Of a stretch of DNA of 36,157 nucleotides, positions 1 to 36,157 are shown in pieces. Position numbers and translations under genes: made by a program. The DNA is from Candidatus Rokuibacteriota bacterium (GTDB lineage: Bacteria > Methylomirabilota > Methylomirabilia > Rokubacteriales > CSP1-6), in contig QHTB01000143.1 in the NCBI GenBank assembly GCA_003220615.1, positions 1 through 36,157 on the forward strand, given 5' to 3'. How positions within the stretch are numbered: the first letter of the stretch is position 1; each line of letters starts with the position of its first letter. The notes beneath the pieces were generated by a model, which was not told the DNA's origin, searched no databases, and saw only the letters and a list, made by a program, of their open reading frames with translations.

Positions 1-1252
1 TTCCCCGCTTCACAAAGCGGATCGCCGTGATCGGACGCACCCCGTTGTACTTTCGCTTGATGTGCCAGGCCACGATGCCAGCGTCGAACGACGCGTTGTG
101 CATCGCGAAGAACATCTTCGCGTCCTGATCGATCGTGTGGTGGTCGCGCTGCGAGACGAACTGGGCGAAGAGTCCCCAGTGGCCCGGCGGCAGCTCGGAT
201 GACGGGCCGTCGGCCCAGTATTCGACGATGAGCTTGCGCCCGGTGTCGAGGCTCCTGCTGAACTGGATCATGTCGTCGACGTTCTTGTGATAGTGGCCGG
301 AGTTCTTCAAGTAGTCCGGCGGCGGGATCGTCAGGATGTCGTCGAACTGATCCGCCGACGTCAGCGCGAACGGTGTCACCCGTTCCCAGTGAGGAGCGAT
401 GAAGAGCTGGATCCCCGGACACGTCTCCTCGGTCCCACTGCCGGAGTCCAGGCACGCCTGTCCATTGGAAAAAATCAGCGGTTGCCAGTGATTCGGGTCC
501 ACGATGTCCTGTCGCTCGCAGACCACGACGAGTGGATTGCAGTAGCCCATGAGCGGATTCGTCGGCACGTAGGGCTGGTAGTCCGCCGCAACGTAGTCGG
601 AGTACGCCCACACCTCATCGAGCCTCGGCGTCGGATGAGCGGACGTCTGCCCATACGCGGTGGCCGCGCATGGCAGCGGCCACGGGGTGGGCACCGGACA
701 CGGTGCCGGCGTCAGATCTCCGTACTGGTTCGAGCCATCGTGACGCCGGGCATCGATCACCGCCTGCGCGGCGATGTTTCCGAGCCCCGCCGCAGTCTCC
801 GGACTGGAATTCCGGCAGTCCTGATCGGTGTTGCACGTCTCGTTCAGGCTGTACCCGAGGCTCAACAGCATGGTGTTCAGACGCACGCTTGGCTGCGCCA
901 GGGGCGGCGGCAACGAGCCATCCGGATACAGATTCCGCAGGCAACGATACGCGGCAAAGCTGATCGCCTTCGCCTTGTTCTCATCGGTGCGCTCGTTCGC
1001 CGGTCGGCGCCGGCTCCCACTGCTATCGGTGGTGCCGACGGCGACGTCGGCAAAGGCGGCCCACGCGTCGTACATGCACGTGTGGGCAATCGCCAGTGCG
1101 CGCGCCACGATCGGCGGCCCGTTGCGAAGCGCCTTGCTCAGGCGTACCTCGGCGAGGGCGGCCGCGTTCCAGTCGCTCACGACGGTCGCCGAGGCGGACG
1201 TCGCGCACCCAAGCACCGCGACGAAGGCCGTCACCCGGAGCGCGCGGTTCAC
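1..1252 (-). CDS. Vanadium-dependent haloperoxidase-like secreted protein, 3' end beyond window
   Basis: An uninterrupted minus-strand frame of 417 codons runs from a GTG at 1252 to the window edge. It opens with a signal peptide (basic MNRALR, hydrophobic stretch, SASA cleavage site) followed by VVSDWNAAALAEVRLSKAL and ARALAIAHTCMYDAWAAF, the N-terminal pattern of vanadium haloperoxidase/PAP2-superfamily proteins. Near the edge it has HNASFDAGIVAWHIKRKYN and RPITAIRF, also typical of that family. The vanadate or phosphate-binding active site normally follows and would lie outside the window, so activity cannot be judged. Expected to be exported. An in-frame GTG at 1267 is an alternative start, but 1252 puts the basic residues at the N-terminus. 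No strong ribosome binding site is seen for either. The family call is from sequence resemblance only. Confidence 0.75.
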   Translation of the reverse strand, partial: MNRALRVTAFVAVLGCATSASATVVSDWNAAALAEVRLSKALRNGPPIVARALAIAHTCMYDAWAAFADVAVGTTDSSGSRRRPANERTDENKAKAISFAAYRCLRNLYPDGSLPPPLAQPSVRLNTMLLSLGYSLNETCNTDQDCRNSSPETAAGLGNIAAQAVIDARRHDGSNQYGDLTPAPCPVPTPWPLPCAATAYGQTSAHPTPRLDEVWAYSDYVAADYQPYVPTNPLMGYCNPLVVVCERQDIVDPNHWQPLIFSNGQACLDSGSGTEETCPGIQLFIAPHWERVTPFALTSADQFDDILTIPPPDYLKNSGHYHKNVDDMIQFSRSLDTGRKLIVEYWADGPSSELPPGHWGLFAQFVSQRDHHTIDQDAKMFFAMHNASFDAGIVAWHIKRKYNGVRPITAIRFVKRG

Positions 1253-1385
1253 GAGAAGCTCATCCACGATGTGCTACGAAGCCAGACAGGATCACCGAGC
1301 TGCGTCGCCGCACCGGGCATGATCGAGAGAGCACTGTCATGACGCTCTCCTTCGCACTCACCGAAGGACAGTCCACGAGCAGGCC

Positions 1386-1409
1386 ATTCGGCCAATTCCA
1401 TGGCCGAAT
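1386..1409. repeat. 8-bp inverted repeat in the divergent intergenic region
   Basis: ATTCGGCC (1386-1393) is repeated in inverse orientation at 1402-1409 around an 8-nt spacer. It lies in the 477-nt stretch (1253-1729) between the divergent haloperoxidase-like gene and oppB. No convincing gene is seen in that stretch. There is no T-tract, so an intrinsic terminator is unlikely; an operator-like site is possible but unproven. Confidence 0.3.
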
Positions 1410-1715
1410 CCCTCAGCGCTGGTTGGGGCAAGAGCCATACCAGGCCGGAAAGATTCGGGCAGCGCAAAGAATCCGCGACTCTACCCGCGACACGCGTCCA
1501 CTTCAGTTGGACAGGATGGCCCCCGGCGTTGCGCCGCTGGCAAACCAGCCGCTGCGGACGACGAATCTCATCGAGACGTTCCGATGAGGAGCGCCCCGAG
1601 AGAGAGGTGGAACGAATCCGTCGGCGAAGCCTGATGCTCTACGCTTTCGACCAACCGCCCAGTGAGCCTTTTCCGTGCCCGCTGTTAAATTCCCGCCAGA
1701 TCGGGTGATGCCAGG

Positions 1716-1721
1716 TATAAA
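1716..1721 (+). promoter_or_regulatory. -10-like hexamer just upstream of oppB
   Basis: TATAAA ends 8 nt before the GTG start of oppB, and no Shine-Dalgarno sequence precedes that start. A transcript from this hexamer would begin almost at the start codon (leaderless). No clear -35 is seen at normal spacing, so this is tentative. Confidence 0.3.
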
Positions 1722-1729
1722 AGACGTAG

Positions 1730-2656
1730 GTGCTCATCTACGCCACCCGCCGAATCCTGTGGCTGGTGCCCACGCTGATGGCCATGGCGCTCGTGACTTT
1801 CCTGGTCATGCACGCTACGCCGGGCAGCCCGCTCGATCCCATCGCCGAGGGCGCCAACCCGCTGTCGCCCGAGGCTCAGCGCAATCTCGCCGCACACTAC
1901 GGCCTCGACCGGCCGCTCTGGGAGCAGTTCGCGATCTTCGTCGCCAAGGCCGTCCAGGGCGACTTCGGATCCTCGTTCGTCTATCGCTCGCGCACGGTGG
2001 CCGAGATCATCGGCGAAGCGCTGCCCGTATCGCTCATGCTGGGAGCCATGGCCATGGCCGTCGCCGTCGCCGGTGGCCTGGCCCTCGGCGTCGTGGCCGC
2101 GGTCCATCAGAACCGCACCTGGGATTACGTCTCGGTCAGCGTGGCCACGGCGGGCGTGGCCGTGCCCAACTTCGTCCTGGCCGTCTTCCTCATCATCCTG
2201 TTCTCGCTGGTCGTGCCGCTCTTTCCGACCGGCGGCTGGGAGTCGCCGCGCGCGTGGGTGCTGCCGACGCTGACGCTGGCCCTCGGCCCGCTCGGCATCG
2301 TCGCCCGCTTCACGCGGGCGGCCGTGCTCGACGTCGTGCGCGCGGACTTCACGCTCACGGCGCGGGCGAAGGGGCTGAGCGAAGCGCCGGTGATCTTCAA
2401 GCACGTGCTGAAGAACGCGATGATCCCGGTGGTCACCGTGCTCGGCCCCATGTTCGCCGCCATCGGCACCGGCTCGTTCTTCGTCGAGTCGATCTTCCGC
2501 GTGCCCGGGCTCGGCCGCTTCTTCGTGCTGTCGATGACCGGACGCGATTACCCGATGATCATGGCCGTCGTCCTCACCTACGGCGCGTTTCTGGCCGTCA
2601 TGAACCTCGCGGTGGACCTGGTCTATGGTTTCCTCGACCCTCGCATCAGATACTGA
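1730..2656 (+). CDS. Peptide/dipeptide ABC transporter permease (OppB/DppB type)
   Basis: A 308-aa inner-membrane permease of the binding-protein-dependent transport family. The N-terminus (LIYATRRILWLVPTLMAMAL) is the first transmembrane helix typical of DppB/OppB, followed by a periplasmic segment containing HYGLDRPLWEQF. The cytoplasmic EAA loop that contacts the ATPase is seen as TARAKGLSEAPVIFKHVLKN, and the protein ends in the family signature FLDPRIRY. Length is normal. The oppC start overlaps its end by 32 nt, so the two are probably co-translated and form the heterodimeric channel. The GTG start at 1730 fits the first helix; no ribosome binding site is visible. The substrate (di- or oligopeptide, opine, nickel or other) cannot be read from sequence. 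Confidence 0.9.
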   Translation: MLIYATRRILWLVPTLMAMALVTFLVMHATPGSPLDPIAEGANPLSPEAQRNLAAHYGLDRPLWEQFAIFVAKAVQGDFGSSFVYRSRTVAEIIGEALPVSLMLGAMAMAVAVAGGLALGVVAAVHQNRTWDYVSVSVATAGVAVPNFVLAVFLIILFSLVVPLFPTGGWESPRAWVLPTLTLALGPLGIVARFTRAAVLDVVRADFTLTARAKGLSEAPVIFKHVLKNAMIPVVTVLGPMFAAIGTGSFFVESIFRVPGLGRFFVLSMTGRDYPMIMAVVLTYGAFLAVMNLAVDLVYGFLDPRIRY

Positions 2657-3569
2657 TCTCGGAGGGGGGCTGCGCGCCCCTTCCGAAGCCTCGCCCGAGG
2701 AGTCGCACGGCCAGAGCCAGCCCTCGAAGGGCGGTGGTCTTGCGCGCGATGCCGTGCGGCGCCTGCTCCGCAACAAGCTCGCGGTGGCCGGCGGCCTGGT
2801 GGTGATCGCGCTCTGCCTGGTCGCGATCTTCGCCGACGTGCTGGCCCCCTACGCCTACACCAAGACGAACTTCGGCCGGCTCAACGAAGGGCCTTCGCTC
2901 GACTATCCCTTCGGGACCGATCAACTCGGCCGCGACGTCCTCTCGCGCATCATCTACGGCGCGCGTATCTCGATGCTGGTCGGCGTCGGCGCCCAGATCA
3001 TCATCGTCCTCATCGGCGTACCGATCGGCGCGCTCTCCGGCTATCTCGGCGGCCGCACCGATCTGGCGCTCACCCGGATCATCGACGTGATGTACGCCTT
3101 CCCCCGACTCCTCTTCGTGATCCTCGTCATGTCGATGCTCGGCGCCGGCCTCGCCAACATCTTCATCGCCATCGGCGTCACCGGCTGGGTGGGGATCGCC
3201 CGTCAGACGCGGGCCCAGGTGCTCGCGCTCAAGGAGAAGGAGTTCGCCGACGCCGCGCGGGCCCTGGGCGCGGGCGGCAGCCGCGTCCTGGCCCGCCACA
3301 TCGTGCCGAACGCGCTGACGCCGATCGTCGTCGCCGTGACCTTCGGGATCCCCGAGGCGATCTTCACCGAAGCGGCGTTGTCGTTCATCGGCGTCGGCAT
3401 CAATCCGCCCACCCCCTCCTGGGGCCAGATGGTCGGCGAAGGCCAGCAGTACCTGCGCTCGTACTGGCACCTCTGCGTCTTCCCGTCCATCGCCATCGCG
3501 GTGACGATGCTCGCGTTCACGTTCCTGGGCGACGGCGTCCGCGACGCGCTCGATCCGAAACTGCAGTAG
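2625..3569 (+). CDS. Peptide/dipeptide ABC transporter permease (OppC/DppC type)
   Basis: A 314-aa partner permease. After a roughly 50-residue hydrophilic N-terminal tail (rich in S, E, G) comes ARDAVRRLLRNKLAVAGG and a first membrane helix, the usual OppC/DppC beginning. It has the family motif FGTDQLGRDVLSRIIYGAR, an EAA loop (DAARALGAGGSRVLARHIVP) and a C-terminal GDGVRDALDPKL. The start overlaps oppB by 32 nt; a later start inside the tail cannot be excluded. The binding protein follows 25 nt downstream. No ATP-binding subunits are encoded in this window, so the complex must recruit OppD/F-type proteins from elsewhere or share them. Confidence 0.9.
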   Translation: MVSSTLASDTDLGGGLRAPSEASPEESHGQSQPSKGGGLARDAVRRLLRNKLAVAGGLVVIALCLVAIFADVLAPYAYTKTNFGRLNEGPSLDYPFGTDQLGRDVLSRIIYGARISMLVGVGAQIIIVLIGVPIGALSGYLGGRTDLALTRIIDVMYAFPRLLFVILVMSMLGAGLANIFIAIGVTGWVGIARQTRAQVLALKEKEFADAARALGAGGSRVLARHIVPNALTPIVVAVTFGIPEAIFTEAALSFIGVGINPPTPSWGQMVGEGQQYLRSYWHLCVFPSIAIAVTMLAFTFLGDGVRDALDPKLQ

Positions 3570-3594
3570 CCGCGCCCGCGAGAGGAGTGTGCCG

Positions 3595-5310
3595 ATGGTG
3601 CAGCTCGATCTGCTCGAGCAAAGGCTCGCCGTGCTCGGTGTCGACCGGCGCGAGTTCTTGCGCGTCGCGGCCGGCGTGGTCGCCCTCGGCGCCACCGGCT
3701 TCGGCGCACGGCGCGCCGCCGCGACGCCGCGGCCGGCGCCGGGTGAGCGCCTGGCCAAGGAGCAGATCTTCCGCTACGGCGGCGGTGGCTGGTACCAGAA
3801 AGATCCGTCGAGCCACGACTACAACAAGGACCTCTACTGCCTGGGCGTGCCCGCGCTCTTCGCCGGCCTCCTGAAGTTCAACGCCGATCTCGAGGCGGTC
3901 CCCTACGTCGCGGAGAAGGTGACGTCCAACAAGGAGGCCTCGGTCTGGACGTTCGCCATCCGCAAGGACTCACGCTGGTCCGACGGCACGCCGTGCTCGG
4001 CGCACGACTTCGAATGGTCCTGGAAGCGCCAGCTCGATCCCGCGACGGCCGCGCCGTATGCCGCGTTCCTCTACGACATCAAGAACGCGGAGGCCTTCAA
4101 CAAGAAGCAGATCGCCGACCGCAACCAGGTGGGCGTGCGGGCCAAGGGCGACTTCCTGCTCGAGGTGACGCTGGAAGGGCCGCGCGCCTACTTTCCGGTC
4201 CTCTGCGCCTACCTGGCCGCGCTACCCGGGCACCGGCCCTCGGTCGAGAAGCATGGCGAGAAGTGGACGGAGGCCGCCAACATCGTCGGCAACGGCCCGT
4301 TCGTGCTGGAGAGCTGGGAGCACCATCGGACGATGGTGCTGCGGAAGAACCGGCACTTCTTCGGGGCCAAGGACATCGTCCTCGACAAGGTCGTGATCCC
4401 GATCATCCCGAACACGGCCGGCGCGCTCCCCTACGAGAACAACGAGATCGACATGACGTCGCTCCAGGTCGGCGACCTCAAACGGCTGCAGTCGAATCCC
4501 AAGACGGGCCGCGAGGTCTTCCGCTATCCGTTCCCCGGCACCTGGTACCTGCTTCCCCAGGTGACCAAGCCGCCGTTCGACAACATCAAGGTCCGGCGCG
4601 CCGTGGCCCACGCCATCGACCGCGAGAACGTCGTGAAGGTCGCCCAGGGCTTCGCCGTCCCGGCGCACGCCATGATCCCGCCCGGCGTTCCCGGCTCGCT
4701 CGATGATCCCAAGATCAAAGCGATCCAGCGCTTCGATCCCAAGCTGGCGATGGAGCAGCTCAAGGGCACGCCGTACGAGCGCGGGCGGAACTGGCCGAAG
4801 ATCACGCTGTCGATGCGCGAGCAGGCCCTCGGCTCGAAGCCGCTGGCCGAGGCCATCCAAGCGGTCCTGCTCGAGCACCTGGGCCTGCGCACCGAGCTCG
4901 AGGTGCTGGAGCCGCGGGTGTTCCTCGAGCGCGTGTGGAAGCAGGATCTTCAGTTCATCTGGATCAGCTGGTTCATGGACTACCCGGACCCGCACAACGA
5001 GTACTTCGACACGTTCTACGGCAAGAAGACGACGGGCCGGCGGCAGGCGTGGGTCAACGACACGTTCGATCGCGAGCTCGAGGCCGGCCGCGACACGCGG
5101 GATCAGGCCAAGCGGCTCCAGCACTACGCGCGCGCCGAGGAGATCCTCCAGACCGACGTCGGCTACGTCCCCGTGGCGTGGTTCGTGCGCTACGGGGCGG
5201 CCAAGTCGTGGGTGCGCGGGATCGAGAAGAATCGCCAGGGCGAGCCCGTCATCGAGGGCAACGCCTACGTCGACATGCTCTCGCACCTGTACATCGTCGA
5301 GCGCACGTAG
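3595..5310 (+). CDS. Tat-exported extracellular solute-binding protein, family 5
   Basis: A 571-aa peptide-type periplasmic binding protein (SBP_bac_5). The ATG at 3595 is preferred over the in-frame GTG at 3589 because AGAGGAG (3581-3587) lies 7 nt before it. The N-terminus carries a twin-arginine signal, DRREFLRVAAG (R18-R19), then a hydrophobic stretch, suggesting export in folded form. Family features include FAIRKDSRWSDGTPCSAHDF, the GNGPFVLESWE block and KVRRAVAHAIDRENVVKVAQG. It directly follows the two permease genes and should deliver their substrate. A clear ribosome binding site here contrasts with its absence at oppB. The ligand is unknown; WFMDYPDPHN is common in peptide binders but not diagnostic. 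Confidence 0.9.
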   Translation: MVQLDLLEQRLAVLGVDRREFLRVAAGVVALGATGFGARRAAATPRPAPGERLAKEQIFRYGGGGWYQKDPSSHDYNKDLYCLGVPALFAGLLKFNADLEAVPYVAEKVTSNKEASVWTFAIRKDSRWSDGTPCSAHDFEWSWKRQLDPATAAPYAAFLYDIKNAEAFNKKQIADRNQVGVRAKGDFLLEVTLEGPRAYFPVLCAYLAALPGHRPSVEKHGEKWTEAANIVGNGPFVLESWEHHRTMVLRKNRHFFGAKDIVLDKVVIPIIPNTAGALPYENNEIDMTSLQVGDLKRLQSNPKTGREVFRYPFPGTWYLLPQVTKPPFDNIKVRRAVAHAIDRENVVKVAQGFAVPAHAMIPPGVPGSLDDPKIKAIQRFDPKLAMEQLKGTPYERGRNWPKITLSMREQALGSKPLAEAIQAVLLEHLGLRTELEVLEPRVFLERVWKQDLQFIWISWFMDYPDPHNEYFDTFYGKKTTGRRQAWVNDTFDRELEAGRDTRDQAKRLQHYARAEEILQTDVGYVPVAWFVRYGAAKSWVRGIEKNRQGEPVIEGNAYVDMLSHLYIVERT

Positions 5311-5417
5311 GCGGCTCGCCCTCTCAGCATCGGAGCCTCCACTGCGCCTGGCGGCTTCGGAGCATCCGCTCGATGGCGACGGACCGCCGACGTCAGCGTG
5401 AGTGACATTGCGTTCAT
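5265..5417 (-). CDS. Possible small ORF with consensus ribosome binding site
   Basis: A 50-codon minus-strand frame (begins MNAMSLTLTSAVRRHRADAP, stop TAG at 5267-5265) is preceded by AGGAGG with a 6-nt spacer, one of the best Shine-Dalgarno sites in the window. The last 46 nt are antisense to the 3' end of the binding protein gene. The product has no recognisable domain and no membrane segment. It may be a remnant of a decayed gene, a true small protein, or chance. The rest of the 232-nt gap between 5310 and 5543 shows nothing else convincing except a TATCAT hexamer at 5518-5523 ahead of the next gene. Confidence 0.2.
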   Translation of the reverse strand: MNAMSLTLTSAVRRHRADAPKPPGAVEAPMLRGRAAYVRSTMYRCESMST

Positions 5418-5542
5418 GGTGAGCCTCCTGTGAGCGGTGTGACCCCAGCCGGAGGCGCGCGTGAAATCGTCTCGAGCCGCGAATCTCCCAGAACGTGGCT
5501 CGCATCAAAATGGCGCGTATCATCGCGGACGGAGGGTAAGTC

Positions 5543-5887
5543 ATGCTGGGGGTTGCACTCGTCGTCACCGTGGGTGTCGTGATCTCGATCGGCGTCCGCT
5601 ACCTCGAGCGCCGGCGACTGTGGCGTGAGCGCGCGGAGCACCTCCAGCGTCGTCTCGTCGTCGCGTTGAAGCGGGACACGACGCTGGCCGGGCTCGTCTT
5701 CGTTCCCGAAGTCTCGGTCGATGCCGACGGCGTGACGAACGTCGCGCTCTCCGGGGTGGTGCCGTCCGAGGCCGATCGCGATCGCGTGATGCACGCCGTC
5801 AGGCGTCAGGTGGCGCGACTCTTTCCCGGGGCCACCGTCGACGACGCGATGCAGACGGAACGGCCAGGACAGCGCGCGGCGAGCTAG
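5543..5887 (+). CDS. Small membrane-anchored BON-like protein
   Basis: A 114-aa protein with one N-terminal transmembrane helix (LGVALVVTVGVVISIGVRYL), a basic stretch (ERRRLWRERAEHLQRR), then about 70 residues resembling a single BON repeat: a short helix, PEVSVDADGVTNVALSG, and SEADRDRVMHAVRRQVARL. BON domains are thought to bind membranes or lipids; the function here is unassigned. GGAGGG lies 8 nt before the ATG, and a TATCAT hexamer at 5518-5523 could be its -10. Its TAG stop shares the palindrome CTAG (5884-5887) with the stop of the convergent amidohydrolase gene. Confidence 0.65.
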   Translation: MLGVALVVTVGVVISIGVRYLERRRLWRERAEHLQRRLVVALKRDTTLAGLVFVPEVSVDADGVTNVALSGVVPSEADRDRVMHAVRRQVARLFPGATVDDAMQTERPGQRAAS

Positions 5888-6915
5888 CGTCCGCCAGGCA
5901 ACCGCAGCTTGAGCAGCCGGCGCGCGTTGCCCTCGTAGATCGCCGCCTTGTCCTCGGCGCTCGCCCGCATGCGCTCCATCGCCGCGATCGTGTCCCGCAC
6001 GAAGCCGGGCCCGCGCTCGGGATCGAACGGCATGTCGGTCCCGAACAGGATGTGATCGGCCCCGAAAAAGGCCAGGCCCGATTCCATGGCGTGCCAGGCG
6101 CCGAAAAGCGCGGTGTCACCGTAAAACATCTTGAAGTAGTCGATGGGCCGCTTGCGAAGACGGCCCAGCGCGGTGCCGTCCTCCGGGTCGTCGCTCCGCG
6201 TGCCGAGCTGGTCGAGGCCACCGCCGACTCGCCCCGCGCAGAACGGAATCATCGCGCCCATGTGATGGGTAATGATCACGAGGTCGGGGTGACGGTCGAA
6301 GACGCCTGAGAAGACGAGCCGGCCCATGGCCACCGACGTTTCGTACGGCCAGCCGAACGCCCACCACAGATCGAACTTCGACCGCGGCTCCCCCGCGTAG
6401 TCCGCGACGAGGGCGGGCCGGGCCGGATGCAGCCAGATCGGCAGCCGGCGCTCCGCCATCCGATCGAAGAGCGGCTGGAACTCCGGCAGGTCGAGCGGAC
6501 GACGATTGACGTTGCTGAACATCTGGACACCGGTCGCGCCGAGGTCGCCGATGGCGCGGTCGATCTCCTTCAGGGCCGCATCGGGATTGTTCATGGGCAG
6601 CGACGCGACGAAGGCCGGGAACCGGTCGCGATGCTTGCTCACCAGGGCCGCCATCTCGTCGTTGGCCAGCCGCGCGAGATCGGGCGTCACGTCGGGGCCG
6701 CCGATGACCTCCAGCGGAGGATTGGCCAGCGTGAGGACCTGCACGTACCCCTCGTAGCGATCCATGATCCTGAAGCGCTGCTCCACGTCCACCAGGACGG
6801 GGATCCCGCTCATCCGCTTCTGGAGCGTGAGGCCGGGCGGCGCGACCGCGAGCATCCGGTCGAAGAACTTCCGCGGCATGATGTGAGGGAACACGTCGAT
6901 TTTGGTCGTCGTCAC
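5884..6915 (-). CDS. Amidohydrolase-2 family protein (decarboxylase/hydrolase type)
   Basis: A 343-aa TIM-barrel metal-dependent enzyme of the family that contains ACMSD and gamma-resorcylate decarboxylase. Expected metal or catalytic residues are present at H163 (IWLHPARP), H217/H218 (VIITHHMGAM) and D294 (ILFGTDMPFD). At the N-terminus, where family members usually have HxH, this protein reads IDVFPHIMP, so the first histidine is Phe9 and only H11 remains. The GTG start at 6915 overlaps the TGA of the TRAP permease gene (GTGA), implying translational coupling. Encoded last in a cluster with a UbiD-type decarboxylase and a TAXI-TRAP transporter, it may act on the imported carboxylic acid or a downstream intermediate. 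Substrate unknown. Confidence 0.8.
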   Translation of the reverse strand: MTTTKIDVFPHIMPRKFFDRMLAVAPPGLTLQKRMSGIPVLVDVEQRFRIMDRYEGYVQVLTLANPPLEVIGGPDVTPDLARLANDEMAALVSKHRDRFPAFVASLPMNNPDAALKEIDRAIGDLGATGVQMFSNVNRRPLDLPEFQPLFDRMAERRLPIWLHPARPALVADYAGEPRSKFDLWWAFGWPYETSVAMGRLVFSGVFDRHPDLVIITHHMGAMIPFCAGRVGGGLDQLGTRSDDPEDGTALGRLRKRPIDYFKMFYGDTALFGAWHAMESGLAFFGADHILFGTDMPFDPERGPGFVRDTIAAMERMRASAEDKAAIYEGNARRLLKLRLPGGR

Positions 6916-8897
6916 GCGCGATCTCCGGTCACCGTCGCGCTCGTGACGGCTCTCAGCGTGGCGGTGGAGCTGCGCTCGGACAGGACGAGCGCCATCCCGA
7001 GCGCGAGCCCGAGTACGTCGATCAGAATCTCGCCCACCGTCTCCGACAGTCCGAGGCTCTTGCCGAACGGCAAGACCGACAGCGGCGGCATGAAGAGCAG
7101 GAGCCCGGCCACCCACGCCCACGTGCGCCGGAACCAGTCGAGCGGGCGGAACAGATAGCCGGCGCACCCGACACCGAGCAGGATCACGCCGATGCCGGCG
7201 GTGATCACCGCCAGCGCGATCTCCGCGAGGCTCCCCATCGCGATCAGCGGGGGGTGGAAGACGAAGACGAACGGCACGATGTACGCCACGATGCCGAGCC
7301 GCATCCCCGCCCAGCCCGTCTTCCAGAAATCCGATTTCGCGATGGCGGCGGCGGCATACGTCGCCAGGCAATCGGGCGGCGTGATGAGCGAGAGCATGCC
7401 GAAGTAGAACAGGAACAGATGCGCGGACAGCGGCACGATACCGAGCTGGGCCAGGGCCGGGCCGACGAGCACGGCCAGCGTCACGTAGACGACCGTGGTC
7501 GGCAGCGACATGCCGAGGATGATGCTGACGATTGCGGTCATGACCAGCAGCAGGACGATGTTTCCACCCGCCATGCTCACGAGCAGCAACGGCAGCTTCG
7601 ACGTGAAGCCCGAGAGCTGGAGCGATCCGATGACGATGCCGGCGAGCGTGGTGATGGCCACCAGGTCGAGCATCGTCCGCCCGGTGCCCTCGAGCGTCTC
7701 CATGATCCCGCGCCAGGTCGGGCGCGTCTCCTTCTGGAGCGCACCGACGCCGAACGTGACGGCGACGGCGAGCATGCCCGCCTGACCGGCCTCCCAGTTC
7801 GAGATGATGAGCGTCCACACCAGGACGCCCAGGGGAGCCAGGAACACCCAGCCGCGGCGCATCACCAGACGGATCTTCGGGAGCTGCTCGCGCGGCAATC
7901 CGGCCAGGCCGTGCTTGGCGGCCTCGAGGTCCACCTGAACGAACAGCGCGAGGTAGTAGAGTGCGGCGGGGATCGCGGCGGCGAGCGCGACCTGACCATA
8001 GGGAATGGCCAGATATTCCGCGATGAGGAAGGCCGCGGCGCCCATGACGGGCGGCATGATCTGGCCGCCGTTCGACGACACCGCCTCGATGGCGGCGGCC
8101 AGATGCGCAGGATAGCCCGCGCGCTTCATCATGGGAATCGTGATGGCGCCGTCCACGACGACGTTGGCCACCGCGCTCCCCGAGACGGTGCCGTAGAGGC
8201 TCGACGAGACGACGGCCATCTTGGCCGGGCCACCTCGGTACGAGCCCATCGCCCACATCGCGACGTCGGTGAGGAACTTGTCGCCGCCGACGGCGTAGAG
8301 CGCCTGACCGAAGAAGATGTAGGCGACGACGATCGACGCGGTCACGGCCAGCGGTACGCCGAAGATGCCGTTGCTATCGAGGTAGAGGTAAACGGCGATG
8401 CGCTGCCAGGTCGAGCCCTTCGCATAGAGCACACCCGGCAGCAGCCACGCGAACTTCGCGTAGAGCACGCACGCCAGCGCGATCCACATCAGCGCCCAGC
8501 CGGCGAGCCGACGGACGCCTTCGAGCACGAGCGCGATCGCGAGCACACCGAGCAGCAGCTTGTCCCAGGTGATGATGCCGAGCGTGTAGGCGATCGTCGG
8601 ATAGAAGACGGCGACGTAGCCGCCGACCACGAGGGCGCCGGCGGTAAGGAGCCAGTCGTACCACGGCACCCGGTCGAGCGACGCCGCACCCCCGGCCCGC
8701 ACGCACACGAACACGGGCGCCAGGCCGAGCGCGAGAAAGACGCCGAGGTATTGCTCGTTGAAGAAGGCGAACGGCAGGTAATGGTGAACCTGGGTCGCCC
8801 ACAATCCACCGACGACCGCGAGGGCGGTCAGCAAGGTCCGCTCGACGACGCGCGCCCCACCGTCGAGCTGACGGAAGCGGGCGATGATCTCGGTCAC
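6912..8897 (-). CDS. TRAP transporter fused permease (DctQ-DctM type, TAXI class)
   Basis: A 661-aa integral membrane protein with very many hydrophobic helices. The first ~180 residues correspond to the small 4-TM subunit and the rest to the large 12-TM subunit, as in the fused permeases that partner TAXI binding proteins. Large-subunit hallmarks include SLYGTVSGSAVANVVVDG, the block SSNGGQIMPPVMGAAAF and ITPPDCLATYAAAAIAKSDF. It would drive ion-coupled uptake of an organic acid delivered by the binding protein encoded 7 nt upstream. The start is GTG at 8897; an ATG 8 nt further upstream is out of frame. The last codon overlaps the amidohydrolase start. Homologues carry dicarboxylates, glutamate or aromatic acids; nothing here fixes the substrate. 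Confidence 0.9.
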   Translation of the reverse strand: MTEIIARFRQLDGGARVVERTLLTALAVVGGLWATQVHHYLPFAFFNEQYLGVFLALGLAPVFVCVRAGGAASLDRVPWYDWLLTAGALVVGGYVAVFYPTIAYTLGIITWDKLLLGVLAIALVLEGVRRLAGWALMWIALACVLYAKFAWLLPGVLYAKGSTWQRIAVYLYLDSNGIFGVPLAVTASIVVAYIFFGQALYAVGGDKFLTDVAMWAMGSYRGGPAKMAVVSSSLYGTVSGSAVANVVVDGAITIPMMKRAGYPAHLAAAIEAVSSNGGQIMPPVMGAAAFLIAEYLAIPYGQVALAAAIPAALYYLALFVQVDLEAAKHGLAGLPREQLPKIRLVMRRGWVFLAPLGVLVWTLIISNWEAGQAGMLAVAVTFGVGALQKETRPTWRGIMETLEGTGRTMLDLVAITTLAGIVIGSLQLSGFTSKLPLLLVSMAGGNIVLLLVMTAIVSIILGMSLPTTVVYVTLAVLVGPALAQLGIVPLSAHLFLFYFGMLSLITPPDCLATYAAAAIAKSDFWKTGWAGMRLGIVAYIVPFVFVFHPPLIAMGSLAEIALAVITAGIGVILLGVGCAGYLFRPLDWFRRTWAWVAGLLLFMPPLSVLPFGKSLGLSETVGEILIDVLGLALGMALVLSERSSTATLRAVTSATVTGDRA

Positions 8898-8904
8898 GCG
8901 CGCA

Positions 8905-9909
8905 TCACTTTCCGCCGAGCAGGCGCTGCTGGGCCTGCTCCATCTCCGGCTTCCAGAGGCCCTGCTCCTTGAAGAATCGTACGGCCGCCGGGTGATACGG
9001 GATCGTCACGTCGCTCCCCACCGCGCGATCGCGCGTCCACTCCTTGAGCATGGGATGGACCGGCCCGAGCTCGCTCTCGTGATCCCACAGCGCCTTCAGC
9101 GCGGCCTCGACCGCGGCATCGGACATGCCCTTACCGGCCGCCAGGTAGGTGTCGTAGGCGATGAAGCACGTGTCCTCGACGACGGCCGTGGCCTCGCCTT
9201 TCTTGACCCAGCGCGGGTAGTAGCCGGGGACGCCCGCGCGGATTCGTTTTTCCCCTGCGGGCGAGCAATCGTCCGAAACGTGACGGACGCCGACAGAAGC
9301 GTCGGCCTCCTTGACCTTGGCGGAATTGAGGGCGTGCTGCGTCACCTCGGCGCGACCCTGCAGCAGCGCGTCCACCCCATCGTTCACGGCGGGCACCGGT
9401 ACGACCTTCACGTCACTCCAGGTGAGCCCGGCGCTCGAGAGATGGCCGAACATGTTGTACCAGACCGCCAGGTGGGCCGGGTATTCGCCGGTCATGCGCT
9501 TGCCCTTGACGTCGCGGGCGACCTTGATCGGAGAGTCCTTGCGCACGAGCAGGCCGACCATCAGCGGCGAGCCGCGCATGACCAGACGAAGGTTGGGCGC
9601 ATGCGGATACGGGTTGCGACCGCCGATCTTGAACGACGGCCCACGATAGGCGAGCCCGAGATCCACGGCGTTCACGAGACCGAAGTCGACTTCGCCGGTG
9701 TTCAGGAGCGGCAACATCGTGCTGGTTCCCGTGTAGGGCTGCACGACCATCTGGTACCCGGCATGGGACGAGACGACCTTGGCAAGCCCACTCGCCACCG
9801 CGTAGTAGGCCGTGCCCGGCGGATTCGTGGCCAGCGTCACCTGTTTCGGGAGCTGCGCGTCGGCGGTCGTTGCCGCGAGCAGCCCGATCAGGATCGCCAG
9901 GACGATCAT
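8905..9909 (-). CDS. TAXI family TRAP transporter solute-binding protein
   Basis: About 334 aa. A hydrophobic signal (MIVLAILIGLLAATTADA) is followed by QVTLATNPPGTAYYAVASGL, which matches the TAXI-family opening in which a G-T-x-Y/F motif contacts ligand. Further typical pieces are GEVDFGLVNAVDLGLAYRG and KGKRMTGEYPAHLAVWYNM. It captures substrate in the periplasm for the permease encoded 7 nt downstream. The signal peptide lacks the usual positive residues, and the ATG lies only 4 nt after a G-rich hairpin repeat, leaving no room for a ribosome binding site. The frame stays open upstream through the repeats to 10194, so the true start is uncertain, but those upstream residues look like translated repeat. 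Confidence 0.82.
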   Translation of the reverse strand: MIVLAILIGLLAATTADAQLPKQVTLATNPPGTAYYAVASGLAKVVSSHAGYQMVVQPYTGTSTMLPLLNTGEVDFGLVNAVDLGLAYRGPSFKIGGRNPYPHAPNLRLVMRGSPLMVGLLVRKDSPIKVARDVKGKRMTGEYPAHLAVWYNMFGHLSSAGLTWSDVKVVPVPAVNDGVDALLQGRAEVTQHALNSAKVKEADASVGVRHVSDDCSPAGEKRIRAGVPGYYPRWVKKGEATAVVEDTCFIAYDTYLAAGKGMSDAAVEAALKALWDHESELGPVHPMLKEWTRDRAVGSDVTIPYHPAAVRFFKEQGLWKPEMEQAQQRLLGGK

Positions 9910-9913
9910 GAAG

Positions 9914-9951
9914 TTGGGGGGACCCGTCCCGCTTCCCCCCAAACCCCCCTC
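9914..9951. repeat. G/C-rich hairpin repeat, copy A
   Basis: First of three near-identical 38-nt units. TTGGGGGG (9914-9921) pairs with CCCCCCAA (9935-9942) across a 13-nt loop, followed by ACCCCCCTC. On the minus strand the unit carries four G-tracts (6, 6, 3 and 3 G) separated by 2-4 nt, a G-quadruplex pattern. The hairpin ends 4 nt before the TAXI start codon. A further stretch resembling TGCGTGGCGTGTGAC follows and is shared with copy B. Confidence 0.85.
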
Positions 9952-9974
9952 ATCTGCGTGGCGTGTGACGTCAA

Positions 9975-10012
9975 TTGGGGGGACCCGTCCCGCCTCCCCC
10001 CAAACCCCCCTC
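9975..10012. repeat. G/C-rich hairpin repeat, copy B
   Basis: Second unit, begins 61 nt after copy A and differs from it in the core by a single base (T to C in the loop, changing GCTT to GCCT). The trailing segment TGCGTAGCGTGTCAC resembles that after copy A, so the homologous unit is probably nearer 55 nt than 38. Confidence 0.85.
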
Positions 10013-10046
10013 TTTGCGTAGCGTGTCACCACCGGAATCTTCTCAC

Positions 10047-10084
10047 TTGGGGGGACCCGTACCGCTTCCCCCCAAACCCCCCTC
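10047..10084. repeat. G/C-rich hairpin repeat, copy C
   Basis: Third unit, begins 72 nt after copy B; it has GTACCG where A and B have GTCCCG. The stem is perfectly conserved. Together the three units fill most of the 214-nt space (9910-10123) between the ubiD-like and TAXI genes. No other copy was noticed in the window. Confidence 0.85.
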
Positions 10085-10123
10085 TTCGGGTGGCGGCCGA
10101 CTGCGGTTCCGAATTTCCCGCGT

Positions 10124-11653
10124 TCAATCTTCCAGCGCCCACAATTGCGGGGGCTGGCCGGTGAAGCCGAGCTGAGCCCAGCGTGCCGCGACATTCTCGT
10201 ACACGGACCGACGGATCTTCGTCCGCTTCGAGAACTGCTTGATGTAGCGGTGCTCCATGCAGGCGTTGATCAACGCCTTGGAGCCGTAGGGCCGCTCGTC
10301 GGGAGGGTTCTGCGTCGGGTCGAGCCAGGTCGACCAGGTGTTGCGCAGGATGTCGATATCCTCGACGGGGTTGCAGCGCGTGGACATCGCCCAGATGACT
10401 TGATTCATGTTCGAGGGATCGACGTCCTCGTCCACGGCGATGATCCACTTCGCGTAGTACGCGCCTCCCGGACACTGGGCGGCCAGCGCCAGCGCCTGAG
10501 CCGCGTGGCCGGCGTAGCGCTGCTCGAGCGAGACCACCGTCATGCCCCAGCCGCCCGCCGCGGCGGGATGCGAGTAGACCCCGCGGATACCGGGGACGCC
10601 GAGCCGATCGAGATCGTTCCAGATCCGCGCCGACCGCGCGACGGAGAACAGTGTCGAGTTCTCGTTCGCCGGGTAGTCGGCCATGAGCGCGTGAGTGAGG
10701 ATCGGGTTGTCGCGATGGTGAACGGCCTTCACGTGGACGAGGAACGCCAGGTCCTCGGGACGGCCGTAGTACCCAGTGAACTCGCCGAACGGTCCCTCGA
10801 GCTTCTGAGAATCCGGCGGGATGATGCCTTCGGCCACGATCTCGGCGCGCGCCGGATAGACAAGGCTCGTCACCTCTCCCTTCACCAGCTCCACCGGGCG
10901 CCCCATCAGGCCGCCGGCGAAGTCCAGCTCGGAGACGGTCTTGGGGAACGTCTGACAGGCGACGATGAAGAGCGCGGGATCGATGCCCCAGCACATCACG
11001 ACCTCGCACGCCTCGCCGCGGCTCCAGCACCGCTCGATGTGGAGCCGCGCGTCCTTGCCCGGCGAGAGATAGAGGCCGACCTGATCCTTGGCCTGGACCA
11101 TCTGGCGATACGTCCCGACGTTGAGCCATCCGCCGTCGGGATCGCGCGTGATGATCGCGTCGCAGGTCCCGATGTACTCGCCGCCGTCTCGCGCCCAGTG
11201 GCGCGCCGCGGGGAAGTCGCGAATGTCGACCTTGTCGTCGCGCAGGTGGTTCTCGTTGGCGGGTTGGCCGAGGCCGTCCACGATCACGGGTGGAATCGAG
11301 AGCGAGAACTTGCTCTTGCATCGCCGGGCCAGCTCCATGACGCCGAGACCGGGTGGCTCACCGATGGCGACGGCAAAGCGGTCAACGCTCGAGCCGATCG
11401 GATTCCAGAGGGCGCGATACCCCGGCGGCGACTCCTTGATCTTCTCGAAGAGCAGCGTGGGCGCATTGATCTCCTGGTGCGCCATGTAGGTGATCGCACC
11501 CATCTCCTCGTTGCGGCTGACCTCTTCGCGGATGCGCGTGAGCTGGCCGATCCGCTCGACAGCGTCGATCCACGCGCGCAGGTCCCGCGGTGCCTGCCCG
11601 CCGCTCGCGGTCGTCGCGCTGAGAGATCCGACGTGGAGGCTCATCTCTTCCAT
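10124..11653 (-). CDS. UbiD family (prenylated-FMN) decarboxylase
   Basis: A 509-aa UbiD-type reversible (de)carboxylase. The active-site block LEGPFGEFTGYYG (E286, E291 in this numbering) corresponds to the catalytic glutamates, and NVGTYRQMV supplies the arginine (R183). These enzymes need prenylated FMN made by UbiX, which is not encoded here. The ATG at 11653 is chosen because GGAGG lies 6 nt before it; the ATG at 11659 abuts GGAGG, and 11644 is a further candidate. Family members act on 3-polyprenyl-4-hydroxybenzoate or diverse aromatic and unsaturated acids. Location with a TAXI-TRAP importer and an amidohydrolase suggests catabolism of an imported aromatic or unsaturated carboxylate rather than ubiquinone synthesis; this is inference. 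No other quinone genes are nearby. Confidence 0.88.
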   Translation of the reverse strand: MEEMSLHVGSLSATTASGGQAPRDLRAWIDAVERIGQLTRIREEVSRNEEMGAITYMAHQEINAPTLLFEKIKESPPGYRALWNPIGSSVDRFAVAIGEPPGLGVMELARRCKSKFSLSIPPVIVDGLGQPANENHLRDDKVDIRDFPAARHWARDGGEYIGTCDAIITRDPDGGWLNVGTYRQMVQAKDQVGLYLSPGKDARLHIERCWSRGEACEVVMCWGIDPALFIVACQTFPKTVSELDFAGGLMGRPVELVKGEVTSLVYPARAEIVAEGIIPPDSQKLEGPFGEFTGYYGRPEDLAFLVHVKAVHHRDNPILTHALMADYPANENSTLFSVARSARIWNDLDRLGVPGIRGVYSHPAAAGGWGMTVVSLEQRYAGHAAQALALAAQCPGGAYYAKWIIAVDEDVDPSNMNQVIWAMSTRCNPVEDIDILRNTWSTWLDPTQNPPDERPYGSKALINACMEHRYIKQFSKRTKIRRSVYENVAARWAQLGFTGQPPQLWALED

Positions 11654-11728
11654 CGACATCCTCCCGGGAGTCCGCTCGTGAATGGCCACGGACGCGGTCA
11701 CGTCAGATGTGGCAGGGAGGCATTCTAT

Positions 11729-12025
11729 ATGAAACGGCTCCTGGCGCTCGCTCTGGGGATCACGGTCATGGTCGGCGTTGCAGCGGGCCCCGCCTCGGCA
11801 GGTCAGTTCGTCGGTCAGCCCAGCGTCTTTCCCATCCCTCGGGATCCGTGGGCATCCTGGGGACACCCCCATCGGCATACGACCGTCGTCGTGCCGGCGC
11901 CGGGAAGCGTCGCCGTGGCGCCCGGTGTCGTCGGGACGCCGGTGTACCAGCCGGTGTGGTATCCCGGCCAGTGGGCGTGGAATGGCTATGGCTGGGTCTG
12001 GGTCCCCGGGCACTGGGCCTACTAG
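11729..12025 (+). CDS. Small secreted protein with tandem tryptophan/proline motifs
   Basis: A 98-aa protein with a clear Sec signal peptide (MKRLLALALGITVMVGVAAG, cleavage after PASA), a His/Pro-rich middle, and a C-terminus made of W/Y/P/G motifs: YQPVWYPGQWAWNGYGWVWV and PGHWAY. Such YxWxPGxW-type tails occur in many small exported proteins of unknown role, often thought to be envelope-associated. AGGGAGG ends 8 nt before the ATG. It is divergent from the ubiD-like gene, the two starts being 75 nt apart. Confidence 0.75.
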   Translation: MKRLLALALGITVMVGVAAGPASAGQFVGQPSVFPIPRDPWASWGHPHRHTTVVVPAPGSVAVAPGVVGTPVYQPVWYPGQWAWNGYGWVWVPGHWAY

Positions 12026-12049
12026 CGGGTCAGCGCGGCCTCTCGCCCG

Positions 12050-12424
12050 TCAACGCGGCTTCAGCTCGATCTTGTAGCCGTCGGGATCGCGGATGTAGAT
12101 CGACGGGCCACGCCCGTAGGCGCCGCGCCGATCCGAGATCTCGCCTTCGACCGTCACCCCCCGCGCCCTGAGCTCCCCGACGACACCCTCCAGGTCATCG
12201 CAGTCGATCGACAGGCAGACGTGATCGACACCGCCGGCGGACGGTGGTGCCGCCGAGCCAGGCACCAGATCGATCATGTGATCGCCAAAGCGGAGATGGA
12301 TCAGCGAGATCCGCTCGTTGACGTGATCGACCGTGCATCTCAGCATCTCGACGTAGAAGCGCTGCGAGCGCGCCTGATCCGAGACCCTGAGCACTACGTG
12401 ATCGAGGCCGAGGGGTTTGAACAC
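12050..12424 (-). CDS. VOC (glyoxalase/dioxygenase fold) family protein
   Basis: A 124-aa single-domain protein with the two beta-alpha-beta-beta-beta modules of the vicinal oxygen chelate fold: GLDHVVLRVSDQARSQRFY in the first, GVDHVCLSIDCDDLEGVV and IYIRDPDGYKIELKP in the second. Candidate metal ligands are H in GLDHV, H in GVDHV and E in KIELKP. The GTG at 12424 gives the normal N-terminus; the frame stays open to an ATG at 12517, but the extra 31 residues are not VOC-like. A CACAAT hexamer lies 6 nt upstream and no strong ribosome binding site is seen. Substrate unknown; relatives include glyoxalase I, fosfomycin resistance proteins and ring-cleavage dioxygenases. Confidence 0.8.
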   Translation of the reverse strand: MFKPLGLDHVVLRVSDQARSQRFYVEMLRCTVDHVNERISLIHLRFGDHMIDLVPGSAAPPSAGGVDHVCLSIDCDDLEGVVGELRARGVTVEGEISDRRGAYGRGPSIYIRDPDGYKIELKPR

Positions 12425-12478
12425 GGCCGTATTGTGCTCCCGACGCTCGTCCGTGGCGAGTGTCTTCAAAGCTGGACA

Positions 12479-12507
12479 TTGAACGCCCGCGATCGGGTCG
12501 ATAGATT
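12479..12507 (+). promoter_or_regulatory. Sigma70-like promoter abutting the PilX-like gene
   Basis: TTGAAC (12479-12484), a 17-nt spacer and TAGATT (12502-12507). The -10 ends 8 nt before the ATG at 12516, which has no Shine-Dalgarno sequence, so a leaderless mRNA is predicted. Confidence 0.45.
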
Positions 12508-12515
12508 GCTGGCGC

Positions 12516-13703
12516 ATGATCCGCCGAGGCGTTCGGGATCAGGTCGGGATCGCCATGCCGCTGACGCTGATCGCCCTCGTCATCCTCTCCGCGCTCATGA
12601 TCGCCTTTGCCGTGCTCGCCCAGAGCGAGCCGGTGATCGCGATGAATCAGTATCGCGGCGCCGTCGCGCGGGCGCTGGCCGAGAGCGCGGTGGAGCGCGC
12701 GATCTGGGCCCTGACGGCCGGCTCCCGAGTGGGCGGCGGCGTCGATCCGCCTTCGAGCGGTGTCGTGGCGGGCCCGCCCTACGACGGGGGCACGTCCATC
12801 ACCATCGGCTCGGGCGGCTTCACGCTGAAGATCACGGGCGTCTCGACGAGCGACGTGAGGATCGAGGCCGTCGGCTTCACGCCCGACAACGCGTCTCCCG
12901 GCAGCGCCTATCGCAAGATCACCGCCAGCCTGATGCGGCTTCCCGACTTCGGCCTCGGCGCGCCCTGCGCCCTCTGCGTGAGGGGCGATCTCGACGTCAT
13001 GGGCAGCGCCACCATCGACGCCCGCGGTGACACCTCGTGCGGCAGGAAGTACGGCACGTACACCGCCGGTACCACGACGACGCTCGGCGCCGCGTCGATC
13101 TGGGGCGCGGTGGACGGCAACGACACCAGCAATGAAACAACGGACGTCCTGATCAACGCGCCGACCGCCGACTTCGACGCCCTCACGCTGGGCGCCCATC
13201 ACCTCGCCGTGCTGAAGCAGATGGCCAGGGCCAGCGGCACCTACATCGGTCCGGGCTCACCGCCGGGCGGCGCGACGAGCTGGACCGGGACCGTGACGTT
13301 CGACGCGGCCCATCCCATCGCGCGCGACGGCGTCGTCTTCGTGGACACGATCAGCGGGAACGCGCCCGCTGCGGATAACCCTGCCGATTACGCGAACGCG
13401 AGCTTCCAGAGCGGCGCGTTCTCGATGGGGGACTTCCAGGGCTGGATCATCGTGATGGGCAACGTCACGGCCTTCGACGTGACCGGGACGCTGCGAGGTC
13501 TCCTCTACGTGATGAACGCGCTGACGCCGAGCGGCACCAGCCCCGTCCACGGCCTCGTCGTCGCCCAGAGCCTCGCCGCTGCCGACCGCTCGCAGACCGG
13601 CCTTCCGGTGTCCTTCGACTGCGCCGGCGCGAACGGCGCCGGGAAGATTCCGACCGGATGGTTTCTCACGGGAGGGAGCTACAAAGAAGTCAGCGGCCAC
13701 TGA
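12516..13703 (+). CDS. PilX-like type IV pilus-associated (minor pilin) protein
   Basis: 395 aa. The N-terminus (QVGIAMPLTLIALVILSALM) resembles the prepilin-like leader and hydrophobic helix of PilX-family proteins: a short basic leader ending in Gly, then about 20 hydrophobic residues, then ALAESAVERAIWAL as an amphipathic helix. The remainder is a large Gly/Thr/Ser/Asp-rich, probably beta-rich extracellular part with few Cys. It is an orphan: no other pilus gene lies nearby. A promoter-like sequence immediately precedes the start. Role in pilus assembly or pseudopilus formation is inferred from the N-terminus only. Confidence 0.65.
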   Translation: MIRRGVRDQVGIAMPLTLIALVILSALMIAFAVLAQSEPVIAMNQYRGAVARALAESAVERAIWALTAGSRVGGGVDPPSSGVVAGPPYDGGTSITIGSGGFTLKITGVSTSDVRIEAVGFTPDNASPGSAYRKITASLMRLPDFGLGAPCALCVRGDLDVMGSATIDARGDTSCGRKYGTYTAGTTTTLGAASIWGAVDGNDTSNETTDVLINAPTADFDALTLGAHHLAVLKQMARASGTYIGPGSPPGGATSWTGTVTFDAAHPIARDGVVFVDTISGNAPAADNPADYANASFQSGAFSMGDFQGWIIVMGNVTAFDVTGTLRGLLYVMNALTPSGTSPVHGLVVAQSLAAADRSQTGLPVSFDCAGANGAGKIPTGWFLTGGSYKEVSGH

Positions 13704-13802
13704 TCTCCTGCCCGTGGTGGTGGCGCGCGCGAGTCAGCCCCAGCCGTGCTGTCGTCCTTTTTCCGACGGACGTGTGTGCGATGATTGAGTAGGATCGCTG
13801 GA

Positions 13803-14486
13803 ATGCGTTGGCTGGGTTCCCTCATCGTCGTGATACTGGCGACCAGCGGGTGCGCCCTCCTGCCCGCGCCCGTCCCCGATCGTGCGTACTTTCCGGATTC
13901 GAAGGATCCTCGAACGAAGTGTCTATCCCAAACGCTCTACCGCGCGGCCGTTGCCGCCGGCGATGATCCCGCCCACTACTCGTTCGCGATGCTTCAGACG
14001 TCGAAAGTGGTCGCGGTCACGCACGAGGAAGGCATCTTCTACTTCTCGGACGGCCTCGCCGACCAGAGCCCGGCGCACGTGGACGCGCTGGTGGCCCACG
14101 AAGTGGCGCACGAGGTCCTCGGCCACGTCGGCAAGCGGCGCGTGCTGTCGCTCGGCGTCTCGGGCGGCTTCACGGTGATCGGGTTCGTCGTCCCGGGCCT
14201 CGGCCTGATGGACTTCCTCGTGAACCCTGTCATCGTCCGCGCCTTCACGCGCGACCAGGCATTCGCTGCCGACCAGAAGAGCCTCGAGATCCTGCGCAGC
14301 CTCGGATATCAGGCGCCACGCCGGACGCTCGCCGAGGCGCTGAAGGCTGCGGCGTCACTCAACGGCGCCCCCGACGGCAATCCGTTGCTCGCCACCGAGC
14401 CCGATCTCGACGATCGCCTCGGCGCTCTCGAGCCTCTCGAAACCGAGGCCGCGGGTCTCGCCGGGAACACTCCGCCCAAGCGCTGA
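13803..14486 (+). CDS. M48-like lipoprotein metalloprotease (variant)
   Basis: A 227-aa putative lipoprotein: signal peptide with lipobox-like TSGC (C17), then the zinc motif HEVAH (99-103, in LVAHEVAHEVLGHVG) and a hydrophobic hairpin after it (LSLGVSGGFTVIGFVVPGLG), as in M48 peptidases. The usual third zinc ligand, Glu in an E-x-E-A-D motif, seems replaced: the equivalent segment reads RDQAFAADQKSLEIL. It may therefore be weakly active or use another ligand. The ATG at 13803 is preferred over a TTG at 13785 because TAGGA lies 8 nt before it. Likely envelope-located. Confidence 0.7.
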   Translation: MRWLGSLIVVILATSGCALLPAPVPDRAYFPDSKDPRTKCLSQTLYRAAVAAGDDPAHYSFAMLQTSKVVAVTHEEGIFYFSDGLADQSPAHVDALVAHEVAHEVLGHVGKRRVLSLGVSGGFTVIGFVVPGLGLMDFLVNPVIVRAFTRDQAFAADQKSLEILRSLGYQAPRRTLAEALKAAASLNGAPDGNPLLATEPDLDDRLGALEPLETEAAGLAGNTPPKR

Positions 14487-14501
14487 GGACGGCGCCGGGG
14501 A

Positions 14502-17174
14502 TTACTGGGCGCCGTAGAGCCGGCGGTACTCGTCCCAGGAGAGCATGACGCGCTTCACGTAGAGGCGCGTCTCGTCGAACGGGATCTGCTCGACGAACGC
14601 CTCGACGTCACTCGTCTTCCGCGCCTTCCACCACTGCCGCAGGCGGTTGTCGCCGGCGTTGTACGCCGCCACCGCCAGCCGCGGATCGCGGAACTCCTTC
14701 ATGAGGCCGGCGAGAAACGCGGCGCCCAGCTCGACGTTCGCGCGGGGATCCTCGAGCAGCTCGTCGCTGAATGTCAGGCCGCGAACGCGGGCCATCGGCC
14801 CAGCGGTCCCCGGCATGAGCTGCATGAGGCCGCGGGCCCCGGCCCGGGACAGCGCCTTCGGGTCGTACCTCGACTCCTCGCGGATGACCGCGGCCACCAG
14901 GAACGGATCGATCCCGGTCCGCCGCGCGACGTCGGCGACGTCAGAGCGCCAGCCCAGGGGATAGAGCATCTCCCAGAAGGCGCGGGGCAGCGTCGGATTC
15001 CCGGCGGCGGCCAGATCGGCAAAGTGGCGGTTGAGGATCCTGAGCGCGAGGTGATACCGCTCGTCCCGGGCGTAGGCGCCCGACGCGCCATAGAGCCGGA
15101 CGGGATCGCTGACCGACGCCAGCACGAGGTCGCCCAGCTCGCGCAGCGCGAACTCGACGAGCCCGATCCGCCGCAGCAGCTCGACGCGGACGAAGCCGGG
15201 ATCGTCGACGAAGGCCTCCCGCGGATCGGCCGGCAGGCGGATGGCCGACTCGGTCGCGCTCGGTGCCGAGGCACCGTCGGCGGGAACGCGATGTGCCGCG
15301 AGGACGCCGTAATACGAGCGTGGCGCCTCGGCGAGCACACGGCGATAGGTCGGCTCAGCGGCGGCCAGGCCCGTCATCTGCTCTTGAGCTCGCCCCGCCC
15401 AGTAGAGAGCGGGCACGCGGAGCGCGCGACCACCCGGAATCTCTGCCACGCGGGTCCACGCCTGCTCGGCACCGTGTAGGTCGCCACGCAGATAGGCGAT
15501 CCAGCCGAGCCGCCACAGCGCGAGGCCCGCAACGTTGCGCGCAGGGTAGCGGCTGGCCAGCGCGCGGTAGGTGGCCACCGCGTCGTCACGGCGATCCATG
15601 TCCTCGAGCGTCTGTCCCTTGAGGTAACCGGCTTCGGCGGCCTCGGATTCCGTCGACGCGCCCTCCACCGACGTCAGCACCGCCAGGGCCTTCGCGCGCT
15701 GACCGGCCCGCCGGAGGAGTCGCGCCTGCTCGAGCCTCACCGCCGGGCGCCGCTCCGGGGCGATTCGGTCCGCAACGAGGCCGAGCGTTCGGGCCGCCAG
15801 CTCGTTGCGCCCGAGGCGGGCCGAGGCGTCGGCGACGATGCGCAGCGCGCGCACGCCGATGCTGGCATCGCCGGCTTCGTCGGCGATGCGCTGGGCCTCG
15901 TCGGAGGCCGTCTTCGGCACGCCCCCCTTGAGCAAGCGCTCGGCCCGATCGAGCCGCTGCATCGTCGACAGCGGCGGGATCGCGATGCCGGCCGCGGCCA
16001 GCGCCGCCAGACGATCCTCGGCTCCGTCGGCCCAGCCGGTCGTCGGCGCGAGGATCCGAAGCTCCCGGTACGCACTCGCCGCCGCGTCGCGCTGACCGCG
16101 AGCCTCGCCGGTTTGCCCGAGCAGGTAGAGCGCCTCCGGCAGCGCCGGCGAGTCCGGATACGACCCGATCAGCCGCTTGAGTGCGGCTTGAGCGCCGTCG
16201 TCGTCGCCGGCGCGGCCCGCCAGCGTCGCCGCTTCGAGCAACGCCTCGGGCGCCAGCAGGCTGTCGGCGTGGCGGTCGGCGATCGCCGTCACGACGGTCC
16301 GCGCAGCCGCCAGATCGCCCTCGCGGGCGAGGGCGTCGGCGAGGACGAAGCCGAGGTAATCGGAGATCGGGCTCGTCCGCGCCGCCTCGCTCGCGAACTC
16401 GCGGATCACGGGATCGTTGTTCCCCCGCTGGAACTCCACGATCGCGTCAGCCCACACGCGCTCGAGGTCGGGCGTCACGGCACGGGCGCCGCTCTGGATC
16501 GGCGGGGGCGCCGACGATCGGTGCGTCGCCCGGGGCGAGCGCGGCCCGGCCAGGCCCAGCGCCGGGATCAACGCGAGCACGACCAGCGACAGGAGCGCGG
16601 TATCGCGCATGGCCCGGCGGGTGAACGCAATGCGCTGGAGCGCCGTGATGTTGGCCAGGATCGCGAGCACCCACAGCGCCGGCTCCAGGAGATCCAGGAG
16701 CGCGCCGGCGATGAGGCAGATCAACCGCTCGGGGCGCTCCATCATCCCGACGTTGCACTCGATGCCGATCGACTCCGCGCGCGCCTTCGTGTAGCTCACC
16801 ATCACGCTGCCGACCAGCGCGGCCATGGCCAGGATGGCGCCGCGCGCGTTCGGCGTCCGCGCGAAGAGCACGACGATGCCGAGCAGGACGACGAGGTCCG
16901 AGTACCGGTCGATCACCGAATCGAGGAAGGCCCCGAACGGCGTCACCTGGCCCGACGCGCGGGCCAGCGATCCGTCGAAGAAGTCGAACAGGCCGGCCAG
17001 GATCAGGAGAAACCCGGCGCTCCGCGTGCGCCCGGTGACGAAGGCGGAGGCCGCCAGCAGGCTCACGCCGAGCCCCGCCAGCGTGAGGTGATTGGGCCGG
17101 AGGTGCAGGCGGAACAGCGCATAGCCGATCGGCGCCGTCCAGCCGCGGAGCGTCTCGCGGTACCGACTCAGCAC
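14502..17174 (-). CDS. Fusion: CDP-alcohol phosphatidyltransferase + SLT lytic transglycosylase
   Basis: An 890-aa open frame joins two enzymes. Residues 1-188 are a membrane CDP-alcohol phosphatidyltransferase with the full signature DxxDGxxAR...GxxxDxxxD (D64, D67, G68, A71, R72, G81, D85, D89) and about six helices, for phospholipid headgroup transfer. From M189 comes a signal-peptide-like helix (MRDTALLSLVVLALIPALGL), helical repeats, and a C-terminal Slt70-type catalytic domain with IREESRYDP (catalytic Glu about 767), GARGLMQLMPGTA and AVAAYNAGDNRL, which cleaves peptidoglycan glycan strands. There is no stop between the parts and no ribosome binding site before M189 (codon at 16610). 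GTG 17174 lies 13 nt after glnD. Topology allows the fusion: six helices, then a seventh placing the transglycosylase in the periplasm. A lost stop codon or sequence error is the alternative. Confidence 0.8.
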   Translation of the reverse strand: MLSRYRETLRGWTAPIGYALFRLHLRPNHLTLAGLGVSLLAASAFVTGRTRSAGFLLILAGLFDFFDGSLARASGQVTPFGAFLDSVIDRYSDLVVLLGIVVLFARTPNARGAILAMAALVGSVMVSYTKARAESIGIECNVGMMERPERLICLIAGALLDLLEPALWVLAILANITALQRIAFTRRAMRDTALLSLVVLALIPALGLAGPRSPRATHRSSAPPPIQSGARAVTPDLERVWADAIVEFQRGNNDPVIREFASEAARTSPISDYLGFVLADALAREGDLAAARTVVTAIADRHADSLLAPEALLEAATLAGRAGDDDGAQAALKRLIGSYPDSPALPEALYLLGQTGEARGQRDAAASAYRELRILAPTTGWADGAEDRLAALAAAGIAIPPLSTMQRLDRAERLLKGGVPKTASDEAQRIADEAGDASIGVRALRIVADASARLGRNELAARTLGLVADRIAPERRPAVRLEQARLLRRAGQRAKALAVLTSVEGASTESEAAEAGYLKGQTLEDMDRRDDAVATYRALASRYPARNVAGLALWRLGWIAYLRGDLHGAEQAWTRVAEIPGGRALRVPALYWAGRAQEQMTGLAAAEPTYRRVLAEAPRSYYGVLAAHRVPADGASAPSATESAIRLPADPREAFVDDPGFVRVELLRRIGLVEFALRELGDLVLASVSDPVRLYGASGAYARDERYHLALRILNRHFADLAAAGNPTLPRAFWEMLYPLGWRSDVADVARRTGIDPFLVAAVIREESRYDPKALSRAGARGLMQLMPGTAGPMARVRGLTFSDELLEDPRANVELGAAFLAGLMKEFRDPRLAVAAYNAGDNRLRQWWKARKTSDVEAFVEQIPFDETRLYVKRVMLSWDEYRRLYGAQ

Positions 17175-17187
17175 GGCTGACCGCGCC

Positions 17188-19860
17188 TCACAGCGGTTGC
17201 ACCAGCGCCTGCTCGAGTGTCTGCCGCAAGCGCTCGAGGGCGTCCGGATCCTCCACGCGGCGGCCCTGGCCATCGTGGACGTAGAACGTGTCGTAGGCCT
17301 GATCGATCTCGGTGGCGATGCGCGCGCTGCCGATGTCGAGGCCGCACGCCGACAGCGTGCGCGTGATGAGATAGAGCAGGCCGAGACGATCGGGACACTT
17401 CACTTCCACGACCGTGAACGCATCGCTCAAGGTGTTGTCGATGCTGATCCGGGGCGACTCGGGCACGACGGTCGGCAGCCGGCCGGCGGCGCGGCGGCGC
17501 TCGAGCAGGGCGTCCACGCTCTCCTCGCCGGTCAACACGGAGCGCAGCGCGGCCAGCGTGCGCCGCCAGTGGGCCGGCGAGGTGATGGTCTCGCCGGTCG
17601 GATCGTTCACCTGGAAGGTGTCGATCGCGATGCCGTCGCCCCGCGTGGAGATCTGCGCCGAGATGATGTTGATGCCGTGGGCGGCCAGCGTGCCGGCGAT
17701 CAGCGAGAAGAGACCAGGCAAGTCCCGGGTGACGACGACCAGATCCGAGCTGCCCAGATCGGGATGATGAAACAGCTCGGTCGCCACCGGCGCCTCCTCG
17801 AGGCGCTGGAGCAAGCGCAGGTGCTCGGCGATGCGCTGGGCGCTCGTCGTCGCCAGATAGCGCTCCGACATCATGGCCAGGTGGCCCTTCACCGCCTGCA
17901 CGGACACGTCCTGCTTGACGAGGGGCACCACGCGATCGGCGAGCACCGCGCGGTTCGGGCGCTCGAGACGGCCGCCGGTCACGCGCGCCATCGTCCGTGC
18001 GTAGAGCTCGTGCAGGATCACCGCCTGCCACGGCGTGAGGACTCCCGGCCCCACCGCGCGCATGTCGGCCCACGTGAGCAGGTAGAGCATCCGGAGCCGC
18101 TGGGGATCGCCCACGGCGGCGGCGAAGTCGGCGATCGTTTTCGGATCGTCGATGTCCCGGCGCTGGGCCACGTGGGACATCGTGAGGTGATGGGCGACGA
18201 GGAACTCGACGACGGCGGCGGCGGCGGCGGGCAGGTCGAGGCGCGTGCAGAGCGCCTGGATGAGCGGGATGCCTTTCTTGACGTGGCCATGGCCCTTGGC
18301 CTTGCCGATGTCGTGTAGCAGCATGCCGAGCATCAGCAGCTCCGGCTTCTCCACCTCGCTGAAGACCTGCGCCGCTCCCTCGGACTCCGCCGACTGGCCG
18401 GGCGCCAACGCCTCCATGTGCTCGACGGCCAGCAGCGAGTGCTGGTCGGCCGAGAACTTGTGGTAGACGTCGTACTGCACCAGACACGTCAGCGCGCCGA
18501 ACTCGGGCAGATAGCGTCCGAGGACGCCGAGCTCGTGCATCTCCGAGAGCGTCACCGCCACCCGCCCCCACGTCCGGCAGATGTCGAGGAACAGCTCCCG
18601 CACCGCGGGCGAGCTGCGGAAGTCGTCGTCGATCAGGTCGAGCGACTCCTCGACCGCCCGCTCGAGCTCGACGGACAGCTCACACCCGAGCCGATGCAGA
18701 TGCCAGAACACCTTCATGAGCCGCGTCGGATTGGCGGCGAACACCGCGCTGTCGCGGTCGGCGAGATAGAGGCGCCCGTCGATGAAGACCAGGCCGTCGG
18801 CCAGCGCCTGATGACGGTTGCGCCGCTCGGCGACGCCACGCACGGTGACCGTCTCCTGGCAGCGCGCGATGAGCCGGCGCGAGACGCGATGAATGGCGCG
18901 CGCGTGCAGGTAGTACTCGCGCATGAACCGCTCGACGTCGAGGCTGCGCTCGTCGCCCTCGTAGCCGAAGTTCCGCGCGATGGCCGGCTGCACGTCCCGG
19001 CCGAGCACGTCGTTCTTGTGGCCGGCGAGGAAATGAAGCTCGTTGCGAACGCGCCAGAGGAAGGTGAGGGCGGCGTCCGTCTGCGCTTGCTCGCGTGGCG
19101 TGATCAACCCCTTGTCGTTGAGCTCGCGCAGCGTGCGCGTGCCGAACTTCGCGGCGGCCAGCCACATCGCCGTGTGCATGTCGCGCAGGCCGCCCGCCGA
19201 CTCCTTGATGTTCGGCTCGCCGATGTAGGGCGACGCGCCGTACTTACGGTACCGCTGGTCGCGCTCGGCCAGGGTCGCCGCCAGGAACTGCTCGAAGTCG
19301 CGCTGGTAGACGTTCTCCTCGAGCACTCGACGGAACCGGGCGAACAGCCGGCGGTCGCCGGCGAGGAACCTCGCCGCCTGCATGGACGTTCGACTGGCGA
19401 GGTCGGTCCGGGCGATCGCGACACAGTCCGGCAGCGAGCGCAGGCTGTGGCCGATCTGGAGTCCGAGGTCCCACAGCGTATAGAGCAGCTCCTGGGTCAC
19501 CCGCTGGACGTACGGGGACAGCTCAGCGTCGTAGATCACCATGAGGTCGATGTCGGACGACGGATGGAGCTCGCCGCGGCCGTAACCGCCCAGGGCGATG
19601 ACGACGAACGGGGTTGCCGCCAGACCATTGGTGTCGCTTGTAATGAGCTTCGTCAACGACTTCACGAGGTCGTCCACCACGCGGGCGTGGGCCTGCACGG
19701 ACTCCTGGCCGGAGGCGCCACCGGCGTGCATAACCTTCACGGAGTCGAGCCCCTCGGCGAGGGCAGCACGGAAGAAGTCGAGCCGGAGTCGCCGCCGGTC
19801 GTCCGCGCGGTCGGCCTTGGCCTCGGCGCGCCGGGCCCGGCGATACAGCTCGGGCGACAT
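17188..19860 (-). CDS. glnD: Bifunctional uridylyltransferase/uridylyl-removing enzyme GlnD
   Basis: An 890-aa nitrogen-status sensor that uridylylates and de-uridylylates PII. Domains in order: nucleotidyltransferase with GGYGRGELHPSSDIDL (91-106), the GlnD PII-uridylyltransferase helical region with NIKESAGGLRDMHT, an HD hydrolase domain with MLLHDIGKAKGHGH near residue 515, and two C-terminal ACT domains (starting near LVVVTRDLPGLFSLIAG and TVVEVKCPDRLGLLYLITR) that bind glutamine. Length is normal for the family. The ATG at 19860 has no ribosome binding site but sits just after a good promoter. The phosphatidyltransferase-transglycosylase gene follows 13 nt downstream, probably in the same transcript. 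Confidence 0.95.
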   Translation of the reverse strand: MSPELYRRARRAEAKADRADDRRRLRLDFFRAALAEGLDSVKVMHAGGASGQESVQAHARVVDDLVKSLTKLITSDTNGLAATPFVVIALGGYGRGELHPSSDIDLMVIYDAELSPYVQRVTQELLYTLWDLGLQIGHSLRSLPDCVAIARTDLASRTSMQAARFLAGDRRLFARFRRVLEENVYQRDFEQFLAATLAERDQRYRKYGASPYIGEPNIKESAGGLRDMHTAMWLAAAKFGTRTLRELNDKGLITPREQAQTDAALTFLWRVRNELHFLAGHKNDVLGRDVQPAIARNFGYEGDERSLDVERFMREYYLHARAIHRVSRRLIARCQETVTVRGVAERRNRHQALADGLVFIDGRLYLADRDSAVFAANPTRLMKVFWHLHRLGCELSVELERAVEESLDLIDDDFRSSPAVRELFLDICRTWGRVAVTLSEMHELGVLGRYLPEFGALTCLVQYDVYHKFSADQHSLLAVEHMEALAPGQSAESEGAAQVFSEVEKPELLMLGMLLHDIGKAKGHGHVKKGIPLIQALCTRLDLPAAAAAVVEFLVAHHLTMSHVAQRRDIDDPKTIADFAAAVGDPQRLRMLYLLTWADMRAVGPGVLTPWQAVILHELYARTMARVTGGRLERPNRAVLADRVVPLVKQDVSVQAVKGHLAMMSERYLATTSAQRIAEHLRLLQRLEEAPVATELFHHPDLGSSDLVVVTRDLPGLFSLIAGTLAAHGINIISAQISTRGDGIAIDTFQVNDPTGETITSPAHWRRTLAALRSVLTGEESVDALLERRRAAGRLPTVVPESPRISIDNTLSDAFTVVEVKCPDRLGLLYLITRTLSACGLDIGSARIATEIDQAYDTFYVHDGQGRRVEDPDALERLRQTLEQALVQPL

Positions 19861-19870
19861 GACGAGGCAG

Positions 19871-19900
19871 AGCGTAGCAATCCGCGGCGAATACTGTCAA
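19871..19900 (-). promoter_or_regulatory. glnD promoter
   Basis: On the minus strand TTGACA (19900-19895) is a perfect -35, followed by 18 nt and TACGCT (19876-19871). The -10 ends 10 nt before the glnD ATG, so the leader would be only a few bases. Confidence 0.5.
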
Positions 19901-19917
19901 ATCGGACGCGGACTTAT

Positions 19918-19923
19918 TACAAT
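19918..19923 (+). promoter_or_regulatory. -10 element of hisC
   Basis: TACAAT (5 of 6 matches to TATAAT) ends 6 nt before the hisC ATG at 19930, predicting transcription start at or next to the A of ATG. No clear TTGACA-like -35 on this strand. The 69-nt glnD-hisC gap thus holds two divergent, near-leaderless promoters. Confidence 0.4.
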
Positions 19924-19929
19924 GCCAAG

Positions 19930-21006
19930 ATGCGACGCATTTGGCGTGCTGCGGTCGACCGTATTGCCCCGTATGACCCTGGCCGGCCACTGGAGGCGCT
20001 CGCCTCCGATCTAGGCCGAACCGACCTCGTCCGGCTGTCGGCCAATGAGAGCCCGCTCGGCCCCTCGCCTCGCGTCGTCGAGGCGATTGCGCGCGAGGCC
20101 GCCCGCGTCCACCTCTATCCTGACGGTGGCTCGACCTCGCTGCGCGAGGCGCTGGCAGCGCGGCTGGGTGTGGCCCCCGCCCAGATCGTCGTCGGTAACG
20201 GCGCCGACGAGCTGCTCGCGCTCATCGGTTGGGCAGCCCTGGAGCCGGGCGACGAGGTGATCATCCCCCAGCCCTCCTTCGAGCCCTACACGACCGTGGT
20301 CGAGCTGATGGCCGCCCGGGTGGTTCCAAGCCCGCTGGCGAAGTACGAGACCGATCTGGACGACATGGCCAGCCGATTGACGGCGAGGACGAAGGCGATC
20401 GTGCTGTGCTCGCCACACAACCCGGCCGGCACGATCATCCGCCGCGCGCCGCTGACGGCCTTCCTCGACGCTCTCGGTAACGACGCGCCGCTGACCCTCC
20501 TCGACGAGGCCTACTGCGACTTCTGCGACGATCCCGAATATCCCGACGGCATCACGTTGCTGGCTCACTACCCCCGCCTGATCCTGCTGCGGACGTTTTC
20601 GAAGATCGCGGGGCTCGCCGGCCTGCGCGTCGGCTACACGGTGGCCACCGCCGACGTCGCCGAGCGGCTCAATCGCGTGCGCGCGCCCTACAACGTGAAC
20701 CGTCTCGGACAGGTCGCCGCACTCGCCGCGCTCGAGGATCGCGCCCACTGGGAGCGCACCCGGGACGTGGTGATCCGCGAGCGCGCATTTCTCTCCCGCG
20801 AGTTGTCTCGCCGCGGCTTCGGCTTCCCGCCGTCGCAGGCGAACTTCCTGCTGGTGCAAGTGCCGCAGGCGAGCGCCGTGCTCCAGCGCCTGCTGCGCGC
20901 CGGGATCATCGTGCGTGATGGCGCGGCCGTCGGATTCCCTGACCACTTGCGGATCGCCGTTGGGGATCACGCGGCGAACGTGCGCCTGCTCGAGGCGTTG
21001 GCCTGA
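19930..21006 (+). CDS. hisC: Histidinol-phosphate aminotransferase
   Basis: A 358-aa fold-type I PLP aminotransferase. Diagnostic segments: RLSANESPLGPSPRV and YPDGGSTSLREALAARLGV at the N-terminus, VVGNGADELLALI, CSPHNPAGT, LLDEAYCDF, and the Schiff-base lysine in LRTFSKIAGLAGLRVGY. Expected to convert imidazole-acetol phosphate and glutamate to histidinol phosphate; some HisC-like enzymes also transaminate aromatic amino acids, and no other his genes are nearby to decide. The ATG at 19930 is chosen because the residues upstream of it are not conserved-looking and a -10 element ends 6 nt before it. The open frame extends far upstream only by chance, antisense to glnD. Confidence 0.88.
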   Translation: MRRIWRAAVDRIAPYDPGRPLEALASDLGRTDLVRLSANESPLGPSPRVVEAIAREAARVHLYPDGGSTSLREALAARLGVAPAQIVVGNGADELLALIGWAALEPGDEVIIPQPSFEPYTTVVELMAARVVPSPLAKYETDLDDMASRLTARTKAIVLCSPHNPAGTIIRRAPLTAFLDALGNDAPLTLLDEAYCDFCDDPEYPDGITLLAHYPRLILLRTFSKIAGLAGLRVGYTVATADVAERLNRVRAPYNVNRLGQVAALAALEDRAHWERTRDVVIRERAFLSRELSRRGFGFPPSQANFLLVQVPQASAVLQRLLRAGIIVRDGAAVGFPDHLRIAVGDHAANVRLLEALA

Positions 21007-21018
21007 CGCGGTAACGGA

Positions 21019-21045
21019 CGCGCCGTAACACCGTCCGGCGGCGCG
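21019..21045 (+). terminator. Possible GC-rich hairpin after hisC
   Basis: CGCGCCG (21019-21025) pairs with CGGCGCG (21039-21045) across a 13-nt loop. It lies 12 nt after the hisC stop and 17 nt after the end of the convergent frameshifted gene. No T-tract follows, so this is at best a weak or factor-dependent terminator. Confidence 0.25.
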
Positions 21046-21062
21046 ATCCGCGGCCGGCCCGG

Positions 21063-21318
21063 CTAGGCACGGCCGTCGGGAATCTCAGCCACCACGTCAT
21101 CGGCGCAGCGCTTGAGCGCCGCCACGAGCCGCTCGCGCGCTTCACCTGAATGTTCCGCGGCCTCGACGGCATCGCGCGGCACATCGACGCCGGCCCAGGA
21201 CGCCCGTCGTTCCTGGGATCGTCACCGAGTAGTGACGCTCCCGTTCCTCGACACCGACGACATTCGCATTCGGCGCGATTTCCGGCACGAGCGATTCGAT
21301 CAGTCGACGACCATCCAT
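21063..21318 (-). pseudogene. Small gene of unknown function split by a +1 frameshift
   Basis: The ATG at 21318 follows GGAGG with a 5-nt spacer and encodes MDGRRLIESLVPEIAPNANV, then ERERHYSVTIPGTTGVLG, before entering low-quality Arg-rich sequence. In another frame the reading resumes as GVDVPRDAVEAAEHSGEARE, ending RCADDVVAEIPDGRA and TAG (21065-21063). Removing one base in the run at 21190-21196 (GGGCCGG to GGGCGG on the minus strand) would join them into one ~84-aa acidic, helix-rich protein. The second half has no start of its own. The gene is either a recent pseudogene, a sequencing/assembly error, or a programmed frameshift; no slippery heptamer is obvious. No family recognised. Confidence 0.5.
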
Positions 21319-21380
21319 ACCCACCTCCGCGACGAGCGCGTGTCGAGAGGGCAACGCGAGTGCCAGCGCCGCGGCTGACG

Positions 21381-21389
21381 TTATCCACA
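21381..21389 (+). promoter_or_regulatory. Perfect consensus DnaA box
   Basis: TTATCCACA, identical to the strong DnaA box, lies in the intergenic stretch 21319-21618 upstream of both flanking genes. It is single; no cluster, AT-rich unwinding region or replication gene accompanies it, so an origin is not indicated. It could titrate DnaA or regulate a neighbour, or be chance. Confidence 0.35.
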
Positions 21390-21395
21390 CCGCGT

Positions 21396-21430
21396 TCTAC
21401 AAATTCATCCTGCGCTGTCTACAAAGTTCA
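21396..21430 (+). repeat. Direct repeat with 22-nt period
   Basis: TCTACAAATTCA (21396-21407) and TCTACAAAGTTCA (21418-21430) start 22 nt apart, about two helical turns, in an unusually AT-rich patch next to the DnaA box. This spacing suits a dimeric regulator binding one face of DNA. The remainder of the gap up to 21618 shows nothing else I can name. Confidence 0.35.
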
Positions 21431-21618
21431 CGGCGCGACGCGCTGACGTGATCGTCACACCCGTGATGGGAGCGCGATTGGCGTGGTAATGCCACAGGTG
21501 CGATGTCAGACCACGCCTCGCCGGGCCCTGGCCTTTTCATTACACGCCTTTCTTCCTTCTGCTCGCAGCGGCGAGAACACCATCGTCAGGGGCGTGTTGT
21601 CACGATCGGAGGCTCGCC

Positions 21619-21915
21619 ATGGAACGCATGAATCGATTGACCGAGCTTCGAGAGAACGGAACGATGCGGTGGTCCGGAGAGCAACACGCGTGGGTTGCCG
21701 AGCCGGACGCTGTCGTGAGCGCGCTCGCCCACGACGGGTTCGAGGAGTACAAGCGCGAGGTCGCGCGCTGTGGTCACGATCGGGCGCCGGCCGGCGGCGT
21801 GTGGCAAGGGCTCAACAGCAAGACCGGCGCGATCGCGGCGGCGATCTGGGTCAGGGCGGACACGCCGCTCGTGTTCATCGACATCGACGGTGAGACGGTG
21901 CGTGGCGATGCCTAG
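21619..21915 (+). CDS. Conserved-looking small protein of unknown function
   Basis: A 98-aa soluble protein, no signal or membrane segment. GGAGG (21607-21611) lies 7 nt before the ATG. The C-terminal half (GGVWQGLNSKTGAIAAAIWV, then PLVFIDIDGETV) looks like an alternating beta/turn domain; the N-terminal half is helical. I do not recognise the family. It overlaps the next small gene by 8 nt, so the two are likely co-translated, beginning a run of small genes that leads to the MerB-like gene. Confidence 0.6.
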   Translation: MERMNRLTELRENGTMRWSGEQHAWVAEPDAVVSALAHDGFEEYKREVARCGHDRAPAGGVWQGLNSKTGAIAAAIWVRADTPLVFIDIDGETVRGDA

Positions 21916-22120
21916 ACCAGCGGACGACTGGTGGGCCGACGTCGAGCAGGATTTCCTCGCGTGCCTGGAGGGTGACGGCTCGACTTCGATCGCGACGACC
22001 GCGCGCCGACTGGCGATCTCGGAGGATGCGGCCAGCTCCCTGGTCGCCATCCTCGCCCGTGAAGGAAAAGTCCGAATCAGCGTCGTCGAGCGCGTTCGCC
22101 GCGGCGACGAAGCGGCATAG
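21908..22120 (+). CDS. Small winged-helix-like protein
   Basis: A 70-aa protein starting at the ATG at 21908 inside the end of the preceding gene. SIATTARRLAISEDAASSLV has the helix-turn-helix spacing of winged-helix folds, followed by AILAREGKVRISVVERV, which fits the recognition helix end and wing. It may bind DNA or be a protein-interaction wHTH. No close family recognised. Coupled to the upstream gene by an 8-nt overlap; the phasin-like gene follows 13 nt later. Confidence 0.55.
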   Translation: MPRPADDWWADVEQDFLACLEGDGSTSIATTARRLAISEDAASSLVAILAREGKVRISVVERVRRGDEAA

Positions 22121-22133
22121 GAGAGAGACAGCG

Positions 22134-22409
22134 ATGGCCGACCAGGAGCAGACCGCGCTGTGGGCCGAGGCCAATCGCCGGGTGCTCGACGATCTCAGCG
22201 AGCTATCGATCGCGGCGGTCAAGGAAACGCTGCTCGAAAGCGTGGACACGGCGCAGCGGACCTTCAGGCTGATCGGCGCCAACGCCAAGGCGCTCAGCCA
22301 GGCCGTGGATCGTGTGCACGCGACGGCCGAGCAGACCGGTCAGCGCGTTCAGGAAACGCTGTCGACCAGCGCGTCCCGCGCTCGCGAGGCGGTGCGCCGA
22401 GCCGCCTGA
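22134..22409 (+). CDS. Phasin-like helical protein
   Basis: A 91-aa, almost entirely helical, Cys-free protein (begins MADQEQTALWAEANRRVLDD; later SVDTAQRTFRLIGANAKALS). Amphipathic heptads with many Ala, Gln and Thr resemble phasins that coat polyhydroxyalkanoate granules, or other small coiled-coil proteins. No PHA genes are nearby, so that role is only a guess. AGGAG is about 10 nt upstream of the ATG, on the stop of the preceding gene. The MerB-like gene begins 20 nt downstream. Confidence 0.55.
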   Translation: MADQEQTALWAEANRRVLDDLSELSIAAVKETLLESVDTAQRTFRLIGANAKALSQAVDRVHATAEQTGQRVQETLSTSASRAREAVRRAA

Positions 22410-22429
22410 GCTGAGCTATCCTCGGCGGC

Positions 22430-23104
22430 ATGGCGTCGGGCTATGCCGTCAAGCAGGCTGCGGACCTGATGGATGCCGCGTTCCTCGCTCGGTGGACGGA
22501 TCGGGAGGCGATCGGTCCGCTCGCCCGCCGGGCGCTCGGCGTGATCATCCGTCGCCTGGCCGCCGGCGAAGGCGCGCTGCCCGTCACGGGCTTGTTCCCT
22601 GATCTCGCTCCGGGCGAGGTCGCCGACGCCATCGCCGAGCTCGATCACCACGACCTGGTTCTGGTGGAGGCGGGCGCCGTCGTCCTCGCCTATCCGTTCA
22701 GCGCCCGCCCCAACGCGTTTCGTCTCGAGCCGGGCGACCGGCGCCCTCGGTACGCGTGCTGCGCGACCGACGCCCTGGGGGTCGCGGCGCTGATGGGCGA
22801 AGCGGTCACGATCCACTCCCGCTGCCACGACTGCGGCGACCCACTCGTGCTGCGCACCGGGCCCGAGGGGCCGCTCGAGCCCACGACGGCGATGGTCTGG
22901 GTGGGCACGCGTGAGGACATCCGGGCCAAGGCGTGCGCCGGCCTCTGACACACGATCAACTTCTTCCGGTCGGAAGAGCATCTCGGTCGGTGGTGGAACG
23001 CGACGCGAGCCGACGGCGCCGCCGCGACCGTGGTCGAGACGTTCAAGGTGGCTGCCGAGGTCTTCGGCCGGCGCCTTCCCAGACTGGCGGGACTGCGAGA
23101 TTAA
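22430..23104 (+). CDS. MerB-like (alkylmercury lyase family) selenoprotein, UGA at 22946-22948
   Basis: Read through one in-frame TGA, this is a 224-aa protein close in length to MerB (212 aa). An N-terminal winged-helix-like region is followed by YACCATDALGVAALMGEAV and IHSRCHDCGDPL, which line up without gaps with MerB YAWCALDTL...SSHC: C111 matches Cys96, D114 matches Asp99, C132 matches Cys117. After KACAGL comes TGA (codon 173), then HTINFFRSEEHLGRWW; aligning FF with MerB CCHVHFF puts the TGA on catalytic Cys159. The frame continues 51 codons with ETFKVAAEVFGRRL, like MerB VHEAFGLGQEFNRHL, to TAA at 23102-23104. A SECIS-like hairpin follows the TGA. MerB cleaves carbon-mercury bonds; the substrate here is unproven. 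Start at ATG 22430, with a TATCCT hexamer 7 nt upstream. Confidence 0.8.
22961..22978 (+). promoter_or_regulatory. Bacterial SECIS-like element in the MerB-like gene
   Basis: Twelve nt after the TGA, TTCTTCC (22961-22967) pairs with GGAAGAG (22972-22978): six Watson-Crick pairs and one G-U, closing a GGTC tetraloop (22968-22971). The loop begins 19 nt after the TGA. From memory, the E. coli fdhF SECIS also presents GGUC in its loop about 18 nt after its UGA, so position and loop agree with a SelB-binding site. Confidence 0.75.
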
Positions 23105-23412
23105 CGGCGACGCGCGCGGGCCGCGGCCAGCTCGCGCTCGAGGTCCTCGACGCGGCGGGCGAGCTCGTCGCGCTCGGTGCGCAGCGCATTGAGCTGTTGC
23201 TCGCGCGCCAACCCTCGCTGCTCCTGCTGAGCGAGCGTCGTCTGCAGCGCCGCCTCTCGGGCATAGACGTCCTTCATCTCGGCCTCGAGACGCGTCATCC
23301 GTTGCTTGGCGGGAAGCCAACCGGCAAAGAGCGTGTAGGCGAGGAGCCCGGCCAGCAGGACCGCGGCGACGACGATGAGCCAGGGAGTCCTTCGACGAGG
23401 CTCGGCGACCAC
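23101..23412 (-). CDS. Membrane-anchored coiled-coil protein
   Basis: About 103 aa: a short basic N-terminus (EPRRRTPW), one transmembrane helix (LIVVAAVLLAGLLAYTLFAG) and a long coiled coil (RMTRLEAEMKDVYAREAALQ onward, ending ELAAARARRR). A FtsB/DivIC-like or general tethering architecture; function unknown. The start is taken as GTG 23412 because TAAAAT (23426-23421) ends 8 nt upstream, the leaderless pattern seen elsewhere; a TTG at 23430 is possible. Its TAA stop shares the palindrome TTAA (23101-23104) with the TAA of the MerB-like gene on the other strand. Confidence 0.6.
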   Translation of the reverse strand: MVAEPRRRTPWLIVVAAVLLAGLLAYTLFAGWLPAKQRMTRLEAEMKDVYAREAALQTTLAQQEQRGLAREQQLNALRTERDELARRVEDLERELAAARARRR

Positions 23413-23504
23413 GGCCCGTGATTTTAGCAAACGGGCCGGCGGAGCCGCGCAAGCGATCTGCTATGATCGAATCGAGAAGCTTCAGCGGACGAGGGAGGAC
23501 ACTC

Positions 23505-24005
23505 GTGGAGCTGCGACGCTTCTTCGATCAAGCGGTCCGGGCGTCGTTCAAGGACCTGGCCATCACGGACGAGCCAGCGGCTACGTACCTCGCCGATCTC
23601 CTGACACGCTTTGCCCGCACCGAGAACCTCTTCCCTCCCGGCGTCGCGCTGCCGCGTCTGGAGACCGTCGTCGACATGCTCCTCGACGTCCAGTCGGCCT
23701 GGGAGGAAAACTTCCAGCCGGAGCACGAGGTGTCGGTCCGCCGCCACATCGGTGACTACACCATGTTCATGACGGGCGTCTTCCGCGAGCGGGTGGAGCG
23801 ACTGGCCAGCCACGCTTTCTACGTCGCCCAGGGCAAGCGCGCCTACCACTTCGTCTCCGAGCACGCCCGGGCCACGCAGCGAGCGGCGCCCTACCGCCGG
23901 CTGGCCGAGCACTTCGAGAGCTTCGCCAGCGCCCTCGACTACACGCGTCGGGTCCACTTCCCCGACGGCGCCGGTCACCGCTTCTTCGGCCTCGCGTTCG
24001 AATGA
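23505..24005 (+). CDS. Helical protein of unknown function
   Basis: A 166-aa soluble, mainly alpha-helical protein starting at GTG 23505, 6 nt after GGAGG. Notable segments: ELRRFFDQAVRASFKDLAI, VRRHIGDYTMFMTGVFRERV and RRLAEHFESFASALDYTRRV; many aromatic and His residues in helices could hint at a ligand or metal site, but I see no known motif. Two earlier in-frame starts (23418, 23463) lack a ribosome binding site. It overlaps the next gene by ATGA, so the two products are probably made together. A TATGAT hexamer at 23462-23467 is a possible -10. Confidence 0.6.
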   Translation: MELRRFFDQAVRASFKDLAITDEPAATYLADLLTRFARTENLFPPGVALPRLETVVDMLLDVQSAWEENFQPEHEVSVRRHIGDYTMFMTGVFRERVERLASHAFYVAQGKRAYHFVSEHARATQRAAPYRRLAEHFESFASALDYTRRVHFPDGAGHRFFGLAFE

Positions 24006-25177
24006 CGTCGCCGCCCGAGCCGGCGGCTGACGCCGACTGCCGACGCCTGCTCGATCACTGGCTGGCGACGGGAACGATGCCCGGGTCCGCGGAGGTGACG
24101 CCGCTGGCGTCGGCGCCACCGGCCCAGCTCGAACAGACGCTGTGGGCGTTCGCGCGCGAGCACGGGGCGGCCGCGCTTCCCCTCCTTTCTTCATTCGCCG
24201 ATCACACGACGCGGTCGCTCCGCCGGCCAGCCCGGCGCGTCATCTATCGTCTCACTCAGCGAGGCGTGACGATCGCGCCCGCCGCATCGGCCGCCCGTCC
24301 ACTCGTCGCTCAGGGCGACACGCGCCCCGTTCGCGCGTGGCTCTCCGGCATCGACGGCACCGGGTCTCGCGCGTCGTGGATCCTCTTCGAGGGCCCGTTC
24401 GGCGCGCTTCGTCTCTGCTCGCTCATCCTCAACGATGAGATCGGCATCCTCGACGCGGCCGGAGGCGACATCACCCGGAAGCGCCTCGAACGCGAGCTCG
24501 CCGAGCTCGCTGCATCGCAGAAGCTGCCCTGGGTCGAGATCGACCCGGGGCGAGCGGCCGGGCTCGTGGCCGAGGCGCTCGCCCGTCATCGTCACGCCGG
24601 GACGGCGCCGCCGGCCGCCTTCGAGCGCTGGCGGCCGCGCTTCGACGACGTCCCGGCGGCCGAGCCCCCCGCGCTGGCGCCGGCCGAACCCACACTCGTC
24701 GAGCGCTCGGCCGAGTTACTGAATCTTCCCGAGCTGAACGGATGGTTCCTCGAGCCGGAGCGAGTCCAGCCCGAGGCGGTCGAGATGCTGCAAGCGCGTG
24801 AGAGTCGGCTGGTCGTCTCCGACCAGATCAAGGCCGAGCACCGGGAGGCGGTGATCACCCGTGTCGTCGAGCGCGAGCTGACGCCCGAGGTGCGCGGACG
24901 CTGGGCCCGCCGGCTCGCCGAGATGGCGCTGGTCTTCGACTCGGCCGGGCGCGGGGAGCACGCCACGCTCGCCGGCGCCGCGGCGGCTGAGCTCGGCGAC
25001 GACACGCGCGACGCGCATCGCCACCCGTTCGCTCGCCAGCTTGCCGCCCGCGCGCTCGAGGTCGCCGGCGAAGTCGCGCTTGGCCGGCTCTCGGCCGCAG
25101 ACGCGACGCGGCGGCCCAGCGTGCCTGGAACCGGCCACCCACGGAGCGACCCGGGCTCGCGGCCACCGCTTCAATGA
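24002..25177 (+). CDS. Large Ala/Arg/Glu-rich protein of unknown function
   Basis: A 391-aa soluble protein without signal peptide or membrane helix. An early segment (LWAFAREHGAAALPLLSSFA followed by RRPARRVIYRLTQRGVTI) resembles a HEAT-like helical pair; the middle (SWILFEGPFGALRLCSLILN) looks like a beta domain; a linker rich in Pro/Ala separates a helical C-terminal part (NGWFLEPERVQPEAVEMLQA onward). I do not recognise the family. Both ends overlap neighbours by ATGA (24002-24005 and 25174-25177), placing it in a translationally coupled trio with the 166-aa protein and the P1 peptidase. Confidence 0.65.
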   Translation: MTSPPEPAADADCRRLLDHWLATGTMPGSAEVTPLASAPPAQLEQTLWAFAREHGAAALPLLSSFADHTTRSLRRPARRVIYRLTQRGVTIAPAASAARPLVAQGDTRPVRAWLSGIDGTGSRASWILFEGPFGALRLCSLILNDEIGILDAAGGDITRKRLERELAELAASQKLPWVEIDPGRAAGLVAEALARHRHAGTAPPAAFERWRPRFDDVPAAEPPALAPAEPTLVERSAELLNLPELNGWFLEPERVQPEAVEMLQARESRLVVSDQIKAEHREAVITRVVERELTPEVRGRWARRLAEMALVFDSAGRGEHATLAGAAAAELGDDTRDAHRHPFARQLAARALEVAGEVALGRLSAADATRRPSVPGTGHPRSDPGSRPPLQ

Positions 25178-26118
25178 TCGCGGGCATCCGCGTCGGCCAC
25201 GCGACCGACCCCATCGGAGTCACCGGCGTCACCGTCGTGCTCACCGATCAACCGGCGGTGGCCGGCATCGCCCTCCGCGGCGGCGCCAACGACGTCGTCG
25301 GGCTCGACCACCTGGACTCGGGGCACCTGGTCGGCACGGTCAACGGCGTCGTGCTGGGCGGCGGCAGTCGCTTCGGAGAGGAAGCGGTCTACGGCGTGAT
25401 GCGCTGGCTCGAGGAGCGCGGCGTCGGCTTCCGCGTGGGCGCGGCGGTCGTCCCCCACGTCCCCGGCGCCTTCCTGTTCGATCTCAACGTCGGTGACGCC
25501 CGCGCCCGGCCGACGCGCGAGATGGGATACGACGCAGCGAAGAGCGCGGCGGCGGGGCCCGTGGCCGAGGGCAGCGTTGGCGCCGGCACCGGCGCCACGG
25601 TCGGCAAGGTCAACGGCGTCGCGTGCGCGATGCGCGGGGGCGTCGGCTACACCGCCGCCCAGGCCGGCGATATCGTCGTCACCGCGCTGATGGCGGTCAA
25701 CGCCGTCGGCGACGTGCGTGATCCTGAGACGGGGGCCGTGATCGCGGGAACCCGGGAAGCGCCGGACAGCCGCCGCCTCATCGACTCGGCGCGCGCCATC
25801 GCGGCCGGCGCCGGCCGCTTCGAGGGGCCGCGTCACACTACCATCGGCGTCGTGACGACCAATGCGCGTCTCACGAAGATCGAGGCGGCGAAGGTGGCCT
25901 CGCTGGCGATGGTCGGCTTCGGCCGCGCGCTCTCCCCGCCGCACACCGCGTTCGACGGCGACTCGCTGTTCGTGCTGTCCGTGGGGGATCTGCCCTTCGA
26001 TCTCACCCGCGTCGGCGTCCTCGCCGCCGACGCCGTGGCCCGCGCGATCGCGCGCGGGGTCCGCGCCGCGACGTCGCTCCGTGATATTCCGGCCGCGCGC
26101 GACCTCCCCGCTATCTGA
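25174..26118 (+). CDS. P1 family (DmpA/BapA-like) autoprocessing aminopeptidase
   Basis: A 314-aa Ntn-type hydrolase. It starts with MIAGIRVGHATDPIGVTGVT, typical of the family, and has RGGANDVVGLDHLDSGHLVG and VNGVVLGGGSRFGEEAVYGV. The self-cleavage site is expected at HTTIGVVTTNARLTK, where family members usually read NTTIGVV; here His replaces the preceding Asn, and the first Thr would be the nucleophile. Such enzymes release N-terminal amino acids from small peptides or beta-peptides and act in the cytoplasm or periplasm; no signal is seen. The start overlaps the upstream gene (ATGA). Its 3' end overlaps the convergent rhomboid gene by 8 nt. Confidence 0.85.
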   Translation: MIAGIRVGHATDPIGVTGVTVVLTDQPAVAGIALRGGANDVVGLDHLDSGHLVGTVNGVVLGGGSRFGEEAVYGVMRWLEERGVGFRVGAAVVPHVPGAFLFDLNVGDARARPTREMGYDAAKSAAAGPVAEGSVGAGTGATVGKVNGVACAMRGGVGYTAAQAGDIVVTALMAVNAVGDVRDPETGAVIAGTREAPDSRRLIDSARAIAAGAGRFEGPRHTTIGVVTTNARLTKIEAAKVASLAMVGFGRALSPPHTAFDGDSLFVLSVGDLPFDLTRVGVLAADAVARAIARGVRAATSLRDIPAARDLPAI

Positions 26119-26812
26119 CCAGCCAGCCGACTGCGGTGTAGGCGAGCACGATCCAGACGATCCACAGCCAGCGTCGCAGGACGCGCTCGCGCTCGAGCGG
26201 CATGGGCTCCAGCACCACCGGGTGGAGTCGCCGGCCGACGAGCCAGCCCGTCGCCAGGCCACCGATGTGCGCGCCGTTGTCGATGTAGGCCGAGGTCAAC
26301 CCGCCGAGCACCGTGTAGATCGCCCAGACGAGCAGCACCACGCCGATCCGGCGGTCGCGCACGAGGAGGCGGTCGCGCTGCCCCCGGAACAGCGCGATCG
26401 CCGCGCCTTGCAGTCCGAAGATCGCCCCTGACGCGCCGACCGACGGCCCCGGGCTCCACAGCAAGCTCAGCAGCGACCCGCCGACGGCGCTCGCGACGTA
26501 GAGCACGACGAACTGGCGCCGGCCGAACGCGTGCTCGCACAGCATGCCGAGGATGAAGAGCGCGACGGCGTTGCCGACCAGGTGATCGAAGCTTCCGTGA
26601 AGGAACGTCGCGCTGAGCAAGCGCCAGTACTCACCGGCGGCGACGGCCGGTCTGAAGAGCGCGCCGAAGGCGATGATCGCGTGGTCGGTGTCGAGGGCAT
26701 CGAAGGCGATCTCCACGCTGTAGACGAAGAGCAGCAGCGCAATGAGGCCAGCAGTGACCCGCGGCAGCCGGCGCATCCGGCGCTCGAAGTCGACGCGCCG
26801 CGAGAGCAGCAT
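26111..26812 (-). CDS. Rhomboid family intramembrane serine protease
   Basis: A 233-aa membrane protein with about six to seven helices. The catalytic dyad is visible: S128 in GASGAIFGL and H182 in NGAHIGGLATG. The conserved loop-1 element EYWRLLSATFLHGSFDHLVGN is also present, so it should be active on transmembrane substrates. An N-terminal basic stretch (RRVDFERRMRRLPR) precedes the first helix. The ATG at 26812 has no ribosome binding site; a downstream ATG (MRRLPRV) is possible. The 149-nt gap upstream holds a 7-bp inverted repeat (26896-26902 / 26910-26916) but no gene. Confidence 0.88.
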   Translation of the reverse strand: MLLSRRVDFERRMRRLPRVTAGLIALLLFVYSVEIAFDALDTDHAIIAFGALFRPAVAAGEYWRLLSATFLHGSFDHLVGNAVALFILGMLCEHAFGRRQFVVLYVASAVGGSLLSLLWSPGPSVGASGAIFGLQGAAIALFRGQRDRLLVRDRRIGVVLLVWAIYTVLGGLTSAYIDNGAHIGGLATGWLVGRRLHPVVLEPMPLERERVLRRWLWIVWIVLAYTAVGWLVR

Positions 26813-26895
26813 GTCGGACGTGATGCGCAGCGGGCGGTCTGCGTCGTGCGTGGGTCGAGCCTCCCCGGCGGCGTGATCGCTCCTTACACTACCCG

Positions 26896-26916
26896 ATCCG
26901 CCGCGCGGAGGCGGAT
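26896..26916. repeat. Hairpin between rhomboid and scramblase-like genes
   Basis: ATCCGCC (26896-26902) and GGCGGAT (26910-26916) form a 7-bp stem with a 7-nt loop, 46 nt after the stop of the upstream minus-strand gene. No T-tract on either side; a weak terminator or processing site is possible. Confidence 0.3.
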
Positions 26917-26961
26917 GAGACCGGTCAGACGGCGACGGGCGTCGGCCTGACGTGCGAGCGG

Positions 26962-27870
26962 TCAGCGGCCCTCGCCGGTGTCGAGCATCACGCCGAGGGC
27001 CAATGCGACACGCCGGTCCAGGCTGTGCTCGGGATCGCTGGTGAGGTCGAGGACGTAGCGGTCGAGGATGGTGAACTTCCGGTTGAACTCACCGAACACC
27101 ACGCCGGCCGACCCCGGGTCGAGGCGGACGAGGATGAAGTTCGTCCTCAGGAGGCCGAACAGCGACCCGAGGACCCGTCGCAACAGCGACAGGACCATCG
27201 AATCCTCGATGGCCATCGCCGTGCGCTGGCCGGCCGGCGTCTCCACGTACCAGCGTTTGCGAAAGATGTTGTGGATGTATTCCTTGCGCAGCCGGGCCAG
27301 CGGGAGGCCGACGGCCGTCACCACCGTGTAGGTGCGGGCGAGGACGGCGACCCGCTGGTCCTGCCAGACGCGCAGAAGGACTTCGCGGCGCGATTCGTCG
27401 CGAAACACGGTGACGTGACGCAACGGCCGGGCCGACATCGAGACGACGATGAACGTCGCCAATGCGAGCCCAGATCCGAGCAGGCCCGCCAGCGCCCCGA
27501 GCGCGGAGCCGCCGGCGGCCACGACCTCGCCGGTCCACGCCATCACCATGGACGCGGCGATCGCGGCCAGGACATACGCGAACACCGTACGCAGGAGATA
27601 GGTCGGACGCTCGACGTAGAGGATCGGCCGGCCGTCTCCGGACCAGACCTCGTACTTCGACGAGATCGAGAGGAACCGCTCGCGCAACAGGAAGAGATCG
27701 CGATCGAACGCAGGCTCGAGGTCGGGCATCGTCCGGCGCGGCGTTCCCGGCGGCATGCCCGCGCGGAGATGCCTGTTGCAGACCGGGCACTCGAGGAGCC
27801 GGCCGGCGAACTCGGGCTTCAGCTCATAGACCTCCCCGCAGGGACAGGCCAGGACGATGCCGGAGGTCAT
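26962..27870 (-). CDS. Zinc-ribbon membrane protein with scramblase-like C-terminal domain
   Basis: 302 aa. An N-terminal zinc ribbon (ACPCGEVYELK ... LLECPVCNRHL) is followed by a linker, a scramblase/LURP-one-like half (RERFLSISSKYEVWSG), two transmembrane helices (LRTVFAYVLAAIAASMVMAW and LGALAGLLGSGLALATFIVV), and a C-terminal beta-rich part ending FNRKFTILDRYVLDL and LDRRVALALGVMLD. The ending is characteristic of phospholipid-scramblase-like proteins, whose bacterial role is unclear. The ATG at 27870 has no ribosome binding site but lies 7 nt after the stop of a 16-codon ORF that has one, so translation may be coupled. Confidence 0.65.
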   Translation of the reverse strand: MTSGIVLACPCGEVYELKPEFAGRLLECPVCNRHLRAGMPPGTPRRTMPDLEPAFDRDLFLLRERFLSISSKYEVWSGDGRPILYVERPTYLLRTVFAYVLAAIAASMVMAWTGEVVAAGGSALGALAGLLGSGLALATFIVVSMSARPLRHVTVFRDESRREVLLRVWQDQRVAVLARTYTVVTAVGLPLARLRKEYIHNIFRKRWYVETPAGQRTAMAIEDSMVLSLLRRVLGSLFGLLRTNFILVRLDPGSAGVVFGEFNRKFTILDRYVLDLTSDPEHSLDRRVALALGVMLDTGEGR

Positions 27871-27873
27871 CGG

Positions 27874-27886
27874 ACCGTCAGACGGT
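27874..27886. promoter_or_regulatory. Perfect 6-bp palindrome before the scramblase-like gene
   Basis: ACCGTC-A-GACGGT, a perfect inverted repeat with a one-base centre, lies 3 nt upstream of the ATG at 27870 and overlaps the end of the small upstream ORF. It could be an operator or a small hairpin affecting initiation. Confidence 0.3.
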
Positions 27887-27928
27887 AGCGGGGAACGAGA
27901 GGCCGGAAAAATATTCGAGGTCAGCCAT
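27878..27928 (-). CDS. Possible 16-aa leader peptide
   Basis: ATG at 27928 is preceded by AGGAG with an 8-nt spacer and encodes MADLEYFSGLSFPATV, then TGA. A TACAAT hexamer lies shortly upstream of the ribosome binding site. It ends 7 nt before the ATG of the zinc-ribbon/scramblase-like gene, which has no site of its own. This is the arrangement of a leader peptide or translation-coupling ORF; chance is possible. Confidence 0.35.
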   Translation of the reverse strand: MADLEYFSGLSFPATV

Positions 27929-27961
27929 GACAATGCTCCTGTGGATTGTACCGCCGAGTGA

Positions 27962-30253
27962 TCAGTGGAGAATGCGCCAGACCTTCTCGGACGTGAGCGG
28001 CATGTCGACGTGCGTGCAACCCCACGGGCGGAGCGCATCCACGACCGCGTTGACGATCGCCGGCGGCAGCGCGATGCAACCGGCTTCGCCGACACCCTTC
28101 GCTCCGAGCGGATTGTTGGGGGACGGCGTGTGCATCTCCCCGATGACCGGCTCGGGAAAGTCGTCGGCGCGCGGCGCGGCGTAGTCCATCAACGACGCCG
28201 TCAGGAGCTGGCCGTCCGCGTCGTAGACGATGCCTTCGATCAACGCCTGCCCGGCGCCCTGGGCGTAGCTGCCGTGAAGCTGCGCCTCGGCCAGGAGCGG
28301 GTTGATGATGGTGCCGGCATCGTCGACCCACACGCAGCGGGTGAGCGTGACGCGGCCGGTGTCGCGATCGATCGCGACGGTCGCGACACACGTGCCGAAC
28401 GACCACACCTCGCTCTCGGCGTTGAAGAACACGGTGGCGTCGAGCCCGGGCGCCTCGCCCTTCGGCAAGCCCGTGCCGCGATAGGCGAGATCGGCGACCT
28501 GAGCCCACGTCGCGCGCCGGCCGGGAACGCCTCGCACCTCCCAGCCGCCGACGACCGGGACCACGTCGGCCGGCGCCGCCTCGAGAAGACTCGCGGCCAG
28601 CCGGCCGCCCTTTTCCCGGACCTCGGTCGCCGCCCGGAAGACGGCGCTGCCGCCGAGCACCGTGGAGCGGCTGCCGAACGTGCCGACGCCCTGGGGCGTC
28701 CCCTGCGTGTCGCCGTGACGGACGCGGATCGACTCGGGAGGCACGCCGAGGGCGTCGGCCGCGATCTGGGCCCACGTCGTCTCGTGGCCCTGGCCGTGAG
28801 CGCTCGAGCCCGTGACGACGGTGACGACGCCGGTCCGCTCGATCCGTACAGTGCCGGACTCCCAGCCGGCCGCCGACGGCTCGACGTAGGCGGCGAGGCC
28901 CACGCCGACGACGTGGCCTCGCGCGCGGGCTCGCGCCTGTTCGGCGCGCTGGCGACCGTACTCGGCCAAGGTGAGGGCCCGCTCGAACGCGGCCGGGTAA
29001 TTGCCGGAGTCGTAGACCTGTCCCGTCGACGTCCGATACGGAAAGGCGCCGGCCGGCACGAGGTTGCGGCGGCGGATGTCCGCCGGGTCGAGGCCGAGCG
29101 CGTGGGCGGCCTCGTCCATCAAGCGCTCGATCACGAAGACGCCCTCGGGCCGCCCGGCACCGCGATACGGCCCGGTCGAGTTCGTGGTCGTGTACGCGGC
29201 CGTCGCCTGGATGTCGACCGCGGGCACCACGTAGGCGCCCGGCATCGTCCGGCCGTGATTGCGTACCGGTCCCGCGCCGTTGACGACGAGCTGCGAGCCG
29301 AGCGCGACCGCGATTCGCGCGCGCAGCCCGGCGATCTTGCCGTCGGCAGTCACCGCCAGCTCCCCGCGGGCGCGCGCGCCGCGGCCGTGCTGCGTCGTCA
29401 TGAGGTCCTCGGTCCGGGTGGAGATCCACTTCACCGGCAGGCGAAGGAAGACGGCGAGCCAGGCCACGAGGATCTCGTCGCGGTACGTCGTGCCCTTGGC
29501 CCCGAAACCCCCGCCGACGTCGGGAGCGATGACGCGGATCTTGTGCTCGCCGAAGCCGATGACCGATGCGATCTCCCCACGCGCCCGGAACGGCGCCTGG
29601 GTCCCCAGCCACACGGTCAGCTCGTCGGCGGCCGTGTCGTAGCGGGCCATGCAGCCGCGCGGCTCCATCGTCACGGCGGCGACGCGCGTCTGATCCACGC
29701 TGACGGTGACTACGCGCGCAGCGGCGGCGAAGGCCGCGGCGGCGTCGCCGGCCCGCCACGCCCCGGCGATCGCGCGGTTGGTGCCGAGGCTCTGGTGGAC
29801 GATGGGCGCGGCCGCGGCCTGCGCGCTCTCGGCGTCCAGCACCGCGGCGAGCGGCTCGTACTCAATGTCGACGAGGTCGGCCGCATCACGCGCCTCCGGG
29901 AGGCTCTCGGCCACGATGGCGACGATCGGCTCGCCGACGAACCGCACGGCGCCGTCGGCCAGGAGTGGAAACGGCGCGATCTTCATGTCGGGGAAGAACG
30001 CATTCGCCGCGGGCTGGCCGAGATGCTTGATGTCGCCTGCCGACACGACGGCCACGACACCGGCGGCGCGCCGGGCCGCGCCCGTATCGAGCCGCACGAT
30101 CCGCGCGTGGCCGTGAGGGCTGCGCACGAAGTGCACGTGCAGCACGCCGGGCACGGCGATGTCGTCGACGTAGCGGCCACCGCCGGTCATGAGCGCGCGG
30201 TCTTCCACGCGCTTGCGCGAGGCGCCGACGTAGCGGCCGCTGGGCGCCGTCAC
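27962..30253 (-). CDS. Xanthine dehydrogenase/CO dehydrogenase-like large subunit (form II CoxL type)
   Basis: A 763-aa molybdenum-hydroxylase catalytic subunit. It opens with YVGASRKRVEDRALMTGGGR and has the cofactor-binding segments DVGGGFGAKG and HGQGHETTWAQIAADALGV, the active-site signature PYRGAGRPE (form II type, not the AYxCSFR of true CO dehydrogenase) and the catalytic Glu in GAKGVGEAGC. It should bind molybdopterin cytosine dinucleotide and hydroxylate an aromatic heterocycle, aldehyde or related substrate. It is an orphan here: no FAD (CoxM) or 2Fe-2S (CoxS) subunit lies beside it. Its ATG overlaps the TGA of the upstream selenoprotein gene (ATGA), so the two are co-translated. 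Confidence 0.9.
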   Translation of the reverse strand: MTAPSGRYVGASRKRVEDRALMTGGGRYVDDIAVPGVLHVHFVRSPHGHARIVRLDTGAARRAAGVVAVVSAGDIKHLGQPAANAFFPDMKIAPFPLLADGAVRFVGEPIVAIVAESLPEARDAADLVDIEYEPLAAVLDAESAQAAAAPIVHQSLGTNRAIAGAWRAGDAAAAFAAAARVVTVSVDQTRVAAVTMEPRGCMARYDTAADELTVWLGTQAPFRARGEIASVIGFGEHKIRVIAPDVGGGFGAKGTTYRDEILVAWLAVFLRLPVKWISTRTEDLMTTQHGRGARARGELAVTADGKIAGLRARIAVALGSQLVVNGAGPVRNHGRTMPGAYVVPAVDIQATAAYTTTNSTGPYRGAGRPEGVFVIERLMDEAAHALGLDPADIRRRNLVPAGAFPYRTSTGQVYDSGNYPAAFERALTLAEYGRQRAEQARARARGHVVGVGLAAYVEPSAAGWESGTVRIERTGVVTVVTGSSAHGQGHETTWAQIAADALGVPPESIRVRHGDTQGTPQGVGTFGSRSTVLGGSAVFRAATEVREKGGRLAASLLEAAPADVVPVVGGWEVRGVPGRRATWAQVADLAYRGTGLPKGEAPGLDATVFFNAESEVWSFGTCVATVAIDRDTGRVTLTRCVWVDDAGTIINPLLAEAQLHGSYAQGAGQALIEGIVYDADGQLLTASLMDYAAPRADDFPEPVIGEMHTPSPNNPLGAKGVGEAGCIALPPAIVNAVVDALRPWGCTHVDMPLTSEKVWRILH

Positions 30254-31011
30254 GTCAGCGAGGGCGTGGAGCGAAACGCGGCGAACGCCGCCGCCGCTCC
30301 CACGAACGCGACGACGAGCGGATGAGGCGCGGACTCGGTCGAGGCGAGCTGAGGAAGGAACAGCGTGGCCAGATAGAACCGCCGATCGGGAAGCTCCGCC
30401 ATTCGCACCTCGCCGCGCTCATCGAAGCCGCTGAGCGAGAGGCCGGCCGCGGCCAGGCGCTGCTGGTAGTCGGGATTCAACCCGTAGTTGCAGAAGAACT
30501 CCTCCTCGATCACGGGCTGGCCGTAGATCGTCGCGGCGCGCGTGCCGTCGGCCACGGTGACCTTCATTCGCGGGCCGGACAGCACGGGCGCTCCAGGGGT
30601 TCGGCCCGCGACGGCACACGCGATCGGCGCGATCAGGGCCGACTCGGCCTCGCCACCGTATTCGGCGTGGCGCGCGTCGGTGAACCCGGCGACGTGGCGC
30701 GCATACTCTAACAGAGTATGTTGAAAGCCCCCTCAGGTGGCCACGAGGGGCCAGTCCCGCTCTCGCGCCCATCGAATCGTGCGCAGCGCTCCGTCGAGGC
30801 TTCGATAGGGACTGCCCGGCGCGATCCAGAAACCGTCGAAGCGCTCGAGGCGCCGCACCGCGTCGGCGGCCACCAGCCCCTCGGTCGGCACCCACCGGAC
30901 GTCGACGGCGAGGGACGACGCGCCGGCCGCGTGAGCGAGCGCCGCATCCGTCGCGCGATGGGCACGCGATCCGGGGTCGTAGTCGCCGACCACGCCGACC
31001 TTTACGGGCAT
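30250..31011 (-). CDS. CTP synthase C-terminal-domain-like selenoprotein, UGA at 30735-30733
   Basis: Read through one in-frame TGA, this is a 253-aa class-I glutamine-amidotransferase-like protein. It begins MPVKVGVVGDYDPGSRAHRA, has the FDGFWIAPGSPYRSLDGAL block, then WPLVAT-TGA-GGFQHTLLEYARHV; the TGA (codon 93) takes the place of the nucleophilic Cys in the usual TCGGFQ. After it come EEFFCNYGLNPDYQQRLAAA and RRFYLATLFLPQ, ending PHPLVVAFVGAA. Where CTP synthase has FHPEF, with catalytic His and Glu, this reads FLPQL, so ordinary glutaminase activity is doubtful. NCBI, as I recall, uses the family name CTP synthase C-terminal region-related (seleno)protein. A perfect TATAAT ends 9 nt before the ATG; a SECIS-like hairpin follows the TGA. 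Coupled to the CoxL-like gene. Confidence 0.85.
30702..30720 (-). promoter_or_regulatory. Bacterial SECIS-like element in the CTP-synthase-like gene
   Basis: On the minus strand, 12 nt after the TGA, CATACTCT (30720-30713) pairs perfectly with AGAGTATG (30709-30702), an 8-bp stem closing a GTT loop (30712-30710). The loop begins 20 nt after the TGA. The stem is strikingly AT-rich for this genome, suggesting selection for pairing over codon preference. Confidence 0.8.
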
Positions 31012-31020
31012 CGCGCCGGC

Positions 31021-31028
31021 ATTATACT
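31021..31028. promoter_or_regulatory. Bidirectional -10 region
   Basis: ATTATACT reads as TATAAT on the minus strand (31026-31021, 9 nt before the selenoprotein ATG) and TATACT on the plus strand (31023-31028, 11 nt before the DUF2007 ATG). A plus-strand -35-like TTTACG lies at 31001-31006, 16 nt upstream. The two polymerases would compete for the same DNA. Confidence 0.5.
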
Positions 31029-31039
31029 GGGCCCCAGCC

Positions 31040-31312
31040 ATGGCCAGACGCGGCCGAGTCATCCCGTTCCCGACGAAGTTGCCGCCGCCCGACGAGCGCG
31101 CGCTGACCGAGGTGCACCGCTGCGCCCAGGCCGAGGCGATCGTGGTCAAGGGCCTCTTCGAGAGCGAGGGCATTCCGACCGTGCTGCGCTCGCGCATCGC
31201 GCACTCCGTCCACCCCTTCACCGTGGGGGCCCAGGGCGAGGTCAGGATCCTCGTGCCCGCGGCGGACGCCGCCCGCAGCCGGCGGCTGCTCGCTCGCCAT
31301 GCCTCCGCGTAG
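31040..31312 (+). CDS. DUF2007-type small protein
   Basis: A 90-aa protein. The core VHRCAQAEAIVVKGLFESEG, then IPTVLRSRIAHSVHPF and EVRILVPAADAARSRRLLA, matches the DUF2007 fold (putative signal-transducing, ferredoxin-like domain in which a peptide such as EAxxxKxLLEseGI is conserved). The role is not known. No ribosome binding site; the start follows a -10-like hexamer. It overlaps the next gene by 14 nt. Confidence 0.75.
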   Translation: MARRGRVIPFPTKLPPPDERALTEVHRCAQAEAIVVKGLFESEGIPTVLRSRIAHSVHPFTVGAQGEVRILVPAADAARSRRLLARHASA

Positions 31313-31883
31313 CGCGATCCTCGTCGTCGATCTCCTCAAGGGGTTCTTCAAGAACGATCCCACCCTGCCCGATCCGCTCGATGCGCGGCGACTGTTCGCC
31401 ACCGTCCGACGCGTCATCGACGCCGGGCGGGAGCGGGGCCTGACCATCGTCTTCGTCAAGGACAACTTCCTCCCCGAAGAGGTGGGCCACGACAAGCACT
31501 TCAAGATCTGGGGTCCCCACTGCGTGGTCGGCACGCCGGACGCCGACGTCGTCGACGAGCTGGCGCCCCGGCCCGGCGATTATCAGATCGCGAAGAAGCA
31601 CTACAGCGGATTCAGCGGAACCCGGCTCGACGCGGTGCTCCGCGAGCTCGACGTCAAGCGGCTCTACGTCACGGGCGCGTGGACCGAGGCCTGCGTCCAG
31701 CACACCGTCATCGATGCCTTCTACCTCAACTACGAGATCTGCGTGATCTCGGACGGCGTCTCCTCACCCGACCGCGCCGCTCACGACTATGCGCTCGCGT
31801 ACATGCAGCGCTACCACCGCGCCGAGATCCTCACGAGCGACCAGGCGATCGCGCTGTTCAGCCGACCTGCCGCGGCCGCCTGA
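31299..31883 (+). CDS. Isochorismatase-family cysteine hydrolase
   Basis: A 194-aa cytoplasmic hydrolase. The catalytic triad is visible: D11 in AILVVDLLKGF, Lys in IAKKHYSGF (K99/K100) and C132 in GAWTEACVQHTVIDAF, with the family's FSGTRLDAVLRELDVKRLYV. Members include nicotinamidase, N-carbamoylsarcosine amidase and isochorismatase; nothing here identifies the substrate. The ATG at 31299 lies inside the end of the DUF2007 gene, suggesting co-translation. The convergent M28 peptidase gene ends 3 nt downstream. Confidence 0.85.
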   Translation: MPPRSAILVVDLLKGFFKNDPTLPDPLDARRLFATVRRVIDAGRERGLTIVFVKDNFLPEEVGHDKHFKIWGPHCVVGTPDADVVDELAPRPGDYQIAKKHYSGFSGTRLDAVLRELDVKRLYVTGAWTEACVQHTVIDAFYLNYEICVISDGVSSPDRAAHDYALAYMQRYHRAEILTSDQAIALFSRPAAAA

Positions 31884-31886
31884 CGC

Positions 31887-32825
31887 TCAACCGAGCCCGG
31901 CGATCACCGACGTGAGCGCGTGAGCGACGCGCTCGAGGGCCGCTGGCTCGAGCGTGGCGAACGCGTCGCGGGGCGTGTGGTACGTGTCGAAGGGGACCGG
32001 GCGTCTCACCATCGCGCGGAGCGCGCTCCGCACGGGGCTGAAGACGAAGCGCCTGAGGGCATCGGCTTCGGCGAAGGGCACGATGGTGAAGCCGTAGGCC
32101 GGGATGCCGGCCGCCGCGAACGCGCGATGGTCGCTGCCGAAGACGGGAATGCGGCCCACCAGGTGATAGCCCTCGTCGCGGCGCAAGCCGAGTGTGTCGA
32201 GCGCTCCCGCCACCGATGTCAGAAATGCCGGGGGGCTCGCGCCCGGCGTGTCCCACACGGCGAGGGCGTCGCCGATTCCGCACAGCTCGAGGCTCAGGAC
32301 ACCGGTGATCCCGTCCAGGCGCTCGCGCTTGACGTACTCGCGCGCGCCCAGATAACCGAGCTCCTCGGCGGCCGTGAAGAGGAAGCGGACGCGGAGACGG
32401 GGCGGCAGGTCGCGCGCGATCCGCTCCAGCAGGTGTAGCAGGATGCCGACCGCGGCGGCGTTGTCGTTGGCACCGGGACTGCGCGGCACCGCGTCGTGGT
32501 GGGCGATCAGCACGACCACGCGATCGCCCGAGCCGACGTCGACCGTGAAGTTCTCGCCGCGCCCTTCGAACGTCTCGAACCGGCTCCGCGTGAACGGCAC
32601 GCCGCGGCGCTCGAGATACCAGGCCACGGCGCGCTCACGCTCGTCGTTGGGCCGCGCCTCGAGCAGCCGGGACAGCGCCAACGGGCCGTCGCCGCCGCGC
32701 AGGATCTCGTCGAGCGGCACCGGCGGGGCCATCGGCACCGCCGGCGCCCGGCCCGCGTTGAGCACGCGGCCAATCCCGATATTGAGTCGGCCTCGCAGAT
32801 AGAAGCCGAAGTCGCGCAGGGTCAC
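31887..32825 (-). CDS. M28 family zinc aminopeptidase
   Basis: A 312-aa peptidase-like protein. Co-catalytic zinc features: H109/H110-D111 in VVLIAHHDAV, the bridging Asp in SPGANDNAAAVGILL, the Glu pair in FTAAEELGYLG, SDHRAF, and the final His in FDTYHTPRDAF. No signal peptide is evident (starts VTLRDFGFYLRGRL), so a cytoplasmic or weakly membrane-associated location is likely. The GTG at 32825 overlaps the TGA of tatD (GTGA). It is the last gene of the metG cluster. Confidence 0.85.
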   Translation of the reverse strand: MTLRDFGFYLRGRLNIGIGRVLNAGRAPAVPMAPPVPLDEILRGGDGPLALSRLLEARPNDERERAVAWYLERRGVPFTRSRFETFEGRGENFTVDVGSGDRVVVLIAHHDAVPRSPGANDNAAAVGILLHLLERIARDLPPRLRVRFLFTAAEELGYLGAREYVKRERLDGITGVLSLELCGIGDALAVWDTPGASPPAFLTSVAGALDTLGLRRDEGYHLVGRIPVFGSDHRAFAAAGIPAYGFTIVPFAEADALRRFVFSPVRSALRAMVRRPVPFDTYHTPRDAFATLEPAALERVAHALTSVIAGLG

Positions 32826-33601
32826 GGGATCTTGAACAACCGACGCGCGTTGTCGCTCAGCCGAGCCGCGAGCGTCTCGAGCGCCTCGCCGCGCAGCTCG
32901 GCCACTCGGGCGGCCGTGAGCGCCAGGTAGGCGGGCTCGTTGCGCCGGCCGCGATGGCCTTGCGGTGGCAGGAACGGGCAGTCGGTCTCGATCACCAGAC
33001 GGTCGCCGGGCACGAGGCGCGCGACGTCGGGAAGCGCGCGGGCGTTCGGATACGTGACCGGGCCGGCCAGCGAGATCGCGAGCCCGAGGTCCAGGCACCG
33101 CCGGGCCAGAGCAGCGTCGCCGGAGAAGCAGTGCATGATCCCGCCGATCTCGCCCACGCGTCCCTCGCCGAGAATCCGCAGCACGTCCTCGTGGGCCTCG
33201 CGGCAGTGGATCAGGACGGGCTTGCCCACCTCGCGGCCGAGCGCGAGAAGGCGCGTGAACACGCGCTCCTGATCCGCACGGGGCGAGAGGTTGCGGAAGA
33301 AATCGAGGCCGATTTCGCCGACGGCGACGACCCGCGGCTCTCGCGCCAGTCGCGCGATCTCTGCGAACGCCGTGTCGTCGGCCTCGCCCGCATCGTGAGG
33401 GTGGATGCCGACCGCCGCCCACACGTTGGCCTCGCGGCTCGCCAGCTCGATGGCCGCCCTCGACGTGGCCACGTCGGTCCCGATCGTCACCATCCGTGTC
33501 ACGCCGGCCTCGCGGGCGCGGGTCAGGACGTCGGGCAGGTCGCTCGTGAACTCCGGAAAGTGAAGATGCGCGTGCGTGTCGAAGAGCTCGGGAGGGCTCA
33601 C
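32822..33601 (-). CDS. tatD: TatD family metal-dependent DNase
   Basis: A 259-aa TIM-barrel hydrolase with all expected metal ligands: HxH in FDTHAHLHF, Glu in VGEIGLDFF, His in VLIHCREA, His in GIMHCFSG, and Asp in VIETDCPFLPPQGHRG. TatD/YcfH proteins act as 3'-5' exonucleases or in D-aminoacyl removal. It sits in the metG cluster, a common association. The GTG at 33601 overlaps the stop of the DUF2914 gene (GTGA), and its own stop overlaps the M28 start. Confidence 0.92.
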   Translation of the reverse strand: MSPPELFDTHAHLHFPEFTSDLPDVLTRAREAGVTRMVTIGTDVATSRAAIELASREANVWAAVGIHPHDAGEADDTAFAEIARLAREPRVVAVGEIGLDFFRNLSPRADQERVFTRLLALGREVGKPVLIHCREAHEDVLRILGEGRVGEIGGIMHCFSGDAALARRCLDLGLAISLAGPVTYPNARALPDVARLVPGDRLVIETDCPFLPPQGHRGRRNEPAYLALTAARVAELRGEALETLAARLSDNARRLFKIP

Positions 33602-34587
33602 GGGATCACGCGGAACCGGAAGCGGCCGATGAGCTGTCCCGAGTCGGTCGTCACGTCGACCGACCAGCGGCCGACGACGGCGTCGGGGAACGACGTCTTG
33701 CGCGAGAACGTGCGAAAGCCCTCGCGGCGCCCGCCGTGCACCGGCGAGAGGTTCACGACGTCGATCACCTCGCCGTCACGCTGCCACACGTGGCGGATCC
33801 CTTGCTTGAGGCCGGCGGGCGCGTACACCGCCGTGTAGGCCACCAGTCCGCGAGCTCTCAGATCGGCGGCCTTGATCGCTCGTGTGACCGGCTCGAGCGA
33901 CTCGAGGGTGCCGACGTTCCAGGCCAGCACGTGACTGGCGAGGCTGAGCGGCACCGGCGGAAGCCAGCCGCGCCCCGCGTACGCCAGCCCGGCGACGACG
34001 AAGGCGGCGAGCGCGCTGACGGTGGCGCTGACGCGCCATGGCCACTTCCGGGCCACGCAGAGCGCCGGCGCCAGCGCGATGACGCCCGCCCCGGCGCTCA
34101 CCATGAGCGCAAAGCGCGGCGGGAAGCCCACGAGCGGGAGCGCCACGTCGAGCGCGCCGAAGACGCAGATGAAGAAAAAGACCGCGCCGGCCCACGGCCG
34201 CGGGTGGACGATCGCGCGGAACCACGGATCGAACGTCGCCAGCAAGGCCAGGCCAGCCAGCACCAGGAAGAACATGACGTTGCGCGACGTCAGCGTGGTG
34301 CTCGCCCAGTACACGGGGAGCAGGAAGAGGAGGATGCCGTGGTAGAGCGACTGGATCGTGTAGTCGACGCCGGTAACCACCAGCCGCGCCGCCCGCCGCT
34401 CCGAGCCCTCGAGCGTCCTCCGGACCTGGGTGATCAGGGCGAAGAGCAGCCACAGGAGCAGGACGTAGCCCACGATCCAGCGGACGTGGCTGAGCTCGTG
34501 GCGGAACACGAACAGCGTGAGGAGTCCGCCGACGAGGGAGGCGAGCGAGATGCCCCACTGTCGGATGAACGGCGCGAGCCCGCTCAC
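33598..34587 (-). CDS. Multi-spanning membrane protein with C-terminal DUF2914 domain
   Basis: 329 aa. The first ~220 residues form about seven membrane helices (for example LASLVGGLLTLFVFRHELSH and FFFICVFGALDVALPLVGF). The soluble C-terminal part carries the DUF2914 pattern: IRHVWQRDGEVIDVVNLSPV, GGRREGFRTFSRK and RWSVDVTTDSGQLIGRFRF. The topology suggests the domain sits outside the membrane. Function unknown. The GTG at 34587 overlaps the TGA of the upstream small gene and fits the first helix; the longer frame to 34653 adds Arg/Pro-rich sequence only. Confidence 0.8.
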   Translation of the reverse strand: MSGLAPFIRQWGISLASLVGGLLTLFVFRHELSHVRWIVGYVLLLWLLFALITQVRRTLEGSERRAARLVVTGVDYTIQSLYHGILLFLLPVYWASTTLTSRNVMFFLVLAGLALLATFDPWFRAIVHPRPWAGAVFFFICVFGALDVALPLVGFPPRFALMVSAGAGVIALAPALCVARKWPWRVSATVSALAAFVVAGLAYAGRGWLPPVPLSLASHVLAWNVGTLESLEPVTRAIKAADLRARGLVAYTAVYAPAGLKQGIRHVWQRDGEVIDVVNLSPVHGGRREGFRTFSRKTSFPDAVVGRWSVDVTTDSGQLIGRFRFRVIP

Positions 34588-34820
34588 CCCGTGGACGCCA
34601 GGGCCTCGGCGATCCGGCGGGCGACGTCGTCCCGGCGGAGCGCGACCACGCACTCGCGCAGGTCCCTGGCCAGCGCGTGATTGGTCAGCTGCGCGCTGAC
34701 GAGGTCGAGCGCCATCGAGCGCATCCCGGCGTCGAGCGCGCAGATCTCGCGGAGCACGCGGGCGATGGACGCGTCGCGCGCCGCGACCTCCAGGATGACG
34801 TCGACGTACTCGCGACTCAT
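34584..34820 (-). CDS. Small helical protein of unknown function in the metG cluster
   Basis: A 78-aa, fully helical, soluble protein (begins MSREYVDVILEVAARDASIA; later RECVVALRRDDVARRIAEAL). No motif recognised. Both ends overlap neighbours by 4 nt (ATGA with metG, GTGA with the DUF2914 gene), which is the best evidence that it is translated. Confidence 0.65.
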   Translation of the reverse strand: MSREYVDVILEVAARDASIARVLREICALDAGMRSMALDLVSAQLTNHALARDLRECVVALRRDDVARRIAEALASTG

Positions 34821-36157
34821 TTCACCCGGGCGCCGGGCGGCAGGTCCCGGTCCGGCGTGACGACGGCCAGCCGATCACCGGCCGACCCCGCCAGCACCAT
34901 GCCCTGGGACTCGATCCCCATGAGCTTGGCCGCCTCGAGGTTGGCGACGATCACGACCTTCTTGCCGACGAGATCCCCCGGCGCATAGTGCTCGGCGATG
35001 CCGGCGACGACCGTGCGCTGGGAATCGCCCAGCGACACCGTGAGCTTCAGTAGCTTCTTCGACTTGGGAACGGTCTCGGCTGCGATGACCTCGGCCACAC
35101 GGAAGTCGAGCTTCCCGAACTCGTCGATCGTGATCGCCGCCGAGGTCGCCGCCGCTGACGCCACCGCTGCCTCGGTCGGTCTCTCCAGCCGTGCCTTGTC
35201 GTCGACACGAGGAAAGAGGCCGGACAGGCGCTCGACGCGCGGGATGGTGTTGATCCGTCCCATCGCCGCGTTGGCAAGGGACGGCTCACGCCCGTCGCCG
35301 ATCGCGCGCCGGATCTTGGCCGCCGCGTCGGGGAGGAACGGAGCGAGGATGACGCCGAGGAAGCGCAGCGAGTCGGCCAGCGTGACCAGCACCCGATTGA
35401 GCACGGAAGCCTTCGCCGGATCCTTCGCCAGCGCCCACGGCTGCGTGGTATCGATGTACCGATTCACGGCACCGATGAACTCCCAGATGGCCTCGAGCGC
35501 CCGGTGGAACGCGAACTGCTCCATCGCTCGCTCGACTCGCTGGCGAGCGTCGTCCGCCCTCGTCCTGACCTCACGCTCGGCCTCGAGAACCGCCAACTGG
35601 GGATTGTCGGTCGGCTCGGCCTTGGCCAGCAGCGTCGTCGCCCGCGAGACCAGGTTGCCGAGATCGTTGGCCAGGTCCGCGTTCAGCCGGCCGACGAGCG
35701 CTTCCTCCGAGAAGTCGGCGTCGAGACCGAACGTCATCTCGCGCATGAGGAAGTAGCGGAAGGCGTCGTGGCCGTACTTGTCGGTCAGGGCCAGCGCCTC
35801 CACCACGTTGCCGACGGACTTCGACATCTTGCCGCCGCCGATGTTCCAGTAGCCGTGGACGTCGAGATGGCGGTAGACGTCGAGGCCGGCCGCCTTGAGC
35901 ATGCACGGCCAGTAGATGGCGTGGGGTTTGAGGATGTCCTTGCCAATGAGGTGTTCGACGTGAGGCCAGTAGCGGTTGAACGCCTCACCGCCGGGCGTGC
36001 CCAGTGCCGACACGTAGTTGATGAGTGCGTCGAACCAGACGTAGGTGACGTACTTGTCGTCGAAGGGCAGCGGGATTCCCCACTCCAGCCGCCGCCGGGG
36101 TCGGCTGATCGACAGATCCTGCAGCGGATCGCGCAGGAAGCCCAGGATCTCGTTGCG
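34817..36157 (-). CDS. metG: Methionyl-tRNA synthetase, 5' end beyond window
   Basis: 446 C-terminal residues of MetRS. Visible parts: FDALINYVSALGTPGG of the catalytic domain, HGYWNIGGGKMSKSVGNVV with the KMSKS loop, the anticodon-binding helical bundle (DLANDLGNLVSRATTLL and AIWEFIGAVNRYIDTTQPWA), and a C-terminal tRNA-binding OB domain (IDEFGKLDFRVAEVIAAETV onward, with SQGMVLAG) of the type that dimerises MetRS. The N-terminal Rossmann half with HIGH lies outside the window. The stop overlaps the next gene by ATGA; metG heads a five-gene coupled cluster. Confidence 0.95.
   Translation of the reverse strand, partial: RNEILGFLRDPLQDLSISRPRRRLEWGIPLPFDDKYVTYVWFDALINYVSALGTPGGEAFNRYWPHVEHLIGKDILKPHAIYWPCMLKAAGLDVYRHLDVHGYWNIGGGKMSKSVGNVVEALALTDKYGHDAFRYFLMREMTFGLDADFSEEALVGRLNADLANDLGNLVSRATTLLAKAEPTDNPQLAVLEAEREVRTRADDARQRVERAMEQFAFHRALEAIWEFIGAVNRYIDTTQPWALAKDPAKASVLNRVLVTLADSLRFLGVILAPFLPDAAAKIRRAIGDGREPSLANAAMGRINTIPRVERLSGLFPRVDDKARLERPTEAAVASAAATSAAITIDEFGKLDFRVAEVIAAETVPKSKKLLKLTVSLGDSQRTVVAGIAEHYAPGDLVGKKVVIVANLEAAKLMGIESQGMVLAGSAGDRLAVVTPDRDLPPGARVK

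What the first reader, a model, noticed from the sequence alone, without database searches (positions are those of the whole stretch)
22430..23104. MerB-like selenoprotein with Sec at the position of the catalytic Cys159
An in-frame TGA (22946-22948) interrupts a MerB homologue. On either side the protein aligns to MerB, with equivalents of Cys96, Asp99 and Cys117 before the TGA and the FF...AFG...RRL tail after it; anchoring on the FF pair puts the TGA on Cys159. A 7-bp stem with a GGTC loop lies 12-30 nt downstream. The extended reading ends exactly at a TTAA shared with the neighbouring gene. Selenocysteine binds mercury more tightly than cysteine, so Sec in this family would be chemically notable. 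I do not recall a described MerB selenoprotein.
Basis: partly seen in the sequence, partly recalled or inferred. Interest (0 to 1): 0.93.

Follow-up and report, generated by a model that had tools for sequence, protein, structure and literature searches.

The report
Selenocysteine at MerB's catalytic cysteine
A gene from a bacterium that likely belongs to the Rokubacteria has a UGA codon exactly where relatives of the mercury-detoxifying enzyme MerB have a catalytic cysteine; the cell is predicted to read it as selenocysteine, which would put selenium into an active site that likely splits carbon-mercury bonds.

The parts
22430..23104 (+). MerB-like selenoprotein gene, 224 residues with codon 173 (TGA) read as Sec; stop TAA 23102-23104
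22946..22948 (+). in-frame TGA, predicted Sec codon, at the column of MerB Cys159
22961..22978 (+). predicted bacterial SECIS: 7-pair stem with GGTC loop (22968-22971), 19 nt between TGA and loop
22760..22762 (+). C111, equivalent of MerB Cys96 (the other catalytic thiol)
   Evidence: invariant column in both alignments
22769..22771 (+). D114, equivalent of MerB Asp99
   Evidence: invariant; nearly invariant
22823..22825 (+). C132, equivalent of MerB Cys117
22832..22834 (+). C135, second Cys of an invariant CxxC pair; the solved MerB chain 1s6l has CAATG there

Best explanation
This gene encodes a MerB-fold protein whose in-frame UGA codon, at the position of MerB's catalytic Cys159, is predicted to be read as selenocysteine, giving what would be a selenium-dependent enzyme that likely splits carbon-mercury bonds. 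Proposed decoding (inferred from parts found): SelB binds the GGUC stem-loop 19 nt after the UGA and delivers Sec-tRNA, made by SelA with SelD's selenophosphate. Proposed chemistry (inferred by analogy with MerB): the Sec173 selenolate and the Cys111 thiolate take the metal of an organomercurial, Asp114 helps protonate the leaving carbon, and the metal is then handed to cellular thiols or selenols; in relatives the hand-over partners may be the neighbouring Grx-like and zinc-ribbon selenoproteins and the MerF/MerT-like transporters. Shown: UGA at the Cys column, MerB family and fold, conserved stem-loop, Sec machinery genes, mercury-transporter neighbours in relatives. Not shown: that Sec is inserted, that the protein is made, that it acts on mercury.
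Against: No protein or RNA data. The stem pairs hardly covary; conservation carries the SECIS argument. At the published limit of -7.5 kcal/mol the bare stem passes in 33 of 42 TGA loci, 0 of 12 Cys loci. selA is common in the phylum anyway (over cut-off in 83 of 95 genomes), so its presence in 36 of 38 genomes with TGA loci discriminates little. The two without, G022 and G042, also show no tRNA-Sec over cut-off (best 46.2 and 41.5 of 47 bits); they are 78% and 81% complete. The window gene and its nearest relatives (L010, L011, L014-L016) have none of the mer-like neighbours, nor do the 10 family-2 loci. Scores are far below the MerB (57 of 193 bits) and SaoL (47 of 140) cut-offs. MerA hits in the genome stay below cut-off (best 325 of 454). 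MerT-like neighbours are below Pfam's cut-off (21-28 of 32.9 bits). Residues 161-170 beside the Sec are modelled at pLDDT 53. Cys forms occur in genomes with selA too (8 of 11), so Sec is not required. One homologue (P0105) has Ser.
Confidence: 0.76

Rival explanations
1. Selenoprotein, but the window gene's enzyme acts on another organometal or metal(loid), or only binds a metal.
For: Below the MerB cut-off; the window gene has no mer-like neighbours; no MerA over cut-off; SaoL is named an organometallic, not a mercury, lyase; extra invariant CxxC.
Against: Equivalents of Cys96, Asp99, Cys117 and Cys159 are all kept, the last as predicted Sec; this is the set that the screen in PMC8261052 demands of MerB (passages). 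Relatives sit beside MerF and MerT-like genes. MerB without MerA occurs in 895 genomes in that paper (passage).
Confidence: 0.25
2. UGA is a true stop: the product is a 172-residue protein without the catalytic residue, or the gene is broken.
For: Gene callers end it there; 102 of 112 shortened homologues stop at this point.
Against: The tail keeps its protein sequence while silent sites change; the codon alternates between TGA and Cys codons, and no TAA or TAG stood at the column in the 30 rows; silent-site lock of the stem; machinery present.
Confidence: 0.04
3. UGA is read by a near-cognate tRNA (Trp or Cys) without SECIS, or the genome reassigns UGA.
For: None specific.
Against: The second MerB-like gene of the same genome (L072) ends in TGA after its own in-frame TGA, so UGA still stops; the GGTC stem goes with TGA genes; Sec machinery present.
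Confidence: 0.03

Closest known systems
SaoL, MerB-like organometallic lyase (NCBIfam NF040728), and the SAO selenoprotein operon
   Same: MerB-related selenoprotein, listed in PMC9312934 and PMC13188914; SAO is described as an operon with six selenoprotein genes (passages), and relatives here also sit with other selenoprotein genes. The SaoL profile ends (position 159 of 159) at the second TGA residue of relative L073, which suggests, not shows, the same Sec column.
   Different: SaoL's listed motif is CU; here the residue before U is not Cys in the TGA loci. Window protein 47 of 140 bits over profile 48-127; 0 of 95 phylum genomes over the cut-off. Partners here are Grx-like, LysW-like, MerF and MerT-like, not the listed Sao proteins; the Sao profiles other than SaoL were not searched for as such.
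MerB, organomercurial lyase (PF03243; PDB 3f0o, 3fn8, 5c17 MerB2), and the mer operon
   Different: Sec for Cys159; extra invariant Cys135; 19-26% identity; 57 of 193 bits on the MerB model; no MerA over cut-off in the genome; window gene itself stands alone.
UXX-star / YruB glutaredoxin-like selenoproteins; MerT- or MerP-like selenoproteins; HgcA/HgcB
   Same: Known Sec-bearing families, several linked to mercury or metals (passages). The two Grx-like neighbours scanned score 50-58 of 66 bits on Uxx_star and 72-85 of 88.55 on YruB.
   Different: Other folds; the neighbours stay under those cut-offs.

Membership tests
Bacterial selenoprotein | in-frame TGA aligned to Cys of homologues | tested here: met
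Bacterial selenoprotein | SECIS after TGA: G in first two loop positions, 16-37 nt spacing, 4-16 bp upper stem, MFE -7.5 or better (model as quoted in PMC13188914) | tested here: met
   19 nt, GGTC, 7 pairs; energy borderline: bare stem -7.5 or -7.1 by two scorings, 57-nt stretch -16.4
Bacterial selenoprotein | selA, selB, selC, selD in genome | tested here: met
Bacterial selenoprotein | Sec present in the protein | not testable with these tools
   needs 75Se labelling or mass spectrometry
MerB superfamily (PF03243) | profile match over gathering score | tested here: met
   87.3 of 27 bits
MerB superfamily (PF03243) | MerB fold | tested here: met
MerB equivalog (NF009710 / NF033555) | score over curated cut-off | tested here: not met
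   57 of 193 and 52 of 200 bits
MerB equivalog (NF009710 / NF033555) | Cys96, Asp99, Cys117, Cys159 signature (PMC8261052) | tested here: inconclusive
   three kept, fourth is predicted Sec instead of Cys
MerB equivalog (NF009710 / NF033555) | mer operon context | tested here: inconclusive
   absent around the window gene; MerF and MerT-like neighbours in part of the relatives
MerB equivalog (NF009710 / NF033555) | organomercurial lyase activity | not testable with these tools
   no assay
SaoL (NF040728) | score over curated cut-off | tested here: not met
   47 of 140 bits; 0 of 95 genomes
SaoL (NF040728) | CU motif | tested here: not met
   GLU-HTINFF here; motif as listed
SaoL (NF040728) | SAO operon neighbours | tested here: inconclusive
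   9 of 10 window ORFs scanned have no Pfam domain over cut-off, one is an aminotransferase; other Sao profiles were not searched for in the genomes

The most novel reading that the evidence does not exclude
Methylomirabilota carry a mercury-resistance system built on selenium: a Sec-MerB lyase, in many genomes encoded with a Sec glutaredoxin, a zinc ribbon with up to two Sec, MerF and a MerT-like transporter. Some lyases replace both catalytic thiols (Cys96 and Cys159) by selenocysteine: a diselenolate organomercury lyase, reached in two distant branches (L073, L146).
Probability: 0.55. Interest if true: 0.88.

Novelty: new variant of a known kind. Interest (0 to 1): 0.75.

Why it matters
Selenium binds mercury far more tightly than sulfur (recalled chemistry), so an enzyme that takes mercury with a selenolate must still let it go; natural Sec, Cys and possibly double-Sec versions of one fold in relatives make that trade-off testable. 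Listed database proteins stop just before the catalytic residue, and one such 166-residue entry is named 'organomercurial lyase' (P0135), so a screen that demands Cys159 would miss them. The family may extend the known range of demethylation genes.

Tried and rejected
My first reading of the neighbourhood (20 stretches, window plus 19 loci, all against all) was that nothing recurs outside the genus. Checking it showed 41 ORFs with homologues near MerB in other loci, and searches found the mer-like operon, missed at first because several of its small genes contain TGA or showed up only as antisense ORFs. The odds for mercury were raised, and for the rival lowered, for that reason.

Pfam on 10 window ORFs: one gene-sized domain (aminotransferase, 18418-21006), one ORF with coiled-coil and other matches below cut-off, eight with none. 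Rfam on 22800-23150: one chance-level match, E 1.9. Plasmid tblastn: 531 and 80 records, each below 60% identity; the 40 and 20 rows listed carry MerB, MerBA, mercury(II) reductase or alkylmercury lyase names where named, none SaoL. One search gave one relative from 94 stretches. No PDB match for L146. No own-genome search for the operon genes was possible after the cap.

Papers, by search listings only; among the rows listed I saw none describing a Rokubacteria or Methylomirabilota MerB selenoprotein or Sec at MerB Cys159. Main texts of PMC5029168 and PMC12013277 lack the MerB and mercury terms. The Haft papers on SaoL and on selenoprotein neighbourhoods are not held and may overlap with the operon. 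A Methylomirabilota MAG with 63 predicted selenoprotein genes is mentioned in PMC13188914 (passage); its source was not found and may contain this family.

Rows dropped or preselected: of 60 rows, five had no readable site (L032 twice, second pieces of L033 and L034, L076). The site finder accepts only U or Cys. One search uses 26 TGA and 2 Cys loci of the NFFRS/NFFQS type. One search covers the 33 hits and the best 120 of 721 (one shared); only proteins, not their DNA, were seen. The fold alignment A1 has P0001 and 65 of those 152. The tree has 54 of 55 loci (L054 too short) and 19 of 20 Cys proteins given (P0028: no site found).

One search used a query in the wrong frame and is disregarded; one search repeats it. 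Searches ended in a script error after printing the results used.

Full report
What is there. The + strand ORF starts at ATG 22430 and meets TGA at 22946-22948 (codon 173); reading through gives 224 residues to TAA 23102-23104. The organism is likely a Rokubacteria-type bacterium: same-genus genome G006 has the gene on a contig of 87681 bases, the length of record MNEG01000048.1 'Candidatus Rokubacteria bacterium 13_1_40CM_68_15', which one search returned with the same 83-84% match (that the two are one is inferred).

The codon is systematic. A search of 95 phylum genomes gave matches in 49. In 55 loci whose site could be read, 43 have TGA and 12 Cys; a second search with a paralogue (matches in 51 of 95) and 13 further loci added 12 TGA and 1 Cys. 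The site finder accepts only these two; read without preselection, 27 of 30 rows have TGA, one TGC, one TGT and one a gap-shifted CCC beside a TGA. Of 152 listed homologues, 39 have Cys at the column, one Ser (P0105), and of 112 shorter ones 102 end exactly one residue before it, which I read as gene-caller truncation at TGA (their DNA was not seen). Cluster P0002 (65 sequences, 97% identical) stops there too, which argues against a sequencing error. On a 73-row tree the label needs 6 changes (5-7 in bootstraps), so Sec and Cys seem to swap; but well-supported branches alone force only 1, and 16 of 69 inner branches are open.

The recoding signal. TTCTTCC-GGTC-GGAAGAG has its loop 19 nt after the TGA, within the published bacterial model as quoted in PMC13188914 (passage). 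Alone this is weak: 210 of 843 TGA triplets in the window have some such stem, 6 with a GGTC apex. Conservation counts more: 41 of 42 TGA loci with enough sequence have a stem at -6 kcal/mol or better (my threshold; 33 of 42 at the published -7.5), of 12 Cys loci none. The six inner pairs form in 41 or 42 of 42 TGA loci; in Cys loci, from the loop outwards, in 3, 6, 8, 6, 12 and 12 of 12. In the 26 TGA loci of the NFFRS type, CGG, TCG and GAA are fixed (GAA 25 of 25 readable), where the upstream parts of these genes and of the two Cys genes use GAA for 35 of 183 Glu. The pairs hardly vary, so there is little covariation to count. The f10 lineage has loop GTAC with its own stem.

Machinery. tRNA-Sec (69.7 bits), selA (594) and selB (365) lie within 5 kb on contig C54, and selD (345) has an in-frame TGA. 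Across the phylum selA is over cut-off in 83 of 95 genomes and in 36 of the 38 with a TGA locus that I read. The two misses, G022 and G042, are 78% and 81% complete and have no tRNA-Sec over cut-off. Eight of 11 genomes with Cys forms have selA too.

Context. Around the window gene and its nearest relatives (L010, L011, L014-L016, with wider stretches L081, L082, L084) nothing mer-like was found at E 1e-5; the 10 family-2 loci have none either. But in 15 of 43 TGA loci and 10 of 12 Cys loci at least one of four genes lies near it on the same strand: Grx-like (13 and 10 loci), zinc ribbon (11 and 9), MerF-like (10 and 5), MerT-like (8 and 5) (flanks are often only 1.5 kb, so these are lower bounds). 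A common order is merB, Grx, zinc ribbon, MerF, MerT; f10 loci have MerF before Grx. The Grx-like gene has exactly one TGA in the match in 23 of 23, in a UxxC motif in the examples printed. The zinc ribbon, LysW-like by Pfam, has none to two (some counts include the stop). MerF passes its NCBIfam cut-off in both examples scanned (55 and 81 of 50 bits); MerT-like proteins have the CC pair but stay below cut-off. This looks like a mercury operon with several selenoproteins. No MerA hit in the own genome reaches its cut-off; MerA was not sought in the others.

Mechanism. By analogy with MerB, for which Cys96, Asp99 and Cys159 are called essential in PMC8261052 (passages), C111 and U173 would hold the metal and D114 serve the proton. 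This is inferred.

Beyond the finding. Family 2 (own genome C154, L072) has TGA at the same column in all 10 loci aligned, with Glu for Asp99 in 9 of 10. The exception, L073 in the sister species, has Asp99 and a second TGA at the Cys96 column, followed by its own stem with GGTC at the apex (-7.7 kcal/mol; the nine relatives with Cys there reach at best -5.8). L146 in another genus (PF03243 1.6e-10) also has TGA at both columns and keeps Asp99; its first stem has another loop (CGTGC, -9.0), its second (GGTC) reaches only -5.0 kcal/mol, and its genome is one of the two without detected machinery.

What is known. Reviews list 'alkylmercury lyase MerB-like protein' (PMC9312934) and 'SaoL, motif CU' (PMC13188914) as selenoproteins, and an SAO operon with six selenoprotein genes (passages). 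The kind is therefore known; this lineage, its mer-like operon and the double TGA I did not see in the search listings.

Noticed in passing
L018:117-1933 (-), L021, L063, L064, L057, L059 and others: Mer-like operon in relatives: MerB-like (Sec or Cys), Grx-like with TGA (UxxC), LysW-like zinc ribbon with up to two TGA, MerF, MerT-like.
   Followed up: partly
L073:4913-5611 (-), G006:C148: MerB-like paralogue with TGA at both the Cys96 and the Cys159 columns, each followed by a stem with GGTC at its apex: possible double-Sec enzyme.
   Followed up: partly
L146:473-1219 (-), G022:C471: Distant MerB-like gene with TGA at both catalytic Cys columns; genome 78% complete, no selA, no tRNA-Sec over cut-off.
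   Followed up: partly
L072:5944-6663 (+), own genome C154: Second MerB-like gene with in-frame TGA in the same genome; Glu at the Asp99 column.
   Followed up: partly
L061-L065, L067: A separate Sec-MerB lineage with loop GTAC instead of GGTC; the one scanned (L063) also matches an IclR-type HTH at its N-terminus.
   Followed up: partly
P0029-P0034: MerB-MerT fusion proteins (PF03243 + PF02411); Cys at the column in the five put in the tree.
   Followed up: no
P0105: Full-length homologue with Ser at the Sec/Cys column although FFRSEEH is kept.
   Followed up: no
L098, L099 (own genome C54, C152): selC-selA-selB cluster, and a selD gene with an in-frame TGA.
   Followed up: no
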